The notes under the pieces were generated by a model, which did no database searches, was not told where the DNA came from, and was given only the letters and a program-made list of their open reading frames with translations. A stretch of 64,000 bases of DNA from Candidatus Saccharimonadota bacterium (GTDB lineage Bacteria > Patescibacteriota > Saccharimonadia > Saccharimonadales > Saccharimonadaceae): contig JAUNNB010000004.1 of NCBI GenBank assembly GCA_030531645.1, positions 1 to 64,000 on the forward strand. The letters run 5' to 3'. Below, piece by piece: positions 1 to 64,000 of this stretch (position 1 is its first letter; every line of letters begins with the position of its first letter). A program made the translations under genes and the position numbers.

Positions 1-527
1 TTGTATTTGAGGTAGTGTTCCTTGATGTCGCCGGTATCGAGCCAGTTGGCATAGATGTGAGACTTGAGATGGTGAGTAGCATAGAGAGGTTTGTCGTGAA
101 GGATGGCGAGGGTGCGGGCGGTGAGGGTGCCGATTAAGAGAGAGCCGAGGAGGCCTGGTGTGTGGGTGACGGCAATGGCGTCGATATTGTCCCAGGCAAT
201 GTCTAGGCGATCTTTATCTGGAAGTTCACTGAGGTATATATAAGGCTCGGTGGAGGAACGATAATCATAGGCAACGCGGGCATTGGAATTGAGTTTCAAA
301 GGAGTGCGGGAAGCGATGAGGCCGTCGATAAAATCGAGCAGGGCTTTCTTAATGACAGGTTGGATAACTTCAAGGTGAGAGCGGGATGCGACCTCTGGAA
401 TGACGCCGCCGTATTCGGCGAAGATATCGATTTGGGACACGACAACATTCGACAAAATTTTTTTGCCGTCTTCAACTACGCTCGCGGCGGTTTCGTCGCA
501 AGAAGTTTCGATGCCCAAAATACGCAT
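1..527 (-). CDS. tsaD: tRNA N6-adenosine threonylcarbamoyltransferase TsaD, N-terminal part (runs off the window)
   Basis: Transfers the threonylcarbamoyl group from TC-AMP to A37 of ANN-decoding tRNAs (t6A synthesis, cytoplasm). The visible ~175 residues begin [16 protein letters not shown], the ASKHA-fold start of the family, followed by [14 protein letters not shown] and, near the window edge, HHLKSH, matching the metal-binding HxxxH of the family. A TATAAT box lies 6 nt upstream of this ATG and no Shine-Dalgarno is present, so the message is probably leaderless and this start is favoured. The C-terminal half is outside the window. Its partner TsaC is encoded about 42 kb away. A segment around residues 65-100 is more divergent than usual. 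Identification is secure. Confidence 0.95.
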
Positions 528-533
528 GTATAT

Positions 534-539
534 ATTATA
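534..539 (-). promoter_or_regulatory. Extended -10 box of tsaD, leaderless spacing
   Basis: On the minus strand TGG-TATAAT ends 6 nt before the tsaD ATG, so the predicted transcription start falls on or beside the start codon. The box is divergent from the one at 612-617. Confidence 0.7.
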
Positions 540-611
540 CCATAATCTGGTGAAAAACCAAGGGAAGACAAAAACTAGTATTAGCTATAGCAATTTTCAT
601 AATGTTTATGG

Positions 612-617
612 TATAAT
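612..617 (+). promoter_or_regulatory. Extended -10 box for the 647/1020 operon
   Basis: TGG-TATAAT lies 29 nt upstream of the ATG at 647. An AAAGAGAGG Shine-Dalgarno stands between, so this transcript has a short leader, unlike the divergent tsaD. Confidence 0.65.
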
Positions 618-646
618 GGATTTAATTATATAAAGAGAGGTCATAT

Positions 647-1009
647 ATGGATAATAATGGTGGTACAGCCATAGATAATAATGCTAATGCTGCGGCAAAT
701 GCAACTGTCGATGAATTTATCGACTCAATTATTAATGAAAAAGGCTATCAGAATCTTGACGATGATGTTCGTCAGGCAATGAAGCAAGACATGACACAGA
801 GGTTGATGGATCAAATCGACCATGCTGCGATTGATTCACTATCTGAGGATAAGGCAGTAGAGCTTGCAGATAAGCTTGAAACTAACCCGGATATGCCAGA
901 GGAAGAAATTACCAAATTCATGGAAGATGCTGGCGTAGATTTGAACGCAATTGCAATGACGACAATGTTACAGTTTAGGATGCTTTACTTAGGTGGGAGC
1001 GAGAAATAG
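647..1009 (+). CDS. Small acidic protein of unknown function (possibly DUF5663-like)
   Basis: 120 residues with no signal peptide or membrane segment. After an Asn/Ala-rich N-terminus (residues 1-20) comes a helical acidic domain with FIDSIINEKGY and a run of Asp/Glu. The composition and the motif pattern resemble the DUF5663 family known from candidate-phyla genomes, but this is from memory and not verified. It has a good Shine-Dalgarno (AGAGAGG) and is followed after 10 bp by the giant protein gene, itself with a GGAGG site, so the two form an operon. The co-transcription suggests a partner or chaperone role for the giant protein, which is inference only. Confidence 0.75.
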   Translation: MDNNGGTAIDNNANAAANATVDEFIDSIINEKGYQNLDDDVRQAMKQDMTQRLMDQIDHAAIDSLSEDKAVELADKLETNPDMPEEEITKFMEDAGVDLNAIAMTTMLQFRMLYLGGSEK

Positions 1010-1019
1010 GAGGTAGACA

Positions 1020-4000
1020 ATGGCGAATGGAGAGATGCCACCAAGTGGGAGCACAAACAACGAAGAGCTCGAACAGGTAACTGCCGAGCAAGATACTAAG
1101 ATCGCAGAAAATGACCAGCTGCGCGAAGAAATAAACAGATTGATTGAAAAATTTGGTAAAGAAAAAGTTTTTGAAGCATTTACTAGTCCGATTGAAAGTG
1201 GGATGGATACGGCAACATCAACTCAGCTTGCTGAGATTGGTATTGTTTCTGATCTTCCAGCTGTTGCTAGTGAAAATGAATTCCTACCTCCAGCAGTTAT
1301 TGAACAGGCTGGAGTTCAGGCTCCTGCTGTGCCAGAATTACCTGGTCCAGTAGAAGAGACTAGCACGGAAGTTGCGCCGTTTGATGGTGGCGTGGCAGAA
1401 GTGCTAGATGCAGATGGAAATGTGATTGAGACCTCGACTTGGCGAAATATTGGCCCGACTTATAAGCCGGAGCCTGCTGACATTTTCTATGAAGGTGAAT
1501 CAGCAGAGGTGCCGCCTACTACTTATAAGCCTGAACCTGCTGAAGCAATTGAGGCAACGGAGCCTCTTGGGATTGAACAGAAGCCAGAGGACGATGAGGC
1601 TGGGATAGCTGAGACTACTGGTGAGAATCCAGAAGAGCCTGTGAAGGATTACTCCAACATCAGCGAATCGATGCGTGCTATCTGGAAAGATATGGCAAGC
1701 AGAGGCTATTCTGATGAGCAGATTGAATATGCAATTTCTGAAGGCATGAATGAACCGGAAGGTGATGAGTATGCGCAATTCTTGATGCAAGTTGTGCCGG
1801 ATGGTGGCCCAAGGGAACTCAATTTTGAAGACGAAAAGCCAGCTGCGAAAATGACACTCGAAGAGTTCATGCGCGCACGCGGTTATACGGATGAACAAAT
1901 TGATGATGCAAGGGAACGCGGTTTTGATGAACCGGAAGGTCAAGATTTTGAACGATACTTAGGTGAGGTAGTTCCACTTGGAACTCCAGAAACCAAGGCC
2001 GAGGAGCCTGCTGATGCTGAAGGTGAGCCTGAGGGTACGGGTGAGGAACCTGAGGGTGATCCAAGCAAAGCTGGTGCTGCTGAGACTGAACCAGAAGACA
2101 AGGAAGACGAAGAGAAAGAAAAAGAGTTCGAGATTGACCCTGAGAAAATGATCGCGGGTGCTCTTGGTGTCGAGAAGGAAATGGATTCCATTGCAGCTCG
2201 CGTGGCTATCAAGATGTTTGAAGGCGAACGCGATAAGAAAGGCAAACTTGGTAAATTGCTTTGGGGCATTTCTGATACCTTTATGCATCAGTATCGTATG
2301 CAGAAATATACAACCCAGGCAAAGCAATTGATTGAGTTTAAATATGGCAAGAATCGTGATGGTTTGACCGAAGATCAATTAGTTGATATTCAGGCTAAAG
2401 TTGATGAACTCGTGCCGGATAATGTCTTGAATGTGAGCGATGCAGGTTTTGCTCGTTTTGTGAAAGCTGATGTCTATGGTTATGAAGAGGCGATGCTTCA
2501 CGAAGGTGAAATGAAGGAAACCTACAGCTATGTTTATGATGAAAATGGTAACAAGAAGCTCGTAAAGAAGACCTATGAAAATGGCGAAATGAAGACTGAG
2601 GATGTGGACACTGAGTCTGCACAAGGTAAGGCATTTGCCCAACTTCATAGTGCAATTGAAAGCTATGCTGTATCTGGTGATATGGATGACTTCCGTGAAA
2701 ATATGAAGGATGTCCGTAGGCAACTCGAGGCGGCTGGTATGTCTGAACAGGCGCTCAGCATCGATAACTACGAGAAGGTGGCTGAGAACGCAAGAATTTA
2801 CTATGAACATAGTGGCGATATGGATAAGGTGATGGCTGGTTTTGCCTACATTAATGGCGTGGCAAATCGCGACATCAGGACCGAGCGCCATCAGAAAGGC
2901 GTGGAGAGGGTTACTAACGCCTTGGCTACACGCGGTCGTGGGTTGGTACCTGCTGGTGCTATCGCAATTGGCGTGGGCGTAGGCGTGATGATCGCTAAGA
3001 CCACAACTAGTACGGTTGCTCGTGCGATTGCTCCAGGCGTAGGTGGTGCTATTTCAGCAAGTATCTGGGCTGGCGCAGCAGAAAGTGCTAACGTGGCAGG
3101 TGAAATCGTTGACGCTGCAAGACTTGCGGCTACTGGTGAAACCACTGGTGATACGAAGTATGACGAAAGACTTCGCCAGGTGATGTATGAAACGACATCC
3201 GCTACAGAATATTCGGCTAAGCTCGGTAATTACTTAGATGATAATGGAAACCTCAGAGAAGGTTATAAGGTTGACGAATTGATTGCGGATCTTGCACAAG
3301 TTGATGCGGCGATTCGTATGAGCGATTCGAAAGGCATCGACCTTATCTCATTCTCGAGTGGCGACATTGATACGATCGAAAGTGAGAGGGAAGACCTCGA
3401 CTTCAAGAGAGCACAGCTCAAGGCTGCGCTTAAGAAATCTGGTGTCGATATGTCTGGCTATGAGGCTGCGGCTATGGAAGCCACGGCAGAGTTCCAAGCA
3501 GATATTGATGCGAAAGACAAGCTACGCAAGGGCCTACGTAGATCTAGGGCTCTCAAGAAGGGTGCGATTGCCGGTGTTACCTCACTTGCAACAGCAGTGA
3601 TTTCACAGGAAGTAATGGCAGCATTGCCAGGCGTTGGTGATAATAGATATGGTGTTGTAGATAGCCTTCGTGGCGAACAGCTACAGGAGGGCCAGTCCAC
3701 AACTTCAATTATGGAAGCTAGCTCATGGATTAAGAGAGTGATTAGCGGTCCAGAAGAACCATCCGTAACAGTGCTTGGTAGCCAGTTTACGGCTGACCAG
3801 ATTGAACAATTTAGCAACGACCCTACTTATACCGTGACTGAAGCTGGCTCGAGAACTATTCCGGGTGAGACGATTACAGAAGAGAGACAGGTAGGCTTGG
3901 CTGATTATATCAAGGAAAATGGTACGAGGTTCTCTCGCCACTGGGCGAATAATGGTACACAGGTTTCTGATGGTAACGAACTTGCGGCGAGGATTAGCAA

Positions 4001-5528
4001 TAATGGCGAGATTTCGATGAATCTTGGTCCAGTTTCAACAACTCAAGCTGGCGAAGTAGTAGATGTGGCTGGTGCAGTGAACGATGGTAGAATCAAGATT
4101 GCACTTTCACTTACGAAGGAAGCACAAGGTCACCCAATTATTATTGATGCAGTGCCAAATGCAAATGGTGGACTTTCGGCAATTTCTGATAACCCAATGA
4201 TTCGTGAAATGCTTGCGAATGGCGATTACTCGACAATGGAAGTCTTCATTGATCAGGGTGTTGATAGTAATGGTGTGCTCCAGGCAATGACACTTGCAAC
4301 ATCTGTTGGTCATGGTGCAGCGGCAGATACTATGTTTACTGAAGCTGTAACGACTAAGTTGCCGGATACAGTTGAACAATTGTTCTCCGTGACGGCAACT
4401 GTACCAAATGAAGAAGCAGCACATAATATGATGACGTTGATGGGTATTCCACTTGTTGGCCGTAAAGGTATGACAATTGGTAAAGGTCGTGTGGTTTCTG
4501 GTACGCCTGCACCGACTCCAGCTCCGACTGGTAATGGTGGCGGCGAAGCTCCGGCTCCAGCACCGATCCCTACTCCAGAAGAGCCAACCGGCAATGGTGG
4601 TGGCGAAGCTCCGGCTCCAGAACCAGCTCCGGAACCATCTCCTGAACCTGCGCCTGCTCCATCACCAGAACCAGCTCCGGCTCCAAGTCCTGAGCAACCA
4701 ACTGATACTGGAGAAACTGGTAATGAACCTGCACCAATTTTCCAACCACCTCAGGTAGTCGTTCCTGGTTCAACTGAAGTTGCTACGGCTGGCGCTCCAA
4801 CTGAAGCTCCTGTGGCTGAAATCCCTGCGATTGAACAGAATCCAGAAGCGGACATTCCGCAAATTGAGACTGCTCCAACTCCGCTTGGATTACCACTTCA
4901 TGAAACCCCAGAAGCTGCACCATCAGCGGAACAGCTTAGCTATGAAGATATCGCTGAAGACTTCAATGAAGAAGCTGAAAACGATGCAAGCTGGGAGAAG
5001 AATTTGGAGAGCGGCATGTTTAATGGCAACATCCATCTAATTGGTGGTGCTAACAAGCATGTTTTGGAACGCCAGATGCGTCAGCTTTATCAGTATCGTC
5101 AAGAAGGTCGCGTATCTCAGGATGATTTCCAGAGATTGGTGGCTGAGATTTCAACGAAGTTACGCAATAATCGTAGAGAAATGATTAGGCGCGAAGCTGA
5201 TGAGAGATTGAGACTTGAAATGGATCGCCGTGCGAATACTGGCGAGCCAGCAATGACCGAAGAAGAACAGGATGCCTACAGGCAGGCGAGGGCACAGGAA
5301 TTCTCTGAAGTTCCAGCGACTCGTGCTGATGTTCCTGGCACACAGTTCTCGATTAGGCCAGGTAGACGCCAGGCAGACGGAAGCTTGAAGGGCGTGCCTT
5401 ATATCGACCAGCTTCTTGATTACTACGAACAAGATTTCGCAGAAAGAATGGCAGAGGCCGAAAGAAGAGCGCGACGTGAAGCGGCAGAGGCGGCGGCAGC
5501 AGCCCAAGGCGAGGCGCAAACTGCGTAA
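1020..5528 (+). CDS. Giant 1502-residue repetitive Glu/Pro/Ala-rich protein, function unknown
   Basis: No known catalytic domain is recognised. The N-terminus (about 15-60) is a predicted coiled coil without signal peptide. An acidic Pro-rich region follows. Residues about 218-325 hold two copies of a ~35-residue repeat containing RGYSDEQIEYA / RGYTDEQIDDA and EPEG. Glu/Asp/Lys-rich sequence follows, then a mixed globular region. Two Gly/Ala-rich hydrophobic stretches lie near residues 637-690 and 847-870 and could enter a membrane. Residues about 1160-1240 are a Pro-Ala-Glu linker with a duplicated GNGGGEAPAP unit. The C-terminus is a charged coiled coil ending in an Ala-rich tail. The start has a GGAGG site. 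A surface or envelope-spanning role is possible but unproven. A convergent terminator separates it from the ABC permease. Confidence 0.85.
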   Translation: MANGEMPPSGSTNNEELEQVTAEQDTKIAENDQLREEINRLIEKFGKEKVFEAFTSPIESGMDTATSTQLAEIGIVSDLPAVASENEFLPPAVIEQAGVQAPAVPELPGPVEETSTEVAPFDGGVAEVLDADGNVIETSTWRNIGPTYKPEPADIFYEGESAEVPPTTYKPEPAEAIEATEPLGIEQKPEDDEAGIAETTGENPEEPVKDYSNISESMRAIWKDMASRGYSDEQIEYAISEGMNEPEGDEYAQFLMQVVPDGGPRELNFEDEKPAAKMTLEEFMRARGYTDEQIDDARERGFDEPEGQDFERYLGEVVPLGTPETKAEEPADAEGEPEGTGEEPEGDPSKAGAAETEPEDKEDEEKEKEFEIDPEKMIAGALGVEKEMDSIAARVAIKMFEGERDKKGKLGKLLWGISDTFMHQYRMQKYTTQAKQLIEFKYGKNRDGLTEDQLVDIQAKVDELVPDNVLNVSDAGFARFVKADVYGYEEAMLHEGEMKETYSYVYDENGNKKLVKKTYENGEMKTEDVDTESAQGKAFAQLHSAIESYAVSGDMDDFRENMKDVRRQLEAAGMSEQALSIDNYEKVAENARIYYEHSGDMDKVMAGFAYINGVANRDIRTERHQKGVERVTNALATRGRGLVPAGAIAIGVGVGVMIAKTTTSTVARAIAPGVGGAISASIWAGAAESANVAGEIVDAARLAATGETTGDTKYDERLRQVMYETTSATEYSAKLGNYLDDNGNLREGYKVDELIADLAQVDAAIRMSDSKGIDLISFSSGDIDTIESEREDLDFKRAQLKAALKKSGVDMSGYEAAAMEATAEFQADIDAKDKLRKGLRRSRALKKGAIAGVTSLATAVISQEVMAALPGVGDNRYGVVDSLRGEQLQEGQSTTSIMEASSWIKRVISGPEEPSVTVLGSQFTADQIEQFSNDPTYTVTEAGSRTIPGETITEERQVGLADYIKENGTRFSRHWANNGTQVSDGNELAARISNNGEISMNLGPVSTTQAGEVVDVAGAVNDGRIKIALSLTKEAQGHPIIIDAVPNANGGLSAISDNPMIREMLANGDYSTMEVFIDQGVDSNGVLQAMTLATSVGHGAAADTMFTEAVTTKLPDTVEQLFSVTATVPNEEAAHNMMTLMGIPLVGRKGMTIGKGRVVSGTPAPTPAPTGNGGGEAPAPAPIPTPEEPTGNGGGEAPAPEPAPEPSPEPAPAPSPEPAPAPSPEQPTDTGETGNEPAPIFQPPQVVVPGSTEVATAGAPTEAPVAEIPAIEQNPEADIPQIETAPTPLGLPLHETPEAAPSAEQLSYEDIAEDFNEEAENDASWEKNLESGMFNGNIHLIGGANKHVLERQMRQLYQYRQEGRVSQDDFQRLVAEISTKLRNNRREMIRREADERLRLEMDRRANTGEPAMTEEEQDAYRQARAQEFSEVPATRADVPGTQFSIRPGRRQADGSLKGVPYIDQLLDYYEQDFAERMAEAERRARREAAEAAAAAQGEAQTA
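1663..1990 (+). repeat. Two-copy repeat encoding the RGY-[ST]-DEQI motif
   Basis: Copies at about 1663-1815 and 1850-1990 encode ~40-residue units sharing M(R)A-x-GY-[ST]-DEQI, a Gly-rich turn, EPEG and a [QE]VVP-x-G end. The DNA has diverged more than the protein, which points to an old duplication under selection. Confidence 0.7.
4525..4700 (+). repeat. Pro-Ala-Glu low-complexity repeats in the giant protein
   Basis: Two near-identical units (about 4528-4560 and 4588-4620) encode GNGGGEAPAP. They are followed by alternating PEPAPAPSPEP-type dipeptides. This is probably an extended flexible linker. Confidence 0.7.
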
Positions 5529-5577
5529 AGCAGTAATTGGAGTAGATAATCTGTTGTAACTCCGATAAAACTCTATA

Positions 5578-5610
5578 GTAAAATACCTCCTGAACTAGGA
5601 GGTATTTTAC
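5578..5610. terminator. Bidirectional terminator between the giant gene and the ABC permease
   Basis: A perfect 13-bp stem (GTAAAATACCTCC and its complement) with a 7-nt loop. A and T runs at the ends of the stem suit both directions. It lies between convergent genes. Confidence 0.85.
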
Positions 5611-5621
5611 TGGTTTGGTAT

Positions 5622-6851
5622 TTATGAGTAATTTTTGAGGGAATCGATAGGATCTTTGTGGGCCGCCTTGATGGCTGGGTAGAGACCAAATAATGTACCG
5701 ACTATGATAGATGTGGCGAGGGCGAGACCACAGATTTCGAAACTGAAATATGGATTGAACGGGGTGATGACGGAAATTAGGAAACTGAGGATGTAGCCCA
5801 AGATGATGCCGGCAACGCCGCCGATGAAGCAGAGAATAAGAGACTCGAAGAAGAATTGAAGGAAAATGTTGAGATTAGTAGCGCCGATAGCTTTGCGGAT
5901 GCCGACTTCGTGAGTGCGTTCAGAAACTGCAACGAGCATAATATTCATAACGCCAATACCGCCAACGACGAGGGAAATACTAGCGACGGTGGTGAGGATG
6001 CCGGTGACGATAGTGAGAAGGGAACCGGCTGGATGGGTGATGTCTTCACCGTATGCGACTGAGAAATTGGTGTCCCCAGATTTGAAATCTTTGAGACTCA
6101 CACGGATAGTTTCAGAGATAGATTCCAGGATGTCTGTAGAGGTGACCTGGACATTGATTTGTTGGATTTGGATGTTGCCGTCTAAGGCCATCAGATTAGT
6201 GATGTCGATGAGCATGGCGGAATCGAAATCGACATTGTTGAAATTGACTGGGTCGTTGATTTCGTCGAGGACGCCGGTGACGATGAAAGTTTCACCAAGG
6301 AGCGTGAAGGTTTTGCCGATGGGTTCGGTGGAGCCGAAGAGGAGAAGAGCGAGGTCGTGACCGACTACAGCAGACCTGACAGAAATATCATTGAGGAAAT
6401 TGCCGCTGGCGAGATGGAGATTGAGGATGGATTGTAGTTCTTTGGAAGTCCCGACTACGGTGGCGGAATCGACGGTGCGTTCGGATGAGGTGAGAGTGTT
6501 GGAATTAATGGCGAGTGGAGATACGGCGGTGATATCTGGGTCTAGATTTCTGAGGAAGTCGACATCGCCAGAGGTGAGGCTGGACTTACTATATTTATTA
6601 GTGCTGGTTAGCTCGCTAAGAATGCTATCGAGCTGAGTTTCTGTAGTGCTTGGGCGAACTAGGACTAAATTCTCACCGGCAGCCTTGAGCTGGTCTGCAA
6701 TAAGATTTGTTACGCTACTCATGAGACTAAGAATGACGATAATACTGCCAACGCCGATAGCGATGCCAAGACAGGTCAAGAAAGTGCGACCTTTACGACG
6801 CTTCAAGGCAGTGCGAGCAAGATTGAAATGGGTTTTGAGACTAAGAGACAT
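5622..6851 (-). CDS. ABC transporter permease, MacB/FtsX type
   Basis: 409 residues. A short cytoplasmic N-terminus (SLKTHFNLARTALKRRKGRT) is followed by TM1 (about 22-47), a ~230-residue extracytoplasmic MacB_PCD-like domain, and three C-terminal TM helices (about 285-400). The end, YPAIKAAHKDPIDSL, is the family hallmark. Such permeases act with a LolD/MacB-like ATPase in mechanotransmission or in export of peptides, antibiotics or lipoproteins; the substrate here is unknown. The start overlaps the end of the ATPase gene by about 10 bp, so translation is coupled. No MacA-type adaptor gene is seen nearby. Confidence 0.9.
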   Translation of the reverse strand: MSLSLKTHFNLARTALKRRKGRTFLTCLGIAIGVGSIIVILSLMSSVTNLIADQLKAAGENLVLVRPSTTETQLDSILSELTSTNKYSKSSLTSGDVDFLRNLDPDITAVSPLAINSNTLTSSERTVDSATVVGTSKELQSILNLHLASGNFLNDISVRSAVVGHDLALLLFGSTEPIGKTFTLLGETFIVTGVLDEINDPVNFNNVDFDSAMLIDITNLMALDGNIQIQQINVQVTSTDILESISETIRVSLKDFKSGDTNFSVAYGEDITHPAGSLLTIVTGILTTVASISLVVGGIGVMNIMLVAVSERTHEVGIRKAIGATNLNIFLQFFFESLILCFIGGVAGIILGYILSFLISVITPFNPYFSFEICGLALATSIIVGTLFGLYPAIKAAHKDPIDSLKNYS

Positions 6852-7908
6852 TTTTCTTTACCTTTCGTTTGCGATTTTTCTTTGGGTCTTCGACAGGATG
6901 AATGGCTGGCTTGACAGAACGATCTACGAATTCGGAACCGACAACAGGGAAGGATAGGTCACGAGCGCGATGGATGACGGGCTCTGTGGAGATTTCGCCC
7001 AGAGGAGCTGGTTTTGGGGTAGGAACGAAATCGGAAGCAACAACCTCCTCGGAACCAGCTTCGTCGCGCCCGCCGTCGCGGGGCTCCTCGCTTACGTTGC
7101 TCGCCGTCCTTCGCAAAGTTTCCTCGGAAGTATTGCTTTCCGATTTCGGCTCCTCAGAAACCTCTGCCTTAGGGGGCTCTTCGGGTTCGAATTGTGGGAG
7201 GTCTTCGTCGGAGACCGTCTTGATATCTACATCAATCTGGCCATCGAGCATATGAATGACACGAGTGGCATAAGTGGTGAGCTGTGGGTTGTGGGTCACC
7301 ATAATAATAGTATTGCCTTCTGAATGAATTTGGCGGAGCTCTTCCATCACGATATGGCTAGAGCGAGAATCGAGGTTGCCGGTTGGCTCATCGGCAAGAA
7401 TAATTTCAGGATGATTGACGAGGGAACGGGCGATACAGACGCGTTGTTGCTGGCCGCCAGAAAGTTGATAGGGAAGGAAATATTCGCGTTCTTCCAGATG
7501 GAAAGTGGCGAGCATTTCGGAAGCGCGTTTCAAACGGCGAGTTTTGCCCATGCCAGAATAAATCAAAGGAAGGGCGACATTTTCGATGACAGGGAGATTA
7601 TTGATAAGGTTGAAGTTTTGGAAAATGTATCCGATTTTGCGAGAGCGGAGAGCGGCTTTTTTGCGTGAGCTGTATTTCTCGATAGGGGTGCCGTTTAGAT
7701 AATAGCGGCCGGAAGTTGGGCGATCGAGGAGGCCGATGACATTTAGGAGAGTGGTTTTGCCGCAGCCGGATGGGCCCATAATCATAATGAACTCGCCACG
7801 GCGAACTTCAAGTGAAAAATCTTTGAGCGCAAAAGATTCTGCCTCGCCATAGCCGTAGCTGCGAGTTACAGAATCTAAGCGGATTAAAGTGTTTTCATCA
7901 CTTGTCAT
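6841..7908 (-). CDS. ABC transporter ATP-binding protein, MacB/LolD type, with long disordered tail
   Basis: The ATPase domain spans about residues 1-230: Walker A GPSGCGKTT, signature LSGGQQQR, Walker B IILADEPTGNLD and the switch His in MVTHN. It powers the permease at 5622-6851. An extra ~120-residue tail rich in Glu, Ser and Pro, ending in a basic KKNRKRKVKK, is unusual for this family. I chose the ATG at 7908, which has a GAGGG site at useful spacing; a GTG at 7920 is the alternative. The gene overlaps the end of the LCP gene, so the three genes form one coupled operon. A GC-rich patch in the tail is noted separately. Confidence 0.92.
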   Translation of the reverse strand: MTSDENTLIRLDSVTRSYGYGEAESFALKDFSLEVRRGEFIMIMGPSGCGKTTLLNVIGLLDRPTSGRYYLNGTPIEKYSSRKKAALRSRKIGYIFQNFNLINNLPVIENVALPLIYSGMGKTRRLKRASEMLATFHLEEREYFLPYQLSGGQQQRVCIARSLVNHPEIILADEPTGNLDSRSSHIVMEELRQIHSEGNTIIMVTHNPQLTTYATRVIHMLDGQIDVDIKTVSDEDLPQFEPEEPPKAEVSEEPKSESNTSEETLRRTASNVSEEPRDGGRDEAGSEEVVASDFVPTPKPAPLGEISTEPVIHRARDLSFPVVGSEFVDRSVKPAIHPVEDPKKNRKRKVKKNVS

Positions 7909-9406
7909 CTTCAGTCTCACCCTCTACCACCACTTCTTTTTTGTCGAGATAGAGGCTTTCGAGTTCTTCCTCGAAATATGACTGCATGTATGTGTAGTTA
8001 TAGACTGAAGGCGAGTTGGAATCGAGAGCGGCACCCTTTGGAATGACGGAACTTTGGCCGTTGATGTTGCCGGTAGAGAAGAGCTTCTGAGTCTCGATGG
8101 ATTCGATTTCGCCTTTCATACCGAGGGCGATGTCGAGACCGGAACGGAGCTCGCTCATAGTGATATTGGTTTTGACATTTTCACCGAGGGAATCGATGAT
8201 GGTAATGACCTTGGTAGGGTCGGCAAGGATACCGATATTCAAAGCCTTGTCTTTCATAGCATTGATGATGCGCTGCTGGTTGATCTCACGGTCGAAGTTG
8301 GAGTTAGGAAGACCGAAGTTGACCTGGATTTCTTCGCCACCGTAAGCGTAGCAAGCGCCACGAGCACGAGCAATCTTAAGAGCGGTTTTACCATCAGCGT
8401 GGTAGTTCTTGAGCTGGTCGTTGGTGATGCGGAGTTGCTGACAGACATCGGAGATACCGTTATCGCCGACAGCATGGATATCTACGTCAACGCCACCGAG
8501 GGCGTCTACTGTGGTGACGACGACTGTCCAGTCGATAGCGATGTAGTAATGAATGTCGACACCGGTGATTTCGGAGACCTTGCGAGCGAAGTAACGAGCG
8601 GCTTTATCGGTGTTTTGGTCGTTAGCATTCAATGCGCACATATAGGTGGCATTGATTTTGCCACGATAACCGGTCCAGCAAGACATTGGGTCTTCGCCAT
8701 CGAGGGAATAATTAACCCAAAGATCGCGAGGAATGGAAAATGTCTTAGCGATTTTCTTGTCTTGGTTGAGTGAGACTACGAGGATGGAGTCCGTGAGGAG
8801 GGCGCCACCGTGGCCTTCTTCATCTTCGGAGGTACCGAAAACGAGGAGATTGGTGAGACCGTGCTCATCGGTAGCGAGACGAACAGGAGTGAAGATATCG
8901 GTGATGTTACCGCTGAAGATCTTGGTGGTTTTGCCAAGGACGGTGAGGGCATACCAAGCTGCGTAGCCACCAACACCGAGGAGAATAATAAGGAGACAGA
9001 TGAGAACTTTTTTCCAGACTTTCATCTTTCTCTTACCATTTTTCTTGTAGCCTTTCTTTAATTTTCCGTTGTCATCATAGGCAGCGTCGAGACGAGCATT
9101 TTTGATGCGTTCTTTACGTTCTTTGCGAGGCAAATCTTTAAACTCCTTCTTTGAAATTTTAGTTGGACAATCTGAAGTATCAGTGGATTTTCTGGTTCTG
9201 GAGACAGGTTTCTCAGGGATTTCATCGATTTCTTCGGAATCAAGAATGCTATCGATTTCTTCGATGTCATCCATGCCGTCGTAATTAACACGAACATCCT
9301 CGTCCTCATCGAGATTAATCGTGTGCTTACGATCCATAACTTTGTTATCAACTTGAGCTTTTTTGGCCGACACAATCATCGGGTCCACCATTTTCGTTTT
9401 TGCCAT
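7898..9406 (-). CDS. LytR-CpsA-Psr (LCP) family glycopolymer transferase
   Basis: 502 residues: a charged cytoplasmic N-terminus of ~130 residues, one TM segment (about 131-155), then the extracellular LCP domain with TDSILVVSLN, SIPRDLWV and DREINQQRIINAM, whose Arg/Asp residues bind the polyprenyl pyrophosphate head group. LCP enzymes attach teichoic acid, capsule or arabinogalactan-like polymers to peptidoglycan, which fits the polysaccharide locus beginning on the other strand 65 bp away. The ATG at 9406 is chosen because GGAG stands just upstream and a TATAAT lies 25 nt away. The 130-residue acidic/basic N-terminal extension is longer than usual. Confidence 0.92.
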   Translation of the reverse strand: MAKTKMVDPMIVSAKKAQVDNKVMDRKHTINLDEDEDVRVNYDGMDDIEEIDSILDSEEIDEIPEKPVSRTRKSTDTSDCPTKISKKEFKDLPRKERKERIKNARLDAAYDDNGKLKKGYKKNGKRKMKVWKKVLICLLIILLGVGGYAAWYALTVLGKTTKIFSGNITDIFTPVRLATDEHGLTNLLVFGTSEDEEGHGGALLTDSILVVSLNQDKKIAKTFSIPRDLWVNYSLDGEDPMSCWTGYRGKINATYMCALNANDQNTDKAARYFARKVSEITGVDIHYYIAIDWTVVVTTVDALGGVDVDIHAVGDNGISDVCQQLRITNDQLKNYHADGKTALKIARARGACYAYGGEEIQVNFGLPNSNFDREINQQRIINAMKDKALNIGILADPTKVITIIDSLGENVKTNITMSELRSGLDIALGMKGEIESIETQKLFSTGNINGQSSVIPKGAALDSNSPSVYNYTYMQSYFEEELESLYLDKKEVVVEGETEDDK

Positions 9407-9430
9407 ATTATCTCCACTAATAATGTATCT

Positions 9431-9436
9431 ATTATA
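9431..9436 (-). promoter_or_regulatory. -10 box of the LCP-ABC operon
   Basis: TATAAT on the minus strand, 24 nt upstream of the LCP ATG, leaving room for a short leader with a GGAG site. Confidence 0.6.
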
Positions 9437-9458
9437 GCATATTTTGAGGGAAATGGAG

Positions 9459-9464
9459 TATAAT
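9459..9464 (+). promoter_or_regulatory. -10 box of the polysaccharide locus, leaderless spacing
   Basis: TATAAT ends 6 nt upstream of the ATG at 9471. No ribosome-binding site fits between, so the first transferase message is predicted leaderless. Confidence 0.65.
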
Positions 9465-9470
9465 ATATGT

Positions 9471-9944
9471 ATGAGTTCAAAGGGTTTGGAAGGCAAAAAG
9501 ATTTGTTTGGTTGGCTCTAGTGGAGGTCATCTTGCCCATCTCTATGCCTTGAAGCCATTATGGGGAAAAACAGACAGATTCTGGGTGACTTTTGATAAGG
9601 AAGATGCAAATAGTTTGCTGGAGGGCGAGAAGGTTTACCATTGCCATTTTCCATCGAATAGAAGCCTCAAAGCTTTACGTAAGAACACGAAGCTTGCGAA
9701 GAAAGTCTTAGCTAAGGAGAAGCCTGATATTATTATTTCAACTGGTGCAGCAGCTGCGGTGCCGTTCTTTTATGTGGGTAGGAAATATGGTGCCAAGACG
9801 ATTTACATAGAAGTGCTTGATAGAGTAGATAAGCCTACACTTACTGGTAGATTCGTGTATAGAATGTCTGATAAATTTATTGTGCAATGGGATGAGATGA
9901 AAAAGGTTTATAAGAAGGCGATTAATTTAGGGAGTATATTCTGA
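9471..9944 (+). CDS. Alg14-like glycosyltransferase subunit (PssD/EpsE type)
   Basis: 157 residues. The N-terminal KICLVGSSGGHLAHL (Gly-Gly-His loop at 17-20) and STGAAAAVPF (90-99) are typical of Alg14, the membrane-recruiting, acceptor-binding half of a split GT28-fold enzyme. The partner Alg13-like gene follows with a 1-bp TGATG overlap, so the two subunits are made together, probably to add the second sugar to a polyprenyl-linked primer on the cytoplasmic face. The start is set by the leaderless promoter geometry. The upstream reading frame to 9444 is less likely because it would begin before the -10 box. Confidence 0.9.
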   Translation: MSSKGLEGKKICLVGSSGGHLAHLYALKPLWGKTDRFWVTFDKEDANSLLEGEKVYHCHFPSNRSLKALRKNTKLAKKVLAKEKPDIIISTGAAAAVPFFYVGRKYGAKTIYIEVLDRVDKPTLTGRFVYRMSDKFIVQWDEMKKVYKKAINLGSIF

Positions 9945-10456
9945 TGTCGTCAAAAAGAAAAATGATTTTTGTGACAGTAGGGACCCACGAGCAACAGTTT
10001 AATCGTCTGGTAGAAGAGGTAGATAGACTTGCAGGAGAAGGGCTGAATGCCGATGTGTTTATTCAGATTGGGTTTTCAACGTATAAACCGAAGCATTGTA
10101 AATACCGCAAGATGATTTCAAATAAGGAAATGAATAGATATTACAGAGATGCGGATATTATTATCACGCATGGTGGACCTTCGTCGTTTATTACAGCTCT
10201 TAAATACGGAAAGGTTCCGATTGTGGTACCAAGACAGAGGAGATATGGAGAGCATGTAAATGATCACCAGATGAGGTTTTGTAGATTATTTGAACAGCGT
10301 CGAAAGGATATCCTGGTGGTTGAGGATGTGTCGACTTTGGGCGAGAAGATTGAGAATTATTCAAAAATAACAAAAGATATGTCGAGCCAAGTGGAGTTCA
10401 ATAACAAGCAATTTTGCAAGAAGCTTGAGAGAGAAATTGGGAGTTTGTTTGAATGA
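9944..10456 (+). CDS. Alg13-like glycosyltransferase subunit (PssE/EpsF type, GT28 C-terminal domain)
   Basis: 170 residues. IFVTVGTHEQQF at the N-terminus and ITHGGPSSF near residues 72-81 match the UDP-sugar-binding half of the Alg13/Alg14-type enzyme. A GGGAG site lies about 10 nt upstream and the ATG overlaps the Alg14-like stop. It overlaps the next gene through ATGA, so the first three genes of the locus are translationally coupled. The sugar transferred is not predictable from sequence. Confidence 0.9.
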   Translation: MSSKRKMIFVTVGTHEQQFNRLVEEVDRLAGEGLNADVFIQIGFSTYKPKHCKYRKMISNKEMNRYYRDADIIITHGGPSSFITALKYGKVPIVVPRQRRYGEHVNDHQMRFCRLFEQRRKDILVVEDVSTLGEKIENYSKITKDMSSQVEFNNKQFCKKLEREIGSLFE

Positions 10457-13242
10457 TCCCAAAAAGAATTCATTATTGTTGGTTTGGCGGGAAAGATAAG
10501 CCCAAGTCAGTTCAGAAGTGTATTAGGAGCTGGAAGAAATTCTGTCCGGACTATGAAATCATAGAGTGGAACGAGCAGAATTACGATGTAAACAAGAATA
10601 AATATACGAAAGGGACGTATGGGGCGGGGAAGTTTGCATTTCTTTCGGATTATGTGAGACTCGATGTCATTTATAATGAGGGGGGAATTTATCTTGATAC
10701 GGATGTGGAATTGATTAAGGGGCTCGATGATTTGTTGGATTGTACTGGGTATATAGGCTTAGAAGATCCTGGGCTTGTGAATACAGGGCAGGGTTTTGGT
10801 GCAGTGAAGAAACATTCATTCATAAAGAAGAACAAAGAATATTACGAGAAGAAGAATTTCTTTAAGAATGGAAAGTTTCAGAAGGAGCTTTGCACTAGGA
10901 TTTCTTCGGATCTTTTGAAAAAAGAGGGGATGACTGCTGAAGATAAGGTCCAGGAAGTTGCGGGTATGAGGATTTTGCCGACAGATTACTTCTGCCCATT
11001 GAAAGTGGGAACAAGTGAGTTGAAGATGACAGAGAATACTTATTCTATTCATCATTTCGATTCGACATGGAAGGGTGGAAATAAGATTTCGAGGTGGATT
11101 GGATACAGGTTGATACCATTGAAAAAAACAATAAAGACTGCGATTTCTATGTTGAAGAATAAACAAGGCAGAAGCCAGCTTGCGGTGTATATTTATTTTG
11201 CAATCATTAGCTTCTTTAAAGGTATAGGAGCTACTGGTGATAATAAAATTTACTTGGTATTTTATGGTGTTGGGTGTCTTTTGTTGTGCTATAAGGTTTT
11301 GCATGATAGATATCGATTAAAAGAGGCGTTGTTTTGTTTGATTCCATTGGTGGCAAGTCTAATTACCTTAATTACAGGAGAAGCTACAACTGCACTTTTT
11401 CTTACGATTTCAATTTGTTGCTTGAAGGATGTGGACAAAAAGGTTGTAATTAAGATTTTCTTTTGGACTAAAGTGTTCGCGTATGTTTTGGTGTTATTAC
11501 TAATGGGAATGGGTATCATTGAGAATGTTGCTGAGGTTTATGAACGACAGTCCATGGGGGAGCAAATTAGATATACGGTTGGTTTTGGGCATCCTAATAT
11601 AGCCCATGTGAACTTAGCAATTATAGCATTTTTGTATTACTATTGTTATCATCGAAATAGAAAGATTCTAGATTTATTGATTATTTTTATTTCTAATTTC
11701 TTGTTATATCAAGCTACATTTTCAAGAACATCGTTTTGGACAATAAATTTATTTATTGTGACAGTGTTTATGATTGAACGAATAAAATGGACTCAAAAAG
11801 TCATGTCGTTTGTGGCAAGCAAGATTTATGTTATGCTGGTTATCGGCTCGATTGTTTTGCCACTTATGTGGCCTCATTTTGAATTCACGAAAGTCTTAAA
11901 TGCGCACATGACGGGTAGGTTATTTTATGAGAATACGCTATTGAGATATCGTAAGATACAGTGGTTTGGTAAGAAGGCGTATACAATTCGGAGAAGGATT
12001 AGCCCTACTGAGGTTAAACGAGTAGATATAATGATAGATAATAGTTACTTTTATTTGGGCTACTGCTGTGGGTTCTTATATTTCTTGTGGTATTCGTATA
12101 TGATGATATCTGTTTCGCAAAGATATTATAGGAATGGTAGAAAGGATAAGGAGCTGCTCATGATTTTGTTCATGTGCTTTATGGCATTCTTTGAGAATAT
12201 CTTGGCGAATGCAGCGATGGGATTCTGCACGTTGTGGTTTGCAGATCGAATCTTTGACGATGAATGGAAGGCTGAGGGACGAAGATTGAAACGTGAGAAG
12301 CAAGCTAGGAAGCTTGAGAAAAAGGAAAAGAAGGCCTTAAAAGCTGGAAAGACTGTAAAGCATGAAGTCAATGATACGAAAGTGGATTTGACGATTTTTA
12401 CCCCAACGTATAATAGGGCGAAATTACTGGAGAGATTATATGAGTCGCTATGCGAGCAAATAAATAAGGGCTTCACTTGGCTAGTGATAGATGATGGTTC
12501 TACGGATGAAACGGGGAAGCTAGTGAAGAAATGGCAGAAAGAAAAGAAGATTAAAATTAAATATATAAAGCAGGAAAATCAAGGAAAGTACATTGCACAT
12601 AATAGGGCGATGAAGGAAACTGAGACGAACTATTTTGTGTGCATTGATAGCGATGATTATCTAATTGATGTTAATTCTGTGGAATTGATAGTCGAGGGGT
12701 TAAGGCGAGTGAGGAAAGATCAGGTGGGTGCAGTATTTCCATACAAGAAAGCTATAGATGTGGTGGAGTATAGTTTTGAAACTGATATCCAGGAAATGAA
12801 ACTAAATGCTGGGCATGTGGTAGAAACAACGATTGCCGGAAAGACGGAAGTATTCAGAAAGTGCCTGTTCCCAGAAAACAAGAAAGAGACATTTATGTCT
12901 GAGGATGTGGTATATAATCAGGTGGCTCAGTATGGAAAGTTTAGATTCTTCAATAACGCTGTAGTGACGGGTGAGTATTTGGATGATGGTATGACAAGCC
13001 ATGTCTATGAATTATGGTGCGAGAATTATGAAAACTCTATGACATACTTTGATAGTAGATATAAATATCTGAAAAAATATAAGCTAGCTGATAGGGTAGA
13101 AGAACGCGCAAAATGCGTGATTCAGAATAATGCCGTGAATATTAAGTGTGGTAAGAAAGTGATGGAGAGGACGCCATCCAAATTCTTAAGCGTCATATAT
13201 TATATACCGTCTGTAATTTATAGCAGGAGGGTGATGAAATGA
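10453..13242 (+). CDS. Three-domain fusion: GT32-like transferase, Wzy-like polymerase, GT2 transferase
   Basis: 929 residues. Residues 1-~230 are a GT32 (Gly_transf_sug) domain beginning IPKRIHYCWFGG, with DXD at YLDTDVEL (80-87). Residues ~240-600 hold about ten hydrophobic segments, plus GFGHPNIAH (377-385) and FSRTSFW (423-429), typical of O-antigen/capsule polymerases. After a Lys/Glu-rich linker (605-640), residues ~643-929 form a GT2 domain with TPTYNRAKLLERL, DDGSTDE (680-686) and DSDD (732-735). The reading frame is continuous through all three. It overlaps both neighbours by 4 bp. Fusing two cytoplasmic transferases to the polymerase would put chain extension and polymerisation in one protein; this is inference. 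Confidence 0.88.
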   Translation: MIPKRIHYCWFGGKDKPKSVQKCIRSWKKFCPDYEIIEWNEQNYDVNKNKYTKGTYGAGKFAFLSDYVRLDVIYNEGGIYLDTDVELIKGLDDLLDCTGYIGLEDPGLVNTGQGFGAVKKHSFIKKNKEYYEKKNFFKNGKFQKELCTRISSDLLKKEGMTAEDKVQEVAGMRILPTDYFCPLKVGTSELKMTENTYSIHHFDSTWKGGNKISRWIGYRLIPLKKTIKTAISMLKNKQGRSQLAVYIYFAIISFFKGIGATGDNKIYLVFYGVGCLLLCYKVLHDRYRLKEALFCLIPLVASLITLITGEATTALFLTISICCLKDVDKKVVIKIFFWTKVFAYVLVLLLMGMGIIENVAEVYERQSMGEQIRYTVGFGHPNIAHVNLAIIAFLYYYCYHRNRKILDLLIIFISNFLLYQATFSRTSFWTINLFIVTVFMIERIKWTQKVMSFVASKIYVMLVIGSIVLPLMWPHFEFTKVLNAHMTGRLFYENTLLRYRKIQWFGKKAYTIRRRISPTEVKRVDIMIDNSYFYLGYCCGFLYFLWYSYMMISVSQRYYRNGRKDKELLMILFMCFMAFFENILANAAMGFCTLWFADRIFDDEWKAEGRRLKREKQARKLEKKEKKALKAGKTVKHEVNDTKVDLTIFTPTYNRAKLLERLYESLCEQINKGFTWLVIDDGSTDETGKLVKKWQKEKKIKIKYIKQENQGKYIAHNRAMKETETNYFVCIDSDDYLIDVNSVELIVEGLRRVRKDQVGAVFPYKKAIDVVEYSFETDIQEMKLNAGHVVETTIAGKTEVFRKCLFPENKKETFMSEDVVYNQVAQYGKFRFFNNAVVTGEYLDDGMTSHVYELWCENYENSMTYFDSRYKYLKKYKLADRVEERAKCVIQNNAVNIKCGKKVMERTPSKFLSVIYYIPSVIYSRRVMK

Positions 13243-14306
13243 AAAGACCTATGATCTCGGTGATTGTGCCGATATATAATGCTGAAAAATATGTAGAAAA
13301 GTGCTATGCAGAATTGATGAAGCAGAGCTTCAAAGATTTTGAGGTGATTTTCGTGGATGATGGCTCCACGGATGAAACTGTAAAGAAGATTAAGGGGCTA
13401 GCTGAAGCGACTGGCATTAAAGGAATGGGTGGATTCAGCGGCTTTAGTGATGAAAATGTGCAGTTGATATTGCAGAGAAATGCTGGGGTGAGCGAGGCGA
13501 GAAATAAAGGCATCACGCAGGCGAATGGAAAATATTTAGCATTTATGGATGTGGATGATTACCTAGAGCCGAATTATCTAGAAGCACTAATGAAGACAGC
13601 TGAAGAGCAGCATGCGGATGCGGTGATGTGTAGCTACTACGAGGAATTTCCTGGTAGGAGCGTAGAGCACAAGATGAAATGGGCTGGGCTAAAAAATGAG
13701 AGATTCATTAAAGGTGAGTTGATTCCATATTTAATTTATCCAGAGAATGAAGGCGAGGGTACATTCGCTTCTGTTTGGAGGATTTTGGTGCGCAGAGATG
13801 TGATACAGAAAAGCCAGTTGGTCTTCGATAAGCGCGTAGCGATTGCAGAAGATTTTCTATTTATGTTGAGGCTACTAAATCGTATTTCGAGTTTATATCT
13901 TCTGCCGAAGCCATTGTATCATTATGTGCGAAGAGCGGATTCGTCTTTGAATAAATACAAGAAGGATTTGTTGGGGCAACAGATTGAGTATCATGATATT
14001 TTGACTGAGCTTTTGCAGCAAGAGGGGATGTATGAGCGAAATCTCATGCGATATGTGAGGAATAGGTTAAGGCGATATACGGCTTTAATTTCTAATGCCG
14101 TGAGGTGCACAAATAAAGAACAAGAAAAGAAAGAGCTCCAGAAAATTTATGAGTTATACAAGCAGGAGAAATTTGACTATAGAAAATGTGGTTTTTCGAG
14201 CGCGCTTAATTTAAGTTTTTGGTTGCTGGGGCATAAGAGATTAGGAACTTTGGCGGTAATATATAGGGTAAAGGAAAAGAAGAGGCTGAAGGGGTTGAAT
14301 CAATGA
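13239..14306 (+). CDS. GT2 family glycosyltransferase
   Basis: 355 residues, cytoplasmic GT-A fold: ISVIVPIYNAEKYVEKC at the N-terminus, DDGSTDE (about 41-47) binding the nucleotide, and the DVDD metal site near residue 104. A C-terminal helical extension follows. It has a GGAGGG site and an ATGA overlap with the fusion gene upstream and the GT-D gene downstream. It probably adds one sugar to the repeat unit; donor and linkage are unknown. A Gly-rich insert around residues 58-68 (KGMGGFSGFSD) is unusual for the family. Confidence 0.92.
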   Translation: MKRPMISVIVPIYNAEKYVEKCYAELMKQSFKDFEVIFVDDGSTDETVKKIKGLAEATGIKGMGGFSGFSDENVQLILQRNAGVSEARNKGITQANGKYLAFMDVDDYLEPNYLEALMKTAEEQHADAVMCSYYEEFPGRSVEHKMKWAGLKNERFIKGELIPYLIYPENEGEGTFASVWRILVRRDVIQKSQLVFDKRVAIAEDFLFMLRLLNRISSLYLLPKPLYHYVRRADSSLNKYKKDLLGQQIEYHDILTELLQQEGMYERNLMRYVRNRLRRYTALISNAVRCTNKEQEKKELQKIYELYKQEKFDYRKCGFSSALNLSFWLLGHKRLGTLAVIYRVKEKKRLKGLNQ

Positions 14307-15118
14307 AAAATAAAATCTCGAGATTTTTTAAGCCGCTAATCTATACTTTTGAACGCGCGAGGATGCCATGGAATCCAGGGCTAGAAATTATGTCTGATGA
14401 AGACACGATAAATGATATAGTAGTGAAACATAAATCTTTGGCTAGGTTTGGCGAGGGGGAATTTAAGTGGATTTTTATGGATGATGAAGCGCCGGCATTC
14501 CAACGAAATAGTTTGGAATTAAGCGAGAGGCTAACCAAGGCGTTTAGTAATATGAATAAGAATTTGCTTGTATGTATACCGGCAAATATGTTCAACCACG
14601 AAAATCAAACACTGGACTCGAAGATGGCTTGGGTGAAATTTGTAAACAAATATTGGGTGCAGATAAGAAGATTAGTTAACCTTGATTATAGATATGGAAA
14701 TGCTGGGGTGATGAGCCCATGTAAAGGATATATGGATCAATGGCAGGCAGGAGATAGGTTTAAGAATCTCAAGAGAATTTGGGATGAGAAAAATGTATTG
14801 GTGGTAGAAGGTGAGACATCAAAAATTGGGGTTGAAAATGATTTGCTGCATAATGCAAAGAATGTAGATAGAATTGAATATCCGGAAAAGAATGCGTTTG
14901 CCAAGATAGATGATATCTATAAAGATATTATGCGAAAAATGAAGGTGCATAAGTATGACATTGTGCTGCTGACCTTAGGCCCAACGGCATCTATCTTAGT
15001 ATCTGAGCTGACAAATGCTGGAATCCAAGCAGTGGATGTGGGTGAACTAGATGCTGAGTTTGAGAGATATGCTCATGCTAGGGAAGAGATTATTGAGAGG
15101 ATGGAAAATGAAAAATAA
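14303..15118 (+). CDS. GT-D fold glycosyltransferase (DUF1792 type)
   Basis: 271 residues. LARFGEGEFKWI near residue 46, NAGVMSPCKGYMDQW, NVLVVEGETSKIG and LGPTASILV are the signature stretches of the GT-D (DUF1792, CAZy GT101-like) fold found as the terminal transferase in streptococcal serine-rich protein glycosylation and in capsule loci. It probably transfers glucose or a related sugar in the cytoplasm. The gene overlaps the previous gene by 4 bp and the flippase gene by 11 bp. The family assignment is by motif memory. Confidence 0.85.
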   Translation: MKNKISRFFKPLIYTFERARMPWNPGLEIMSDEDTINDIVVKHKSLARFGEGEFKWIFMDDEAPAFQRNSLELSERLTKAFSNMNKNLLVCIPANMFNHENQTLDSKMAWVKFVNKYWVQIRRLVNLDYRYGNAGVMSPCKGYMDQWQAGDRFKNLKRIWDEKNVLVVEGETSKIGVENDLLHNAKNVDRIEYPEKNAFAKIDDIYKDIMRKMKVHKYDIVLLTLGPTASILVSELTNAGIQAVDVGELDAEFERYAHAREEIIERMENEK

Positions 15119-16628
15119 AGAGAAAAATCGTTCGGAATATTCTAAGAAGGGTGCCGTGACGGCTATCCTGTCTAATGTGATTAAGATTGCGCTAGGGTTT
15201 GTGAATCGCAAGATTTTCGTGATGTTCCTGGGCGCGACAATAGTTGGCTTAAATGGTCTCTTTGGTAATATTGTTTCGATGCTGGCGATTTCTGAACTAG
15301 GAATCGGGACTGCGATTATTTCGCAACTTTATGGTCCTGTGGCTAGAGGCGATAAGCAAAAGATTAGAAAACTGCTGAAGTTCTATAAGAAGGCTTACGC
15401 GGGAATTATGGCCGTGATGATAGTGGCTGGTCTAGCGGTGGTACCGTTCCTGACTCTCATAGCTGGTGAGCATGTAGATGGGATGGAACTATATTATATA
15501 TTGTTCCTGGCAGATGTGGTGATTTCGTATGTGGTGGCGTATAAGAGATCTTTAATTTCGGCACACCAGAGAGAATATACGCTTAATATCATCCAGATTA
15601 TTTATGCTGTGGTGATGAACGCGTTCCAGATTGGTTTGCTCTTTGCGACAAAATCATTCACGGTGTTCTTGATTGTGAAATTGGTGTCTAGATTGTTTGA
15701 GAATGCAATGATTTCTGTGACATATAGGAAAGACTATAAGTGGGTAGAGGAAGAAGAAGTTGATGAGCTCGCAAAGAACGAGAAAAAGGTAATCACCACT
15801 AAGGTGAAGGCACTTTTCTTGCATAAAATTTCGAGCTTCCTGGTATTTGGAACGGATAATATCATCATTTCGAATTTGTTTGGACTGGTGACAACGGGGC
15901 TCTATGCGAACTATTTCTTGATAATAAATTCCGTACAGGTTTTGCTGGGGCAAATGTTTGGGGCAGTGATTCCAAGCGTGGGGAATTTGCTCGCGAAGGA
16001 GAGTAAAGAGAAGACTCACTCAGTGTTTAAGGCTTCGATGATGTTAGAGTTCTTTGTTACGAGTTTTGCGGCGACTTGTATGCTGACATTGTTGCAACCA
16101 TTTGTGACAATTTGGCTTGGGGATGAATACTTATTAGCGATGCCGGTGGTGGCGATGCTCGCGGTGGCGTTTTATTCGAATGTGACTAGGAATACGCCAA
16201 CGGTATTTAAGACGGCGGCAGGAATTTTTGAGCCAGATAAACATGTGCCGTTTATTGAATCTCTGGTGAATTTGGTGGTGTCTATAGTACTAGGTATGTG
16301 GATGGGACTAATAGGTGTGTTCATAGGTACATTTGTAAGCTCTCTAGTGGTGCATCTTTATAGCTATCCGAAATTTGTATATAAGAAATTATTTGGGCGT
16401 AAGGCGTTTGAATATGTTTTGGAATGGGGGAAGTATTTCTTGATAGCCTTGGTGGAACTGCTAATTGTGTTTGGTCTGACAAACCTAGTGAAATTCGATT
16501 CGAGCTGGGCGACACTATTTGCTAACGCTGGGATTTGTCTATTGGTGCCAAATCTGATTAATTTGGCGTTGTTTGGTAGATCTAGTGAGTTCAAGTATTT
16601 GATGGAAAAATTTGGGAAGAAATGCTAA
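15108..16628 (+). CDS. Wzx-type polysaccharide flippase (MATE/MOP superfamily)
   Basis: 506 residues with about twelve to fourteen hydrophobic segments. The N-terminus KGAVTAILSNVIKIALGFVN and the segment GTDNIIISNLFGLVTTGLYANY are characteristic of oligosaccharide flippases. It would move a polyprenyl-linked repeat unit across the membrane. The start at 15108 follows GAGAGG and overlaps the GT-D gene by 11 bp. This is the first of two flippases in the locus. After it, an 82-bp gap with a -10 box separates the heptose operon. Confidence 0.92.
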   Translation: MKNKEKNRSEYSKKGAVTAILSNVIKIALGFVNRKIFVMFLGATIVGLNGLFGNIVSMLAISELGIGTAIISQLYGPVARGDKQKIRKLLKFYKKAYAGIMAVMIVAGLAVVPFLTLIAGEHVDGMELYYILFLADVVISYVVAYKRSLISAHQREYTLNIIQIIYAVVMNAFQIGLLFATKSFTVFLIVKLVSRLFENAMISVTYRKDYKWVEEEEVDELAKNEKKVITTKVKALFLHKISSFLVFGTDNIIISNLFGLVTTGLYANYFLIINSVQVLLGQMFGAVIPSVGNLLAKESKEKTHSVFKASMMLEFFVTSFAATCMLTLLQPFVTIWLGDEYLLAMPVVAMLAVAFYSNVTRNTPTVFKTAAGIFEPDKHVPFIESLVNLVVSIVLGMWMGLIGVFIGTFVSSLVVHLYSYPKFVYKKLFGRKAFEYVLEWGKYFLIALVELLIVFGLTNLVKFDSSWATLFANAGICLLVPNLINLALFGRSSEFKYLMEKFGKKC

Positions 16629-16668
16629 GTAGGCCGAGTAAATTTTAGGCATTATCTTTCGATTATGT

Positions 16669-16674
16669 TATAAT
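16669..16674 (+). promoter_or_regulatory. -10 box of the heptose operon
   Basis: TATAAT 36 nt upstream of hddA, with AAGGGAG before the ATG. The -35 region is weak. Confidence 0.5.
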
Positions 16675-16710
16675 AGATACATAAAATAGGGGGTAGAGTA
16701 AGGGAGCAGA

Positions 16711-17727
16711 ATGATAATTACAAAAACTCCATTTAGGATGTCTTTCTTCGGTGGTGGTACTGATATGAAAGATTATTTTGAGAAAAACGGTGGAGCCGTT
16801 TTGTCTACGACTATTGATAAGTATTGCTATGTTACGATTCGCCATTTGCCTAGATTTTTTGATTACGCTACAGAGTTGGCATACTCCAGGATGGAGAGGG
16901 TAAAAAGTAATGATGAAATTGAGCATCCGCTAATTCGTAACGCAATGAATATGATGGATTTGCATAACCTCAGGTTAACTTATGAAGCGGATTTGCCTGC
17001 GAGATCAGGGTTAGGTACTAGTAGCTCGTTTGCAGTTGGTATGTTGCAGGCTTTTCATGCGATGAAGCATGAGGAAGCAGATAAGAAAATGCTCGCGGAT
17101 GAGGCAATTTATTTGGAGCGCACGCTTTGCGATGAGGCAGGTGGTTGGCAAGATCAGATAGCTGCTGCCTTTGGCGGGTTTAATAAGATTGTTTTTTCAT
17201 CTGATGGTTATGAGGTAATGCCCGTAACAATGGCGCCTAATAGAAAAGATGAACTTAATAATAATATATTAATGTTCTTTACAGGTTTTACTAGGAATTC
17301 GTCTGAGATACAGAAAATTAATAATGAGACTTCCATTGAAGATAAAAATATTATATTAAAACGCATGTTGGAGATGGTGAGTGAAGCTGAAGATATTTTG
17401 ATGGATGAGACTTCAGATCTAGATAACTTTGGAAAGCTTTTGCATGAGTCGTGGAATCTTAAGAGGAAGACTGGAAAGGCAATAACAAATTCTGGCATAG
17501 ATGCCTTATATGAAAAAGGAATGAATGCAGGAGCTTTGGGAGGGAAGTTATTAGGGGCTGGAGGTGGAGGATTCTTAATCTTTTATGTTCAGCCTGATAG
17601 ACAGGATGCAGTTAAGAAGGCGTTAAGTGATTTAATGTATATTCCGTTTAAGTTTGAGAATGACGGTGCAACTATTATACATGCTTCTCCTGAGACTAAT
17701 GAATTTGATGTAAAGAGGGACTCATGA
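16711..17727 (+). CDS. hddA: D-glycero-alpha-D-manno-heptose 7-phosphate kinase
   Basis: GHMP-superfamily kinase of 338 residues. It begins IITKTPFRMSFFGGGTDMKD and carries the ATP loop LPARSGLGTSSSFAVGML (about 95-112) and the C-terminal LLGAGGGGFLIFY motif. It makes heptose 1,7-bisphosphate for the GDP-heptose route. Adjacent genes supply the other three activities, which supports this assignment over fucokinase-like or mevalonate-pathway GHMP kinases. AAGGGAG precedes the start. The stop overlaps the next ATG by 4 bp. Confidence 0.9.
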   Translation: MIITKTPFRMSFFGGGTDMKDYFEKNGGAVLSTTIDKYCYVTIRHLPRFFDYATELAYSRMERVKSNDEIEHPLIRNAMNMMDLHNLRLTYEADLPARSGLGTSSSFAVGMLQAFHAMKHEEADKKMLADEAIYLERTLCDEAGGWQDQIAAAFGGFNKIVFSSDGYEVMPVTMAPNRKDELNNNILMFFTGFTRNSSEIQKINNETSIEDKNIILKRMLEMVSEAEDILMDETSDLDNFGKLLHESWNLKRKTGKAITNSGIDALYEKGMNAGALGGKLLGAGGGGFLIFYVQPDRQDAVKKALSDLMYIPFKFENDGATIIHASPETNEFDVKRDS

Positions 17728-19007
17728 AAACCGTTATCATGGCCGGTGGTAAAGGGACGAGGATAGCGTCCATAGCTTCGGACATTCCTAAGCCTATGAT
17801 ACCAATAGGTGGAGTGCCGGTTTTGGAACATGAAATTAAACAACTGGCAGAACAAGGGTTTGACGATATTATAATTACAGTTAGCCATTTGGGCAGTGTA
17901 ATTATGGATTATTTTGATGATGGCTCTAGATTTAATGTAAAGATTGAATACTTTTTTGAAGAAGTGCCCCTTGGGAATGCGGGTGCTTTATTTCAAATGA
18001 AGGAGAAGTTAACCGAAGATTTTCTATTGTTAAATGCTGATGCAATTTTTGATATTGACTTTAAACGTTTCGTGGAATTTCATAAGAGCCATGGAAAAGC
18101 GGTTACAATTTTTACCCATCCAAATAATCATCCATATGATAGTGGCTTAATTGTTACAAATGAGGATGGGGTAGTAGAACAATGGCTTGCAAAGGAAGAC
18201 GACAGGCCTGAATTTTATAAGAATAGAGTGAATGCTGGATTGCATGTGTTGTCTCCAGAGGTTCTTGATTTGGGTATAGACACTCCTACTATAGATTTGG
18301 ATAGACAAGTACTAAAGCCAATGGTAGTTAAGGGCGAGGTGATGGCGTATGATAGTCCAGAATATGTGATGGATATGGGTACTCCAGAGCGGTATCATAA
18401 GGTGGAGAAGGACTATAACGATGGTATTGTAGAAGCAAAGAATCTTGCTAGAAAACAGAGAGCGATTTTTATAGACAGAGACGGTACTATTAATGAGCAT
18501 ATTGGTTTTGTTCGAAGTGCGGATGATATAAAAATTTTACCGGGTGTTGCGGAAGCTATTAAGAAAATTAATGAGAGTGGAAGACTTGCCATAGTAATAA
18601 CGAACCAGCCGGTGATAGCGCGCGGAGAAGTTACTGAAGAAGAACTTTGGATGATGCATAATAAAATAGAAACTTTGTTGGGGGAAGAGGGGGCATATCT
18701 TGATGGCATATATTATTGTCCGCATCATCCGGATAAAGGTTTTGTCGGGGAGATCCCAGAATTGAAGATAGAATGTGATTGCAGAAAGCCTAAGCCTGGA
18801 TTAATCTTACGGGCGGCAGAGAACTTTAATATAGACTTGAATAATTCTTGGATGATAGGTGATTCGGAAAATGATGTTTTAGCAGGAAAGAATGCTGGTT
18901 GTAAAACCGGATTAGTGGCTTTAGATAAGTCATACGGAGAAGACATTAAAGAAGAGTCATTGTTAGAGATTATAAATAAAATATTAAGTAATAAGGAGGA
19001 AGTTTAG
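17724..19007 (+). CDS. hddC-gmhB: Fused heptose-1-phosphate guanylyltransferase and heptose bisphosphate phosphatase
   Basis: 427 residues in one frame. Residues 1-~235 form a nucleotidyltransferase: MAGGKGTRIASIASDIPKPM binds NTP, and NADAIFDIDF supplies the metal site. Residues ~246-427 are a HAD phosphatase: DRDGT (251-255) with the nucleophile Asp, ITNQ (292-295), the GmhB zinc loop CPHH...CDC (C332, H334, C351, C353) and GDSENDVLAG. Together they remove the C7 phosphate and activate heptose 1-phosphate as GDP-heptose. The phosphatase acts before the transferase in the pathway, although the domain order is reversed. The two activities are usually separate proteins. Confidence 0.9.
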   Translation: MKTVIMAGGKGTRIASIASDIPKPMIPIGGVPVLEHEIKQLAEQGFDDIIITVSHLGSVIMDYFDDGSRFNVKIEYFFEEVPLGNAGALFQMKEKLTEDFLLLNADAIFDIDFKRFVEFHKSHGKAVTIFTHPNNHPYDSGLIVTNEDGVVEQWLAKEDDRPEFYKNRVNAGLHVLSPEVLDLGIDTPTIDLDRQVLKPMVVKGEVMAYDSPEYVMDMGTPERYHKVEKDYNDGIVEAKNLARKQRAIFIDRDGTINEHIGFVRSADDIKILPGVAEAIKKINESGRLAIVITNQPVIARGEVTEEELWMMHNKIETLLGEEGAYLDGIYYCPHHPDKGFVGEIPELKIECDCRKPKPGLILRAAENFNIDLNNSWMIGDSENDVLAGKNAGCKTGLVALDKSYGEDIKEESLLEIINKILSNKEEV

Positions 19008-19667
19008 ATGAGTGAAGCCAGATTAGGAAAACATATTGATTTATTGCTGGAACGCTATCCTACCCTTGAGGTTTGCAAGGATGATATTATGGATGCGTAT
19101 ACGTTGCTAGAGACATGCTATGATGGTGGTGGTAAGCTTTTGATTGCTGGTAATGGTGGCTCTGCGGCTGACTCTGAACATATCGTTGGTGAACTTATGA
19201 AAGGCTTTAAGTTACCTAGGAAATTATCCCAGGAGAGTCGAGATGCGTTGATTTCTGTGGATTCTGAGTTGGGTAAGACTTTGGCTGAGAACTTACAGGG
19301 CGCCTTGCCTGCTATTTCTTTGGTTGGACATACCGCTTTGTCGACTGCTTTTATGAATGATTGTGAGCCATTGCTATGCTTTGCTCAGCAGGTGAATGGA
19401 TTTGGGAATAAAGGTGATGTCTTTCTTGCCATATCGACATCTGGCAATAGCAAGAATGTTTTGTATGCGGCCGTTACAGCAAAAGCTAAAGGAATGAAGG
19501 TGATAGGTTTGACTGGCGAGAGGGATAGTGCACTTTCGGCCCTCGCTGATGTATGTATAAAGGCTCCAAGTAGTGAAACATATAAGGTTCAAGAATTTCA
19601 TCTACCGATTTATCATTGCTTGAGTTTAATGTTAGAAGATAAGTATTTCGGGGGAAATGATGCCTAA
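19008..19667 (+). CDS. gmhA: Sedoheptulose-7-phosphate isomerase
   Basis: 219-residue SIS-domain isomerase, the first step of heptose synthesis. GNGGSAADSEHIVGELMKGF (about 49-68) and AISTSGNSKNVLYA are the substrate-binding motifs. It has an AAGGAGG site and starts directly after the hddC-gmhB stop, so the four GDP-heptose activities lie in one operon in the order HddA, HddC-GmhB, GmhA. It is about 25 residues longer than E. coli GmhA. Confidence 0.92.
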   Translation: MSEARLGKHIDLLLERYPTLEVCKDDIMDAYTLLETCYDGGGKLLIAGNGGSAADSEHIVGELMKGFKLPRKLSQESRDALISVDSELGKTLAENLQGALPAISLVGHTALSTAFMNDCEPLLCFAQQVNGFGNKGDVFLAISTSGNSKNVLYAAVTAKAKGMKVIGLTGERDSALSALADVCIKAPSSETYKVQEFHLPIYHCLSLMLEDKYFGGNDA

Positions 19668-20397
19668 ACAAGCTTTTCTCAATACATATATAGACAACCT
19701 TTCTATGACGGAAACGGTTAGTGCTGTTGATGGCATGGTAAAAGCGAAGAAAAAGTCTTATGTTGTGGCCGTGAATACGGATGTGATAATAAAGATTGAT
19801 CAGGACCAAGAATTAAAAGAGATTGTTGATAAGGCTGATTTGACGGTGGTGGACGGACAGCCACTAGTTTGGGTAGCAAGAAGGAGAGGAATTCCTCTGA
19901 AGGAAAGAGTTTCAGGGTCAGATCTTGTGCCTAAGTTGTGCGAGTTGGCAAGTAAGAAGGGCTATAAGATTTTTATTATAGGCGGCAAAGACGGAGTTGC
20001 GGATAATGCCAAAAAGAATTTAGAAAAAGACTTTAATGGCATAAAAGTTGTGGGGACATATGCACCTCCTTTTGGATTTGAAAAAGATGTAAAGGAACTG
20101 AAGAAAATCAATAAGATGATTTCTGATGTAAAACCAGATTTATTGTTTGCTTGCTTTGGTTGCCCAAAGCAAGAAAAATGGATTTATGAGAACATTAGTA
20201 AATATACTGCGACTGTTTCAGTGTGTGCAGGAGCCACTGTAGATTTTTTGGCGGGAAACGTAAAGCGTGCGCCGAAGTGGATGAGCAATATGGGGTTAGA
20301 GTGGCTTTATAGATTCACGAGACAGCCAAGAAGGTTGTTCAAACGTTATTTTGTGGATGACTTGGCGATTTTTAGGATAATGCGAAAGTATAAGTAG
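19657..20397 (+). CDS. WecG/TagA/CpsF family glycosyltransferase (GT26)
   Basis: 246 residues. AVNTDVIIKID, VVDGQPLVWVARR and ERVSGSDLVPKL are GT26 hallmarks, and LFACFGCPKQEKW is the conserved central strand. The basic, amphipathic C-terminus (WLYRFTRQPRRLFKRY) is the region known to dock TagA-type enzymes on the membrane. In this family the reaction usually adds the second sugar (such as ManNAc) to a polyprenyl-pyrophosphate-linked primer. It overlaps gmhA by 11 bp; ATG at 19657 or 19660 are both possible. Confidence 0.92.
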   Translation: MMPKQAFLNTYIDNLSMTETVSAVDGMVKAKKKSYVVAVNTDVIIKIDQDQELKEIVDKADLTVVDGQPLVWVARRRGIPLKERVSGSDLVPKLCELASKKGYKIFIIGGKDGVADNAKKNLEKDFNGIKVVGTYAPPFGFEKDVKELKKINKMISDVKPDLLFACFGCPKQEKWIYENISKYTATVSVCAGATVDFLAGNVKRAPKWMSNMGLEWLYRFTRQPRRLFKRYFVDDLAIFRIMRKYK

Positions 20398-21486
20398 ATG
20401 AAACTGTCCAAGCAAAATATACTAGTTTTCACTAGAACCATGAAAATGGGTGGGACTGAGAATGTAATTTTGCAATACTGTGAGGCTTTGAAAGGCAAGG
20501 TAAATGGCATTGTTGTTTGTTCGTGTGGAGGAGTAAATGAGGCTCGTTTGGCGGAGATGGGTATAAAGCACTATAAGATAGACGACATTGAACAGAAGAG
20601 CTTGAGAGTGGCATGGAGAACAATAAGAGAGCTTAGAAGGATTGTAGAAAAGGAACATATAACTGTAGTGCATTCTAATCATAGAATGGCGGCTTTCTAT
20701 GCACAAATTGCTTTGAAGGATAGAATTAGGAAAGTTGCGACGGCCCACAATGTATTTCATGATAAAAGGAGCCTGACTAAGTTTGCTTATAGGGATACAG
20801 AGATTATAGCTGTAGGTAAGGCTGTGAAGGAGAATTTGGTTTCGTACTTTGGAATAGACCCAGATCAGGTATCGATTATTTATAATACTGTGCGTCCGAT
20901 GAGAACTAGGATAGTTGAAATTCCAGAAATACGAAATGCGAGGAGTATGGGATATTTGACAGTGGGTAATGTGGGGCGATTGACTGAGCAGAAGGGCATG
21001 GAATATTTTATAAATGCGGCAAGAGAAGCATTGAAGAAGAATGATAGACTAAAGTTTTTCATAGTGGGAGATGGTGAGGAGAAGGAAAAACTTATAAGAC
21101 AATCAAGAGATTTATTAGATAAAGAGCAACTTTACTTTTTGGGGTATCGTGATGATGTGCAGAATGTTATGGCTCAATTGGATGTAGTAGTATTGAGTTC
21201 GCTATGGGAAGGTTTTCCCTTGACGCCAATAGAAGCATTTTCGGTAGGTAAGACGATAATAGGCACAGCAGTGGATGGGACAAAGGAGATTATAGATGAT
21301 GGGGAGAATGGCTTATTGGTAGAATCTGGCGATGCTAATCAAATTGCTATGGCAATTTTGGAATTGGCAGAGGATAAGAAAAAACGTGTTTTGTATGGTA
21401 AGAATGCCAAAAAAGTATATGATGAGAAGTTCGCGTTTGATATTTTTTCAAAGATGTACGTAGATTTTTATGAGAAGATGACGTAA
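20398..21486 (+). CDS. GT4 family glycosyltransferase
   Basis: 362 residues, GT-B fold. The N-terminal half carries TRTMKMGGTENVILQY and a VVHSNHRMAAFYA strand. The C-terminal nucleotide-binding half has GRLTEQKGMEYFINA, FIVGDGEEKEKL and the EGFPLTPIEAF E-x7-E motif near residues 270-280. It acts in the cytoplasm on a lipid-linked acceptor. The ATG follows the preceding TAG with no gap. The donor sugar is not determined. Confidence 0.92.
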   Translation: MKLSKQNILVFTRTMKMGGTENVILQYCEALKGKVNGIVVCSCGGVNEARLAEMGIKHYKIDDIEQKSLRVAWRTIRELRRIVEKEHITVVHSNHRMAAFYAQIALKDRIRKVATAHNVFHDKRSLTKFAYRDTEIIAVGKAVKENLVSYFGIDPDQVSIIYNTVRPMRTRIVEIPEIRNARSMGYLTVGNVGRLTEQKGMEYFINAAREALKKNDRLKFFIVGDGEEKEKLIRQSRDLLDKEQLYFLGYRDDVQNVMAQLDVVVLSSLWEGFPLTPIEAFSVGKTIIGTAVDGTKEIIDDGENGLLVESGDANQIAMAILELAEDKKKRVLYGKNAKKVYDEKFAFDIFSKMYVDFYEKMT

Positions 21487-21512
21487 TATAATAAATAAGG
21501 AATAATAAGTAA

Positions 21513-22079
21513 ATGACTAACACTAAGAAGAATAAGATGCCAAAGCCTATTAAGGTAGTGTATTATGCCATAGTTTTGTTTGGCAATGTTGTTGTGAATA
21601 AAATACCTAGCAGGCATTTTAGGAAATTTTTCTACAAATTACTGGGCGCAAAGATTGGTAAACACAGTGTCATATGTAGACGTGCTGATATTTTGTTCCC
21701 AAAAGGTTTGACAATAGATGACAACGTGGCTGTTGGGTGGTTTGTGGATTTGGATGCAAGAGGCGGCATAACAATAGGTCATGATACAAATCTCAGTAGC
21801 CATTCAATCTTGATTACTGGTAGTCATGATGTGGATGATCCAAAATTTACGGCTTCATTTAAACCAATCAAGATTGGTCACCATTGTTGGGTAGGTACTG
21901 GTGCTATGATATTGCAAGGTGTCACCATAGGTGATGGTGCAGTAGTTGCGGCAGGGGCGGTTGTTACTAAGGATATCCCAGCTGGTGAGATTTGGGGTGG
22001 CGTTCCGGCGAAATTTATACGAAAAAGAGGAACTGAAAAATATAGTTATCGCGTAAAAGGTGCGCCAATTTTACACTGA
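21513..22079 (+). CDS. Left-handed beta-helix O-acetyltransferase (WcaF/maltose O-acetyltransferase type)
   Basis: 188 residues. The C-terminal two thirds are hexapeptide repeats (IGDGAVVAAGAVV and neighbours) forming an acetyl-CoA-binding beta-helix; the catalytic His lies in SSHSILITGSHDVDDP. The N-terminus is hydrophobic and basic and may sit on the membrane. It probably acetylates a sugar of the repeat unit from acetyl-CoA. The upstream AAGGAATAA is a fair ribosome-binding site. The surrounding genes are glycan enzymes. Confidence 0.9.
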   Translation: MTNTKKNKMPKPIKVVYYAIVLFGNVVVNKIPSRHFRKFFYKLLGAKIGKHSVICRRADILFPKGLTIDDNVAVGWFVDLDARGGITIGHDTNLSSHSILITGSHDVDDPKFTASFKPIKIGHHCWVGTGAMILQGVTIGDGAVVAAGAVVTKDIPAGEIWGGVPAKFIRKRGTEKYSYRVKGAPILH

Positions 22080-22091
22080 GCTAAAAGTAAC

Positions 22092-23135
22092 ATGGTTTTG
22101 AAGAAGAAAGATTTTAACACGCTGATAAGTGTAATAATTCCAGTATATAATGTTAAAAAGTATTTAACAGAGTGTATTGATAGTGTTCTTAATCAGACGT
22201 ATGAAAGGATAGAAATTATCTTAATAGATGACGGCTCTACAGATGGTTCTAGTAGGATTTGTGATGTTTATGGCGATAAATATGAGAATATCAAAGTAAT
22301 ACATAAGAATAACCATGGTTTAGGAATGGCACGAAATACTGGTTTGGATGTCGCAATTGGTGATGTGATTATGTTCTTGGATTCCGATGACTATTTAGAT
22401 GAGGATTGCCTAGAACATTTGTACGCTGTGATGAAGGAGAAAAAACTAGATTTCGTGAAGACGGGGCATAGGCGCGTTGCAGATAATGGAAGAGTTATTT
22501 TTGAAACGGACTATAAATGCGAACTATTTGACAAAGATAATATACGAGATATGATACCTAGATTCTTGGGCTCGAATTTAACAGATCAAGATGGCTTAGC
22601 GATGTCGGTGTGTGGAGCTCTCTTTAGAAAGAAAATTATTGATGACTTTGGCATAAGATTTCCATCTGAACAAATTATGATTTCTGAGGATGTCATTTTT
22701 AATATCGATTACTCTGGACATATATATTCAGCGGCTGTTTTGCCGGAAATTTATTACAATTATAGATATAATAACGGTTCTTTAACAACGCAATACAGAA
22801 GAGATAGGTTTGAGAAAGTATTAATTCTATATGATGAACTAAAAACTCGTTTTGAGAGTTTCGGCATGACTGATGATGTACAGTTGCGATTAGATAAAAT
22901 GTTTTTAATATATTTACGAATGTGTATAGCCCAGGAAAAACGATCTGTTTCAAAGAAAAAAATACAGGATTCAGTAAATAGAGTGAAGAGCATTCTGTGC
23001 GATCAAGTAGTCCAAGAAATAGTAGGTGATTTTCCCGTGTCTAAAATGGGGGTAAAGCAGAGGTTGTTCGTCTTTTTGATGAAACATAGATGTAGTTATA
23101 TATTGTATTTTTTAGCCAATATAAATTTACTGTAA
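22092..23135 (+). CDS. GT2 family glycosyltransferase
   Basis: 347 residues. LISVIIPVYNVKKYL at the N-terminus, DDGSTDGS near residue 42, and DSDDYLDEDC near residue 98 are the nucleotide and metal sites of the GT-A fold. The region beyond residue 240 is a helical extension of the kind seen in capsule GT2 enzymes. No strong Shine-Dalgarno is visible (a weak GAGC). The region from here to 27.6 kb is noticeably AT-rich compared with the housekeeping genes. Confidence 0.9.
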   Translation: MVLKKKDFNTLISVIIPVYNVKKYLTECIDSVLNQTYERIEIILIDDGSTDGSSRICDVYGDKYENIKVIHKNNHGLGMARNTGLDVAIGDVIMFLDSDDYLDEDCLEHLYAVMKEKKLDFVKTGHRRVADNGRVIFETDYKCELFDKDNIRDMIPRFLGSNLTDQDGLAMSVCGALFRKKIIDDFGIRFPSEQIMISEDVIFNIDYSGHIYSAAVLPEIYYNYRYNNGSLTTQYRRDRFEKVLILYDELKTRFESFGMTDDVQLRLDKMFLIYLRMCIAQEKRSVSKKKIQDSVNRVKSILCDQVVQEIVGDFPVSKMGVKQRLFVFLMKHRCSYILYFLANINLL

Positions 23136-23141
23136 CACAGA

Positions 23142-23170
23142 TTGAACGCTTCTCCTGAGAGTGCTATAAT
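23142..23170 (+). promoter_or_regulatory. Promoter of the second polymerase gene
   Basis: TTGAAC, a 17-nt spacer and TATAAT (23165-23170). The predicted start near 23177 leaves a leader of about 30 nt. This is an internal promoter of the polysaccharide locus. Confidence 0.7.
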
Positions 23171-23207
23171 ATAGTAGTATTGTTATGAGTGGAGAGCTAG
23201 GCTTATT

Positions 23208-24485
23208 ATGACAAAGAGTGTGCCAGGTTTGTTGTTTAGGAACCCAGATGGAGTGTTTATTGTTGCTTTCACGTTGTTTAGCATGCTTAAACGAGAGACT
23301 GATATAGTAGGCACTGGAATGTTTGGTACGGTCTGCGACGTATTGTACTATATGTTTTTTGTACTTATACTTTTGAGAGCAATATTTAGCAGAAAGGACA
23401 ATAACGAGAAAGAGCGAGTATTTTTAAAAAGTTTTACTCCACTGCTAGTGTTCTATTTAGCTGTAGAAGCGATTGCCCTTTTATTCAACAGTGATCAATC
23501 ATTACGATATGGTATTGGGAGTTTGGTTAAGAGTGTAATGGTGATAGTTAATATGATTGCCACGGTTGTTGCTCTTGGATGTATGTATTATTTGACAAAA
23601 GAAAAAGTGGTAACATATATATTAATTGGCCATTTAATCAACCAGGCTGTAGTTATTATTTATGGTTTTGCAACTAATGACTTTGGTTATGCTTTGAGTG
23701 ATTTATTCTCGTTCTTTTCCTTTAGCGAAACATCTGAAAGTATTTTTGAAATGCATGGCGCAACGTATTGTATAGGTGCATTGTTGTTGTATTTTATGAC
23801 TAAAAGTAAGACCGCTAAAACTTCAAAAGCGATTTTTATATTAATTCCCCTTTTTATTATAGGACAAAAGAGGGTTGCGGTTGGGGCTATTGCGGCTGCG
23901 GTATTGGTATGGTGTGTTATTAGGAATATGAAAATAACTAAGAAGAGGCTGATGGCTTTTTCCGTGCTTTTTTGTATTGTGATTATGATATTTGTTTTTT
24001 TGCTGTATAATGGGACTTTCTTTAATCTTATGAAGACACTTGGTATTAGTACATCTGGTAGAGGGCTACTTGCGAAATATTTTACAAGACAAACCTCGTT
24101 CTCTATTACCCAATTACCATGGGGCTTAGATGTGGTTAATGATGTTTTATATCATACTCCTTATACAGAAATAGCGCCAAATTATATAGCAGTCGCCTTA
24201 CATAACGATATCTTAAAGAATTTTATAGAGTTTGGGTTCATTGGTATGATTGCGTGGCTTTATATTATGATTGTACATTTTACAGAAAGAATATATGAAG
24301 GTTTGGGTGAAAGATCAGTAAAGATGTATATAGTTCTTCTTGTGTACACGTTTATATTATTTATGTTCTCAAATTCTTACTATTCAAGCCCGCTCTTTCT
24401 GCTAATGTTTATTTTACCATTAGCGATAAGTGATGATAGAGATATTTCACATAAGAAAAGGAGAAAGGGCCATGAAACTAAATAA
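23208..24485 (+). CDS. O-antigen/capsule polymerase-like membrane protein (Wzy family)
   Basis: 425 residues with about eleven hydrophobic segments. IGQKRVAVGAIAAAVLVW (about 220-238) and LLYNGTFFNLMKTLGISTSGRG resemble the polymerase/ligase loops of the Wzy_C/O-antigen superfamily. A large loop between late TM segments carries conserved-looking His and Arg residues. It would polymerise repeat units on the outer membrane face. This second polymerase, besides the one inside the 929-residue fusion, suggests two glycans or a ligase role. It overlaps the acyltransferase gene by 14 bp. Confidence 0.8.
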   Translation: MTKSVPGLLFRNPDGVFIVAFTLFSMLKRETDIVGTGMFGTVCDVLYYMFFVLILLRAIFSRKDNNEKERVFLKSFTPLLVFYLAVEAIALLFNSDQSLRYGIGSLVKSVMVIVNMIATVVALGCMYYLTKEKVVTYILIGHLINQAVVIIYGFATNDFGYALSDLFSFFSFSETSESIFEMHGATYCIGALLLYFMTKSKTAKTSKAIFILIPLFIIGQKRVAVGAIAAAVLVWCVIRNMKITKKRLMAFSVLFCIVIMIFVFLLYNGTFFNLMKTLGISTSGRGLLAKYFTRQTSFSITQLPWGLDVVNDVLYHTPYTEIAPNYIAVALHNDILKNFIEFGFIGMIAWLYIMIVHFTERIYEGLGERSVKMYIVLLVYTFILFMFSNSYYSSPLFLLMFILPLAISDDRDISHKKRRKGHETK

Positions 24486-25203
24486 AATTTTAAAACGTTT
24501 AATAATGAGGCATAAAGCTGATAGTGAGGCTTATATAAAATTCTTGAGAAAAAAAGGTATGAGGATTGGCGACTATACCGTTGTCTATATACCTAGCAGA
24601 ACAATTATAGATGATTCGAGACCGTGGCTTGTTGAAATAGGCCATCATGTGAAAATAGCAGCTGGCACTACTATTTTAACTCATGGATATGATTGGTCGG
24701 TGCTGAAAGTTGAATATGGAGAAATCTTGGGATCTGCTGGAAAAGTGAAAATTGGAAATAATGTTTTTATAGGTGTACACTCAACAATTTTAAAGGGAGT
24801 AACGATTGGCAATAATGTCATTATTGGCGCCAATTCTCTGGTTAATAAAAATGTGCCAGATAATGTTGTGGTTGCTGGAAATCCTGCAAAAGTAATTTGC
24901 AGCATAGATGAATATCGTGAAAAAAGAAAGAAGAAACAATTAGAAGAAGCGGTGGCTACGACAATTGAATATAAAAAGGTTTATGGGCATTGGCCAGAGA
25001 AGAAATATCTTGGAGAATTTGTGTTTTTATTTGAAAATAGAACGAATGCTGTTAAACAAGATGAAGTTTTTAATGAGATTGGGTCTCTTAATGGGAATTA
25101 TGATGAAACCCTAAAAACTTTTTTGAATGAAAAGGGAAAGTTTAAATCATATGATGAGTTTATTATGTATTGTAAAAAATGTCTTGATAAGGATGGTCTA
25201 TAG
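24472..25203 (+). CDS. Left-handed beta-helix O-acyltransferase with C-terminal extension
   Basis: 243 residues. Hexapeptide repeats (IGNNVFIGVHSTILKGVTIG, IGNNVIIGANSLV) run from about 60 to 145. The catalytic His is in LTHGYDWSV. An extra ~95-residue helical, Lys/Glu-rich tail is not part of the acyltransferase fold. The start at 24472 follows AAGGAGAAAGG and overlaps the polymerase stop, which suggests coupled translation. It probably decorates the glycan. Confidence 0.85.
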   Translation: MKLNKILKRLIMRHKADSEAYIKFLRKKGMRIGDYTVVYIPSRTIIDDSRPWLVEIGHHVKIAAGTTILTHGYDWSVLKVEYGEILGSAGKVKIGNNVFIGVHSTILKGVTIGNNVIIGANSLVNKNVPDNVVVAGNPAKVICSIDEYREKRKKKQLEEAVATTIEYKKVYGHWPEKKYLGEFVFLFENRTNAVKQDEVFNEIGSLNGNYDETLKTFLNEKGKFKSYDEFIMYCKKCLDKDGL

Positions 25204-25236
25204 CACGCCATAATAGTGCTGATATAACCTGTGTAG

Positions 25237-25242
25237 TATAAT
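25237..25242 (+). promoter_or_regulatory. -10 box of licD-like gene, leaderless spacing
   Basis: TATAAT ends 7 nt before the ATG at 25250; no Shine-Dalgarno is present. Confidence 0.65.
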
Positions 25243-25249
25243 ATATGGT

Positions 25250-26104
25250 ATGAATGATACTCAGAAAGTAATCCTCGATATATTTAAAGAATATAAGAAG
25301 ATTTGTGATAAACATGGTTTGAAGTATTTTGGACTTAGTGGGACTACTATAGGTGCCGTGCGCCATGGAGGTTTCATTCCGTGGGATGATGATTTAGATG
25401 TAGCAATGCCCATTGACGATTATCTGAAATTTAGAGAAATTGCACTGAAAGAACTAGGCAGAGGGTATGAATTACTTGATTCTAGAAGCAGAAAGACAAA
25501 TCCTCAGATGTATATGAAAGTTAGGGATTCGAGGACTACGTATATAGAAGGACAGTATGCAGATAAACCGAGATATTTTGGTGGAGTATGGATGGATGTA
25601 TTTCCTATTGCTATGTGTCCGAGTAATAAATTGAAGATTTCAATATTAAAAATTAGATTACGATTCTATAGGAAGATGGATATGCTGAGGAACCAGTATA
25701 CTTTTAGAGAATCGGAATTAAAGAACAAGTTGATGAAAATTTTATTTTTGCCGGTCGTATATATTTGCAAGAGCGATCATTATTTGAACAGATGGGAAAG
25801 AACCCTTGTGATTTATAACCGGAAAGCGAATAATAAAAAGATTATTTTACCATGGCGTTTACCGCCAAGAAGAACATACCATAATATTTTTCCATGTGAA
25901 TTCTTTGAAAGCACTGAGGAGCGAAAGTTTGAGGATACAACTATGATGATTCCTACAATGTATGATGAGTACTTGAGGATGGACTTTGGTGACTATATGA
26001 AACTACCACCGAAGTCAGCGAGAGTAACTCATTTTGAGGAGGGTGCGACTTTAGATTTAAATAAACCATATATCGAGTATGTGAAGACTTACCATGAAAG
26101 CTAA
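25250..26104 (+). CDS. LicD family phosphotransferase
   Basis: 284 residues. GLSGTTIGAVRHGGFIPWDD (about 33-52) followed by DLDVAMP is the LicD nucleotidyltransferase-fold metal site. LicD/FKRP enzymes transfer phosphocholine, phosphoribitol or phosphoglycerol from a CDP donor to a glycan. A TagD-like cytidylyltransferase is encoded 1.5 kb downstream, which suggests a CDP-glycerol-type donor rather than choline; no choline uptake gene is visible. It starts from a predicted leaderless message and overlaps the second flippase by 11 bp. Confidence 0.9.
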   Translation: MNDTQKVILDIFKEYKKICDKHGLKYFGLSGTTIGAVRHGGFIPWDDDLDVAMPIDDYLKFREIALKELGRGYELLDSRSRKTNPQMYMKVRDSRTTYIEGQYADKPRYFGGVWMDVFPIAMCPSNKLKISILKIRLRFYRKMDMLRNQYTFRESELKNKLMKILFLPVVYICKSDHYLNRWERTLVIYNRKANNKKIILPWRLPPRRTYHNIFPCEFFESTEERKFEDTTMMIPTMYDEYLRMDFGDYMKLPPKSARVTHFEEGATLDLNKPYIEYVKTYHES

Positions 26105-27605
26105 ATTAAAAAAAATTTTAAAGAAAAAAGCTCTACTTAATGTAGTTAGTAGTTTGTTGTTGCAACTCGCTACAATAATCAGTGGCTTTATTGTTCAGAG
26201 GATTGTACTTGAATATTTTGGATCTGATGCTAATGGCTTAGTGTCATCATTGACCCAATTCTTAAGCTATGTTTCGCTTATTGAAGGCGGTCTCTCTAGT
26301 GTAATTATGACTAGCTTATATAAACCGTTACATGACAAAAATGATGAAAAGATTAGTGCGATCATGAAAACATCGACTAATTTCTTTAGAAAGATTAGTG
26401 CGATTCATATAGTGTATTCTGTTGCATTGGCGATTATATATCCGTTACTGTCGAATACTGGTTTTTCGTTTGCATATGTAGCTTCTTTGACGATGATTCT
26501 TTCGTTCATGATGCTGCTTCAATATATGTTTTCTGTTCCTTACCAGACGCTATTGAAGGCTGACAGGGCAACCTATGTGGTCTCGCTGACCCAGGTTATA
26601 ATAACGGTTTTAAATGTTATATCTGCAGTTGCAATCGTAAATATATTCCCAAATATGCATGTGTTTAAGATTGTAGCAAGTGCATTGTATATAATTCAGC
26701 CAATTGTATATAGTTGGTACATTAGAAAACACTACAATATAAATAGAAAAACGAAAATTGACAATAATTTAATAAAAAATAGATGGAATGGGTTTGGGAT
26801 AAATGTTGCAGCTTTCATCCATAATAATACTGATGTGGCGATTCTAACTATTTTTACAGATTTGAGGGTAGTGTCTGTATATGCCGTGTATGCGCTGGTG
26901 ACGACTGGTCTTAAAAGATTCATACAGGCAATTGCATCTGCTATGGCCCCCTCCATAGGACGTATATACGCGAGTGGAGATAGCGACCTTCTTGATAAAA
27001 AATTTGGTATCTTTGAATATATGATTTTTATATTAGTATTCTATATATTTACGTTAGCTGCGCTTTTGATTACCCCCTTTGTGATGATCTATACCAATGG
27101 AATTAATGATGCTGATTATTATCAGCCACTTTTTGGAGTTTTGATAGTATTGTCAGAAGCCCTTTATTTGATTAAATTTGCGCATTTACATTTGTCGTAT
27201 GTGGCGGATCGATATAGAGATATAACGAAGCCAGCAATACTAGAAGCAGTTTTAAATATAGTACTTTCGTTAGTACTGGTGCAGTGGTTGGGGATGAATG
27301 GCGTAATGATTGGCACGATTGTAGCGATGGCTTATAGAATGGTATTCCATGTTTGGTATACAAAAAAGATTATCCCGTTAAGGGTACAATGGAAATTTTA
27401 TGCTAGGCTTTTGGGGTTTTGTATAGCGACTCTGATGGCTGTTATGATATGCGTAGTACTAGTGCCGCCTATAGAATATAATATTTGGAATTGGCTATGG
27501 CACGCGGTGATTTATGCCGTGGTTTTATTGGTGGGGTACGGATTATTTAGTATAATATGTTGTCGTGATGAAGTAAAAGGTCTTTCGAAATATATGAAGA
27601 ATTAG
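26094..27605 (+). CDS. Second Wzx-type polysaccharide flippase
   Basis: 503 residues with about fourteen hydrophobic segments. LLQLATIISGFIVQRIVL and GSDANGLVSSLTQFLSYVSL at the N-terminus fit the lipopolysaccharide/teichoic-acid flippase family. The first flippase (15108-16628) shows only family-level resemblance, so this is not a recent duplicate. It is placed next to LicD and a cytidylyltransferase and may serve a separate, phosphate-modified polymer. Confidence 0.9.
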   Translation: MKAKLKKILKKKALLNVVSSLLLQLATIISGFIVQRIVLEYFGSDANGLVSSLTQFLSYVSLIEGGLSSVIMTSLYKPLHDKNDEKISAIMKTSTNFFRKISAIHIVYSVALAIIYPLLSNTGFSFAYVASLTMILSFMMLLQYMFSVPYQTLLKADRATYVVSLTQVIITVLNVISAVAIVNIFPNMHVFKIVASALYIIQPIVYSWYIRKHYNINRKTKIDNNLIKNRWNGFGINVAAFIHNNTDVAILTIFTDLRVVSVYAVYALVTTGLKRFIQAIASAMAPSIGRIYASGDSDLLDKKFGIFEYMIFILVFYIFTLAALLITPFVMIYTNGINDADYYQPLFGVLIVLSEALYLIKFAHLHLSYVADRYRDITKPAILEAVLNIVLSLVLVQWLGMNGVMIGTIVAMAYRMVFHVWYTKKIIPLRVQWKFYARLLGFCIATLMAVMICVVLVPPIEYNIWNWLWHAVIYAVVLLVGYGLFSIICCRDEVKGLSKYMKN

Positions 27606-27620
27606 ATACATTGGGTGTGG

Positions 27621-27626
27621 TATAAT
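27621..27626 (+). promoter_or_regulatory. Extended -10 box of the cytidylyltransferase gene, leaderless spacing
   Basis: TGG-TATAAT ends 6 nt upstream of the ATG at 27633. Confidence 0.7.
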
Positions 27627-27632
27627 TTAGAC

Positions 27633-28091
27633 ATGAAGAAATATAGAATCGGTTATACTCAAGGTGTTTATGATATGTTCCATATAGGACACTTGAACAT
27701 TATAAAGCGAGCGAAAGAGCAGTGTGATTATCTGGTTGTGGGCGTAAATTCTGATGATTTAGTAAAAGAGTACAAGCATAAGATTCCGGTTATTTGCGAA
27801 AGTGACCGTATAGAAATTGTACGAAGTATTAAAGAGGTAGATGAAGCTATTTTGGCAAATACATTGAATAAAAAGGAATTGCAGTCACAGATTGGCTTTG
27901 AGGCTATTTTTATCGGAAGCGATTGGAAGGGTAGTGATAGGTGGAGTGAGACGGAACGTGAAATGAATGACATTGGGGTGGATGTTGTATACTTGCCGCA
28001 TACTGATGGAATTTCGTCGACGGATTTAGTAAAGAAGATTGTTGAACAGGGTGGGTATAAGTTGGTTGAAGAAGTAGACGTTATTAATTAG
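27633..28091 (+). CDS. Glycerol-3-phosphate cytidylyltransferase-like protein (TagD family)
   Basis: 152 residues. GYTQGVYDMFHIGHLNIIKR carries the HxGH catalytic motif of cytidylyltransferases, SDDLVKEYK the substrate loop, and DGISSTDLVKKI the ISST-type C-terminal motif. It would make a CDP-alcohol (CDP-glycerol or similar) for LicD. Other members make CDP-ethanolamine or FAD, so the substrate is uncertain. The start is set by the leaderless promoter. Its end overlaps the convergent acyltransferase gene by 8 bp. Confidence 0.85.
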   Translation: MKKYRIGYTQGVYDMFHIGHLNIIKRAKEQCDYLVVGVNSDDLVKEYKHKIPVICESDRIEIVRSIKEVDEAILANTLNKKELQSQIGFEAIFIGSDWKGSDRWSETEREMNDIGVDVVYLPHTDGISSTDLVKKIVEQGGYKLVEEVDVIN

Positions 28092-29142
28092 GTTTATTCT
28101 TGTTTATTTTACCCCAAATCCAAGGGATTTTTTTGGAGGTAACTTGGTATACTCCAACACACACAATATAGATCAGAATAGAACTAAAGAAGTAGAGGAT
28201 AAACATGAGAATCTTTGATGTGATGAATTCGTTTTTGACGTACTTTGCAATTTCTACGAAAAATGGGTGTACGAGGACTATTGCTATAGATGCGTTGGAT
28301 ATAGTTGACGCCGCTCGATTTAGCTTAGGATTATTGAAAAATTTCGAGAGAAAGATGATGCCGCTACTCCCCAAAATAGCATTAAGATAGAATAGCAGTG
28401 GAGATTTTCCCATGTAGGCGCTTGATGTCGAAATTTTCCCGTTAATGGAAGTAATCAAGCAAGACATGATTATGCAGCCCATACTCAATAGTATGAGGAT
28501 GAAACGTTTTGTCTCGATTTTGTTATAAAGGTGGAACAATATTTTGCCTAGACCAAAAAACGTAAAGCCTATCACGATTGATGCGATGAAGAAACGTCTG
28601 GGAATAAAGTATTTTCCGAGGATAGTATTACAGAATGCATCTGCGGTGCTAACAAGGAGGGCTACAATGACTGCAAGTTTTTCTAGTTTATACTGCGCCA
28701 CAATGTCGTATAATGTACGTATGGCGAATAATACTAGAATGAACCAAGAAGAGTGAGCTGGGCCATCTAGCCCATGGTAAACATTTTTCGGGATTACAAG
28801 AAGGCTCTCGAGCAAGTTTCCGTTATGTTTTGTAAACGCGAAAATAGTGGCGATAATGACGTTGAAAATGAGCCAAGGGATAAAGAGAGATAAGAAATTC
28901 TTTTGGATAGCTTCTTTTAGACTATCGCGTTTTTTCCAAAGCATACCACTTATCATGAAGAAAAGAGGCATATGAAAACCATAGATGAGAGTACGGATGA
29001 TATTTGAAGCGTCTTTGCCTTCAGAATTATAGCAATGTGCAAAGATAACAAGATAGAGCCCGATGATTTTTGCATAGTCGATCCATATTATTCGTTTTGT
29101 GGATTTTGGGTTGCGGGGGGGGGCGATTTGGTTTCTTGGCAT
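28084..29142 (-). CDS. Membrane acyltransferase, family 3 (OafA/YjjP-like)
   Basis: 352 residues, about ten TM segments. It begins with a short basic N-terminus, then KRIIWIDYAKIIGLYLVIFAHC, in which the R/D-Y/F-H pattern matches acyltransferase-3 proteins, and FHMPLFFMISG follows at TM2. It probably transfers acetyl groups to a surface glycan. A TACAAT box stands 6 nt before the ATG, so it too may be leaderless. It is convergent with the TagD-like gene and on the opposite strand from the rest of the locus. Confidence 0.88.
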   Translation of the reverse strand: MPRNQIAPPRNPKSTKRIIWIDYAKIIGLYLVIFAHCYNSEGKDASNIIRTLIYGFHMPLFFMISGMLWKKRDSLKEAIQKNFLSLFIPWLIFNVIIATIFAFTKHNGNLLESLLVIPKNVYHGLDGPAHSSWFILVLFAIRTLYDIVAQYKLEKLAVIVALLVSTADAFCNTILGKYFIPRRFFIASIVIGFTFFGLGKILFHLYNKIETKRFILILLSMGCIIMSCLITSINGKISTSSAYMGKSPLLFYLNAILGSSGIIFLSKFFNNPKLNRAASTISNASIAIVLVHPFFVEIAKYVKNEFITSKILMFILYFFSSILIYIVCVGVYQVTSKKIPWIWGKINKNKPN

Positions 29143-29148
29143 ATTTTT

Positions 29149-29154
29149 ATTGTA
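29149..29154 (-). promoter_or_regulatory. -10-like box of acyltransferase gene, leaderless spacing
   Basis: TACAAT on the minus strand ends 6 nt upstream of the ATG at 29142. Confidence 0.5.
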
Positions 29155-29472
29155 TCATGACGTGTGCGTATATGCTATTTATGGTAATGTTTACTGCTTG
29201 TTACGCGATTGTATTATTATAATTTGCTAGGTTATTACGTAGTTTTATGTAACTATCTTATTTAAACGAAAAGCTCCGACTTTCCATTGCATAAGTGATA
29301 CGCGTGGCTTAAAACGTATTGTAGAAAGACATATGTAGTGCTTCTATTATCTAGTTGGTGATTGCTAAACCTAGGATTTGCATGTAGGCTTTTGTATATC
29401 TAAATGTTGCATTGTGATTGAATTTTATTGATATAGGTTGAAGTTGTCATCGTTCGCTGGGGAAAATAAGAG
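29155..29472. other. AT-rich non-coding stretch between the glycan locus and the accessory island
   Basis: About 320 bp without a credible gene or known RNA. Stop codons occur in all frames. A TATAAT occurs at about 29217-29222 but leads to no start codon with good context. It may be a decayed junction. Confidence 0.5.
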
Positions 29473-29478
29473 TATAAT
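29473..29478 (+). promoter_or_regulatory. -10 box of the DUF2806-like gene
   Basis: TATAAT 27 nt before the ATG at 29506, with GAAAGGAT between as ribosome-binding site. Confidence 0.55.
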
Positions 29479-29505
29479 ATCAAATAAAATGAAAGGATAA
29501 TTATT

Positions 29506-30387
29506 ATGGGGAAAGACATAGAGAATTCGGCTAACATCAACACAGATGTGTCTATGTCTGGTATCAAGATGGAGGCGAATGCCATTGGCCTTGAAAGACC
29601 ACTGGTATGCTTGGTAGAGAGAATACTTAATCCAGATGACATACGTAAGCGAGGTATAGCTAGAAACGAAAATAAAATCGGAGTAAAAACCCGTAAGATA
29701 GTGGGGAGATCTCTTGATTATGAATATAAGAAATTATTAAGGGGTGAGGCTAACTTCGATGATATTTTGTCAAAAGCAAATCAGGTGCTGAAACAATATT
29801 CACATAGAGAGGATACAATCAATGAGATTGATGATGATTGGTTGTATAGATTTTGTGATACTGCAAGAGATACTTCAGACGAAATGATAAAAGATATTCT
29901 AGCAAATATATTGTGCGGAAAGTTGATGGATTGCAAGAGCTCAAATAGAAGGTTGTTGGATTTTCTAAAAAGTACTAACAAGGATGAACTTAATACATTT
30001 TTTAGGTTTGCAAGTATTTCGAGTAATATTGGGCTTTATCATATGGGTAGTGCACTAGCTCCTGGGAGGTTGATGAAATATGGATTACCTCCGTGTGATA
30101 TATTTAGGTTATCAGATGTAGGATTGATTAGTGCAGATAATATGAGGTGTATCCCGTTGGAAGATTCTAATACCATAGAGTATATGGATAGAAAAATTAG
30201 GATTACGAATAAGAATGGACAAAAGATGGAATTGAACATATACCAATTAACTGGGATGGGGGAACAATTATATAATTTCTCTGAACCGTATATTAAGTAT
30301 GGTGCCAAGAGGGAACAATATTTTAGGGATTTCAGAAAATACCTTGAGGATAGAGGATGTTCTGTGATTGAGAATAAGATTGGTTAA
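29506..30387 (+). CDS. Protein of unknown function, resembles DUF2806
   Basis: 293 residues, no signal peptide or TM segment. The stretch IDDDWLYRFCDTARDTSDEM followed by an ILANILCGKL-like helix and RRLLDFLK resembles the DUF2806 pattern (Asp-rich helix, then a Gly-Glu/Lys turn and RTL-like segment). The assignment is from motif memory. The C-terminal part (about 190-290) contains beta strands ending in YFRDFRKYLEDRGC. No function is known for the family; related proteins occur in accessory regions. GAAAGGAT precedes the start and the gene is followed by a separate promoter for the RNA/DUF3800 unit. Confidence 0.7.
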   Translation: MGKDIENSANINTDVSMSGIKMEANAIGLERPLVCLVERILNPDDIRKRGIARNENKIGVKTRKIVGRSLDYEYKKLLRGEANFDDILSKANQVLKQYSHREDTINEIDDDWLYRFCDTARDTSDEMIKDILANILCGKLMDCKSSNRRLLDFLKSTNKDELNTFFRFASISSNIGLYHMGSALAPGRLMKYGLPPCDIFRLSDVGLISADNMRCIPLEDSNTIEYMDRKIRITNKNGQKMELNIYQLTGMGEQLYNFSEPYIKYGAKREQYFRDFRKYLEDRGCSVIENKIG

Positions 30388-30410
30388 ACTCATATTAGAA
30401 TTTTTGTGTG

Positions 30411-30439
30411 TTGAAAAAAGGCGTCCTGTATGGTATAAT
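30411..30439 (+). promoter_or_regulatory. Promoter of the DUF3800-associated RNA
   Basis: TTGAAA (30411-30416), a 17-nt spacer and an extended TGG-TATAAT (30434-30439). The predicted start is near 30446, ten nucleotides before the first helix of the RNA. Confidence 0.75.
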
Positions 30440-30445
30440 GTGCTT

Positions 30446-30517
30446 AGACGTTAGATCGGCACCGAAAAGTCACCGGATGGTGGCCGGCCCGCAAGGGATA
30501 GGTGCCGACCCGTTTTT
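30446..30517 (+). ncRNA. Structured RNA upstream of a DUF3800 gene
   Basis: A perfect 8-bp closing helix (30456-30463 with 30501-30508) encloses two inner hairpins. One is CCC-GCAA-GGG (30488-30497) with a GNRA tetraloop. The other is CACC-GGAT-GGTG (30471-30482), or alternatively CCGG (30473-30476) with CCGG (30484-30487). A T5 run follows 4 nt after the closing helix. The next gene encodes a DUF3800 protein. Families of RNA motifs called DUF3800 motifs, found before DUF3800 genes, are known; which family this belongs to, if any, is unverified. The short T run could also act as an attenuator. Confidence 0.7.
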
Positions 30518-30541
30518 ACAAACTTTTACAGGAGGTACAGG

Positions 30542-31165
30542 GTGGCTGATTATATATATGTAGATGATTCTGGTGATTCTGGGTTGAAGGAAACGAGTTC
30601 GAGGTATTTATTTGCCGTAGCTGTTGTTGTACGTGACGAAAAGATAAAAAACGAATTATCTGATGCGATTTATTCATTTCGCAAGAATTTAGGCTGGAAT
30701 GACGGCGACGAATTGAAATTTAATAAGACGAATCGTAAAAAATACATAAAACAGTTTATAAAGGGTGTAAGTTGTTTTGACTTTGAAATTTATGCTGCTG
30801 TGTTAGACAAAGAGAGGCTAAATTTAGCAGAGAAGCGTGAATTGAGCAGTATAAAACCATTCATATTTTTGACAAGTTTTCTACTTAGTAAATTGAAGAT
30901 GAGCGAGCCTGATGTATATATAGATGGAGCTTATGGGCCGAAATACGTTAAACAGTCTCGCACCTATCTCAGACGGCAACTGAAGGAGCAAAAAATCATG
31001 AATTGTTCATTTCGTTTCGTAGATTCACGAAAAAATGATTTAATTCAATTGGCCGATATCGCGGCAGGTTCAATTGCTAGATTGTACACAGATACATCTA
31101 GAACAAGTGACGACTATGTGAAAATGTTTGGTGATAAAATAAAGAAAGTTTATGTATGGCGGTAG
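30542..31165 (+). CDS. DUF3800 domain protein
   Basis: 207 residues. The acidic start IYVDDSGDSG (D8, D9, D12) is typical of DUF3800, as are GDELKFNK (about 58-65) and the C-terminal DLIQLADIAAGSIARL, where Asp residues would complete a metal site. An RNase H-like nuclease fold has been suggested for the family; the function is not established. Translation starts at GTG with a strong AGGAGG site 6 nt away. The gene follows a structured RNA with its own promoter and overlaps the acyltransferase gene by 10 bp. Confidence 0.9.
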   Translation: MADYIYVDDSGDSGLKETSSRYLFAVAVVVRDEKIKNELSDAIYSFRKNLGWNDGDELKFNKTNRKKYIKQFIKGVSCFDFEIYAAVLDKERLNLAEKRELSSIKPFIFLTSFLLSKLKMSEPDVYIDGAYGPKYVKQSRTYLRRQLKEQKIMNCSFRFVDSRKNDLIQLADIAAGSIARLYTDTSRTSDDYVKMFGDKIKKVYVWR

Positions 31166-32163
31166 GTAAGAAGAAAAATTATATTACAGTATTAACGGTG
31201 CTATCCGCGTTTGCGGTGGTGATGTTGCACGCCAACGGCGCGTTTTGGACATACAAGAAGGGAACTGATTGGGCAATTGAGAACATCATTGAATGCATCT
31301 TTTACTTTGCGGTGCCGGTGTTTTGTATGGCATCGGGAGCGAAGTTGCTGGATTTTTCGAAGCGTTATAAAACGAGTGAATTCTTCAAAAAGCGAATTGG
31401 AAAAGTGTTGATCCCATTTGTGGTATGGAGCCTAGTGGGGGCGCTCTATTTCTGCCACAATGATATGACATTTTGGAGTTTGCTCTCGGGAATCTTTAAT
31501 TCTAAGTTTGTGCCGATTTATTGGTTCTTCATCATGATCTTTTCACTATACCTTGCGATGCCAATTTTCTCGGCGATTCCGGAAAGGAAACGAAAGAGCG
31601 TTTTTGGATATGCTATTATCATTGGGCTGATTATTAATATTGCTTTGCCATTTGTGTTTGCTTTGATGCATGCAACTTGGAACGGTGAGTTGTTCCTCTG
31701 GCCGGTGGGTGGATATATTATATATGCGCTGATGGGGTATTATATCGATAGATATGAAATTCCGAAGAAGTGGAGGATGGTGATTTATACTTTGGGCGTG
31801 GCAGGGCTGATGACGCATATCATTGGAACTTTTGTGTTATCCAATAATGCGGGTGAGATTGTGCGGACATTTAAAGGCTACCAAAATTTGCCGTGTGTAC
31901 TCTATTCGGCTGCGATATTTTTGGCGTTTAAGAATTTGGATAAAAAATTTACTCGGATGAAATTATTTGATGCGATAGCGCCAGCTACCTTTGGCGTGTA
32001 TCTGATACATTGGTTTGTGTTGGACATTTTCAAATACTATGCGAACATCAATATGGATAATGTGTTTGTGATTTTTGGCGTGGGAATTGGGCTATTTGTG
32101 TGGTGTGTACTAGCGACGAAGTTGCTGAAAAACATACCGATAGTTAGGCAAATTGTGCCGTAG
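31156..32163 (+). CDS. Membrane acyltransferase, family 3
   Basis: 335 residues with about ten TM segments. ITVLTVLSAFAVVMLHANGA and a PVFCMASGAKLL TM2 match the acyltransferase-3 family (surface-polysaccharide O-acyltransferases). The C-terminal FGVYLIHWFVLDI is typical. It overlaps the DUF3800 gene by 10 bp and has no clear Shine-Dalgarno, so it is probably translated by coupling. It is distinct in sequence from the acyltransferase at 28084-29142. Confidence 0.87.
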   Translation: MAVGKKKNYITVLTVLSAFAVVMLHANGAFWTYKKGTDWAIENIIECIFYFAVPVFCMASGAKLLDFSKRYKTSEFFKKRIGKVLIPFVVWSLVGALYFCHNDMTFWSLLSGIFNSKFVPIYWFFIMIFSLYLAMPIFSAIPERKRKSVFGYAIIIGLIINIALPFVFALMHATWNGELFLWPVGGYIIYALMGYYIDRYEIPKKWRMVIYTLGVAGLMTHIIGTFVLSNNAGEIVRTFKGYQNLPCVLYSAAIFLAFKNLDKKFTRMKLFDAIAPATFGVYLIHWFVLDIFKYYANINMDNVFVIFGVGIGLFVWCVLATKLLKNIPIVRQIVP

Positions 32164-32167
32164 CGTA

Positions 32168-32173
32168 TATAAT
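32168..32173 (+). promoter_or_regulatory. -10 box of pta, leaderless spacing
   Basis: TATAAT ends 6 nt before the ATG at 32180. It begins 5 nt after the end of the previous gene. Confidence 0.65.
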
Positions 32174-32179
32174 ATATAT

Positions 32180-32986
32180 ATGATTATTGATGAAATTATT
32201 GAGAGAGTTAAGACGCAGAAGATGCGCATAGTTTTGCCGGAAGGGGAGGACCCACGCGTAGTGGAAGCGGCGGAGAAATGCAAAGAATTTGCCGAGCCGA
32301 TTCTACTAGCCGGTGAAGATGCAATGGAGCGAGCTTGTGAGATGGTGTCTCGAGGGGAGGCGGATGGGATTGTCTCCGGAGCTTGCCATTCTACGGCGGA
32401 TACATTGCGTCCGGCTTTGCATCATTTTAAGGATGGCTATGCGTCTGCGTTTTTCTTGATGGAAATGCCGGATGGCAGGAAGTTTATTTTTGCGGATTCT
32501 GGGTTGAACCAGAATCCAACGGCAGAGCAACTTGGCAAAATTGCGGCGGATGCGGCGGATAGTTATGAGTTGATTGTCGGGGGAGAACCACGAGTGGCGA
32601 TGCTTTCGCATTCGACTTTTGGATCGGCAAGCCATCCGGATGTTGATAAGGTGGTGGAAGCTGTAAAGATAGCTAAAGAAAGAGCACCTATGCGTTTGAT
32701 TGATGGTGAGATGCAGGCGGATGTAGCGTTAAGTCTAGAGGTTGCCGAGAAAAAAGGTATAAAGTCTGAAGTAGCTGGCAAGGCTAATGTGTTAGTATTT
32801 CCAGATCTCGATGCAGGGAATATCGCCTATAAATTAGTGCAATATCTGGCTAATGCAAAGGCATATGGACCAATCGTGCAGGGTCTGGGGAAGCCAGTGA
32901 ATGATTTGTCTCGTGGATGCACGGCGGATGACATTGTGGGGGTGGTAGCGATTACGGCGCTTCAAGCCATAAATAAGAAGGATTAG
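32180..32986 (+). CDS. pta: Phosphate acetyltransferase, shortened form
   Basis: 268 residues. MRIVLPEGEDPRVVEAAEKC opens the phosphotransacetylase domain; GEADGIVSGACHSTADTLRP, SHSTFGSASHPDV and VFPDLDAGNIAYKLVQYL are its active-site segments. The enzyme interconverts acetyl-CoA and acetyl phosphate. The usual domain of ~325 residues is shortened by roughly 60 residues between the first strand (EPILLAGED) and MVSRGEADG. No acetate kinase is visible in the window. It may supply acetyl-CoA for the O-acetyltransferases, which is speculative. The start is set by the leaderless promoter. Confidence 0.88.
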   Translation: MIIDEIIERVKTQKMRIVLPEGEDPRVVEAAEKCKEFAEPILLAGEDAMERACEMVSRGEADGIVSGACHSTADTLRPALHHFKDGYASAFFLMEMPDGRKFIFADSGLNQNPTAEQLGKIAADAADSYELIVGGEPRVAMLSHSTFGSASHPDVDKVVEAVKIAKERAPMRLIDGEMQADVALSLEVAEKKGIKSEVAGKANVLVFPDLDAGNIAYKLVQYLANAKAYGPIVQGLGKPVNDLSRGCTADDIVGVVAITALQAINKKD

Positions 32987-32993
32987 GAACTCA

Positions 32994-33647
32994 GTGATTT
33001 ATATATTCTACGGAGACGACAGGAAACGAGCGACGGGTGAGGCGAAGACGATTTTAGGGAAGGGCTACGAGGTTTTTGATGCGGAGGCTTTGGAGCCGGC
33101 GGATCTCGCGGATATGTTTCTTGGACAGACATTGTTTCAAGAAAAACGCAAAATACTTATTCAGGATTTCTTTGCGAATAAGGCACTTGTTGGTGAATTG
33201 GCTTCGAATTTGGAAGGTGCTGAGAAAGGCTTGCCACAGTTTCTTGATACTGAACACGATATTGTGATTATTGGTGATAAGTTTGATAAGCGCTTGGTGC
33301 TTGGGAAGACACTTGCGAAGGATGAAAGAGTGAAATTGCAAGAGTTTAAGGTGCCTGAGGCGCAGGTGGATAGATTCTTGGCCTTTAATGTGTTTGACGA
33401 GGCGATGACGAATGGCGTTAGAGCGGTGAAGAAGTTGAGGCTAAATGAAACTAGCGAGGAACCGTATATGATGCTGGGGGCTTGGGCGTCTAAGGCACAG
33501 AAGAACTATGTGGCAAAGCCGACAGAGAAGAACAAGAAGATTTTGAAGGAACTTGCCAAGATAGATATTATGCTGAAGACGACCAATTATTCGAGTAAAC
33601 CTTGGACTGTGCTTGAGACATTTTTGCTTCGTCTTGAAAATATGTAA
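32994..33647 (+). CDS. holA: DNA polymerase III delta subunit-like protein
   Basis: 217 residues. It begins IYIFYGDDRKRA, then FDAEALEPADLADMFLGQTLF and KRKILIQDFF, matching the N-terminal domain of the clamp-loader delta subunit. The C-terminal LAKIDIMLKTTNYSSKPWTV and FLLRLEN match its domain III. It is about 110-130 residues shorter than E. coli HolA, which is common in reduced genomes. The start is GTG with AGGAAC upstream, 7 bp after pta. The divergence makes this a probable, not certain, assignment. Confidence 0.72.
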   Translation: MIYIFYGDDRKRATGEAKTILGKGYEVFDAEALEPADLADMFLGQTLFQEKRKILIQDFFANKALVGELASNLEGAEKGLPQFLDTEHDIVIIGDKFDKRLVLGKTLAKDERVKLQEFKVPEAQVDRFLAFNVFDEAMTNGVRAVKKLRLNETSEEPYMMLGAWASKAQKNYVAKPTEKNKKILKELAKIDIMLKTTNYSSKPWTVLETFLLRLENM

Positions 33648-33707
33648 AAAGTGTTGCAAAAAATTTTCTATTGTGCTAATGTATAAGTAGAAAAGGTCTA
33701 AACAAAC

Positions 33708-35429
33708 ATGCAAACAGATTACACTGAAGATGTTCAAGAACCAAATGTGAAACCGGCTGAAGAGCCGACTAAATCTATTTCTGAGCAGTTATCGGATTTG
33801 GTAGCGAAGGTTGCCGATAAGGTAAATGCCAGTGAGAATATTTTGGTGGCGTTGTCGCGTGATCCGAACGTAGATGAAATGTCTGCGGCGATTGCGATTT
33901 CGATGATTTTGGACCAAATGGGGAAGCATGTTACGGCGATTTACTCTGGTGAAACGCCAAATACATTGGAATTTTTGAAACCTGATGATACCTTTGAGAA
34001 GAACACGAATTCGCTCCAGGACTTTATTATTGCGATTGATAAAAATAAGGCAGACCACCTGAGATATAAGATTGAAGGTGATTATGTGAAGGTCTATATT
34101 ACGCCTTATAGGACGGTAATTTCTGAGAAAGATCTCGAATATGAACGCGGCGATTATAATGTTGACCTCGTGATTACATTTAATGTAGATTCTGGTGAGA
34201 CGATTGATGGCGCGCTCGAAGAATATGGCCGTATTATGCATGATGCAACGGCGGTGAATATTACGACTTCCGTACCTGGACACTTTGCAGAGACCGAATG
34301 GGCGGATCCAGCAGCTTCGTCAGTCTGTGAAATGGTGATGGTGCTTGCTGATAAGATGGGATTCAAGGATTATTCTGCAGAGATTGCAACTGCGCTTCTT
34401 ACAGGTATCGTGGCTGCTACTGAGAGGTTTTCGAATAATCGCACGACGCCAGATACTATGTCTCTCGCATCGAAGTTGATGGGTGCCGGTGCGGATCAGC
34501 AGTTGATTTCATCGAATATTATGAAGCCGGCTGAAGAAGAGAAGAAGGAAGAGCCTGCTAAGGAAGAACCTAGTACGGATGAGCCTGCCAAGGATGATGT
34601 AAAGGAAGATACACCAGAAGAGAAGCCGGTCGAAGAGCCTGCTGAAAGTTCTGCTAATGAACCTACAGAAGAGAAGCCGGTTGAAGATTTGAAGGCTTCG
34701 GAAGTGATCGAACCACCAAAGGTGGAAGATAATCCGTTGATTCCTGCGCCAGTGCTTAATGTACCAGAAGCACCCGTGATGGCGGAGGCACCAGCTGCAC
34801 CGGTGATGCCAAGTGCGCCAGAAGTTGTGGAGTCACCAAAGGTGGAAGAGCAACCGATGATTGCGCCAGAACCGGTGGCGCCAGCTCCTGAGCCTGCTCC
34901 AGAGCCGGAACAAGTACCAGTGATTCCTGAAGTCCCAACTACACCGGATAATTCTGTACCAGAAATTCAATATGTAGCTCCTGCGCCAGAGGTGGTAGAA
35001 GTGCCAAAGCCACTTGAGATTCCTGAGCCATCTATGGCACCAGAACCTTCGGAAGTGCCTGGGCCAGCCCCTGTTCCAGATACGGTTGATCTGAAACCAG
35101 TTTCAGATAACCCATTGCCAATGCCAGATCTCAACAGTATGCCACCGACACCACAGATTGATTTTTCAAATCCAACGATGCCACCTGCACCTGCTCAGGC
35201 TGCGCCAATAGCTCCGCAATTCATTGCGCCTGATGCAGCTCCAGAGAAGGCATTTGTGACAAATATGGATACGCCAATGATTTCGAAGTCTTTCGCTGAC
35301 CCACAGGAAGAGCATACGCCGAACCCAATCTTTATTTCAGGTGCTTCATCGACAGGTCTTCCACCAGATCCAGCGGCATTCCAGATTCCACATCCAGAGA
35401 ATCTTGACCAAAAAGATTTACAACAATAA
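33708..35429 (+). CDS. Degenerate DHH-family protein with long Pro/Glu-rich tail
   Basis: 573 residues. Residues ~40-270 follow the DHH/RecJ-like phosphoesterase fold: ILVALSRDPNVDEMSAAIAI stands where hxNPDgDalGS is expected, and NITTSVPGHF followed by ADPAASSVCEMV is where the DHH motif should be. The DHH His pair is missing, so phosphodiesterase activity is doubtful. The rest (about 272-573) is low-complexity Pro/Glu/Ala/Val sequence with no predicted fold. Possible promoter TTGCAA, 17 nt, TAATGT at 33654-33682. A terminator follows. Confidence 0.8.
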   Translation: MQTDYTEDVQEPNVKPAEEPTKSISEQLSDLVAKVADKVNASENILVALSRDPNVDEMSAAIAISMILDQMGKHVTAIYSGETPNTLEFLKPDDTFEKNTNSLQDFIIAIDKNKADHLRYKIEGDYVKVYITPYRTVISEKDLEYERGDYNVDLVITFNVDSGETIDGALEEYGRIMHDATAVNITTSVPGHFAETEWADPAASSVCEMVMVLADKMGFKDYSAEIATALLTGIVAATERFSNNRTTPDTMSLASKLMGAGADQQLISSNIMKPAEEEKKEEPAKEEPSTDEPAKDDVKEDTPEEKPVEEPAESSANEPTEEKPVEDLKASEVIEPPKVEDNPLIPAPVLNVPEAPVMAEAPAAPVMPSAPEVVESPKVEEQPMIAPEPVAPAPEPAPEPEQVPVIPEVPTTPDNSVPEIQYVAPAPEVVEVPKPLEIPEPSMAPEPSEVPGPAPVPDTVDLKPVSDNPLPMPDLNSMPPTPQIDFSNPTMPPAPAQAAPIAPQFIAPDAAPEKAFVTNMDTPMISKSFADPQEEHTPNPIFISGASSTGLPPDPAAFQIPHPENLDQKDLQQ

Positions 35430-35435
35430 CAGGGC

Positions 35436-35461
35436 GCGCCTAACTAGACAGGCGCGTTTTT
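35436..35461 (+). terminator. Rho-independent terminator after the DHH-like gene
   Basis: CGCGCC stem with a 10-nt loop and GGCGCG, then TTTT and a further T run. Confidence 0.85.
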
Positions 35462-35467
35462 GTTTGT

Positions 35468-35473
35468 TATAAT
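35468..35473 (+). promoter_or_regulatory. -10 box of the rhodanese-like gene
   Basis: TATAAT 24 nt before the ATG at 35498, with GGAGGA between. It directly follows the terminator T run. Confidence 0.6.
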
Positions 35474-35497
35474 TGGGTCTAATAAAAATGGAGGAAT

Positions 35498-36208
35498 ATG
35501 AAAGAAAATAAGTCGTCCGTTGTCAGGACTGTAATCGGTGTGGTGGGCGTAATAATTGTTCTTGTTGCTGGCGTTTTGATTGGCCAAGCTACAAAGCAAC
35601 CAAAAGAGGAAAAACTTGCTGAACTCCCTAAGCCAGAGATTTCTGAGGGTATGCGTGGCGAGCTTGGAATTGATAAAAATATCAATGAATCTACGATTGA
35701 TAATTATCTTAATCGTAGCGACTCTGTTTATCGTGATGTAAGGCTCTTTGATGATCCAGGGAACTATGCTGCAATTGGTGGTGATTCGTATATGTCTGGA
35801 ATTATCGAAGGTTTTGAAGTTGTTCCTTATCCTTATCTTGCACCGCTTGCTGGTCTCCCAGAAGCAGTTGGTAAAGGCTATACTGGAAAAACTTTGTTCA
35901 GCACTGATAAAAATGGTAACTATGTTGCTAATTACGTTGAATCAAAGCAGATTCTCGAAGATTTGTTCCCAAAAGATAAAGTTATCTTCATCATGTGTGG
36001 TGGCGGTGGCTATGCTGGCATGACCAAGGCTTTGCTTGTCTCTCAAGGTTGGGACGCTGACAAGATTTATGACATTGGTGGCTACTGGTATTATGAAGGC
36101 GACCATAAAGTCCAGATTAAGACTACAATTGATGGTGTAGACACCTATGCTTTTTGGAAAGTTAATTACCACAGTATCGACTTTAATACTCTTCATAAGA
36201 AGGCTTAA
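35498..36208 (+). CDS. Membrane-anchored rhodanese-like protein
   Basis: 236 residues. One TM segment (about 11-31) anchors an outward domain. YRDVRLFDDPGNYAAIGG, SGIIEGFEVVPYPYL and IFIMCGGGGYAGMTKALLVS follow the rhodanese pattern of DVR, GxIxG and active-site Cys (C167). The Gly-rich loop after Cys is longer than usual, so sulfur transfer is possible but unproven. It carries GGAGGA upstream and is followed 2 bp later by a thioredoxin-like protein, which hints at an extracytoplasmic redox role. Confidence 0.75.
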   Translation: MKENKSSVVRTVIGVVGVIIVLVAGVLIGQATKQPKEEKLAELPKPEISEGMRGELGIDKNINESTIDNYLNRSDSVYRDVRLFDDPGNYAAIGGDSYMSGIIEGFEVVPYPYLAPLAGLPEAVGKGYTGKTLFSTDKNGNYVANYVESKQILEDLFPKDKVIFIMCGGGGYAGMTKALLVSQGWDADKIYDIGGYWYYEGDHKVQIKTTIDGVDTYAFWKVNYHSIDFNTLHKKA

Positions 36209-36210
36209 GG

Positions 36211-36732
36211 ATGTCGGAAACGGCAAAGAAGAATCGAAAATTAATCGCTTCGCTGATAGTATTATTCACGATTGTGATTGGTGTGGTCGTGGGGTTTGTC
36301 GTGGTGAAAGTTATCACGGCAAACAACGACTCGGCTTCTGAAGTGGTTGAAAAATTCCGTTTGGATGAGAAATACTACAATAGCAGTGATGTGTTAAAGG
36401 AGATTTCAGAAGAAGATTTCAAGGCAAAACTTGAAGCTAAGGAATCGTTTGCATTGCTAGTTTCGTTGCCGCGCTGTACAGAGGAAACGGCAGCATTTAA
36501 GACCTATGTGTCTGGGTATGAGAACGAAAAGAAAATCGCAATTCTATATATGACTTCGGACACTGTGCGAAATACTATGATTATGGATACGGTGAAATAT
36601 TTCCCGTCTGTGATTCTGTTTAACAAGGGTGAGATTAAGGCTTACCTCAAGTTCGATAAGGATTCGGACACAGAATATTATAAGTCTCAAGAAGCCTTTG
36701 GACAGTGGTTCGAAAAATATATTGAGATATAA
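36211..36732 (+). CDS. Membrane-anchored thioredoxin-like protein with single Cys
   Basis: 173 residues. TM at about 11-36. The soluble domain begins with EISEEDFKAKLEAKESFALL, and FPSVILFNKGE near residues 131-141 carries the cis-Pro loop of thioredoxin folds. The usual CxxC is reduced to one Cys (C89 in LPRCTEE). It may bind rather than oxidise partners, or use a monothiol mechanism. AGAAGG lies 8 nt upstream. It ends next to a bidirectional terminator. Confidence 0.68.
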   Translation: MSETAKKNRKLIASLIVLFTIVIGVVVGFVVVKVITANNDSASEVVEKFRLDEKYYNSSDVLKEISEEDFKAKLEAKESFALLVSLPRCTEETAAFKTYVSGYENEKKIAILYMTSDTVRNTMIMDTVKYFPSVILFNKGEIKAYLKFDKDSDTEYYKSQEAFGQWFEKYIEI

Positions 36733-36759
36733 AAAAGCGCTCCTTCGGGAGCCTTTTTT
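36731..36759. terminator. Bidirectional terminator with UUCG loop
   Basis: GCTCC-TTCG-GGAGC stem flanked by A6 and T6. It can end the thioredoxin-like operon (+) and the tRNA-Ser transcript (-). Confidence 0.85.
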
Positions 36760-36763
36760 GATT

Positions 36764-36853
36764 TGGCGGAAGCGAGAGGATTCGAACCTCCGATACGGTT
36801 TCCCGCATACACGCGTTCCAGGCGTGCTCCTTCAACCACTCGGACACACTTCC
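36764..36853 (-). tRNA. tRNA-Ser(GGA)
   Basis: 90 nt on the minus strand including an encoded 3' CCA. Acceptor stem GGAAGTG/CGCTTCC, a long variable arm typical of class II tRNAs, anticodon loop CTGGAAC giving anticodon GGA (Ser, UCC/UCU), and the T loop TTCGAAT. It ends in the bidirectional terminator at 36731-36759. Confidence 0.95.
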
Positions 36854-36916
36854 GTCCTCTTAATTATAACATAAAATAGGGGTAATTGGAATATATGAAA
36901 ATACTCTCGGCTGTGC

Positions 36917-36922
36917 TAAAAT
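36917..36922 (+). promoter_or_regulatory. Extended -10-like box of the DHHW gene
   Basis: TGC-TAAAAT ends 19 nt before the ATG at 36942. Confidence 0.45.
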
Positions 36923-36941
36923 TTAGATAAGAGTAATTGTT

Positions 36942-38120
36942 ATGCGGAAACAAAAGATTTTTATAGGTGTGTTCCTAGCATTAATTTATGGAGTGCTAGG
37001 TTTTTATGCTCTGAAACAGGTGCTGATATCTACTGGGAAGATTGATTTGGTGATGACGGACAACTGGAAGTTTTTTGAGCCAGAAAAAGAGAGAAACATT
37101 GTAGATAAACTTAATAATAAATTTGGTTCCGTAAAGATGACGCTAGAAAATAAGAGCAATAATTATTTTCCGTTGTATTTGCAATTGAACGGCTTGTATG
37201 AGGGCGTGAATTTTAATTTGAACAAGCTTGTTTACGAGGATGTGCCACTGAGGATGAATGTTGGCGGGGAGTATTTATTCTACAACACGAAGCACGGATT
37301 TTATTATCTGGAAGCTAAGCAAAATTCAGATGAGTTAAAGGAGAACTATCAGAAGCAGGTGAAGTTCTTTAATGGTTTGGCGGAAAAGGGAATTAACGCA
37401 AACATCTACATGCTGACTGGATATGAGCTGACTAATTTGAAGCCAAATAATTTAAGTGGTTATGTGAGTGATTTTAAGAAGGATTTGAACGACAAGATTA
37501 ATTTGAAAGTGATGGAGATTGGCTCGATCGAGGAATATAAAGAGAAGTTTTATAAGACTGATCATCACTGGAATATGAAAGGGGCGCTTGAAGGGTATTA
37601 TGGCATCATGGAAATGCTTGGGAAACAGCCTATGGCGGGTCTAGAAGCGAAGGAAGTGAGCGATGTGAAATATTATGGCTCGATGGCTAAAACGGCAATG
37701 AATACCAGCGTCTACGACCATATTATGGATGTGGATGTGAGGCCAAAATATGATGTGACGGTAAACGGCGCTGAACCGGAAAAGAAATTTAAACCACGCG
37801 TAATGCCGGAGAGAAATAATATTTTTTACGATTATTATGTGGGGTATTTTGATGGGCAATATGAAGAAGTAGTATATGATTATCATCAGCCCGGAGCGGG
37901 GAATTTGTTGATGATGTGCGATTCGTATGCTTGGCAGATTGATTACTTAGTGGCCAGCGCGTATGACAAAACATATGTTGTGAACGTGAGGTATGGAGAT
38001 GGATTTGATATGGAACAATACATAAAAGATAATAATATAACAGATGTGTTGTTCTTGTATGAAGGTATGTCTTTGATGTTTGATGAGAATGGCTATAATT
38101 TTGAGGGGATGGTGAAGTAA
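36942..38120 (+). CDS. DHHW family (AlgJ/AlgX-like) O-acetylation protein
   Basis: 392 residues. An N-terminal TM (about 5-27) precedes an extracytoplasmic SGNH-like domain. KTDHHWN (D207, H208, H209, W210) and the Ser of MMCDSYAW (S328) match the catalytic pattern of AlgJ/AlgX and DltD-type proteins. It accepts acetyl groups from the MBOAT partner encoded next (TAATG overlap) and passes them to a surface polymer. The polymer could be the product of the locus at 9-28 kb. Confidence 0.85.
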   Translation: MRKQKIFIGVFLALIYGVLGFYALKQVLISTGKIDLVMTDNWKFFEPEKERNIVDKLNNKFGSVKMTLENKSNNYFPLYLQLNGLYEGVNFNLNKLVYEDVPLRMNVGGEYLFYNTKHGFYYLEAKQNSDELKENYQKQVKFFNGLAEKGINANIYMLTGYELTNLKPNNLSGYVSDFKKDLNDKINLKVMEIGSIEEYKEKFYKTDHHWNMKGALEGYYGIMEMLGKQPMAGLEAKEVSDVKYYGSMAKTAMNTSVYDHIMDVDVRPKYDVTVNGAEPEKKFKPRVMPERNNIFYDYYVGYFDGQYEEVVYDYHQPGAGNLLMMCDSYAWQIDYLVASAYDKTYVVNVRYGDGFDMEQYIKDNNITDVLFLYEGMSLMFDENGYNFEGMVK

Positions 38121-39493
38121 TGGTATTTTCAAGTTTGATTTTCCTATTTATGTTCCTGCCGATATTCTTGATGTGCTATTTCATTCCAAAGAATAGGAAG
38201 GTTAGGAATGTGGTGCTACTGCTATTCTCGATAGCATTCTATACATATGGTGAGCCGATTTATATCTTATTGATGCTCGCATCGATCTTGTTTAACTATT
38301 TTATGACAAGGTGGATGGTGGCTAGAAAAAATAGTAAATTCATCTTCGTGCTGATTATTATTTTCAACCTGGGGCTACTTGGGTTGTTTAAATACGCAGA
38401 TTTCTTTATTGGAAATGTGAATAATCTATTAGGACTCAGCATTGGGTTCTTGAAGCTGTCCTTGCCGATTGGTATTAGTTTTTATACATTCCAGGTTTTG
38501 ACGTACGTGATTGATGTCTATAGGAAACAGGTGAAGGTGCAAAAGAGCATCATCAACCTCGGGTGTTATATTAGTGCGTTCCCACAGCTGATTGCTGGTC
38601 CGATAGTGCGTTATAGCACCGTGAATGAGGAGCTCGATAACAGGAAAGAGAATGTTAAGGATTTTGCGGATGGTATCGGAAGATTCATCATTGGTCTAGC
38701 TAAGAAAGCGATTATCGCAAACGAGATGGCCTATGTGGCTGATGCGATTTTTGGTAGTGCGATGGTTGAAGCTGGCTTTATAGGCGCTTTGATTGGTGCT
38801 CTCGCATATGCGTTGCAGATTTACTTTGATTTCTCTGGTTATTCCGATATGGCCATTGGTTTAGGTAGGATGCTTGGTTTCCATTACTTAGAGAACTTTG
38901 ACCATCCGTATAGAGCTACTAGCATTACTGATTTTTGGCGTAGGTGGCATATTTCGCTTTCAAGTTTCTTTAGGGACTATGTGTATATTCCACTTGGCGG
39001 GAATAGGTGTAGTAAAACAAGAAATATTATCAACATTTTGGTTGTGTGGGCTCTCACTGGTTTGTGGCATGGAGCAAGCTGGAACTTTGTGATTTGGGGT
39101 CTATATTTCGGCGTGATTTTAATCTTAGAGAAATTTGTGTTCAAGAAGGTGCTTGAGAAAATGCCTGGGGTGCTAAAGCATGTTTATGCTCTGGTGATTA
39201 TCCTGATAGGCTGGGTGATATTCTACTTTACTGACTTGTCTCAACTTGGCGAGGCATTTAGATCTCTCATTGGATTGAATGGTTTGGGTAGTATAGATTT
39301 GTTGACGCATCTACAAATCTTCAAGATAAGAACGATTGTGGTGTTTGTACTTGGTATGATATTTAGCGTGAAGGCGTTTAAGTTGAAAGAGGGAAAGACG
39401 CTGACTTATATCATCTTGATTTTGCTGTTTGTACTAAGCGTAATATTCATTTTGGCATCAACTTATAATCCGTTCATTTATTTCAGATTTTAA
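38120..39493 (+). CDS. MBOAT family O-acyltransferase (AlgI/DltB-like)
   Basis: 457 residues, about eleven TM segments. SSFFRDYVYIPLGGNR and GLWHGASWNFVIWGLYFG are AlgI motifs; H317 is the conserved catalytic His. It moves an acyl group, usually acetyl from acetyl-CoA, across the membrane for the DHHW protein. The start overlaps the previous stop as TAATG. Confidence 0.93.
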   Translation: MVFSSLIFLFMFLPIFLMCYFIPKNRKVRNVVLLLFSIAFYTYGEPIYILLMLASILFNYFMTRWMVARKNSKFIFVLIIIFNLGLLGLFKYADFFIGNVNNLLGLSIGFLKLSLPIGISFYTFQVLTYVIDVYRKQVKVQKSIINLGCYISAFPQLIAGPIVRYSTVNEELDNRKENVKDFADGIGRFIIGLAKKAIIANEMAYVADAIFGSAMVEAGFIGALIGALAYALQIYFDFSGYSDMAIGLGRMLGFHYLENFDHPYRATSITDFWRRWHISLSSFFRDYVYIPLGGNRCSKTRNIINILVVWALTGLWHGASWNFVIWGLYFGVILILEKFVFKKVLEKMPGVLKHVYALVIILIGWVIFYFTDLSQLGEAFRSLIGLNGLGSIDLLTHLQIFKIRTIVVFVLGMIFSVKAFKLKEGKTLTYIILILLFVLSVIFILASTYNPFIYFRF

Positions 39494-39528
39494 AGGTTTT
39501 TATAGACTTTTTGGCTAGCTTTTTGTGG

Positions 39529-39534
39529 TATAAT
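39529..39534 (+). promoter_or_regulatory. Extended -10 box of pyrG
   Basis: TGG-TATAAT 27 nt before the ATG at 39562, with AGAGAGG as ribosome-binding site. Confidence 0.65.
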
Positions 39535-39561
39535 AAATAGAGAAATTAAGAGAGGTACAGA

Positions 39562-41202
39562 ATGGCGACAAAATACATTTTTGTTACGGGTGGCGTGCTT
39601 TCAGGAGTGGGTAAAGGCATCACGGCAGCTAGCATGGGTGCTATATTGAAGGCTAAAGGATATAAAGTGACGATGCAGAAGTGCGACCCGTATCTAAATG
39701 TAGATGCAGGTTTGTTGAATCCGGTTGAACACGGTGAATGCTTTGTGACACACGATGGTGTAGAGACAGATCTCGACCTGGGCCATTATGAAAGGTTTTT
39801 GGATTTTGAGACTTCCAAATATTCAATTACTCTTTCAGGTTCAATCTTTAAAGAATTGATTGATAAAGAACGCTCTGGTGGTTTTCATGGCAAGACTGTG
39901 CAGTTGATTCCGCACTTTACCAATCTCGTTCAGGAGAAGATTGAGAGAGCATCTGCAGATTCCGATATTCACATCGTGGAAATTGGTGGCACCGTAGGTG
40001 ATTATGAGGGGTTGTCTTTCCTAGAAGCGATTAGATTATTTGCTAATAGAGTTGGTCGCCAAAATTGTTTGTATATTGATGTCGTTTTTGTACCATGGCT
40101 CAATACATCAAAAGAATTGAAAACAAAACCTGCCCAGAATACTTTGAAAGATTTGCGTGGATTTGGCATCATTCCAGATGTGGTGGTATGCCGTACGGAG
40201 AAGCCAGCGCCAAGGGAAATGTGCGAGAAGATTGCGGCGTTTGCTGGTATTGCGCCTGAAGCGGTGCTTAATTTGCCAGACATTGATTCTGTATATGATG
40301 TACCATTTAATGTTTTGAAATCTGGCGTGCTCGAGATTTTGAATGAGTTCCTCGACGATTCAAAGAAACCAGATATGACAAAGTGGGAAGATTTCTCAAA
40401 GCGTCGTTCAACTAAGTATGCAAAGACCGTGAAGGTTGGCCTCGTGGCGAAATATGTAGGGAACGATGATACTTACATCTGTGTGACGGAGGCTTTGAAG
40501 GCTGCGGCAGCATGGAATAAGGTCAATATGGAGATTGTCTGGATTAATGCTGAGAAAGCTGGCGAAGACAAGACCTATGCGACTCGCGAATTCAAGAAAG
40601 TTGATGGCTTGGTAGTGCCTGGTGGGTTTGGCGCGAGAGGCGCTGAAGGCAAGATTGCCGCAGCTACTTATGCACTTAAGAATGACAAGCCATACCTTGG
40701 TCTTTGTTTAGGTTTGCAAATGGCTTGTGTGGCTGCTGCTAGAATGGGTGGCGTGAAGAACGCCAACTCGGAAGAATTCGGTGCCAAGGAAGGCGAGAAT
40801 GTTGTTTACATCATGGATGGCCAGAAGGGCAAAGAGTCGACTGGTGGTACTATGAGGCTCGGTGATTATCCTGCAGTTCTCAAGAAGGGAACTGGCACGG
40901 CGAAACTTTATATGGAACAGAGTGTAGAATCGAAGCGTGGTTTTGCTACGAAGCGTAGAGATGGCGGGCTAGATGTGATTGAACGCCATAGACACCGTTA
41001 TGAAGTGAATCAGAAATTCCTAGAGCAGATTTCGAAAGGTGGGCTTGAAGTTTCTGGTACGTCGCCAGATGGTAAGTTGGTAGAGTTTGTGGAAGCACCA
41101 AAATGTAAGTTTTTCCAGGCTACACAGGCACACCCTGAGTTCAAATCTAGACCACTTAATACTCATCCATTGTTCATGGAATTTGTTAAGAATTTGAAAT
41201 AA
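39562..41202 (+). CDS. pyrG: CTP synthase
   Basis: 546 residues, normal length. The N-terminal synthetase domain begins KYIFVTGGVLSGVGKGI (P-loop-like) and the C-terminal class I glutaminase domain has GLCLGLQMAC with the nucleophile Cys. It forms CTP from UTP, ATP and glutamine in the cytoplasm. CTP is also needed by the TagD-like enzyme in this window. It has a leader with AGAGAGG and is followed 12 bp later by the KwaB-like gene. Confidence 0.97.
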   Translation: MATKYIFVTGGVLSGVGKGITAASMGAILKAKGYKVTMQKCDPYLNVDAGLLNPVEHGECFVTHDGVETDLDLGHYERFLDFETSKYSITLSGSIFKELIDKERSGGFHGKTVQLIPHFTNLVQEKIERASADSDIHIVEIGGTVGDYEGLSFLEAIRLFANRVGRQNCLYIDVVFVPWLNTSKELKTKPAQNTLKDLRGFGIIPDVVVCRTEKPAPREMCEKIAAFAGIAPEAVLNLPDIDSVYDVPFNVLKSGVLEILNEFLDDSKKPDMTKWEDFSKRRSTKYAKTVKVGLVAKYVGNDDTYICVTEALKAAAAWNKVNMEIVWINAEKAGEDKTYATREFKKVDGLVVPGGFGARGAEGKIAAATYALKNDKPYLGLCLGLQMACVAAARMGGVKNANSEEFGAKEGENVVYIMDGQKGKESTGGTMRLGDYPAVLKKGTGTAKLYMEQSVESKRGFATKRRDGGLDVIERHRHRYEVNQKFLEQISKGGLEVSGTSPDGKLVEFVEAPKCKFFQATQAHPEFKSRPLNTHPLFMEFVKNLK

Positions 41203-41214
41203 AGAAAGGAAAAT

Positions 41215-42222
41215 ATGGCAGAAATTATTAATAGTGAAATTGAGAAAATCACCGATTTTGATGTGTTTCTTTGGGCAAATGAAGTAGATGAGATTAAGAA
41301 TAATGTCTCGTGTGAGTTGTTCTTGTTCAATAAGAATTACACGCCATTTAAGGTGCGCTATTCTGATAAACTCGCAACGAGCGTGAAAACTGTCTTTATG
41401 GGCGAGGCGATTGCTTATGTGATCAAGGAGGCCGATAAAGGTTTGGAGCAGCGTGAATACGAGAAGAGCGACGGCGAGGATAAGGTTGTTTATCGTACAG
41501 ACCTCAAAAATGTAACGAGAGCTGAATCGTTGATTAACTTGATTGAAAACGAATATAAGGATATCGATTTCTTTACCGATAATGAGCACGAGTTCAAGAA
41601 GGTGAAGGGTATTATCGCTAGATTTACTTATGCTGGCGGCGGTGATGGCACCAAGACATTTTACATTGCGAAAGGCTTGGCTGCATCGTCAGCACTTAAG
41701 GGTGCATCTAGCTGGGAACTTAATGGTGAGAGTTTTGAGCCATTTGGTGCTGAGATTGCGATTCGTATGCCAGAGGATAACCAGGTGGCAATTGTTGATA
41801 GGAATGTAGTGATTTTCAATCAGAGCAAGTTCGAGAGTTTATTCCAGTATGACTATAAAGCTCAGATGATTGCTGAAGAAAAGGCAAAGGAATTAGAGAA
41901 GAAATATAAACTCTCGTTCTCCGAGGGCTTGACTCTTAACGCATTGTTGCAGGATAAAAAGCCGCTCGTGAAGAAGCTTCAGAACATGGATATTGAAGAA
42001 GAGATGAGTCAGGAACAGCTCGTTGATTATGCTGATGATATGAAGCTTGAGCTAATGACAGATGATGATGGATCGATTATCATTATGGACGATAAAGATT
42101 TGACCATGTTCGTGAATTTGCTTGCGGAAGATTATTATGTGTCACCAGTGAATGGTAGGCGCTATGAGATTAAGTCTAAGAAATTGATGGAAGAACCAGA
42201 AGGCGAACCACCACGAGGCTAA
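41215..42222 (+). CDS. Protein of unknown function with weak DUF4868/KwaB resemblance
   Basis: 335 residues, soluble, acidic. ALKGASSWELNGESFEPFG, then QVAIVDRNVVIFNQSKFESL, FQYDYKAQMIAEEKAKELE and helices beyond resemble the DUF4868 domain found in KwaB of the Kiwa defence system. No KwaA-type membrane partner is adjacent, and the flanking genes are housekeeping (pyrG, tsaC), so a conserved cellular role is at least as likely. GAAAGGAAA lies before the ATG. The assignment is low confidence; a profile search would decide. Confidence 0.6.
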   Translation: MAEIINSEIEKITDFDVFLWANEVDEIKNNVSCELFLFNKNYTPFKVRYSDKLATSVKTVFMGEAIAYVIKEADKGLEQREYEKSDGEDKVVYRTDLKNVTRAESLINLIENEYKDIDFFTDNEHEFKKVKGIIARFTYAGGGDGTKTFYIAKGLAASSALKGASSWELNGESFEPFGAEIAIRMPEDNQVAIVDRNVVIFNQSKFESLFQYDYKAQMIAEEKAKELEKKYKLSFSEGLTLNALLQDKKPLVKKLQNMDIEEEMSQEQLVDYADDMKLELMTDDDGSIIIMDDKDLTMFVNLLAEDYYVSPVNGRRYEIKSKKLMEEPEGEPPRG

Positions 42223-42223
42223 A

Positions 42224-42781
42224 ATGGAAGAAGCTATCCAGCAGTTGAAGAATGGTGGGGTGGTGATAATCCCAACCGATACTGTGTATGGCATTGGGTG
42301 CTTGGCTTCTGATGAGGGGGCAATTAAGCGGATTTTTGAGATAAAAAATAGGCCCCTCGCTAAGCCGATAAATGTGCTGGTGGCGGGTATCGACCAGATT
42401 CGTGATATTGCTGAGATAGAGCCTAAAGAAGAACAGATTATAAGGGAATATATGCCTGGGGCGGTGACGATTATCTTGAAAAAGAAAGGTGTTTTGCCTG
42501 ATGTCCTGACGGCTGGGTTAGAGACAGTGGGGGTGCGTATTCCGGATGATGAGACTACGCGAAAGATAATCGAAGAGACTGGGCCGCTGGCGGTGACAAG
42601 TGCGAATTATGCAGATGAGGATCCGGCCCGAGAAGTTGCTGATTTGCCGGAATCTTTGGTAGAAAAAGTGGACTATATTCTAGATGAAGGCAGAGTGCAG
42701 GGTGGCATGCCGTCTACAATTGTACAAGTCGTGGGGGATGAGATTAAGACTTTGCGCGTGGGCCCGATAGAAATTAAGTAA
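42224..42781 (+). CDS. tsaC: L-threonylcarbamoyladenylate synthase (YrdC/Sua5)
   Basis: 185 residues. GGVVIIPTDTVYGIGCLASD and KNRPLAKPINVLV supply the KxR-type ATP/threonine site, and TSANYADEDPA the conserved SxN. It makes threonylcarbamoyl-AMP, the substrate of TsaD (start of the window). It has no Sua5 C-terminal domain, so it is a stand-alone TsaC. It follows the KwaB-like gene with a 1-bp gap. Confidence 0.95.
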   Translation: MEEAIQQLKNGGVVIIPTDTVYGIGCLASDEGAIKRIFEIKNRPLAKPINVLVAGIDQIRDIAEIEPKEEQIIREYMPGAVTIILKKKGVLPDVLTAGLETVGVRIPDDETTRKIIEETGPLAVTSANYADEDPAREVADLPESLVEKVDYILDEGRVQGGMPSTIVQVVGDEIKTLRVGPIEIK

Positions 42782-42789
42782 GGAGGAAT

Positions 42790-43440
42790 ATGGCAGAATC
42801 GAGTCGTGAACTAAGAGAACGAGAGCAGAAAAAAATGAATATCAAAGGCGGAGTGCTCGCTGTGGTATTGGTTGTGTTGCTGGGTGGCGTGACATTCTTT
42901 GTGACAAGGAAATTGACCGAACCAAAAGAAGAGCCAGTGGCAGAAACTCCAGCTGAGGTTGATTTGGGGAAGGTGAATTTTGAATATAAGCCTGAGAAAG
43001 TAAGTGAAAAAAGTTATCGTCTGCCGACTGCTGATTATGGAAATCTTTTCAGCGTTAGTTGCACGGATGAAGGGAATGCAAGAAACTGCAACTTCACTGC
43101 TTCGGCGGAGGGATTCTCGAGTTTTGGAATAGAAAAACCAGAGGGTGGGGTGATGATGTTTCGTATTGAGGGGAAAGTCAGGCAGATAAATGTGACTGGA
43201 TTTGGTACTCAAATTGGAAACGAATATCTCACCGTGGTGATGGCGGATGGAAGTCTTAGGGCTAGTAAGGTGGCTGAGATTTTGCAGGGAATGGAAGTCG
43301 AACTTAAGACAGTTGAGGGGGTCTCGAATGTAGTTTCAACAGAACAGATTTCGATGATTGATGAAAATAAACTTGGTACATACACAACCATAGCCAATCG
43401 ACTTGACGGAACTTTCTACGATTTGGCTGATTATCTTTAA
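42790..43440 (+). CDS. Membrane-anchored protein of unknown function
   Basis: 216 residues: a basic N-terminus, one TM segment (about 18-38) and an outward domain of ~175 residues with alternating beta and charged segments (NLFSVSCTDEGNARNCNFTA holds two Cys that could form a disulfide). No known family is recognised. GGAGGA precedes the ATG and it is likely co-transcribed with tsaC. It ends directly against the convergent ychF stop. Confidence 0.7.
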   Translation: MAESSRELREREQKKMNIKGGVLAVVLVVLLGGVTFFVTRKLTEPKEEPVAETPAEVDLGKVNFEYKPEKVSEKSYRLPTADYGNLFSVSCTDEGNARNCNFTASAEGFSSFGIEKPEGGVMMFRIEGKVRQINVTGFGTQIGNEYLTVVMADGSLRASKVAEILQGMEVELKTVEGVSNVVSTEQISMIDENKLGTYTTIANRLDGTFYDLADYL

Positions 43441-44436
43441 TTAGACATTGAAACGAAATTCGACAATGTCGCCATCTTGCATAGTGTAGGTTTTACCTTC
43501 GGTGCGGAGTTTGCCGGCGGCTTTGACATTGGCTTCGGAGCCAAGCTCAACGAGATCGTTATATTTCATAACTTCAGCAGCAATGAAACCGCGTTCGAAA
43601 TCTGTGTGAATGGTACCGGCAGCTTCAGGGGCAGTGGCACCTTTTTTGATGGTCCAGGCGCGGACTTCTTTTTTGCCAGCAGTGAGGAACGATTGGAGAC
43701 CGAGAGTATCGTAAGCGGCGCGAATTAACTCAGAAAGGGCATCTTCTTTGACACCATAGGTTTCGAGGAATTCCATTTTTTCGGCTTTGCTCATACCGAC
43801 CATTTCTTCTTCGAGTTTGGCATTAACGAACACGGCTTGGGCAGGACTAACAAGTGCGCGCATTTCGTTTTTGAATGCTTCATTGGTGAGCTCGTTGTCG
43901 TCGATATTGAACATATAAATGACTGGTTTTTCGGTGAGGTAAGGGATGTTTTCATCCGGAGCGTTGCCTTTTTTGGCCTTCAGGGCAACCTTTTCTTTAG
44001 TCTCTAAGTCTGCGAGCTCGAGCTCGGTCTGGATGATTTCAATATCGGACTTTGGGTCGACAGCGGCGGGGGTATTGGCATCCTTAGAAACATGCATAAT
44101 ATCATCATTATGGAAGGCACGAACGACATGGCAGATAATCTGGCACTCACGGATATGAGCGAGGAATTTATTGCCAAGACCTTCGCCTTTGCTAGCACCT
44201 TCAACGAGACCGGCGATATCGACGAACTCGACAGTGGCTGGAACGATTTTTTCGGTTTCATACATCTTACCGAGGACATCAAGGCGTTCGTCAGGGACGG
44301 GAACGATGCCGACATTAGGCTCAATGGTTGCAAATGGATAGTTGGCAGCCAAAGCATTGGCGCTGTTTGTGAGTGCGTTAAAAAGTGTAGATTTGCCGAC
44401 ATTTGGGAGGCCGACGATACCAATCTTCAAATTCAT
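43441..44436 (-). CDS. ychF: Ribosome-binding GTPase/ATPase YchF (OLA1 family)
   Basis: 331 residues from the ATG at 44436. [20 protein letters not shown] is the G1 loop, [13 protein letters not shown]2, [17 protein letters not shown]3, and the G4 site has the non-canonical MFNIDD typical of this family, which favours ATP. The TGS-like C-terminus ends [19 protein letters not shown]. It binds ribosomes in the cytoplasm. The start at 44436 is chosen because a TATAAT ends 8 nt upstream; the ATG at 44442 is too close to it. Confidence 0.95.
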
Positions 44437-44444
44437 TATCATAT

Positions 44445-44450
44445 ATTATA
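44445..44450 (-). promoter_or_regulatory. Extended -10 box of ychF, leaderless spacing
   Basis: TGG-TATAAT on the minus strand, 8 nt from the chosen ATG. Confidence 0.65.
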
Positions 44451-44528
44451 CCACATCGTGGCATAATTAATAGAGGAGGAGGGGAACATGCTTGCGTTTT
44501 GAAGAGAGACTTATGGAAAGAGTCCATA

Positions 44529-45272
44529 CTAGATGCCGTAAACTGTTTGTTCTGGGCAGGTTTCTAAGACAGTCTTCATGGATGTTTTTTCGGCTTCAGT
44601 GACCCAGAGTGAGTATTTAGATTTGACGGAGATTTGGCGAGCGATGTATTGGCAACGGAAGGATTTATTGGGTGGAAGCCAGGTGGCGGCATCGCCATCG
44701 GACTTCTTTTGGTTGGTTTTGGCGTCGACGGCGATGAGGTTGAGCGGGTCTGTAGCTATGTTATAACGCGTATCATCTGACATATACTGAGCACCTTTTT
44801 GCCAGGCATCTGAGAGTGCGACGACATGATCGATTTGAAGTCCATCGCTGATTTCTTTACGAGTCTCGAATGTTATGATTTGGCCAGTGTATGGCTCATA
44901 GAAAGTGCCGGAGATGACATTGCATTTTTCATCGGTGATGGCGGTGTCGCCAAATTCGCGTTTTAGGATGCGTTGGCGGAGATTGCAGCCATCGATGTTC
45001 GGCCAAGTTTTGTAGAATTTCTCGCGTGAATAATTGGTTTTAGGCGCACGACCTTTAACCTCTAGAGTTTCTAGGGTGTCAGACGCTAATTTGTCTGATT
45101 TTTCGATATTATCTGGGATGGTGGTATCGCTGGAAGAGCCTTGGTTGAAACTATAGACCCAGTTGCTTTTGCTAGTAAATAGAAAACCCAGAATACCAAC
45201 AATGATAACCGTGAGGGCAGAAGCGCGACGGATTTTGTAGATTGTCTTACGAGTCATAAGATGTTGGGACAT
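44529..45272 (-). CDS. Secreted/anchored HNH endonuclease, DUF1524 (GmrSD C-terminal-like)
   Basis: 247 residues. A basic N-terminus and TM (about 15-31) precede an HNH/DUF1524 domain with VKGRAPKTNYSREKF, DGLQIDHVVALSDAWQKGA (catalytic His) and DPLNLIAVDAKTNQKKSDGD. This sequence style is common in actinobacterial extracellular nucleases. It may degrade external DNA for nucleotide salvage or act against a host or rival. It overlaps the end of the CBS gene; MTRKTIYK at 45257 is an alternative start. No immunity gene is evident. Confidence 0.88.
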   Translation of the reverse strand: MSQHLMTRKTIYKIRRASALTVIIVGILGFLFTSKSNWVYSFNQGSSSDTTIPDNIEKSDKLASDTLETLEVKGRAPKTNYSREKFYKTWPNIDGCNLRQRILKREFGDTAITDEKCNVISGTFYEPYTGQIITFETRKEISDGLQIDHVVALSDAWQKGAQYMSDDTRYNIATDPLNLIAVDAKTNQKKSDGDAATWLPPNKSFRCQYIARQISVKSKYSLWVTEAEKTSMKTVLETCPEQTVYGI

Positions 45273-46113
45273 CAGTTGGACGTGGCGGATAGAGCGGGGC
45301 AGTGCCAGGAGTGCGACGTGCAGCGCCTACGCTTTGGACTGGACGATAATCTGATTTAGGAACAAATGGACCGTTGCCGTTTTGGCGGCGAGAAACTAGA
45401 GCTACATTAGTGTCTTCAGCGAAATCGTCTTTTGGTACGAAGCCGATGAGAGACTCGACGACAGCTGAAAATGGCAGGACACCGCGCATATCGCCACGAG
45501 GGTTTACGACGATGAAGAAATGTGAGCCAGTGCGAGAGAAGGCGGCCATTGCCATTTCGAGGGAATAATCATCGCGGACATAATAGACGGTTTTGTCGAT
45601 GAAGCTGGAGGCACGGTCGGTTTCGCGAATTTCAAGAGAATTGAGCTGTGCGGTATGGAGCATGCCAGTAACATTACCATGTGTATCTAAAACAGGGAAA
45701 TGTTGGAGGCCAGATTTGTAGAGTTTATCTAGCATGAGGGGACCAAGAAAATCGTTTTCATAAACGAAGACGGCTTGGTCTTTTGGGGTCATAATATCGC
45801 TAACGCGACGGTGTTCAAATGACATAACGCCGGCGATGCGGGATTTCTGCTCTTTAGTAATGACTTCGGATGGGAGTTTTTTGAGTACCCAAATGAGATC
45901 TTCAGTGGTTTCTGGAAGATAAATCTCTGGGATTTCAATTTCTTCTTCCTCGTCTTTTGGAGCTGTTTCTTCGTCGTCTTTAGGGCGACGGATACGGTTG
46001 AAAAGATTTTTGATTTTTTCGCCGATGCCTTTGAAAAAACCACCGATTTTAGATAGAAAATTAGTATTGCTGGTGTTTGGACGCGTGTCGTCCGAATTAG
46101 TTTCTGATTGCAT
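45247..46113 (-). CDS. CBS-domain pair protein
   Basis: 288 residues. A basic/acidic N-terminus without TM is followed by two CBS motifs: RVSDIMTPKDQAVFVYEN, FPVLDTHGNVTGMLHTAQL and MRGVLPFSAVVESLIG, which bind adenosine nucleotides. The order resembles the CBS part of CNNM/HlyC-type proteins but the DUF21 membrane domain is missing. The start at 46113 (MQSETNSDD) follows GGAGGT. The divergent gene is dsbA-like. A Pro/Arg-rich C-terminus ends at the nuclease overlap. Confidence 0.8.
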   Translation of the reverse strand: MQSETNSDDTRPNTSNTNFLSKIGGFFKGIGEKIKNLFNRIRRPKDDEETAPKDEEEEIEIPEIYLPETTEDLIWVLKKLPSEVITKEQKSRIAGVMSFEHRRVSDIMTPKDQAVFVYENDFLGPLMLDKLYKSGLQHFPVLDTHGNVTGMLHTAQLNSLEIRETDRASSFIDKTVYYVRDDYSLEMAMAAFSRTGSHFFIVVNPRGDMRGVLPFSAVVESLIGFVPKDDFAEDTNVALVSRRQNGNGPFVPKSDYRPVQSVGAARRTPGTAPLYPPRPTDVPTSYDS

Positions 46114-46155
46114 TTGTACCTCCATATTCGCATTGCCCACAAATGCTTTTCATGC

Positions 46156-46170
46156 TATAATCCCATTATA
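46156..46170. promoter_or_regulatory. Back-to-back divergent -10 boxes
   Basis: TATAAT (46156-46161, plus), three Cs, then ATTATA (46165-46170, a minus-strand TATAAT). The plus box serves the dsbA-like gene (45 nt to ATG 46201) and the minus box the CBS gene. Only one polymerase could open this site at a time. Confidence 0.6.
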
Positions 46171-46200
46171 CACGTTTTTCAGAATTATAAAAGGAGGAAA

Positions 46201-46977
46201 ATGTTCAAAAAATCTGAGAAATCAGACCGTAAGTCCGTGCCAGTATGGCCGTTTTTGATTGTGGGCGCAATCATTGTTATTACAGTTTTAGTGATTTGGG
46301 CATATAACGACAAGATGGCTTATAAAAAGTCTGGTGAGGCGTTGGGGCCAGTGGCTGCATCGGAAGAGACTGGCAATCTAGAAGAGAATGTATATTATGG
46401 TGTTGATGAGAATGGTAAGCTATTGACTAAAGAGACGGCTAACCCAGAGCTTTATGTCTTTGAGTATGCAGATTATCAGTGTCCACACTGTGGTACTACT
46501 TTCCCATTTATGTCTTCGTTGATTGACGAGTATCATGGCCGAGTAGCTTTGGTGTTCAGGACATTTATCATGAGTTATCATCAGCATGGTAACGCTGCAA
46601 CTAAGGCAGTAAACGCGGCTGGCATGCAAGGTTATTGGCATGAGATGGCAATGGTACTTTTCGAGAAGCAGTCTGAATGGGCTATAACAGAAGGGAATGC
46701 TGGCGCTATCACTGCTGCTACATTTAGCAAGAAGCTCGATGAATACTTCAAAGAAGCATCAAATGGCAAGGGCGACCTCGATAAGTTCCATGAAGATATG
46801 AAGACCGAAGCGGTCCAGAAGAAGATTGAATATGATCTTTCGATTGTCCATAAACTTGGTATCAAGGGGACTCCAACTTTCTATATTGATGGCAAGGATA
46901 CCAATTTCACCTCCGTTGAAGAGAATGGATTCAAGGATACCTTCCGTAAGGCTATTGACAAAGCGCTTTCAAAGTAG
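46201..46977 (+). CDS. DsbA-like thiol oxidoreductase, membrane anchored
   Basis: 258 residues. TM about 15-35, then a thioredoxin-fold domain with inserted helices: YADYQCPHCGTTFPF (CPHC, 94-97) and GTPTFYIDGK (cis-Pro loop). It catalyses disulfide formation in extracytoplasmic proteins. The AAAGGAGG site sets the ATG at 46201. Its gene ends just before a promoter for a small transcript that lies partly within its 3' end. No DsbB/VKOR gene is seen in the window. Confidence 0.92.
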   Translation: MFKKSEKSDRKSVPVWPFLIVGAIIVITVLVIWAYNDKMAYKKSGEALGPVAASEETGNLEENVYYGVDENGKLLTKETANPELYVFEYADYQCPHCGTTFPFMSSLIDEYHGRVALVFRTFIMSYHQHGNAATKAVNAAGMQGYWHEMAMVLFEKQSEWAITEGNAGAITAATFSKKLDEYFKEASNGKGDLDKFHEDMKTEAVQKKIEYDLSIVHKLGIKGTPTFYIDGKDTNFTSVEENGFKDTFRKAIDKALSK

Positions 46978-46983
46978 TAAAAT
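46955..46983 (+). promoter_or_regulatory. Near-consensus promoter of a small transcript
   Basis: TTGACA (46955-46960), 17 nt and TAAAAT (46978-46983). Its -35 box is the best match to consensus noted in this window. It lies inside the dsbA-like 3' end and predicts a start near 46990, at the base of the first helix of the following RNA. Confidence 0.75.
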
Positions 46984-46989
46984 AGATAC

Positions 46990-47195
46990 TGTCGTTTGAA
47001 AAAATGGGGCGATTTCCGGTCGATTGGTTTAGGATACCCTGGTCGAAAACGACAATAAGGAGTTTGAATTTTAACATGCGTAGACTTAAACGTGTTTCGA
47101 CGCGCAAGAAGTCACAAAGTTCGTCTAGTGCGCCTTGGCAAGAGTTCATCGTGTATTAAACGAAAACGAAAGCCCCGTGAGGGGCTTTTTGTTTT
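46990..47195 (+). ncRNA. Candidate small transcript with 5' helix and 27-codon ORF
   Basis: From the predicted start, GTCGTTT (46991-46997) pairs with AAACGAC (47047-47053), closing a ~63-nt folded region. Inside it, CCGGT (47016-47020) may pair with a bulged ACC/GG segment near 47035-47042. An AAGGAG site follows at about 47057-47062, then a small ORF and a GTGA-loop terminator. The unit does not match any riboswitch I recognise. Confidence 0.55.
47076..47159 (+). CDS. Small basic 27-residue protein (candidate)
   Basis: MRRLKRVSTRKK... through a Ser-rich middle to ...APWQEFIVY. The first 12 residues are strongly basic and the C-terminus is aromatic. AAGGAG lies about 13 nt before the ATG. 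It is not a known ribosomal protein that I can identify. The isolated promoter and terminator argue that it is a real gene, but without homologues it could also be a leader peptide on an sRNA. Confidence 0.5.
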   Translation: MRRLKRVSTRKKSQSSSSAPWQEFIVY

Positions 47196-47196
47196 T
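47169..47196 (+). terminator. Terminator of the small transcript
   Basis: AAGCCCC-GTGA-GGGGCTT stem (GNRA-type loop) followed by TTTTTG and TTTTT. Confidence 0.9.
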
Positions 47197-47220
47197 CTAG
47201 ACGTATAGAGGTAAATGTGG

Positions 47221-47226
47221 TATAAT
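47221..47226 (+). promoter_or_regulatory. Extended -10 box of aspS, near-leaderless spacing
   Basis: TGG-TATAAT ends 9 nt before the ATG at 47236. No T-box or Shine-Dalgarno fits between. Confidence 0.65.
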
Positions 47227-47235
47227 TACTAGGTT

Positions 47236-49104
47236 ATGAGAAGTTTATCTGGAGAATTAAGAGAAAAAATGGGGGAAGAAGTTCAAGTTAAGGGTTGGGT
47301 GAATTCACGCCGCGATCATGGTGGTTTGATTTTCATTGACCTTAGAGATGAGCAAGGTGTTATTCAGCTCGTGATTACTCCAGATACTCCTGATGCATTT
47401 AAGCTTGCTGAAACTGTGCGTGATGAGTTTGTGCTTGCCGCTACTGGTAAGATGCGCGAGCGCGCTCCAGAACTTAAGAACCCAAATATTCCAACAGGTG
47501 ATATTGAACTTGTTGTTTCAGATTTGAAGCTTCTCAATAAATGTGAGCCACTTCCTGTTAATACCCACGATGAGGGTGAACAGTCTGGTGAAGAACTTAG
47601 GCTTAAATATCGTTATCTAGATCTTCGCCGTCCTTATATGCAGAATATAATTAGGGAACGAAGCAGATATTATCAGTATCTTCGCGCCTATATGACTGAG
47701 CGTGATTTCGTGGAAGTTACTACGCCAATTTTGGCCAACTCTTCTCCTGAAGGTGCACGCGATTTCTTGGTGCCATCACGCCTTAAGCCTGGATATTTCT
47801 ATGCTTTGCCACAGGCGCCACAGCAGTTCAAACAGCTTTTGATGGTTGGTGGTGTGCCTAGATACTTCCAAATTGCCCCATGTTTTAGAGATGAGGATCC
47901 TCGTGCAGATCGCTTGTATGGTGATTTCTATCAGCTAGACCTTGAGATGGCCTTTGTTGAGAGTGGTGAAGTGGTTCGTAGGACGATGGAACCTTTGATT
48001 AAGAATCTTGCAACTGACTTCGTGGATAAGAAGCTCGTAATGAAGAGCGAAGCTGCAAAGGAATTCTATGTTGATTTTGCTGAAGATGATAAAGAAGCTG
48101 GATTAGCTTTGACGGCAGACGGCACAAATGGTGATAAACATCCTGAATATAAGATTCCACGCATTCCGTTTGAGAAATCAATGGATCTTTATGGTGTTGA
48201 TAAGCCAGATTTGCGCTATGGTCTTGAGTTGATTGACTTGACCGAAGATATGAAGGGTTGTGAATTCAAGGTATTCCAGACTCCTTGCGTGAAGGCAATT
48301 CGTGTCCCGAACGGCGCATCGCTCACTCGTTCTCAGATTGATAACTTTACTGAACAGGCCAGGAAACTTGGCGCCGGCGGTCTTGCATATATTATTTATG
48401 AAAATGGCACAGAGCGCTCACCGATTGCTAAATTCTTAAAGGAGTCAGAGCTTAAGGCAATTAAAGAGAAAACTGGCGCAGAAGATGGCGATGCCGTGTT
48501 CTTTGGCGCTGATACTCGCGAGAAGGTAAATAAAGTGCTTGGTCAGCTCCGTATTGCATTTGCTGATCACTTTGGACTTAAGAGCGATGATGAAGTAGCA
48601 CTTTGTTGGGTCGTAGATTTCCCATTCTATGAGTGGAATGACGGGGAAGAAAAACTTGATTTCTGCCATAACCCATTCTCGATGCCAAAAGGTGGTGTTG
48701 AAGCTTTGGATGCGGCAAAGACTGATGAAGATAGATTGAAGATTGTTGCAGACCAGTATGATATGGTGATGAATGGATACGAGATTTGTTCAGGCGCTGT
48801 GCGCAACCATAATCCAGAGGTGATGTACAAAGCATTTGGCGCTCTTGGCTACGATGAAAAGGTGGTTGAACAGAGATTTGGTGGTATGCTTAATGCATTT
48901 AAGTTTGGTGCTCCACCTCACGCAGGTTGTGCATTTGGTATTGAGCGTATCTTTATGGTACTAGAAAATACCGAGAATATCCGTGATATCGTGGCATTTC
49001 CAAAGAATGGATCTGGTATTGACTTAATGATGAGTTCACCATCTACTGTTGATAACAACCAGCTCGAAGATGCCCACATAGCGATCATTGAAGACGAAGA
49101 GTAA
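47236..49104 (+). CDS. aspS: Aspartyl-tRNA synthetase, bacterial type
   Basis: 622 residues. The OB-fold anticodon domain begins VQVKGWVNSRRDHGGLIFID. The class II core follows with CFRDEDPRADRLYGDFYQLD (motif 2) and AFGIERIFMVL (motif 3), separated by the bacterial GAD insertion domain. It charges tRNA-Asp; whether it also makes Asp-tRNA-Asn depends on absence of AsnRS and presence of GatCAB, which is not visible here. It is about 30 residues longer than E. coli AspRS. The message is predicted to have at most a couple of leader nucleotides. Confidence 0.96.
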   Translation: MRSLSGELREKMGEEVQVKGWVNSRRDHGGLIFIDLRDEQGVIQLVITPDTPDAFKLAETVRDEFVLAATGKMRERAPELKNPNIPTGDIELVVSDLKLLNKCEPLPVNTHDEGEQSGEELRLKYRYLDLRRPYMQNIIRERSRYYQYLRAYMTERDFVEVTTPILANSSPEGARDFLVPSRLKPGYFYALPQAPQQFKQLLMVGGVPRYFQIAPCFRDEDPRADRLYGDFYQLDLEMAFVESGEVVRRTMEPLIKNLATDFVDKKLVMKSEAAKEFYVDFAEDDKEAGLALTADGTNGDKHPEYKIPRIPFEKSMDLYGVDKPDLRYGLELIDLTEDMKGCEFKVFQTPCVKAIRVPNGASLTRSQIDNFTEQARKLGAGGLAYIIYENGTERSPIAKFLKESELKAIKEKTGAEDGDAVFFGADTREKVNKVLGQLRIAFADHFGLKSDDEVALCWVVDFPFYEWNDGEEKLDFCHNPFSMPKGGVEALDAAKTDEDRLKIVADQYDMVMNGYEICSGAVRNHNPEVMYKAFGALGYDEKVVEQRFGGMLNAFKFGAPPHAGCAFGIERIFMVLENTENIRDIVAFPKNGSGIDLMMSSPSTVDNNQLEDAHIAIIEDEE

Positions 49105-49111
49105 TTACCTC

Positions 49112-49140
49112 TTGAAATAGTCTGTTAAGTGTGATATAAT
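49112..49140 (+). promoter_or_regulatory. Promoter of rplA
   Basis: TTGAAA (49112-49117), 17 nt, TATAAT (49135-49140). The predicted start near 49147 leaves a ~60-nt leader. Confidence 0.75.
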
Positions 49141-49168
49141 CTTTCAAGATATAAATTAACCGTTGGGA

Positions 49169-49185
49169 GGACTTGTCGAAAGTCC
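49169..49185 (+). promoter_or_regulatory. Hairpin in the rplA leader (candidate L1 autoregulation)
   Basis: GGACTT (49169-49174), loop GTCGA, AAGTCC (49180-49185). It sits about 14 nt before an AAGGAG ribosome-binding site. L1 often represses its own mRNA through a leader helix; the match here is not proven. Confidence 0.45.
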
Positions 49186-49208
49186 GTTATTACCACAAGG
49201 AGATAATT

Positions 49209-50141
49209 ATGGCAGATATTGCCGATTCTAAAGATGATAAAAAGGTAGAGACTCCAGTCGAGGCTCTGGTTGAAGCTGTTGAGGCTGATGCTTCAGAAGC
49301 AGAAGAGAAATTTGCTAAGTCTGGTAAGAAGTCTAAGAAACATGTTGAAGAAGTTAAGGCTGAGGAAGAGCGCCAGGCTCGCAAAGCTGAAACTAAAGCT
49401 AAAGAAGCAGAGAACAAGCCAAAGGGCGCTGCTCCTGTTACTCGCCCATTGATTGAGCGCCGTGGCAAGAAATATCAGGAGAAGGCTAAGCTCGTTGAAA
49501 AGGGTAAGGCTTACTCTCTCGAAGAAGCTGTTAAGCTCGCTATTGAAACTAACCCAGCTAAGTTTGATGCTACACTTGAAGCTCATGTTCGTCTCGGTGT
49601 AGATCCACGCCAGGCCGACCAGAACATTCGCACTACTGTAGTGCTCCCAAACGGTAATGGTCGTACTGTGAAAGTTGCTGTGTTTGCTCCTCTTGATGAG
49701 TGCAAGAAAGCTACTGCAGCAGGTGCTGATCAGGCAGCTGATGAAGAGTTCCTTAAGAAGCTTGAAAAGGGTGTTATCGATTTCGATATCCTCATTTCTA
49801 CCCCAGCTTACATGCCTAAGCTCGGTAAATACGCACGCGTTTTGGGTCCAAAAGGCCTCATGCCTAATCCTAAGGCTGGTACCGTTACTACCGATATTGA
49901 GAAGGCAGTAAAAGAAGCTAAGGCTGGTAAGGTTGAATATCGTGTTGATAAGCAGTCTATCGTCCATATCGGTCTCGGTAAGACCAGTTTCGGCGACAAG
50001 AAGCTTCTTGAAAACGCAAATACATTCTTTGATTCATTGAAGGCTCAGAGGCCAGCATCTATCAAAGGACAGTTCGTTAAAAGCATTTATATTACAACTA
50101 CGATGGGACCATCGATTCAAGTTGAGAATTTATACAACTAA
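49209..50141 (+). CDS. rplA: 50S ribosomal protein L1 with long charged N-terminal extension
   Basis: 310 residues, against about 230 in most bacteria. The extra ~85 residues at the N-terminus are Ala/Glu/Lys-rich and lack a fold signature. The core begins near [20 protein letters not shown] and holds [31 protein letters not shown] and [11 protein letters not shown], all L1 hallmarks. L1 forms the mobile stalk at the E site. The usual upstream partner rplK (L11) is absent here. AAGGAG lies 7 nt before the ATG. Confidence 0.96.
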
Positions 50142-50161
50142 TAAATAAAGACACTTGAAAG

Positions 50162-50183
50162 ACGGGCCGCACGGCCCGTTTTT
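50162..50183 (+). terminator. Rho-independent terminator after rplA
   Basis: ACGGGCC-GCAC-GGCCCGT stem followed by TTTT. Confidence 0.9.
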
Positions 50184-50207
50184 CGTGGTAAAATAAGGAT
50201 AAGAATT

Positions 50208-51992
50208 ATGACAAAGAAGGAAAAGAAGAAATCGACCACGCTTCGGACTTTGCACTACTATGGGCAAGTCTATAAGAAGTATAAGTGGTATACGATTGGC
50301 GTATTGATAACAACGCCGATAGTGATTTTGGTGCGTAGTGTGTTTGAGCCTTTGATTTTGGCGAATATGATTGAGAAGGTTTCAAACGGTATTCCAGCGG
50401 ATCAGATTTTTAATGTATTGATGCCAGATGCAGCGTTGCTATTTGCAATGTATCTCGTGGGTAATGTGATTCTGTCTGAACTTAGGCTATTCTGGGTTTG
50501 GAAGATGGAGATTTTGGGCATGTATGACCTTGGTGCGAAGTCTTTCGAGACAATTGCGGCTCAGTCTATGCAGTTCCACTCAAACCGTTTTTCTGGATCA
50601 CTCGTGTCGCAGACAAATCGCTTTACTGCATCGTTTGAAAGATTCTCTGATGTGGTGATTTGGGATTTAGTGCCGCTAGTGATTTCAGTGACATTTATTA
50701 CGATTATTCTCTGGCAGAGAGTGCCAATCTTTGCGGTCGCGCTATTACTTTTCGTAATTATTTATACGCTAGTAACAGCCATTACTTCAAAGAAAGTGAC
50801 TAAGCTCTCGGAAGATGAAGCTTCGGCAGGGAATAAAGAAACTGGGCAGCTTGCGGACTCGATTACGAATATTATTTCGGTGAAGTCATATGCGAAGGAA
50901 ACTCATGAAAAGAGGCGCTATGCGAACTTCCAAAGGAGTTGGCGTGAGGCAAGCTTTAGATTTATGAATTATACAATCAAGCGTGATTTAGTGTTCAGCT
51001 CTGCTAACTTGGCTTTGATTGCAGCAATTCTAGCGTTTATGATGCTTGGTCCAGTGTGGGGAATCTCCGTGTCGACGCTCGTACTTATCGTGAACTATTC
51101 GAACCAAGTGCTTTCATCGATTTGGAATGTGAACCATATCTTCAAGAATATTATGAGATCTTTTGGTGATGCAAAGGATATGACAGAGATTTTGGATATG
51201 GTGGACGATGTGGTAGATGCGCCAAATGCTTACGATATGAAACCAAAGCATTCTACGGTAGAATTTCGCCATGTGGACTTTAGACATGCTGATGCGAAGG
51301 AAGAAATCTTCCATGATTTCAACCTGTCTATTGCGGAAGGTGAGAGAATTGGTTTGGTGGGTGTGTCTGGTTCTGGTAAGACTACGCTTACGAAGTTATT
51401 GCTCCGTTTTGCAGATGTGAATGGTGGTGAAATTTGTGTGGACGGTAATAATATTAAGGATGTGACACAGAAGTCTTTGCGTGAGTATATTGCGTATGTG
51501 CCACAGGAAACATCGTTGTTCCATCGCTCGATTGCTGATAATATTGCGTATGCAAAACCAAATGCAACGCGTGAGGAAATTGTCCGTGCTGCGAAGCTGG
51601 CTAATGCGGATGAGTTCATTAAAGAGTTGCCGAATGGTTATGAAACCTTGGTGGGTGAGCGCGGTGTGAAACTCTCTGGTGGGCAGAGGCAAAGGATTGC
51701 GATTGCTAGGGCAATTCTAAAGGATGCGCCAATTTTGGTGCTTGATGAGGCAACCTCTGCGCTTGACTCTGAATCTGAGGCAGCGATTCAGGAAGCCTTG
51801 AAGACCTTGATGAAGGGAAGAACTTCGATTGTGATTGCGCACAGACTTTCTACGGTGGCATCTCTCGATAGAATTATTGTCTTGAAGGACGGTGCTATCT
51901 TAGAACAGGGAACTCATGCAGAGCTCTTGACCAATCAGAAGGGTGCTTACCACAAGCTGTGGTCTAGACAGAGCGGGGCATTCTTTGAATAA
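50208..51992 (+). CDS. ABC exporter, fused permease and ATPase (type IV fold)
   Basis: 594 residues. The N-terminal domain has six TM segments (about 25-320). The C-terminal ATPase carries GLVGVSGSGKTT (Walker A), KLSGGQRQRIAIARA (signature), ILVLDEATSALD (Walker B) and the switch His in IAHRLSTV. It is a half-size MsbA/BmrA-like exporter that would act as a homodimer; lipid, glycan or peptide are possible substrates. A TGG-TAAAAT box (50189-50194) lies 13 nt upstream, giving a very short leader. Confidence 0.93.
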   Translation: MTKKEKKKSTTLRTLHYYGQVYKKYKWYTIGVLITTPIVILVRSVFEPLILANMIEKVSNGIPADQIFNVLMPDAALLFAMYLVGNVILSELRLFWVWKMEILGMYDLGAKSFETIAAQSMQFHSNRFSGSLVSQTNRFTASFERFSDVVIWDLVPLVISVTFITIILWQRVPIFAVALLLFVIIYTLVTAITSKKVTKLSEDEASAGNKETGQLADSITNIISVKSYAKETHEKRRYANFQRSWREASFRFMNYTIKRDLVFSSANLALIAAILAFMMLGPVWGISVSTLVLIVNYSNQVLSSIWNVNHIFKNIMRSFGDAKDMTEILDMVDDVVDAPNAYDMKPKHSTVEFRHVDFRHADAKEEIFHDFNLSIAEGERIGLVGVSGSGKTTLTKLLLRFADVNGGEICVDGNNIKDVTQKSLREYIAYVPQETSLFHRSIADNIAYAKPNATREEIVRAAKLANADEFIKELPNGYETLVGERGVKLSGGQRQRIAIARAILKDAPILVLDEATSALDSESEAAIQEALKTLMKGRTSIVIAHRLSTVASLDRIIVLKDGAILEQGTHAELLTNQKGAYHKLWSRQSGAFFE

Positions 51993-52023
51993 AAATTAGG
52001 GACTATATAGTCCCTAACTTTTT
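51991..52023. terminator. Bidirectional terminator, perfect palindrome
   Basis: A 22-bp perfect palindrome (51996-52017), TTAGGGACTAT and its complement, with A5 before and T5 after. It serves the convergent ABC exporter and trxB. Confidence 0.88.
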
Positions 52024-52030
52024 ATGTGTT

Positions 52031-53068
52031 TTATTCTAGATTTTGTAGAGCTGTGGTGGCGGCAACAGCGCCAGCAGATGCTGAGGTGACTATTTGGTGC
52101 AGGACTGAATTGGTGCAGTCGCCAGCAGCATAAATACCTGGAACATTGGTTTTGCCTTCAGCATTGATTTTGATATGGCCTTCGCGGGTCGTATCGAGAT
52201 CAATGTCATCGTCTATGAAGTCGAGGCGGGGGACGCGGCCGATATTGACGAACAGGGCATCAACTTTGAGAGACTTGTTGGAACTCAAAATGACTTCGGA
52301 AAGTTTTTTGGTGCCTTTGAGCCCAGTGACTTCTTTGCCGAGGACTAACTCGATATTTTTGTTGTCCTTTAGTTTCTGGGCAAGAGCATCGTCTGCGCGA
52401 AGGGTGTGACGGCGATGAATCAAGTAAACTTTACTAGCGATATCTGCTAGGTAGAGTGCAGAGTAGGCTGCGGAATTACCACCACCATAGACGGCAACAG
52501 CCTTGTTTTTGTAGAGAGCGCCATCGCAAGTAGCGCAGAATGATACGCCTTTGCCGATAAATTTCTTTTCATCTTTGATATCCAAATGGCGGTAGTCGGT
52601 GCCGGAAGCGATGACGATAGCTTTGGCATGATAGACACCCTTGGCTTTTTCTGGGACCTTGAACTTTGGATTGCTGAGGTCGGAAGCTTTGATGTCGCTG
52701 GCATCTGTGATAACTTCCCAGTATGGATCCTTCAAGCCAGCCTTGGAAAGGCGTGAAATGGTGAGGGAAATATTGTCGCCACCGATGTGACGGCGGAATT
52801 TATAACGAGAATCAGGAACACGGAGCTTTAGAACGGTCTCTAATTTGACTTTAGCACCTAAATCTTTGGCTTGTTTTTCAGTCTTTTTTGAGAGTTCTTT
52901 GCCAGTGATGTTTGGGAGACCTGGGTAGTTCTCAATTTTTTCAGTTTGTAACATTTGCCCACCGGGAATTGTGCTTTCTAGAACGAGCACGGATTTGTTG
53001 GCTCGGCGCGCATAGATGGCTGCCGTAAGACCCGCCATACCTCCGCCGATAATAATCATATCGTACAT
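52031..53068 (-). CDS. trxB: Thioredoxin reductase-like FAD/NAD(P) oxidoreductase
   Basis: 345 residues. MIIIGGGMAGLTAAIYARRA binds FAD; SFCATCDGALYKNKA holds the redox CxxC; AVYGGGNSAAYSAL the NAD(P)H site; GIYAAGDCTNS the FAD C-terminal motif. It reduces thioredoxin with NADPH in the cytoplasm. An extra ~35 residues between about 95 and 150 (SRYKFRRHIGGDN and following) make it longer than the usual ~315. ATG at 53068 is chosen because TATAAT ends 6 nt upstream. Confidence 0.93.
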   Translation of the reverse strand: MYDMIIIGGGMAGLTAAIYARRANKSVLVLESTIPGGQMLQTEKIENYPGLPNITGKELSKKTEKQAKDLGAKVKLETVLKLRVPDSRYKFRRHIGGDNISLTISRLSKAGLKDPYWEVITDASDIKASDLSNPKFKVPEKAKGVYHAKAIVIASGTDYRHLDIKDEKKFIGKGVSFCATCDGALYKNKAVAVYGGGNSAAYSALYLADIASKVYLIHRRHTLRADDALAQKLKDNKNIELVLGKEVTGLKGTKKLSEVILSSNKSLKVDALFVNIGRVPRLDFIDDDIDLDTTREGHIKINAEGKTNVPGIYAAGDCTNSVLHQIVTSASAGAVAATTALQNLE

Positions 53069-53074
53069 AATAGT

Positions 53075-53080
53075 ATTATA
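53075..53080 (-). promoter_or_regulatory. -10 box of trxB, leaderless spacing
   Basis: TATAAT on the minus strand 6 nt from the trxB ATG. Confidence 0.65.
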
Positions 53081-53087
53081 GCATAGG

Positions 53088-53160
53088 AAAACTGAAATAT
53101 CACTTTGCTCACTGCGGGTTACCATCCGGACACGTTTCGCAAAGTGATATTTACAGTTTT
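53088..53160. repeat. Long imperfect inverted repeat between divergent genes
   Basis: Arms of 21 nt (53088-53108) and 22 nt (53139-53160) match over their whole length except for one inserted A. The 30-nt centre holds a small CGGG/TCCG hairpin. It lies between trxB and the kinase-like gene, where both promoters need their upstream DNA. No T run suggests a terminator. Confidence 0.75.
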
Positions 53161-53167
53161 AATGTGA

Positions 53168-53173
53168 TATAAT
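53168..53173 (+). promoter_or_regulatory. -10 box of the P-loop kinase-like gene, leaderless spacing
   Basis: TATAAT ends 6 nt before the ATG at 53180, 8 nt after the inverted repeat. Confidence 0.65.
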
Positions 53174-53179
53174 TTCTGT

Positions 53180-53743
53180 ATGGATACGAAAATTTTAGCT
53201 ATTGTAGGGATGAGTGGTAGCGGCAAATCTGTTGTTGTTGACCATTTGACAGAAAAAGGAATCCCTAAAGTTTACTTCGGGGGAATGATTTACAAAGAGA
53301 TGGAGAGGCGTGGAATTGAACGCACATCTGATGGGGAAAGCGAGAAGAATTTCCGCGAGATGATTCGTGAGACTGAGGGGAAAGATTGGGTTGTGAATCA
53401 GGTTTTGAAGGAAACTCGTGATTTGATTGAAGCTGGTCAGAAGAGAATTGTGCTAGATGGGCTTTACTCATGGACTGAATATAAGGCTGTGAAGAAGGAA
53501 TTTCCAGAGAGCGCCACGGTGCTTGCTGTGGTGGTGCCGAAAGCTTTGAGACACAAACGCGTAGCAAAGAGACCAGAGCGCCCATTTAATGCAAAAGAGA
53601 TTCAGGAACGCGATAGGAGTGAAGTCGAGAATCTGGAGAAAGGTGGCCCTATTGCAATGGCTGATTATTATGTCTTGAATGACGGAACAGTTGAAGACTT
53701 GTATAAACAAGTTGATAAAGTGCTTGCTGAGATAGATTTCTAA
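53180..53743 (+). CDS. P-loop kinase-like protein (UPF0200/dephospho-CoA kinase-like)
   Basis: 187 residues. LAIVGMSGSGKSVVVDHL is the Walker A loop; KVYFGGMIYKEMERRGIERT and KRIVLDGLYSWTEYKAVKK follow. The lid has RPFNAKEIQERDRSEV and an ADYYVLNDGTVEDL end. The pattern fits the UPF0200 family of nucleotide kinases and is related to dephospho-CoA kinase and adenylate kinase. The substrate is unknown. It is followed 13 bp later by polA and probably shares its transcript. Confidence 0.8.
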   Translation: MDTKILAIVGMSGSGKSVVVDHLTEKGIPKVYFGGMIYKEMERRGIERTSDGESEKNFREMIRETEGKDWVVNQVLKETRDLIEAGQKRIVLDGLYSWTEYKAVKKEFPESATVLAVVVPKALRHKRVAKRPERPFNAKEIQERDRSEVENLEKGGPIAMADYYVLNDGTVEDLYKQVDKVLAEIDF

Positions 53744-53756
53744 ACTAGGAGGTAGT

Positions 53757-56159
53757 ATGGCAGAAAAACGGCTGGTAATTATTGACGGCAAGAGCGTCTT
53801 TTATAGGGGTTATTATGCCATGCGAAACCTTTCAAAGAGTGATGGCACGCCTACATCTGGTGTGTACGGTTTTGCTACGATTGCAATGGAGATTGTAAAA
53901 AAGCTGGACCCGACAGTGGTGGTGGTGGCTTGGGATAAGGCTAAAACTTCAACGGCAAAGCGCAAGGCGATTTATGCGGATTATAAGGCTGGTAGGGTGA
54001 AACCACCAGAGGATTTTTATGTGCAGATTCCGATTTTGCAGGATTTGATTTTGGCGCTGGGTTGGAATTTTGTAGAGTGTGATAACTACGAAGCTGATGA
54101 TATTATAGGAACCTTGGCGCTTCAGGCAGATGAAGATTTGAATGCGGACGGTGTTTGTAAGTGGGATACATATATTGTTTCTTCGGATCTTGATATGCTC
54201 CAGATTGTAGATGAGAATACGAGAATGTATAGATTACTTAAAGGCTTTTCGGAGCTTGAAGAGATGGATGTGTCGGCCGTGGAGGCTAAATATGGTATTA
54301 AAAAACGACAGTTCTTGGATTTGAAGGCGCTTAAAGGTGATTCCTCCGATAATATTCCAGGTGTGCTTGGTATTGGAGAGAAGACTGCCGTGAAGCTTTT
54401 AAATGATTATGGCGACTTGGATGGCATTTATGCGCATATTGATGAGATAACTGGTTCGACAGGGAAGAAATTGGTGGAAGGTAAGGATTCTGCATATATG
54501 TCTAAGGAGCTTGCTGTGATAATGACAGATGCGCCTGTGAAGCTGAGTGAGGCCGCATTGCTCAAAATAGATGCTAATAAAATTATAGAGAAGCTACAAG
54601 AGTTAGAGTTTTATTCATTAATAAGGAAGTATAAAAAGATATTTGAGAATAATATAGAGGAAAAACCTGAGATAAAAGAGGAAATTACGATTCCAAATAA
54701 TATAAACCTTCCTAACCTTATTGCGCATGATGTGAAAGATAAAATGCATCGCGATAAAGCGTTTCGTGAGAAGATACTTGGTGGGGAAGAGTATTGGGAT
54801 TTGGATCAGGCAGAGTTTTTGTTGAATCCGCTTGCTAGAAAAGAGGCTGATGTCCAGACAGATTTGTTTGAAGCGATGGAGACAGAAGAAGATTTGAAGA
54901 AGCAGGCAACGGAGCAAATGGCTCGATTAACAGAGGTGCCGGCTGTATACAAAATTTACTCAGAGTTTGATTTACCGCTTATTCCGGTGCTCTATAAGAT
55001 GGAGGAGAAAGGGATTCTGATAGATAAGGATTTCTTTGCAGGGCTCGCAAAAGAGTTTGGCGAAAAAGTGTCTGAGATTGAGCAGAGAATATTTTCTGTA
55101 GCTGGTATCAGTTTTAATATCAATTCGCCAGTGCAATTATCTGATGTGTTGTTTAATAAGCTGCAGATACCTTCAAAAGGGTTAAAGAAGACGAAAAAAG
55201 GCATTTCGACCGGCGCAGAGACTCTGGAAAAAATTATGGATTTGCACGAGATTGTGCCGATGATTTTGGAATATAGGGAAGTTTCTAAGCTATTATCTAC
55301 TTATGTGATGCCTTTGCCGGAGCTTGCAGATAAGGAAAACAGAATTCATACAACGTTTACACAGAATGTGACGGCGACCGGTAGGCTAAGTTCTGTAAAT
55401 CCAAATTTGCAGAATATTCCGATTAGGAAAGAGGCTGGTAGAAGGATTCGTGAGGGGATGGTAGCGCCTAAAGGTCGGAAGTTTGTAGCGGCAGATTACG
55501 CACAGTTCGAACTAAGGCTTGCGGCGGTACTTTCTGGTGATGAGAAGCTAATGCGGGATTTTGAAACAGGAGTGGACATTCACACTAAAACTGCGTCTGA
55601 AGTGTTTGGTGTGGAGATGGACAAGGTGACAAAGAGCCAAAGGCGAGCCGCGAAAGTGATTAATTTTGGGGTGATGTATGGTATGAGCGTGAAGAGACTA
55701 GCGGATCAGACAGGTATGAGTTATGGAGAAGCAAAAGAATTTGTTGATAATTACTTTGAAGTTAGGAAACCAATTAAAGATTATCTTGCGAAGACATTGA
55801 CTCAGGCTAGGAATTTGGGATATGTAGAGACATTTTATGGACGTAGGCGTCCAACACCAGATGTTAATTCATCTAACTTTGTAGTGCGTCAGGCGGCGGA
55901 AAGGGCTGCACAGAATATGCCGATCCAGGGAACTGAAGCTGATTTGATGAAGCGCGCAATGATAGCGATAGATAAAGTTTTGCCAAAGGGAGCGGAACTA
56001 GTATTGCAGATTCATGATTCGTTAGTGGTGGAGTGCGATGATGCGCTTGTTGATGAGGTGAAAGAGATCTTGAAGAGGGAAATGGAGGGGGTAGCACCGG
56101 AGCTTAAGGTGAAGTTGGCGGTAGATGTAAAGGTGGGCGACAATCTCGCAGAAGTGTAG
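53757..56159 (+). CDS. polA: DNA polymerase I without 3'-5' exonuclease domain
   Basis: 800 residues. The N-terminal 5' nuclease domain (1-~290) opens LVIIDGKSVFYRGYYAM and has NYEADDIIGTLA and LKGDSSDNIPGV. A short linker (about 300-400) carries no proofreading DxE motif. The polymerase domain holds motif A (AADYAQFELRLAAVLS), motif B (RRAAKVINFGVMYGMS) and motif C QIHDSLVVE, where Ser755 takes the place of the usual Glu. It would fill gaps and remove RNA primers in replication and repair. GGAGG lies before the ATG. Confidence 0.95.
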   Translation: MAEKRLVIIDGKSVFYRGYYAMRNLSKSDGTPTSGVYGFATIAMEIVKKLDPTVVVVAWDKAKTSTAKRKAIYADYKAGRVKPPEDFYVQIPILQDLILALGWNFVECDNYEADDIIGTLALQADEDLNADGVCKWDTYIVSSDLDMLQIVDENTRMYRLLKGFSELEEMDVSAVEAKYGIKKRQFLDLKALKGDSSDNIPGVLGIGEKTAVKLLNDYGDLDGIYAHIDEITGSTGKKLVEGKDSAYMSKELAVIMTDAPVKLSEAALLKIDANKIIEKLQELEFYSLIRKYKKIFENNIEEKPEIKEEITIPNNINLPNLIAHDVKDKMHRDKAFREKILGGEEYWDLDQAEFLLNPLARKEADVQTDLFEAMETEEDLKKQATEQMARLTEVPAVYKIYSEFDLPLIPVLYKMEEKGILIDKDFFAGLAKEFGEKVSEIEQRIFSVAGISFNINSPVQLSDVLFNKLQIPSKGLKKTKKGISTGAETLEKIMDLHEIVPMILEYREVSKLLSTYVMPLPELADKENRIHTTFTQNVTATGRLSSVNPNLQNIPIRKEAGRRIREGMVAPKGRKFVAADYAQFELRLAAVLSGDEKLMRDFETGVDIHTKTASEVFGVEMDKVTKSQRRAAKVINFGVMYGMSVKRLADQTGMSYGEAKEFVDNYFEVRKPIKDYLAKTLTQARNLGYVETFYGRRRPTPDVNSSNFVVRQAAERAAQNMPIQGTEADLMKRAMIAIDKVLPKGAELVLQIHDSLVVECDDALVDEVKEILKREMEGVAPELKVKLAVDVKVGDNLAEV

Positions 56160-56166
56160 ATTGTGG

Positions 56167-56172
56167 TATAAT
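56167..56172 (+). promoter_or_regulatory. Extended -10 box, leaderless spacing
   Basis: TGG-TATAAT ends 7 nt before the ATG at 56180; it starts 7 nt after the polA stop. Confidence 0.7.
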
Positions 56173-56179
56173 AGAATAA

Positions 56180-56584
56180 ATGAAAAACTTAGCTGAAAAT
56201 CTGAAGAAGATTTATCTTGAAGAAAAAGGTTTGATTGCAATGATGGCTGTGGTGGTAATACTTGCGATTGGACTGTTGGTTTTTTCGTTGGTTAATCTGA
56301 AGTTTGATTCAAGTGTAATTAAAGTTGGATATGGTGATATTGGGCGCTACCAGGGTGGTGATTGGAGCTCGATGTCTAATTCTGGTGGATATCGTGATGG
56401 CGCTTGGTCATTTATGCTTGCATTTCCATTGCTTGCTTTGGTATTTGGTATTTTGCATAATTTCTTGGCGGTAAAGTTGTTCGAGAAAAAAGGCGGTGGC
56501 GTCGCAAGAGTGATGCTGATTTTTACTATTTGTTTGATTTTAGCAACGTTTGTGGTGGAGATTAGATTACTCGGAGAAGGTTAA
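56180..56584 (+). CDS. Small three-TM membrane protein, unknown function
   Basis: 134 residues with hydrophobic segments at about 18-39, 73-95 and 108-127. The loop between TM1 and TM2 has a Gly/Ser-rich stretch (GRYQGGDWSSMSNSGGYRDG). No known family is recognised. It overlaps the following glycosyltransferase gene (TAATG), so it may be its membrane partner, which is inference. The start is fixed by the leaderless promoter. Confidence 0.75.
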   Translation: MKNLAENLKKIYLEEKGLIAMMAVVVILAIGLLVFSLVNLKFDSSVIKVGYGDIGRYQGGDWSSMSNSGGYRDGAWSFMLAFPLLALVFGILHNFLAVKLFEKKGGGVARVMLIFTICLILATFVVEIRLLGEG

Positions 56585-58254
56585 TGTCCAAAGGTAAGAT
56601 AAAATCTGATTGGGACAGTCTGGAAATTCAAACTGGTAAAAGGACTAAGAAGTACCGCTTTTTTGAGATGTTGCCTGGTATTTTATCCTATGGGATGATT
56701 ATACTTTTGTTTGTGTTATCCTTTGTAATGCCGATGCTTGGCTCGATTTACCTTTTGATTATTATTACGACTACGCTCGTGAAAGCGATTGGTGTGGCAT
56801 ATCGCACGGTACAGGGTTATAACACTGTGCAGAAGGCCGAGAATGTGGATTGGCATGCGAGAATGGAGGATTTGGAGGAACCCCATGAGGCATATGAAAG
56901 GCTGAGCCAGAGTAGTGGAAAGGCTTTGACTAAACAATATGGGTTTGATGAGCACTTGGATAATTTGCTAGTGATGGCGGCTAATGGCAAGGCGGATGAT
57001 GATAAATTCCCAGATCCGAAAGAAGTCATACACGCGGTAATTATGACGGCCTATAATGAGGGGTTGAAGACATTGGTGCCGTCTGTAGAAGCGGTGAGGG
57101 ATACGAGCTTTCCGAATGAAAGAATTATTTTCATACTTGGGTATGAGGAGCGCGGTGGGGAAGAAATGGAGAAGACAGCGAAGGAGCTGAAGGAGAAGTT
57201 TAAGGATACCTTCAAGGAGTTTATGTTGGTGAAGCATCCGGTGGATTTGCCGGATGAGATTCAGGGCAAGGGTCCGAATCTATGTTATGCTGGTAAGGCT
57301 TTGGAGAAATATTGTGAACAAAGGCATATTCGCCCTGAGAGGGTGGTTGTGACTTCATTAGACTCCGATAATAGAATGAGTAAGTCGTATCTAGATTATG
57401 TGGCGTATGAGTATATTGTAAGACCTGATAGGCAGAGACTTAGCTATCAGCCGGTTTCGATATTCATGAATAATATCTGGGAAGCTAAGGCCCCAATGAG
57501 GATAATTGCGATTTCTAACTCATTCTTTAATATTATTTCGACGATGCGTCCTCATACATTGAAGAACTTTGCGTCGCATTCGCAGCCGCTGGCAGCACTT
57601 ATTGATATGAATTTCTGGAGCAAGAGAACGATTGTGGAGGATGGACACCAGTATTGGAGGAGTTTGTTCCATTTCCACGGAAAATATGAGGTGGTGCCGA
57701 TTCATGTACCGATGTATCAAGATGCGGTGATGGAAGAGACGTTCTGGAAGACTTTGAAGGCGCAGTTTATTCAGCTTAGGCGTTGGGATTATGGTGCGAG
57801 TGATGTGGCGTATGTTGGCGTGAGATTATTTAGTAAAGATAGAAAAACAAAGGGAAAGATGGATTTCTTCCCACTGTTCTGCAAGTTTGTGAGGTTGCTG
57901 GATGGTCATGTGATGCTAGCGGCAATGAGCCCGATAGTAGCGTTCGGCGGTTGGGTGCCAAGACTTGTAAATTATGATTCGAGAAATATGATCACTGTGA
58001 ACTTGCCAAATACCGTGAGCGCAGTGCAGACAGTGGCGGCGATAGGTCTCATGGTCACGATTGTGATTTCACTCAGGATGATTCCGCCAAGACCAAAGAA
58101 CCCAACGAAATTGTCGAAACTAAAGATGGTGGTACAGTGGGTTTTGATGCCAGTAGTGGCGATTGCGTACCAATCTGCGGCAGCATTCTATTCGCAAACC
58201 AGACTTTTCATAGGGAAATACATGGAGAAGTTTGACGTCACTAAGAAGATGTAA
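56584..58254 (+). CDS. Membrane GT2 glycosyltransferase (cellulose synthase-like)
   Basis: 556 residues. Two TM segments (about 30-72) precede a GT-A domain with AVIMTAYNEGLKTLVPSVEA, a SLDSDNRM metal site near residue 261, an ISFIEDGHQYWR-like segment (IVEDGHQYWRSLF, acceptor site) and IQLRRWDYGASD (the QxxRW-like motif, about 397-408). Further TM segments follow to the C-terminus. It is a processive-type or polyprenol-linked transferase; the product is unknown. Its start overlaps the small membrane gene by 1-4 bp. Confidence 0.85.
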   Translation: MSKGKIKSDWDSLEIQTGKRTKKYRFFEMLPGILSYGMIILLFVLSFVMPMLGSIYLLIIITTTLVKAIGVAYRTVQGYNTVQKAENVDWHARMEDLEEPHEAYERLSQSSGKALTKQYGFDEHLDNLLVMAANGKADDDKFPDPKEVIHAVIMTAYNEGLKTLVPSVEAVRDTSFPNERIIFILGYEERGGEEMEKTAKELKEKFKDTFKEFMLVKHPVDLPDEIQGKGPNLCYAGKALEKYCEQRHIRPERVVVTSLDSDNRMSKSYLDYVAYEYIVRPDRQRLSYQPVSIFMNNIWEAKAPMRIIAISNSFFNIISTMRPHTLKNFASHSQPLAALIDMNFWSKRTIVEDGHQYWRSLFHFHGKYEVVPIHVPMYQDAVMEETFWKTLKAQFIQLRRWDYGASDVAYVGVRLFSKDRKTKGKMDFFPLFCKFVRLLDGHVMLAAMSPIVAFGGWVPRLVNYDSRNMITVNLPNTVSAVQTVAAIGLMVTIVISLRMIPPRPKNPTKLSKLKMVVQWVLMPVVAIAYQSAAAFYSQTRLFIGKYMEKFDVTKKM

Positions 58255-58322
58255 AATTTCGCGCGAAGCCGCTTATAGTTAAAAAATGTATTCAATTTTT
58301 ATTGGGGTGAAAATGCTTAAGA

Positions 58323-58351
58323 TTGCGAAATAACAGGGGTTGTGGTATAAT
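58323..58351 (+). promoter_or_regulatory. Promoter of the 58391 gene
   Basis: TTGCGA, 17 nt, then extended TGG-TATAAT (58346-58351). A leader of about 33 nt carries GGAAGGAG before the ATG. Confidence 0.65.
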
Positions 58352-58390
58352 ACTGGTAATTAACTAACAACTCGTGGAAGGAGTTTATAT

Positions 58391-58888
58391 ATGCAAGGTT
58401 TAACAAATTTTGCTGCATCAAAGTCTACTAGCATTAGCTTCGATGATTTGGACAGCCTCATGTCTGTTTCATCATCAGCAAGTAGCGCTATTCAGGGTAT
58501 CGTAATTTGGACTATCGTTGCTACGATTTTGTCTGTTATCGGCGGTATCTTGATTTACTTCCTCTTCGTTAAGAAGACGGACCTCAAACTTAATAATAAA
58601 TTCCTCGTTTGGCTCAAGAGTTTCTTGAACTCAGACAAGATGTACATTGAAGATTTTGTGAAGATTGCTTACATTGCTTCAACGCTTGCAATCACCCTCA
58701 CTTCTTTCAACCTCATCGCTGTTAACTTCTGGATGTTCTTGCTCCAGTTCGTCGGTGCAGGTATCATTGGTACTCGTGTTGCCTTCGAAGCTGCTATGAT
58801 GGCTATCAAGGTCTGGCACAATACTACCGATATGAAGAAAGCTCTTTGCAAAGAAGAGAAAAAAGAAGAAAAGAAAGCTAAGAAATAA
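58391..58888 (+). CDS. Membrane protein of unknown function
   Basis: 165 residues. A Ser-rich N-terminus (1-35) is followed by TM segments at about 37-59, 94-114 and 117-140, and a Lys/Glu-rich tail ending EEKKEEKKAKK. A similar layout is seen in small Saccharibacterial proteins, but I recognise no family. It has a strong Shine-Dalgarno (AAGGAG) and promoter and its own terminator, so it is a single-gene, probably well-expressed unit. Confidence 0.75.
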   Translation: MQGLTNFAASKSTSISFDDLDSLMSVSSSASSAIQGIVIWTIVATILSVIGGILIYFLFVKKTDLKLNNKFLVWLKSFLNSDKMYIEDFVKIAYIASTLAITLTSFNLIAVNFWMFLLQFVGAGIIGTRVAFEAAMMAIKVWHNTTDMKKALCKEEKKEEKKAKK

Positions 58889-58903
58889 TTAGCTTGGTTT
58901 AGG

Positions 58904-58930
58904 AAATTGCCCTTTTGATGGGGCAATTTT
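58904..58930 (+). terminator. Terminator after the 58391 gene
   Basis: AAATTGCCC-TTTTGATG-GGGCAATTT stem followed by T and CTCTT. Confidence 0.75.
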
Positions 58931-58959
58931 CTCTTGTAGAGTTTTTAGATAAGATGTGT

Positions 58960-58965
58960 TATAAT
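58960..58965 (+). promoter_or_regulatory. -10 box of rpoD, leaderless or near-leaderless
   Basis: TATAAT ends 8 nt before the ATG at 58974. The intervening GAGGTGCA contains a GAGG, so a leaderless start and a minimal Shine-Dalgarno cannot be separated by eye. Confidence 0.6.
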
Positions 58966-58973
58966 GAGGTGCA

Positions 58974-59936
58974 ATGGATATAGACGAAGAAAAAATTAAT
59001 TCTTTGCAAGACTTAAGCGAGCCGGATGTCGAGGACCTCTCTGAAGAGGCCGAGCTTTCGGACGAAGAGCTTGCAATTACAGCAGATAATGTGGACCAAT
59101 ACGAGGACGATTCCGTAAGGATGTATCTTCGTGAGATTGGTAAGGTGCCACTTCTTACTCCTGAAGAAGAGCAGGAATTGGCTGTGCGTGCCGCCAAAGG
59201 TGATCGTAAGGCTATCAATAAGATGGTCGAATCCAACATGAGATTGGTGGTTTCGATTGCAAAGCACTATTCAGGCCGTGGCCTTGATTTGCTTGACCTT
59301 ATTCAAGAGGGAAACACTGGTTTGCTTAGGGCTGTAGATAAATTCGACCCTGATAAAGGCTTTAAGTTCTCGACTTATGCTACTTGGTGGATTCGCCAGG
59401 CAATTACGAGGGCGATTGCGGATCAGGCTAGGACTATTCGTATTCCTGTGCATATGGTGGAGACGATTAATAAGGTGCTTCGCGCCTCTAGAAAACTAGC
59501 TACAGACCTTAACCGCGAGCCAACTACGGCAGAAATTGCTGAGGAACTTGGTATGGATGTCGAGAAGGTGGACTACGTAATGAAGATTAAGCAGGATATC
59601 GCTTCGCTTGACGCTTCTGTGGGTCGTGAAGGTGATGATGAAGACTCCGTGCTTGGTGATTTCGTTGAGGATGAAGAAAGGATTTCTCCAGAGGACTCAG
59701 CGTCTAACCAGCTTCTCAAAGAGCAACTTGCACAGATTATTTCGACACTTAGCGATCGTGAACAGAAGATTATTAAGCTTCGCTTCGGTATTGGTGGTGG
59801 TAGGCCACACACACTCGAGGAAGTGGGTGCAGAATTCTCTGTGACTAGGGAACGCATTCGCCAGATTGAGGCTAAGGCACTTTCGAAATTGCGCAAGAAT
59901 AAAGATACGAAGAAGTTAGCTGAGTATTTGAAATAA
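58974..59936 (+). CDS. rpoD: Primary RNA polymerase sigma factor, sigma-70 family
   Basis: 320 residues without region 1.1, which keeps the protein compact. Region 1.2 is [20 protein letters not shown]; region 2 has [20 protein letters not shown], then [15 protein letters not shown] (promoter -10 reading); region 4.2 is [20 protein letters not shown], which reads the -35. It directs the promoters described in this window. The predicted leaderless message of the sigma gene itself is notable. A bidirectional terminator follows. Confidence 0.96.
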
Positions 59937-59961
59937 AAAATCGCCCTGCGGGGCGATTTTT
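59935..59961. terminator. Bidirectional terminator between rpoD and mscL
   Basis: TCGCCC-TGCG-GGGCGA stem with A6 before and T5 after, between convergent genes. Confidence 0.88.
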
Positions 59962-59962
59962 G

Positions 59963-60469
59963 TTAGAGTTTCTTTTCGATTTTCTTTAAAGTCTTTAGGA
60001 TTTCTTCGTTTGTGGAGTCAGTTTTGGCTGTAGCATCATTTTGAGCCTTAGTATCTTTTTTATCCTGGGCTTCTTTTTTGGCATCCTTTCTGCGAGTGAT
60101 TTTATTTATGAACTTGACAAACAAGAACACACAGAATGCGACGATGAGAAAGTCGACGACGTTCTGGATGAAATTGCCATAAGTAATATGTGCGGCTTCG
60201 CCTTCCACAAATGGGCTTTTGACGGTGATTTCCAGATTAGAAAAGTCAACGCCACCCATTGTAGTACCGACAAGAGGCATAATAATATCGTTCACGAGTG
60301 AGCTGACAATTTTCTGAAATGCGGCACCAATTATGACACCAACTGCCAAGTCAATGACATTTCCGCGATTAATAAATTCATTGAATTCGCGAATGAATGC
60401 AGGCTGTTTGCGGAGCATTTTTTTGCTCATTTTTTCAATATTTTGGGCTAATTCTGGATCATTTTTCAT
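59963..60469 (-). CDS. mscL: Large-conductance mechanosensitive channel
   Basis: 168 residues, longer than the usual ~136. An N-terminal acidic/basic extension (about 1-25) precedes REFNEFINRGNVIDLAVGVI and TM1 (to ~60); TM2 lies around 105-125 with VVDFLIVAFCVFLFV. A Lys-rich C-terminal tail follows. It opens under membrane tension to release solutes. The start at 60469 is chosen because TATAAT ends 6 nt upstream. Confidence 0.94.
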   Translation of the reverse strand: MKNDPELAQNIEKMSKKMLRKQPAFIREFNEFINRGNVIDLAVGVIIGAAFQKIVSSLVNDIIMPLVGTTMGGVDFSNLEITVKSPFVEGEAAHITYGNFIQNVVDFLIVAFCVFLFVKFINKITRRKDAKKEAQDKKDTKAQNDATAKTDSTNEEILKTLKKIEKKL

Positions 60470-60475
60470 ATTTTT

Positions 60476-60481
60476 ATTATA
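60476..60481 (-). promoter_or_regulatory. -10 box of mscL, leaderless spacing
   Basis: TATAAT on the minus strand, 6 nt from the mscL ATG; divergent from the box at 60495-60500, 13 nt away. Confidence 0.65.
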
Positions 60482-60494
60482 GCATCATCTGTGG

Positions 60495-60500
60495 TATAAT
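60495..60500 (+). promoter_or_regulatory. Extended -10 box, leaderless spacing
   Basis: TGG-TATAAT ends 8 nt before the ATG at 60509. Confidence 0.65.
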
Positions 60501-60508
60501 AAAAGCAT

Positions 60509-61150
60509 ATGGATAATATGGCTTACCTCCAGCAAATTTCTCAGACCGGAGGCGTAAACAACGGAAAACAAGGTAAAGCTTTTGGACTTATAGATAAAGG
60601 CTTGGCTCTCAAGCTCGGGATTGGTTTTGGCGCTGCTATTATATTGCTTGTTATTATTATGGCGATAGTTAATGCTATGAGCGTGGTGGATACTAGGGCT
60701 CATGATGTGCTAGTCCACGCATGGTATCAGTCTGAATATCTTAATGAAACGACTTCTCAGTATAGTAGAGAGGTGAAATCTTCAGATCTCAGAGGTATGG
60801 CAACGGCTTTGGTCGGTGTTACTAATGAAATTAGGAATCGCACAGCTACGATTTTGCTGGAAGATTACGGCGAAGAAGTGGATGACCTCGATGATAGTGA
60901 TATCGCTATGGAGGAATTACAGAAAAATACAGAGTTAAATGAGTCGCTTGAACTCGCAAGGATTAGTGGAACGTTGGATTATACGTTTGTTAGAGAGTAT
61001 AAATTACAGATTGCATTGCTACTTTCTTGTATGTCTGAATATATAGAAAGAACTGAAACTGATACATATAAAGAAATGATTTCAGCTACTCATGACAACT
61101 TGGATACGCTGTATAATCAGTTCAAGAACTACGAAGACCTCGGCAACTAG
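60509..61150 (+). CDS. Membrane-anchored protein of unknown function
   Basis: 213 residues: a basic N-terminal stretch (about 1-36), a TM at ~36-56 (LGIGFGAAIILLVIIMAIVN), then an outward helical domain. Acidic Asp/Glu runs (EDYGEEVDDLDDSD, about 116-131) suggest metal binding or charge repulsion. No known family is recognised. The start is fixed by the leaderless promoter. It is followed by dnaG with its own -10 box. Confidence 0.75.
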   Translation: MDNMAYLQQISQTGGVNNGKQGKAFGLIDKGLALKLGIGFGAAIILLVIIMAIVNAMSVVDTRAHDVLVHAWYQSEYLNETTSQYSREVKSSDLRGMATALVGVTNEIRNRTATILLEDYGEEVDDLDDSDIAMEELQKNTELNESLELARISGTLDYTFVREYKLQIALLLSCMSEYIERTETDTYKEMISATHDNLDTLYNQFKNYEDLGN

Positions 61151-61152
61151 TG

Positions 61153-61158
61153 TATAAT
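61153..61158 (+). promoter_or_regulatory. -10 box of dnaG, leaderless spacing
   Basis: TATAAT ends 7 nt before the ATG at 61166; it starts 2 nt after the previous gene. Confidence 0.65.
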
Positions 61159-61165
61159 ATATAGT

Positions 61166-62803
61166 ATGCAGGATGCCAAAGACGAGATAAAAGCTCGGCT
61201 TCCGGTGGAAGATGTAGTTGGGCAATACATTGAGTTGAAGCGTGCTGGACGCAACTGGAAGGGGCGCAGTCCTTGGGGGGTAGATAAGACGCCTAGTTTT
61301 ATGGTGTCTCCAGATAAGGGGATTTGGCATGATTTTTCCGCGAATAAAGGCGGAGATATTTTTACTTTTGTAATGGAAGTAGAGGGGATTTCATTTAGGG
61401 AAGCGATGGAAAAATTGGCGGCTCAAGCAGGGGTGGAGCTGACAAAATATGATGGTGGCGACAAAAAAGTGGCCGAGAAAAAGGCAAGGGCTAGGGAAGC
61501 ACTTGAACTAGCTACGAAATTTTATCAGGTATGCTTAACTCGCAATAAACAGGTGATGGAATATGTGTTCAGGAAGCGCGGTATGAACAAAGAGACCGTG
61601 AAGGAGTTTAGAATTGGATATTCGCCATCTGGAAAAAGCGCATTGAAAGACTTTTTACTGAAGAAGGGTTTTAAGCAGGAGGATTTGGAGACGGCTGGGC
61701 TTCTGAATCAATACGGCGGCGATATGTTCCGTGGAAGGATGATGGTGCCGTTTTTCGAGCCATCAACAGGGGATATCATTGGTTATACTGCGAGAATATT
61801 GGCGGATGGTGAGCCGAAATATTTGAATACGTCGGACACAATTTTGTTCAATAAGGGCAGGTTTATCTTTGGTTTGAGACAGGCGAAAGAGGCGATTCGT
61901 AGAAGTGGATATGTAGTGATTGTTGAGGGGAATATGGATGTGATATCGAGCCATCAGGCTGGGGTGAAGGAGGCGGTGGCGACTAGTGGGACCGCGATGA
62001 CAGAGAATCATCTGAAGATTTTGGCACGACTAACGGATGATATTCGTTTGGCATATGATGGTGATGCGGCAGGGGTGAAGGCTACGGAAAGAGCAATTGA
62101 ACTAGCTGGTGGGATTGGCATTTCACTGTCGGTGATTTCTGGTTATAACGGGGCGAAAGATCCGGATGAATTGATCCAGAAGAGTCCAAAGGCTTGGAAG
62201 GAATGCGTAGAACAGAGGGAGCCGGCAATTGATTGGATTTTGAAGAAATACGAAAGCCAATGTGACCTTGAAACTGGACCTGGAAAAAAGAAATATAGTG
62301 ATGAAGCGATGAAAATTATACGAATGATTCCGGATGCGGTGGAGCAAAGGCATTATGAGCAGAAAGTGGCTAGAAGGCTAGATGTGTCGGTTGAAGATTT
62401 GCGCGCCAAAAAGATTCCAAAATCAGGGGTGAAGACGCGATTAAAACCGATTAAAACGGATGGAAAAACTGTATCCGAAACAGCAAAAATAAAGAGCCTA
62501 GAAGATCAATTGCAAGCCATATTATTATATGGCGGTGGTGCTGGAAATGGTATTAAACTTGAATTACCGGAAGATGAAACTAGACTGGCGGAACTCGAAC
62601 TTATATTTGAAGAGAAGTTTGGTGCGATGCCTGAAACGGAATTGAAAAAGGTTGCTGTGGAGATAAATCAGAGGTATGAACAAGAGAGAAAGCAGGTGAA
62701 AATCAATGAATTGACCAAGCAGCTTGAAGAATGTTCTGATGATGAAGAAAAAACAGAGGAAATCTTGAGAGAAATTACGCGTTTAAGAAAAAATGTGGTA
62801 TAA
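61166..62803 (+). CDS. dnaG: DNA primase DnaG with degenerate zinc-binding domain
   Basis: 545 residues, shorter than the usual ~600. The N-terminal CHC2-type domain keeps its framework (AGRNWKG, KTPSFMVSPDKGIWHDF, GGDIFTFVMEVEGISFREA), but all four expected zinc ligands are replaced: S35, G38, D56 and A59 stand where Cys, His, Cys and Cys are normal. The RNA polymerase/Toprim core is intact, with YVVIVEGNMDVI (Toprim Glu) and RLAYDGDAAG (Asp pair). It would prime DNA synthesis; DNA binding by the N-terminal domain may be altered. The C-terminal part is short, so helicase interaction is uncertain. Confidence 0.92.
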   Translation: MQDAKDEIKARLPVEDVVGQYIELKRAGRNWKGRSPWGVDKTPSFMVSPDKGIWHDFSANKGGDIFTFVMEVEGISFREAMEKLAAQAGVELTKYDGGDKKVAEKKARAREALELATKFYQVCLTRNKQVMEYVFRKRGMNKETVKEFRIGYSPSGKSALKDFLLKKGFKQEDLETAGLLNQYGGDMFRGRMMVPFFEPSTGDIIGYTARILADGEPKYLNTSDTILFNKGRFIFGLRQAKEAIRRSGYVVIVEGNMDVISSHQAGVKEAVATSGTAMTENHLKILARLTDDIRLAYDGDAAGVKATERAIELAGGIGISLSVISGYNGAKDPDELIQKSPKAWKECVEQREPAIDWILKKYESQCDLETGPGKKKYSDEAMKIIRMIPDAVEQRHYEQKVARRLDVSVEDLRAKKIPKSGVKTRLKPIKTDGKTVSETAKIKSLEDQLQAILLYGGGAGNGIKLELPEDETRLAELELIFEEKFGAMPETELKKVAVEINQRYEQERKQVKINELTKQLEECSDDEEKTEEILREITRLRKNVV

Positions 62804-62804
62804 T
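62799..62804 (+). promoter_or_regulatory. Extended -10 box of tRNA-Val, overlapping the dnaG stop
   Basis: TGG-TATAAT: the dnaG TAA (62801-62803) lies inside the box. The predicted start is near 62811, ten nucleotides before the tRNA. Confidence 0.7.
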
Positions 62805-62820
62805 ATATAGGTGATTGCCT

Positions 62821-62897
62821 GGGTCGCTAGCTCAGTTGGCTAGAGCGCCTCGTTTACACCGAGGAGGTCAGGGGTTCGAGCCCCTTGCGACCCACCA
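62821..62897 (+). tRNA. tRNA-Val(TAC)
   Basis: 77 nt with encoded 3' CCA. Acceptor stem GGGTCGC/GCGACCC, anticodon stem CCTCG/CGAGG, loop TTTACAC giving anticodon TAC (UAC in RNA), reading Val GUN codons, T loop TTCGAGC. Standard elongator tRNA. Confidence 0.96.
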
Positions 62898-62923
62898 TTT
62901 AATTTTAAAGAAAGGATAAAGCC

Positions 62924-64000
62924 ATGGAAAAAGAAGAAAAAATGCGACATACGCTTAGCCATGTATTGGCTGCAGCGGTAAAGGAGCTTTATCCAACAAC
63001 AACATTTGGAATTGGACCAGCCATCGAGAATGGCTTTTATTACGATATGAATTTTGGGGATACGAAGATTTCTGAAGCAGATCTCCCTAAAATTGAGAAG
63101 AAAATGCGCGGAATTATCTCGAGGAAGTTCGAGATGGTGAAACGTGAAGTGAGCCGTGAAGAGGCTCTTGAATGGGCAAAAAACGAAGGTCAGGACTTGA
63201 AAACTGAGTTGATTTCGGAACTTCCTGAAGGTGAAACGATTAGCTTTTATGATATGAAAGCTGGCGATAAAGTTATCTTTAGCGACCTTTGTAAGGGGCC
63301 ACATGTCTCTGATTCATCTGAAATTGGTGCGTTTACTTTGAACAAAGTTGCTGGCGCATACTGGAGAGGTGATGAGAAGCGCGAAATGCTTACTCGTGTT
63401 TATGGTGTGGCATTTGAAACCCAGGAACAACTTGATGAATATTTGAAGCAACAGGAAGAGGCAAAAGCTAGAGACCACAGAAAGTTAGGGAAAGAACTAG
63501 ATTTGTTCTGCTATTCTGAGCTTGTGGGTGCAGGTTTGCCATTATTTACTCCACGTGGCACGGTTCTTCGTGATTTATTGAATGAATTTACTCAGAGTTA
63601 TAGATTAAAGTGCGGATATGAGAAAGTTTGTATCCCACACATCGCTAATGTGGCACTATATAAGACATCTGGTCACTATGAGAAGTTCCCAGAGCTATTC
63701 CAGTTTGTTTCTCAGGAAAGTGGCGATCATTTGGCAATTAAGCCAGTGAGCTGCCCGCATCATGCACAGATTTTTGCTTCTAAACCAAGGAGTTATAAGG
63801 AGCTTCCTGTTAAGTATCTTGAATCTACGATGGTGTATCGTGATGAGAGAAAGGGTGAGCTCGGTGGTCTTAGCCGTGTTCGTGCTATTACTCAGGACGA
63901 TTCACATATTTTCTGTACTGAAGACCAGGTAGAGACTGTGTTTGGCGAGTTAATTGAGGCTTCTAAGGACTTGTATGAAAAGGTTGATATGAAGCTCAGA
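62924..64000 (+). CDS. thrS: Threonyl-tRNA synthetase, N-terminal part (runs off the window)
   Basis: The visible ~359 residues begin directly at MEKEEKMRHTLSHVLAAAVK, the editing (N2) domain with its HxxxH motif, so the usual N-terminal TGS/N1 domain is missing. DLCKGPHVSD holds the conserved Cys/His of the editing site. The class II core starts near LPLFTPRGTVLRDLL, with YRDERKGELGGLSRVRAITQ (motif 2). It is preceded by tRNA-Val and AAAGGATAAAG as ribosome-binding site. The C-terminal part is outside the window. Confidence 0.95.
   Translation, partial: MEKEEKMRHTLSHVLAAAVKELYPTTTFGIGPAIENGFYYDMNFGDTKISEADLPKIEKKMRGIISRKFEMVKREVSREEALEWAKNEGQDLKTELISELPEGETISFYDMKAGDKVIFSDLCKGPHVSDSSEIGAFTLNKVAGAYWRGDEKREMLTRVYGVAFETQEQLDEYLKQQEEAKARDHRKLGKELDLFCYSELVGAGLPLFTPRGTVLRDLLNEFTQSYRLKCGYEKVCIPHIANVALYKTSGHYEKFPELFQFVSQESGDHLAIKPVSCPHHAQIFASKPRSYKELPVKYLESTMVYRDERKGELGGLSRVRAITQDDSHIFCTEDQVETVFGELIEASKDLYEKVDMKLR

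Follow-up and report, generated by a model that had tools for sequence, protein, structure and literature searches.

The small RNA encoded just before a DUF3800 gene in the window (the whole stretch of DNA analysed, 64,000 nucleotides, from a gut Saccharibacterium) is a further member of a known RNA family, and its layout is a variant. Comparison with about 80 relatives suggests that the shape of this RNA restrains the enzyme encoded beside it, much as the RNA member of a toxin-antitoxin system does with its toxin. DUF3800 RNAs have been catalogued without known function, and none is reported in the literature found on DUF3800, a scope outside which the 2017 source paper of the motifs lies. 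The RNA class itself was already known; the additions of this analysis are a rule of convergent arrangement, the exceptions to it and an asymmetry in the occurrence of orphan RNAs. Hypotheses that are indistinguishable at the common convergent loci can be told apart at rearranged ones such as that of the window.

Promoter, RNA and gene in the window

The genome to which the window belongs has a size of 771 kb in 12 contigs and is 99% complete. The following features are found, the start and end of the transcript being predictions, the start from the promoter.

30411 to 30439, forward strand: sigma-70 promoter of the RNA, TTGAAA-17-TATAAT with TG before the -10 box, 11 of 12 consensus matches
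30447 to 30520, forward strand: predicted small RNA transcript (covariance-model match at 30448 to 30520)
30453 to 30515, forward strand: DUF3800-IX RNA (RF02968), three-way junction, 48.8 bits against a cut-off of 36.8
30456 to 30463, forward strand: 5' side of the closing helix P1, 8 bp, pairing with 30501 to 30508 (sequence, fold, covariation in relatives)
30501 to 30508, forward strand: 3' side of the closing helix P1 (sequence, fold)
30469 to 30484, forward strand: hairpin P2, GUCACC / GGUGGC with the loop GGAU and a conserved U-G pair (sequence, fold, covariation)
30488 to 30497, forward strand: hairpin P3, CCC GCAA GGG (sequence, fold, covariation)
30513 to 30517, forward strand: T5 run 3' of the RNA and upstream of the gene, possibly a partial terminator (sequence)
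30530 to 30535, forward strand: Shine-Dalgarno sequence AGGAGG of the DUF3800 gene (sequence)
30542 to 31165, forward strand: DUF3800 gene, 207 aa, GTG start, PF12686, predicted RNase HII-like fold with acidic residues D8, D9, D128 and D172

Promoter, RNA, T run, Shine-Dalgarno sequence and gene lie in this order on one line within 130 bp. A sequence-only reading of this DNA had described these parts, and its description is borne out. The boxes TTGAAA (30411 to 30416) and TATAAT (30434 to 30439), separated by a spacer of 17 nt, form the best of six promoter-like sites in the region, where 1.2 are expected, and most RNAs of the relatives are preceded by promoters of a like kind. The RNA of about 70 nt with a perfect 8-bp closing helix, two inner hairpins, a GCAA loop and a trailing T5 is seen where it had been placed, and the gene with a GTG start and a strong Shine-Dalgarno sequence belongs to PF12686 (E = 1.2e-14; 55.7 bits against a gathering score of 21), no other family, including Abi_2 (AbiD/F), being matched in it. 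The same reading had taken the RNA for a DUF3800-associated one and proposed an Infernal search, in which the match to RF02968 covers the full length of the RNA (E = 1.8e-7 over the window). Our own covariance model gives 62.0 bits for the span 30448 to 30520 and finds no second RNA site in the window, the RNA being a single unit.

The standard terminator pattern was not recognized at the 3' end of the RNA in a scan of the window, because a 4-nt spacer parts the 8-bp helix from the T run. This spacer is partly closed in the fold computed with flanks, and termination at the T5 run is plausible from the sequence. A DUF2806 gene (PF10987, E = 6.7e-18) lies at 29506 to 30387, directly upstream of the RNA promoter and on the same strand. 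The neighbourhood in the window consists mainly of acyltransferase and surface-glycan genes, and a defence island is not clear.

Fold, strand and covariation of the RNA

The folding energy of the window RNA is modestly unusual (z = -2.1; 6 of 200 shuffles are as good), and the real evidence for the RNA is the family match and the covariation rather than the folding energy alone. RNAalifold applied to 30 RNAs from whole genomes yields the three-way junction, with double changes in 13 of 17 pairs. For 79 RNAs from loci picked by protein alone, double changes are present in 15 of 17 pairs, and the score is matched by none of 500 shuffles; as this alignment was fitted to the model, slid controls are a fairer comparison than shuffles, and in these the covariation score is at most 0.13 against 0.68. 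The sequence-only reading had staked its claim on a match to a DUF3800 RNA model and on covariation in the helices among relatives, and both were found. The junction bases GAA and UA are almost invariant across the RNAs, and the window RNA has the conserved GAA and UA(GG) of the DUF3800-IX junction. At paired positions 199 G-U cells are found against 34 A-C cells, an excess showing that the structured strand is the one described for the RNA. A promoter with at least 9 of 12 matches is present within 50 nt upstream of the RNA in 56 of 73 loci, compared with 3 of 68 control stretches. The transcript predicted in the window and in the relatives comprises the fold, a short 5' tail and a U run, lacking the variable guide segment of an RNA-guided nuclease.

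The conserved stretch might alternatively act as DNA, for example as the site at which a mobile cassette carrying the DUF3800 gene ends or recombines. Paired RNA copies around a gene in two genomes (G117 and G163), the exchange of a gene as far as its stop codon between G177 and G163, the location of the G101 RNAs at contig ends and the patchy spread would fit such a feature. It is nevertheless very unlikely, since the promoters are correctly placed, the bias of G-U over A-C reflects selection on one RNA strand, and the outer copies belong to other modules instead of being matched ends. The outer RNA in G163 is alike the RNA of a module in another species (G439) and is thus an orphan, which has weakened the case for cassette ends flanking the gene in G117 and G163.

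Convergent arrangement among relatives

Loci were gathered by the DUF3800 protein profile alone, ignoring the RNA, 80 of them from the GTDB genomes and one from viral contigs (81 in total), the hosts including Patescibacteria, Nitrospira, Legionella, Burkholderiales, Actinomycetota, Planctomycetes, Elusimicrobia and Clostridia. In 79 of the 81 the RNA is convergent with the DUF3800 gene and usually has a strong promoter, and its 3' end is located at or near the stop codon, from 45 nt inside to 84 nt beyond it. In 76 loci the model detects the RNA where the gene ends, on the other strand, eight of these matches being weak (E = 0.01 to 0.5) yet located exactly at the expected site, and inspection by eye added three further convergent RNAs, which are diverged versions that have a promoter and a terminator. 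In one remaining locus (L073, on the same contig as G023) the RNA is codirectional and downstream of the gene, and the other (L070) is unreadable; 80 of the 81 loci thus have the RNA at the gene. This convergent rule was found in the present analysis, Rfam having no such criterion. The sequence-only reading, which had put the RNA directly before the gene, is therefore right for the window and does not hold generally. The profile was seeded from RNA-linked genes, so that the statement that the gene never occurs without the RNA is valid for this clade only; more distant DUF3800s are without a recognized RNA. Because some genomes with G handles are the same as some GTDB records, the two surveys are not independent of each other. 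Ten loci of another RNA class, DUF3800-V, were examined; a DUF3800 gene was found at eight, and the RNA is convergent with it in each of these.

Because the RNA 3' ends lie near the stop codon, an mRNA extended by read-through would include the antisense of the RNA, and control of a type I-like kind by pairing of the convergent RNA with the 3' end of the DUF3800 mRNA could be imagined. Such control is already disfavoured and has little probability, as the structure is conserved through compensatory changes and both the window and G023 retain the RNA without antisense overlap. Type I toxin-antitoxin systems are also remote from the window in that a 207-aa RNase H-fold protein takes the place of a small membrane toxin. 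Control only in cis, with the window RNA serving the DUF3800 mRNA as leader or attenuator and the protein perhaps binding this RNA for autoregulation, would suit the collinear order within 130 bp. In 79 of the 81 relatives, however, convergence precludes a leader role of the RNA, and this majority argues against leader control as a general mechanism; the explanation is improbable. Cis control could be an added layer at the window, as is read-through control for AbiF.

At one locus (L134) a DUF3800-IX RNA (4650 to 4718) at the 3' end of the gene is followed, about 120 bp apart, by a DUF3800-V RNA (4840 to 4935), indicating that different DUF3800 RNA classes can adjoin one another. Of 60 loci scanned, 11 have a tRNA gene no more than about 500 bp away from the module (L065, L066, L075, L080, L093, L097, L103, L106, L107, L112 and L117), possibly owing to an insertion preference. 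A complete convergent module is present on a contig classed as viral (L064; IMGVR_UViG_3300010163_003561). Scans of genome and viral collections with single DUF3800 sequences gave no match, a profile being needed; a DUF3800 of the window type was not found in phage records, and plasmid matches were distant only, mostly from Leptospira.

Rearranged loci

The window is a rare, rearranged exception to the convergent layout: its RNA lies upstream of the DUF3800 gene on the same strand. The full-length match above the curated cut-off, the three-way junction and the partner gene family are those of DUF3800-IX (RF02968), while the RNAs of the relatives are convergent. The junction of RNA and gene in the window was not found in any other genome of the genus, among 174 searched, nor in viral contigs. 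An assembly error that conceals a convergent locus would account for this absence, but is extremely improbable, since the junction lies 30 kb inside an 84-kb contig, the gene has a good Shine-Dalgarno sequence, no trace of an RNA is seen where its 3' end passes into the next gene, and G023 is an independent case of a non-convergent order.

The protein nearest to that of the window is encoded at an Oscillospiraceae locus, L065 (40% identity), and the nearest RNA (64%) is at the same locus, which is convergent. Since RNA and protein are both closest to L065, the pair probably moved together, to judge from the sequences, with the order changed without a swap of partners. Distances between RNAs and between proteins are correlated (Mantel r = 0.73; largest permuted value 0.16). 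In the window and in G023 the RNA fold is retained though its position relative to the gene differs, and the RNA therefore needs neither antisense overlap nor a leader position. Taken together, the rearranged loci argue against antisense overlap and against general leader control, and action via the shape of the RNA is indicated.

The DUF3800 protein

DUF3800 has been described as having an RNase H fold (PMC10910872; PMC12669027). No solved structure of a DUF3800 protein was found by sequence, and an AlphaFold2 model (mean pLDDT 93.7) was compared with RNase HII (1uax), giving Z = 12.4 over 158 residues with an rmsd of 2.9 and 13% identity. The acidic residues D8, D/E9, D128 and D172 are conserved, including in the window, and occupy the strand and helix positions expected of an RNase H active site, an equivalence that was judged from these positions and not from a superposition. 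Both the predicted fold and the acidic active-site positions are thus as in the RNase H superfamily. The strand 1 motif, Asp-Asp/Glu-Ser-Gly, resembles the Asp-Glu-Ala-Gly motif of RNase HII, whereas the identity is low and the DUF3800 protein has an RNA partner. From this model, the protein is taken to be a working nuclease.

Mode of action and known systems

In the preferred explanation, which draws on the analogy with AbiF/RCd22, the folded RNA would bind and restrain the nuclease in an RNA-antitoxin-like module. This explanation has about an even chance of being right. In Clostridioides difficile AbiF/RCd22 (RF03085, abiF motif), which has the order of the window, the RNA has been proven to bind directly to the toxic protein and neutralize it (PMC12373285). 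The mode of action that we infer, including nuclease activity, binding, inhibition, toxicity, termination and trigger, would be as follows. The three-way-junction RNA of about 70 nt would be produced in excess from its own promoter and would bind the DUF3800 protein, a putative small RNase HII-fold nuclease, to hold it inactive, and the enzyme would be freed upon loss of the RNA, for example when transcription stops in phage attack. In the window, where the RNA comes first, the U run would let only some transcripts reach the nuclease gene, resulting in RNA excess. Of the RNA-regulated or RNA-inhibited enzyme suggested by the sequence-only reading, the RNA-inhibited one is favoured.

The RNA class, the promoters, the covarying structure on one fixed strand, the predicted RNase HII-like fold with conserved acidic residues and the co-inheritance of RNA and protein, all computed here, support the antitoxin-like explanation, as do the presence of the RNA at the gene in 80 of 81 loci, the fold kept in rearranged loci and the RNAs that outlive the gene. 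Counting against it, co-inheritance is expected for any adjacent pair, distant DUF3800s are without a recognized RNA, the orphan RNAs are perhaps leftovers, and no clear defence island surrounds the window module.

The window and AbiF/RCd22 share a promoter, a structured RNA, a T run and a toxin-like gene, and both RNA classes come from one comparative survey and may act via protein binding. They differ in that the window protein is RNase HII-like, not Abi_2/HEPN, and that one RNA unit is present instead of two repeats; binding has been shown for AbiF/RCd22 and is predicted in the window. Type III toxin-antitoxin systems (ToxIN, CptIN, TenpIN) likewise have the RNA followed by the gene, with RNA excess by partial termination plausible. 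The window RNA, in contrast, is without tandem repeats, the DUF3800 family is normally convergent, and the protein is an RNase HII-like DUF3800 instead of a ToxN/AbiQ-type endoribonuclease. The window module should not be named a type III system because the repeats and the ToxN fold are absent.

RNAs without a DUF3800 gene

The nuclease hardly ever occurs without the RNA, whereas the RNA often occurs without the nuclease, which is the asymmetry shown by antitoxins. In the genome of the window, a second DUF3800-IX RNA (G000:C2:21619-21687, or L002:1501-1569, minus strand) has its own promoter and lacks an adjacent DUF3800 gene. This RNA adjoins the stop codon of an ORF (144 aa, no known family) that lies downstream of an HTH-SocA/Panacea gene. 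This genome also has a second, distant DUF3800 gene (L188; G000:C6:223931-224470; E = 5.2e-21 to the profile), at which no RNA was recognized by Rfam or our own model. Further RNAs without an adjoining DUF3800 gene are found elsewhere, and three genomes (G225, G177 and G101) yielded no DUF3800 at all, G101 being only 84% complete with its RNAs at contig ends. Remnants of the gene were sought beside orphan RNAs and are present in G012 alone, where about 50 codons are left; the RNA there is identical to that of an intact module in G044 at 66 of 67 positions, with flanks identical at 32 of 42 and 119 of 154 (76-77%). One RNA and its terminator are common to G177 and the closely related G163, which are 94% identical on one side, and the gene before this RNA differs up to the stop codon. 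The orphan RNAs could be recent leftovers.

These orphans count against the main rival, in which the RNA is a required cofactor or scaffold and forms with the protein an active ribonucleoprotein nuclease in defence or RNA processing. Near-obligate pairing, conserved junction bases and co-inheritance fit this rival equally well, and certain CRISPR loci have DUF3800 accessories, for which participation in interference or in the handling of crRNA has been proposed (PMC10910872; PMC12669027). The accessories of Cas12a2 and type VI-F loci share the domain and the RNase H fold with the window protein, whereas the window is without CRISPR components and its domain stands alone without TPR. A cofactor role is unlikely, as it leaves unexplained the intact RNAs with promoters that persist where DUF3800 is gone, and the transcript has no room for a variable guide segment.

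Extended beyond the window, the antitoxin-like explanation would make DUF3800 proteins and their structurally diverse RNAs a widespread class of normally convergent systems in which RNA restrains an RNase HII-fold toxin; lineages that have lost the nuclease would keep the RNA as protection against it, and the window locus would have changed over to the order seen in ToxIN and AbiF, with the RNA first. This wider proposal is tentative and falls somewhat short of an even chance. The antitoxin idea implies that cloned orphan RNAs should protect cells from the matching DUF3800 protein, and the orphans therefore offer a direct and cheap test of it; if it is confirmed, an RNase HII-fold enzyme joins the toxins restrained by RNA. 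Genes near orphan RNAs at three loci (L046, L051 and L056) include one for a DNA methylase-like protein (N6_Mtase/Eco57I) and others for Fic-domain proteins, a setting suggestive of defence or mobile islands.
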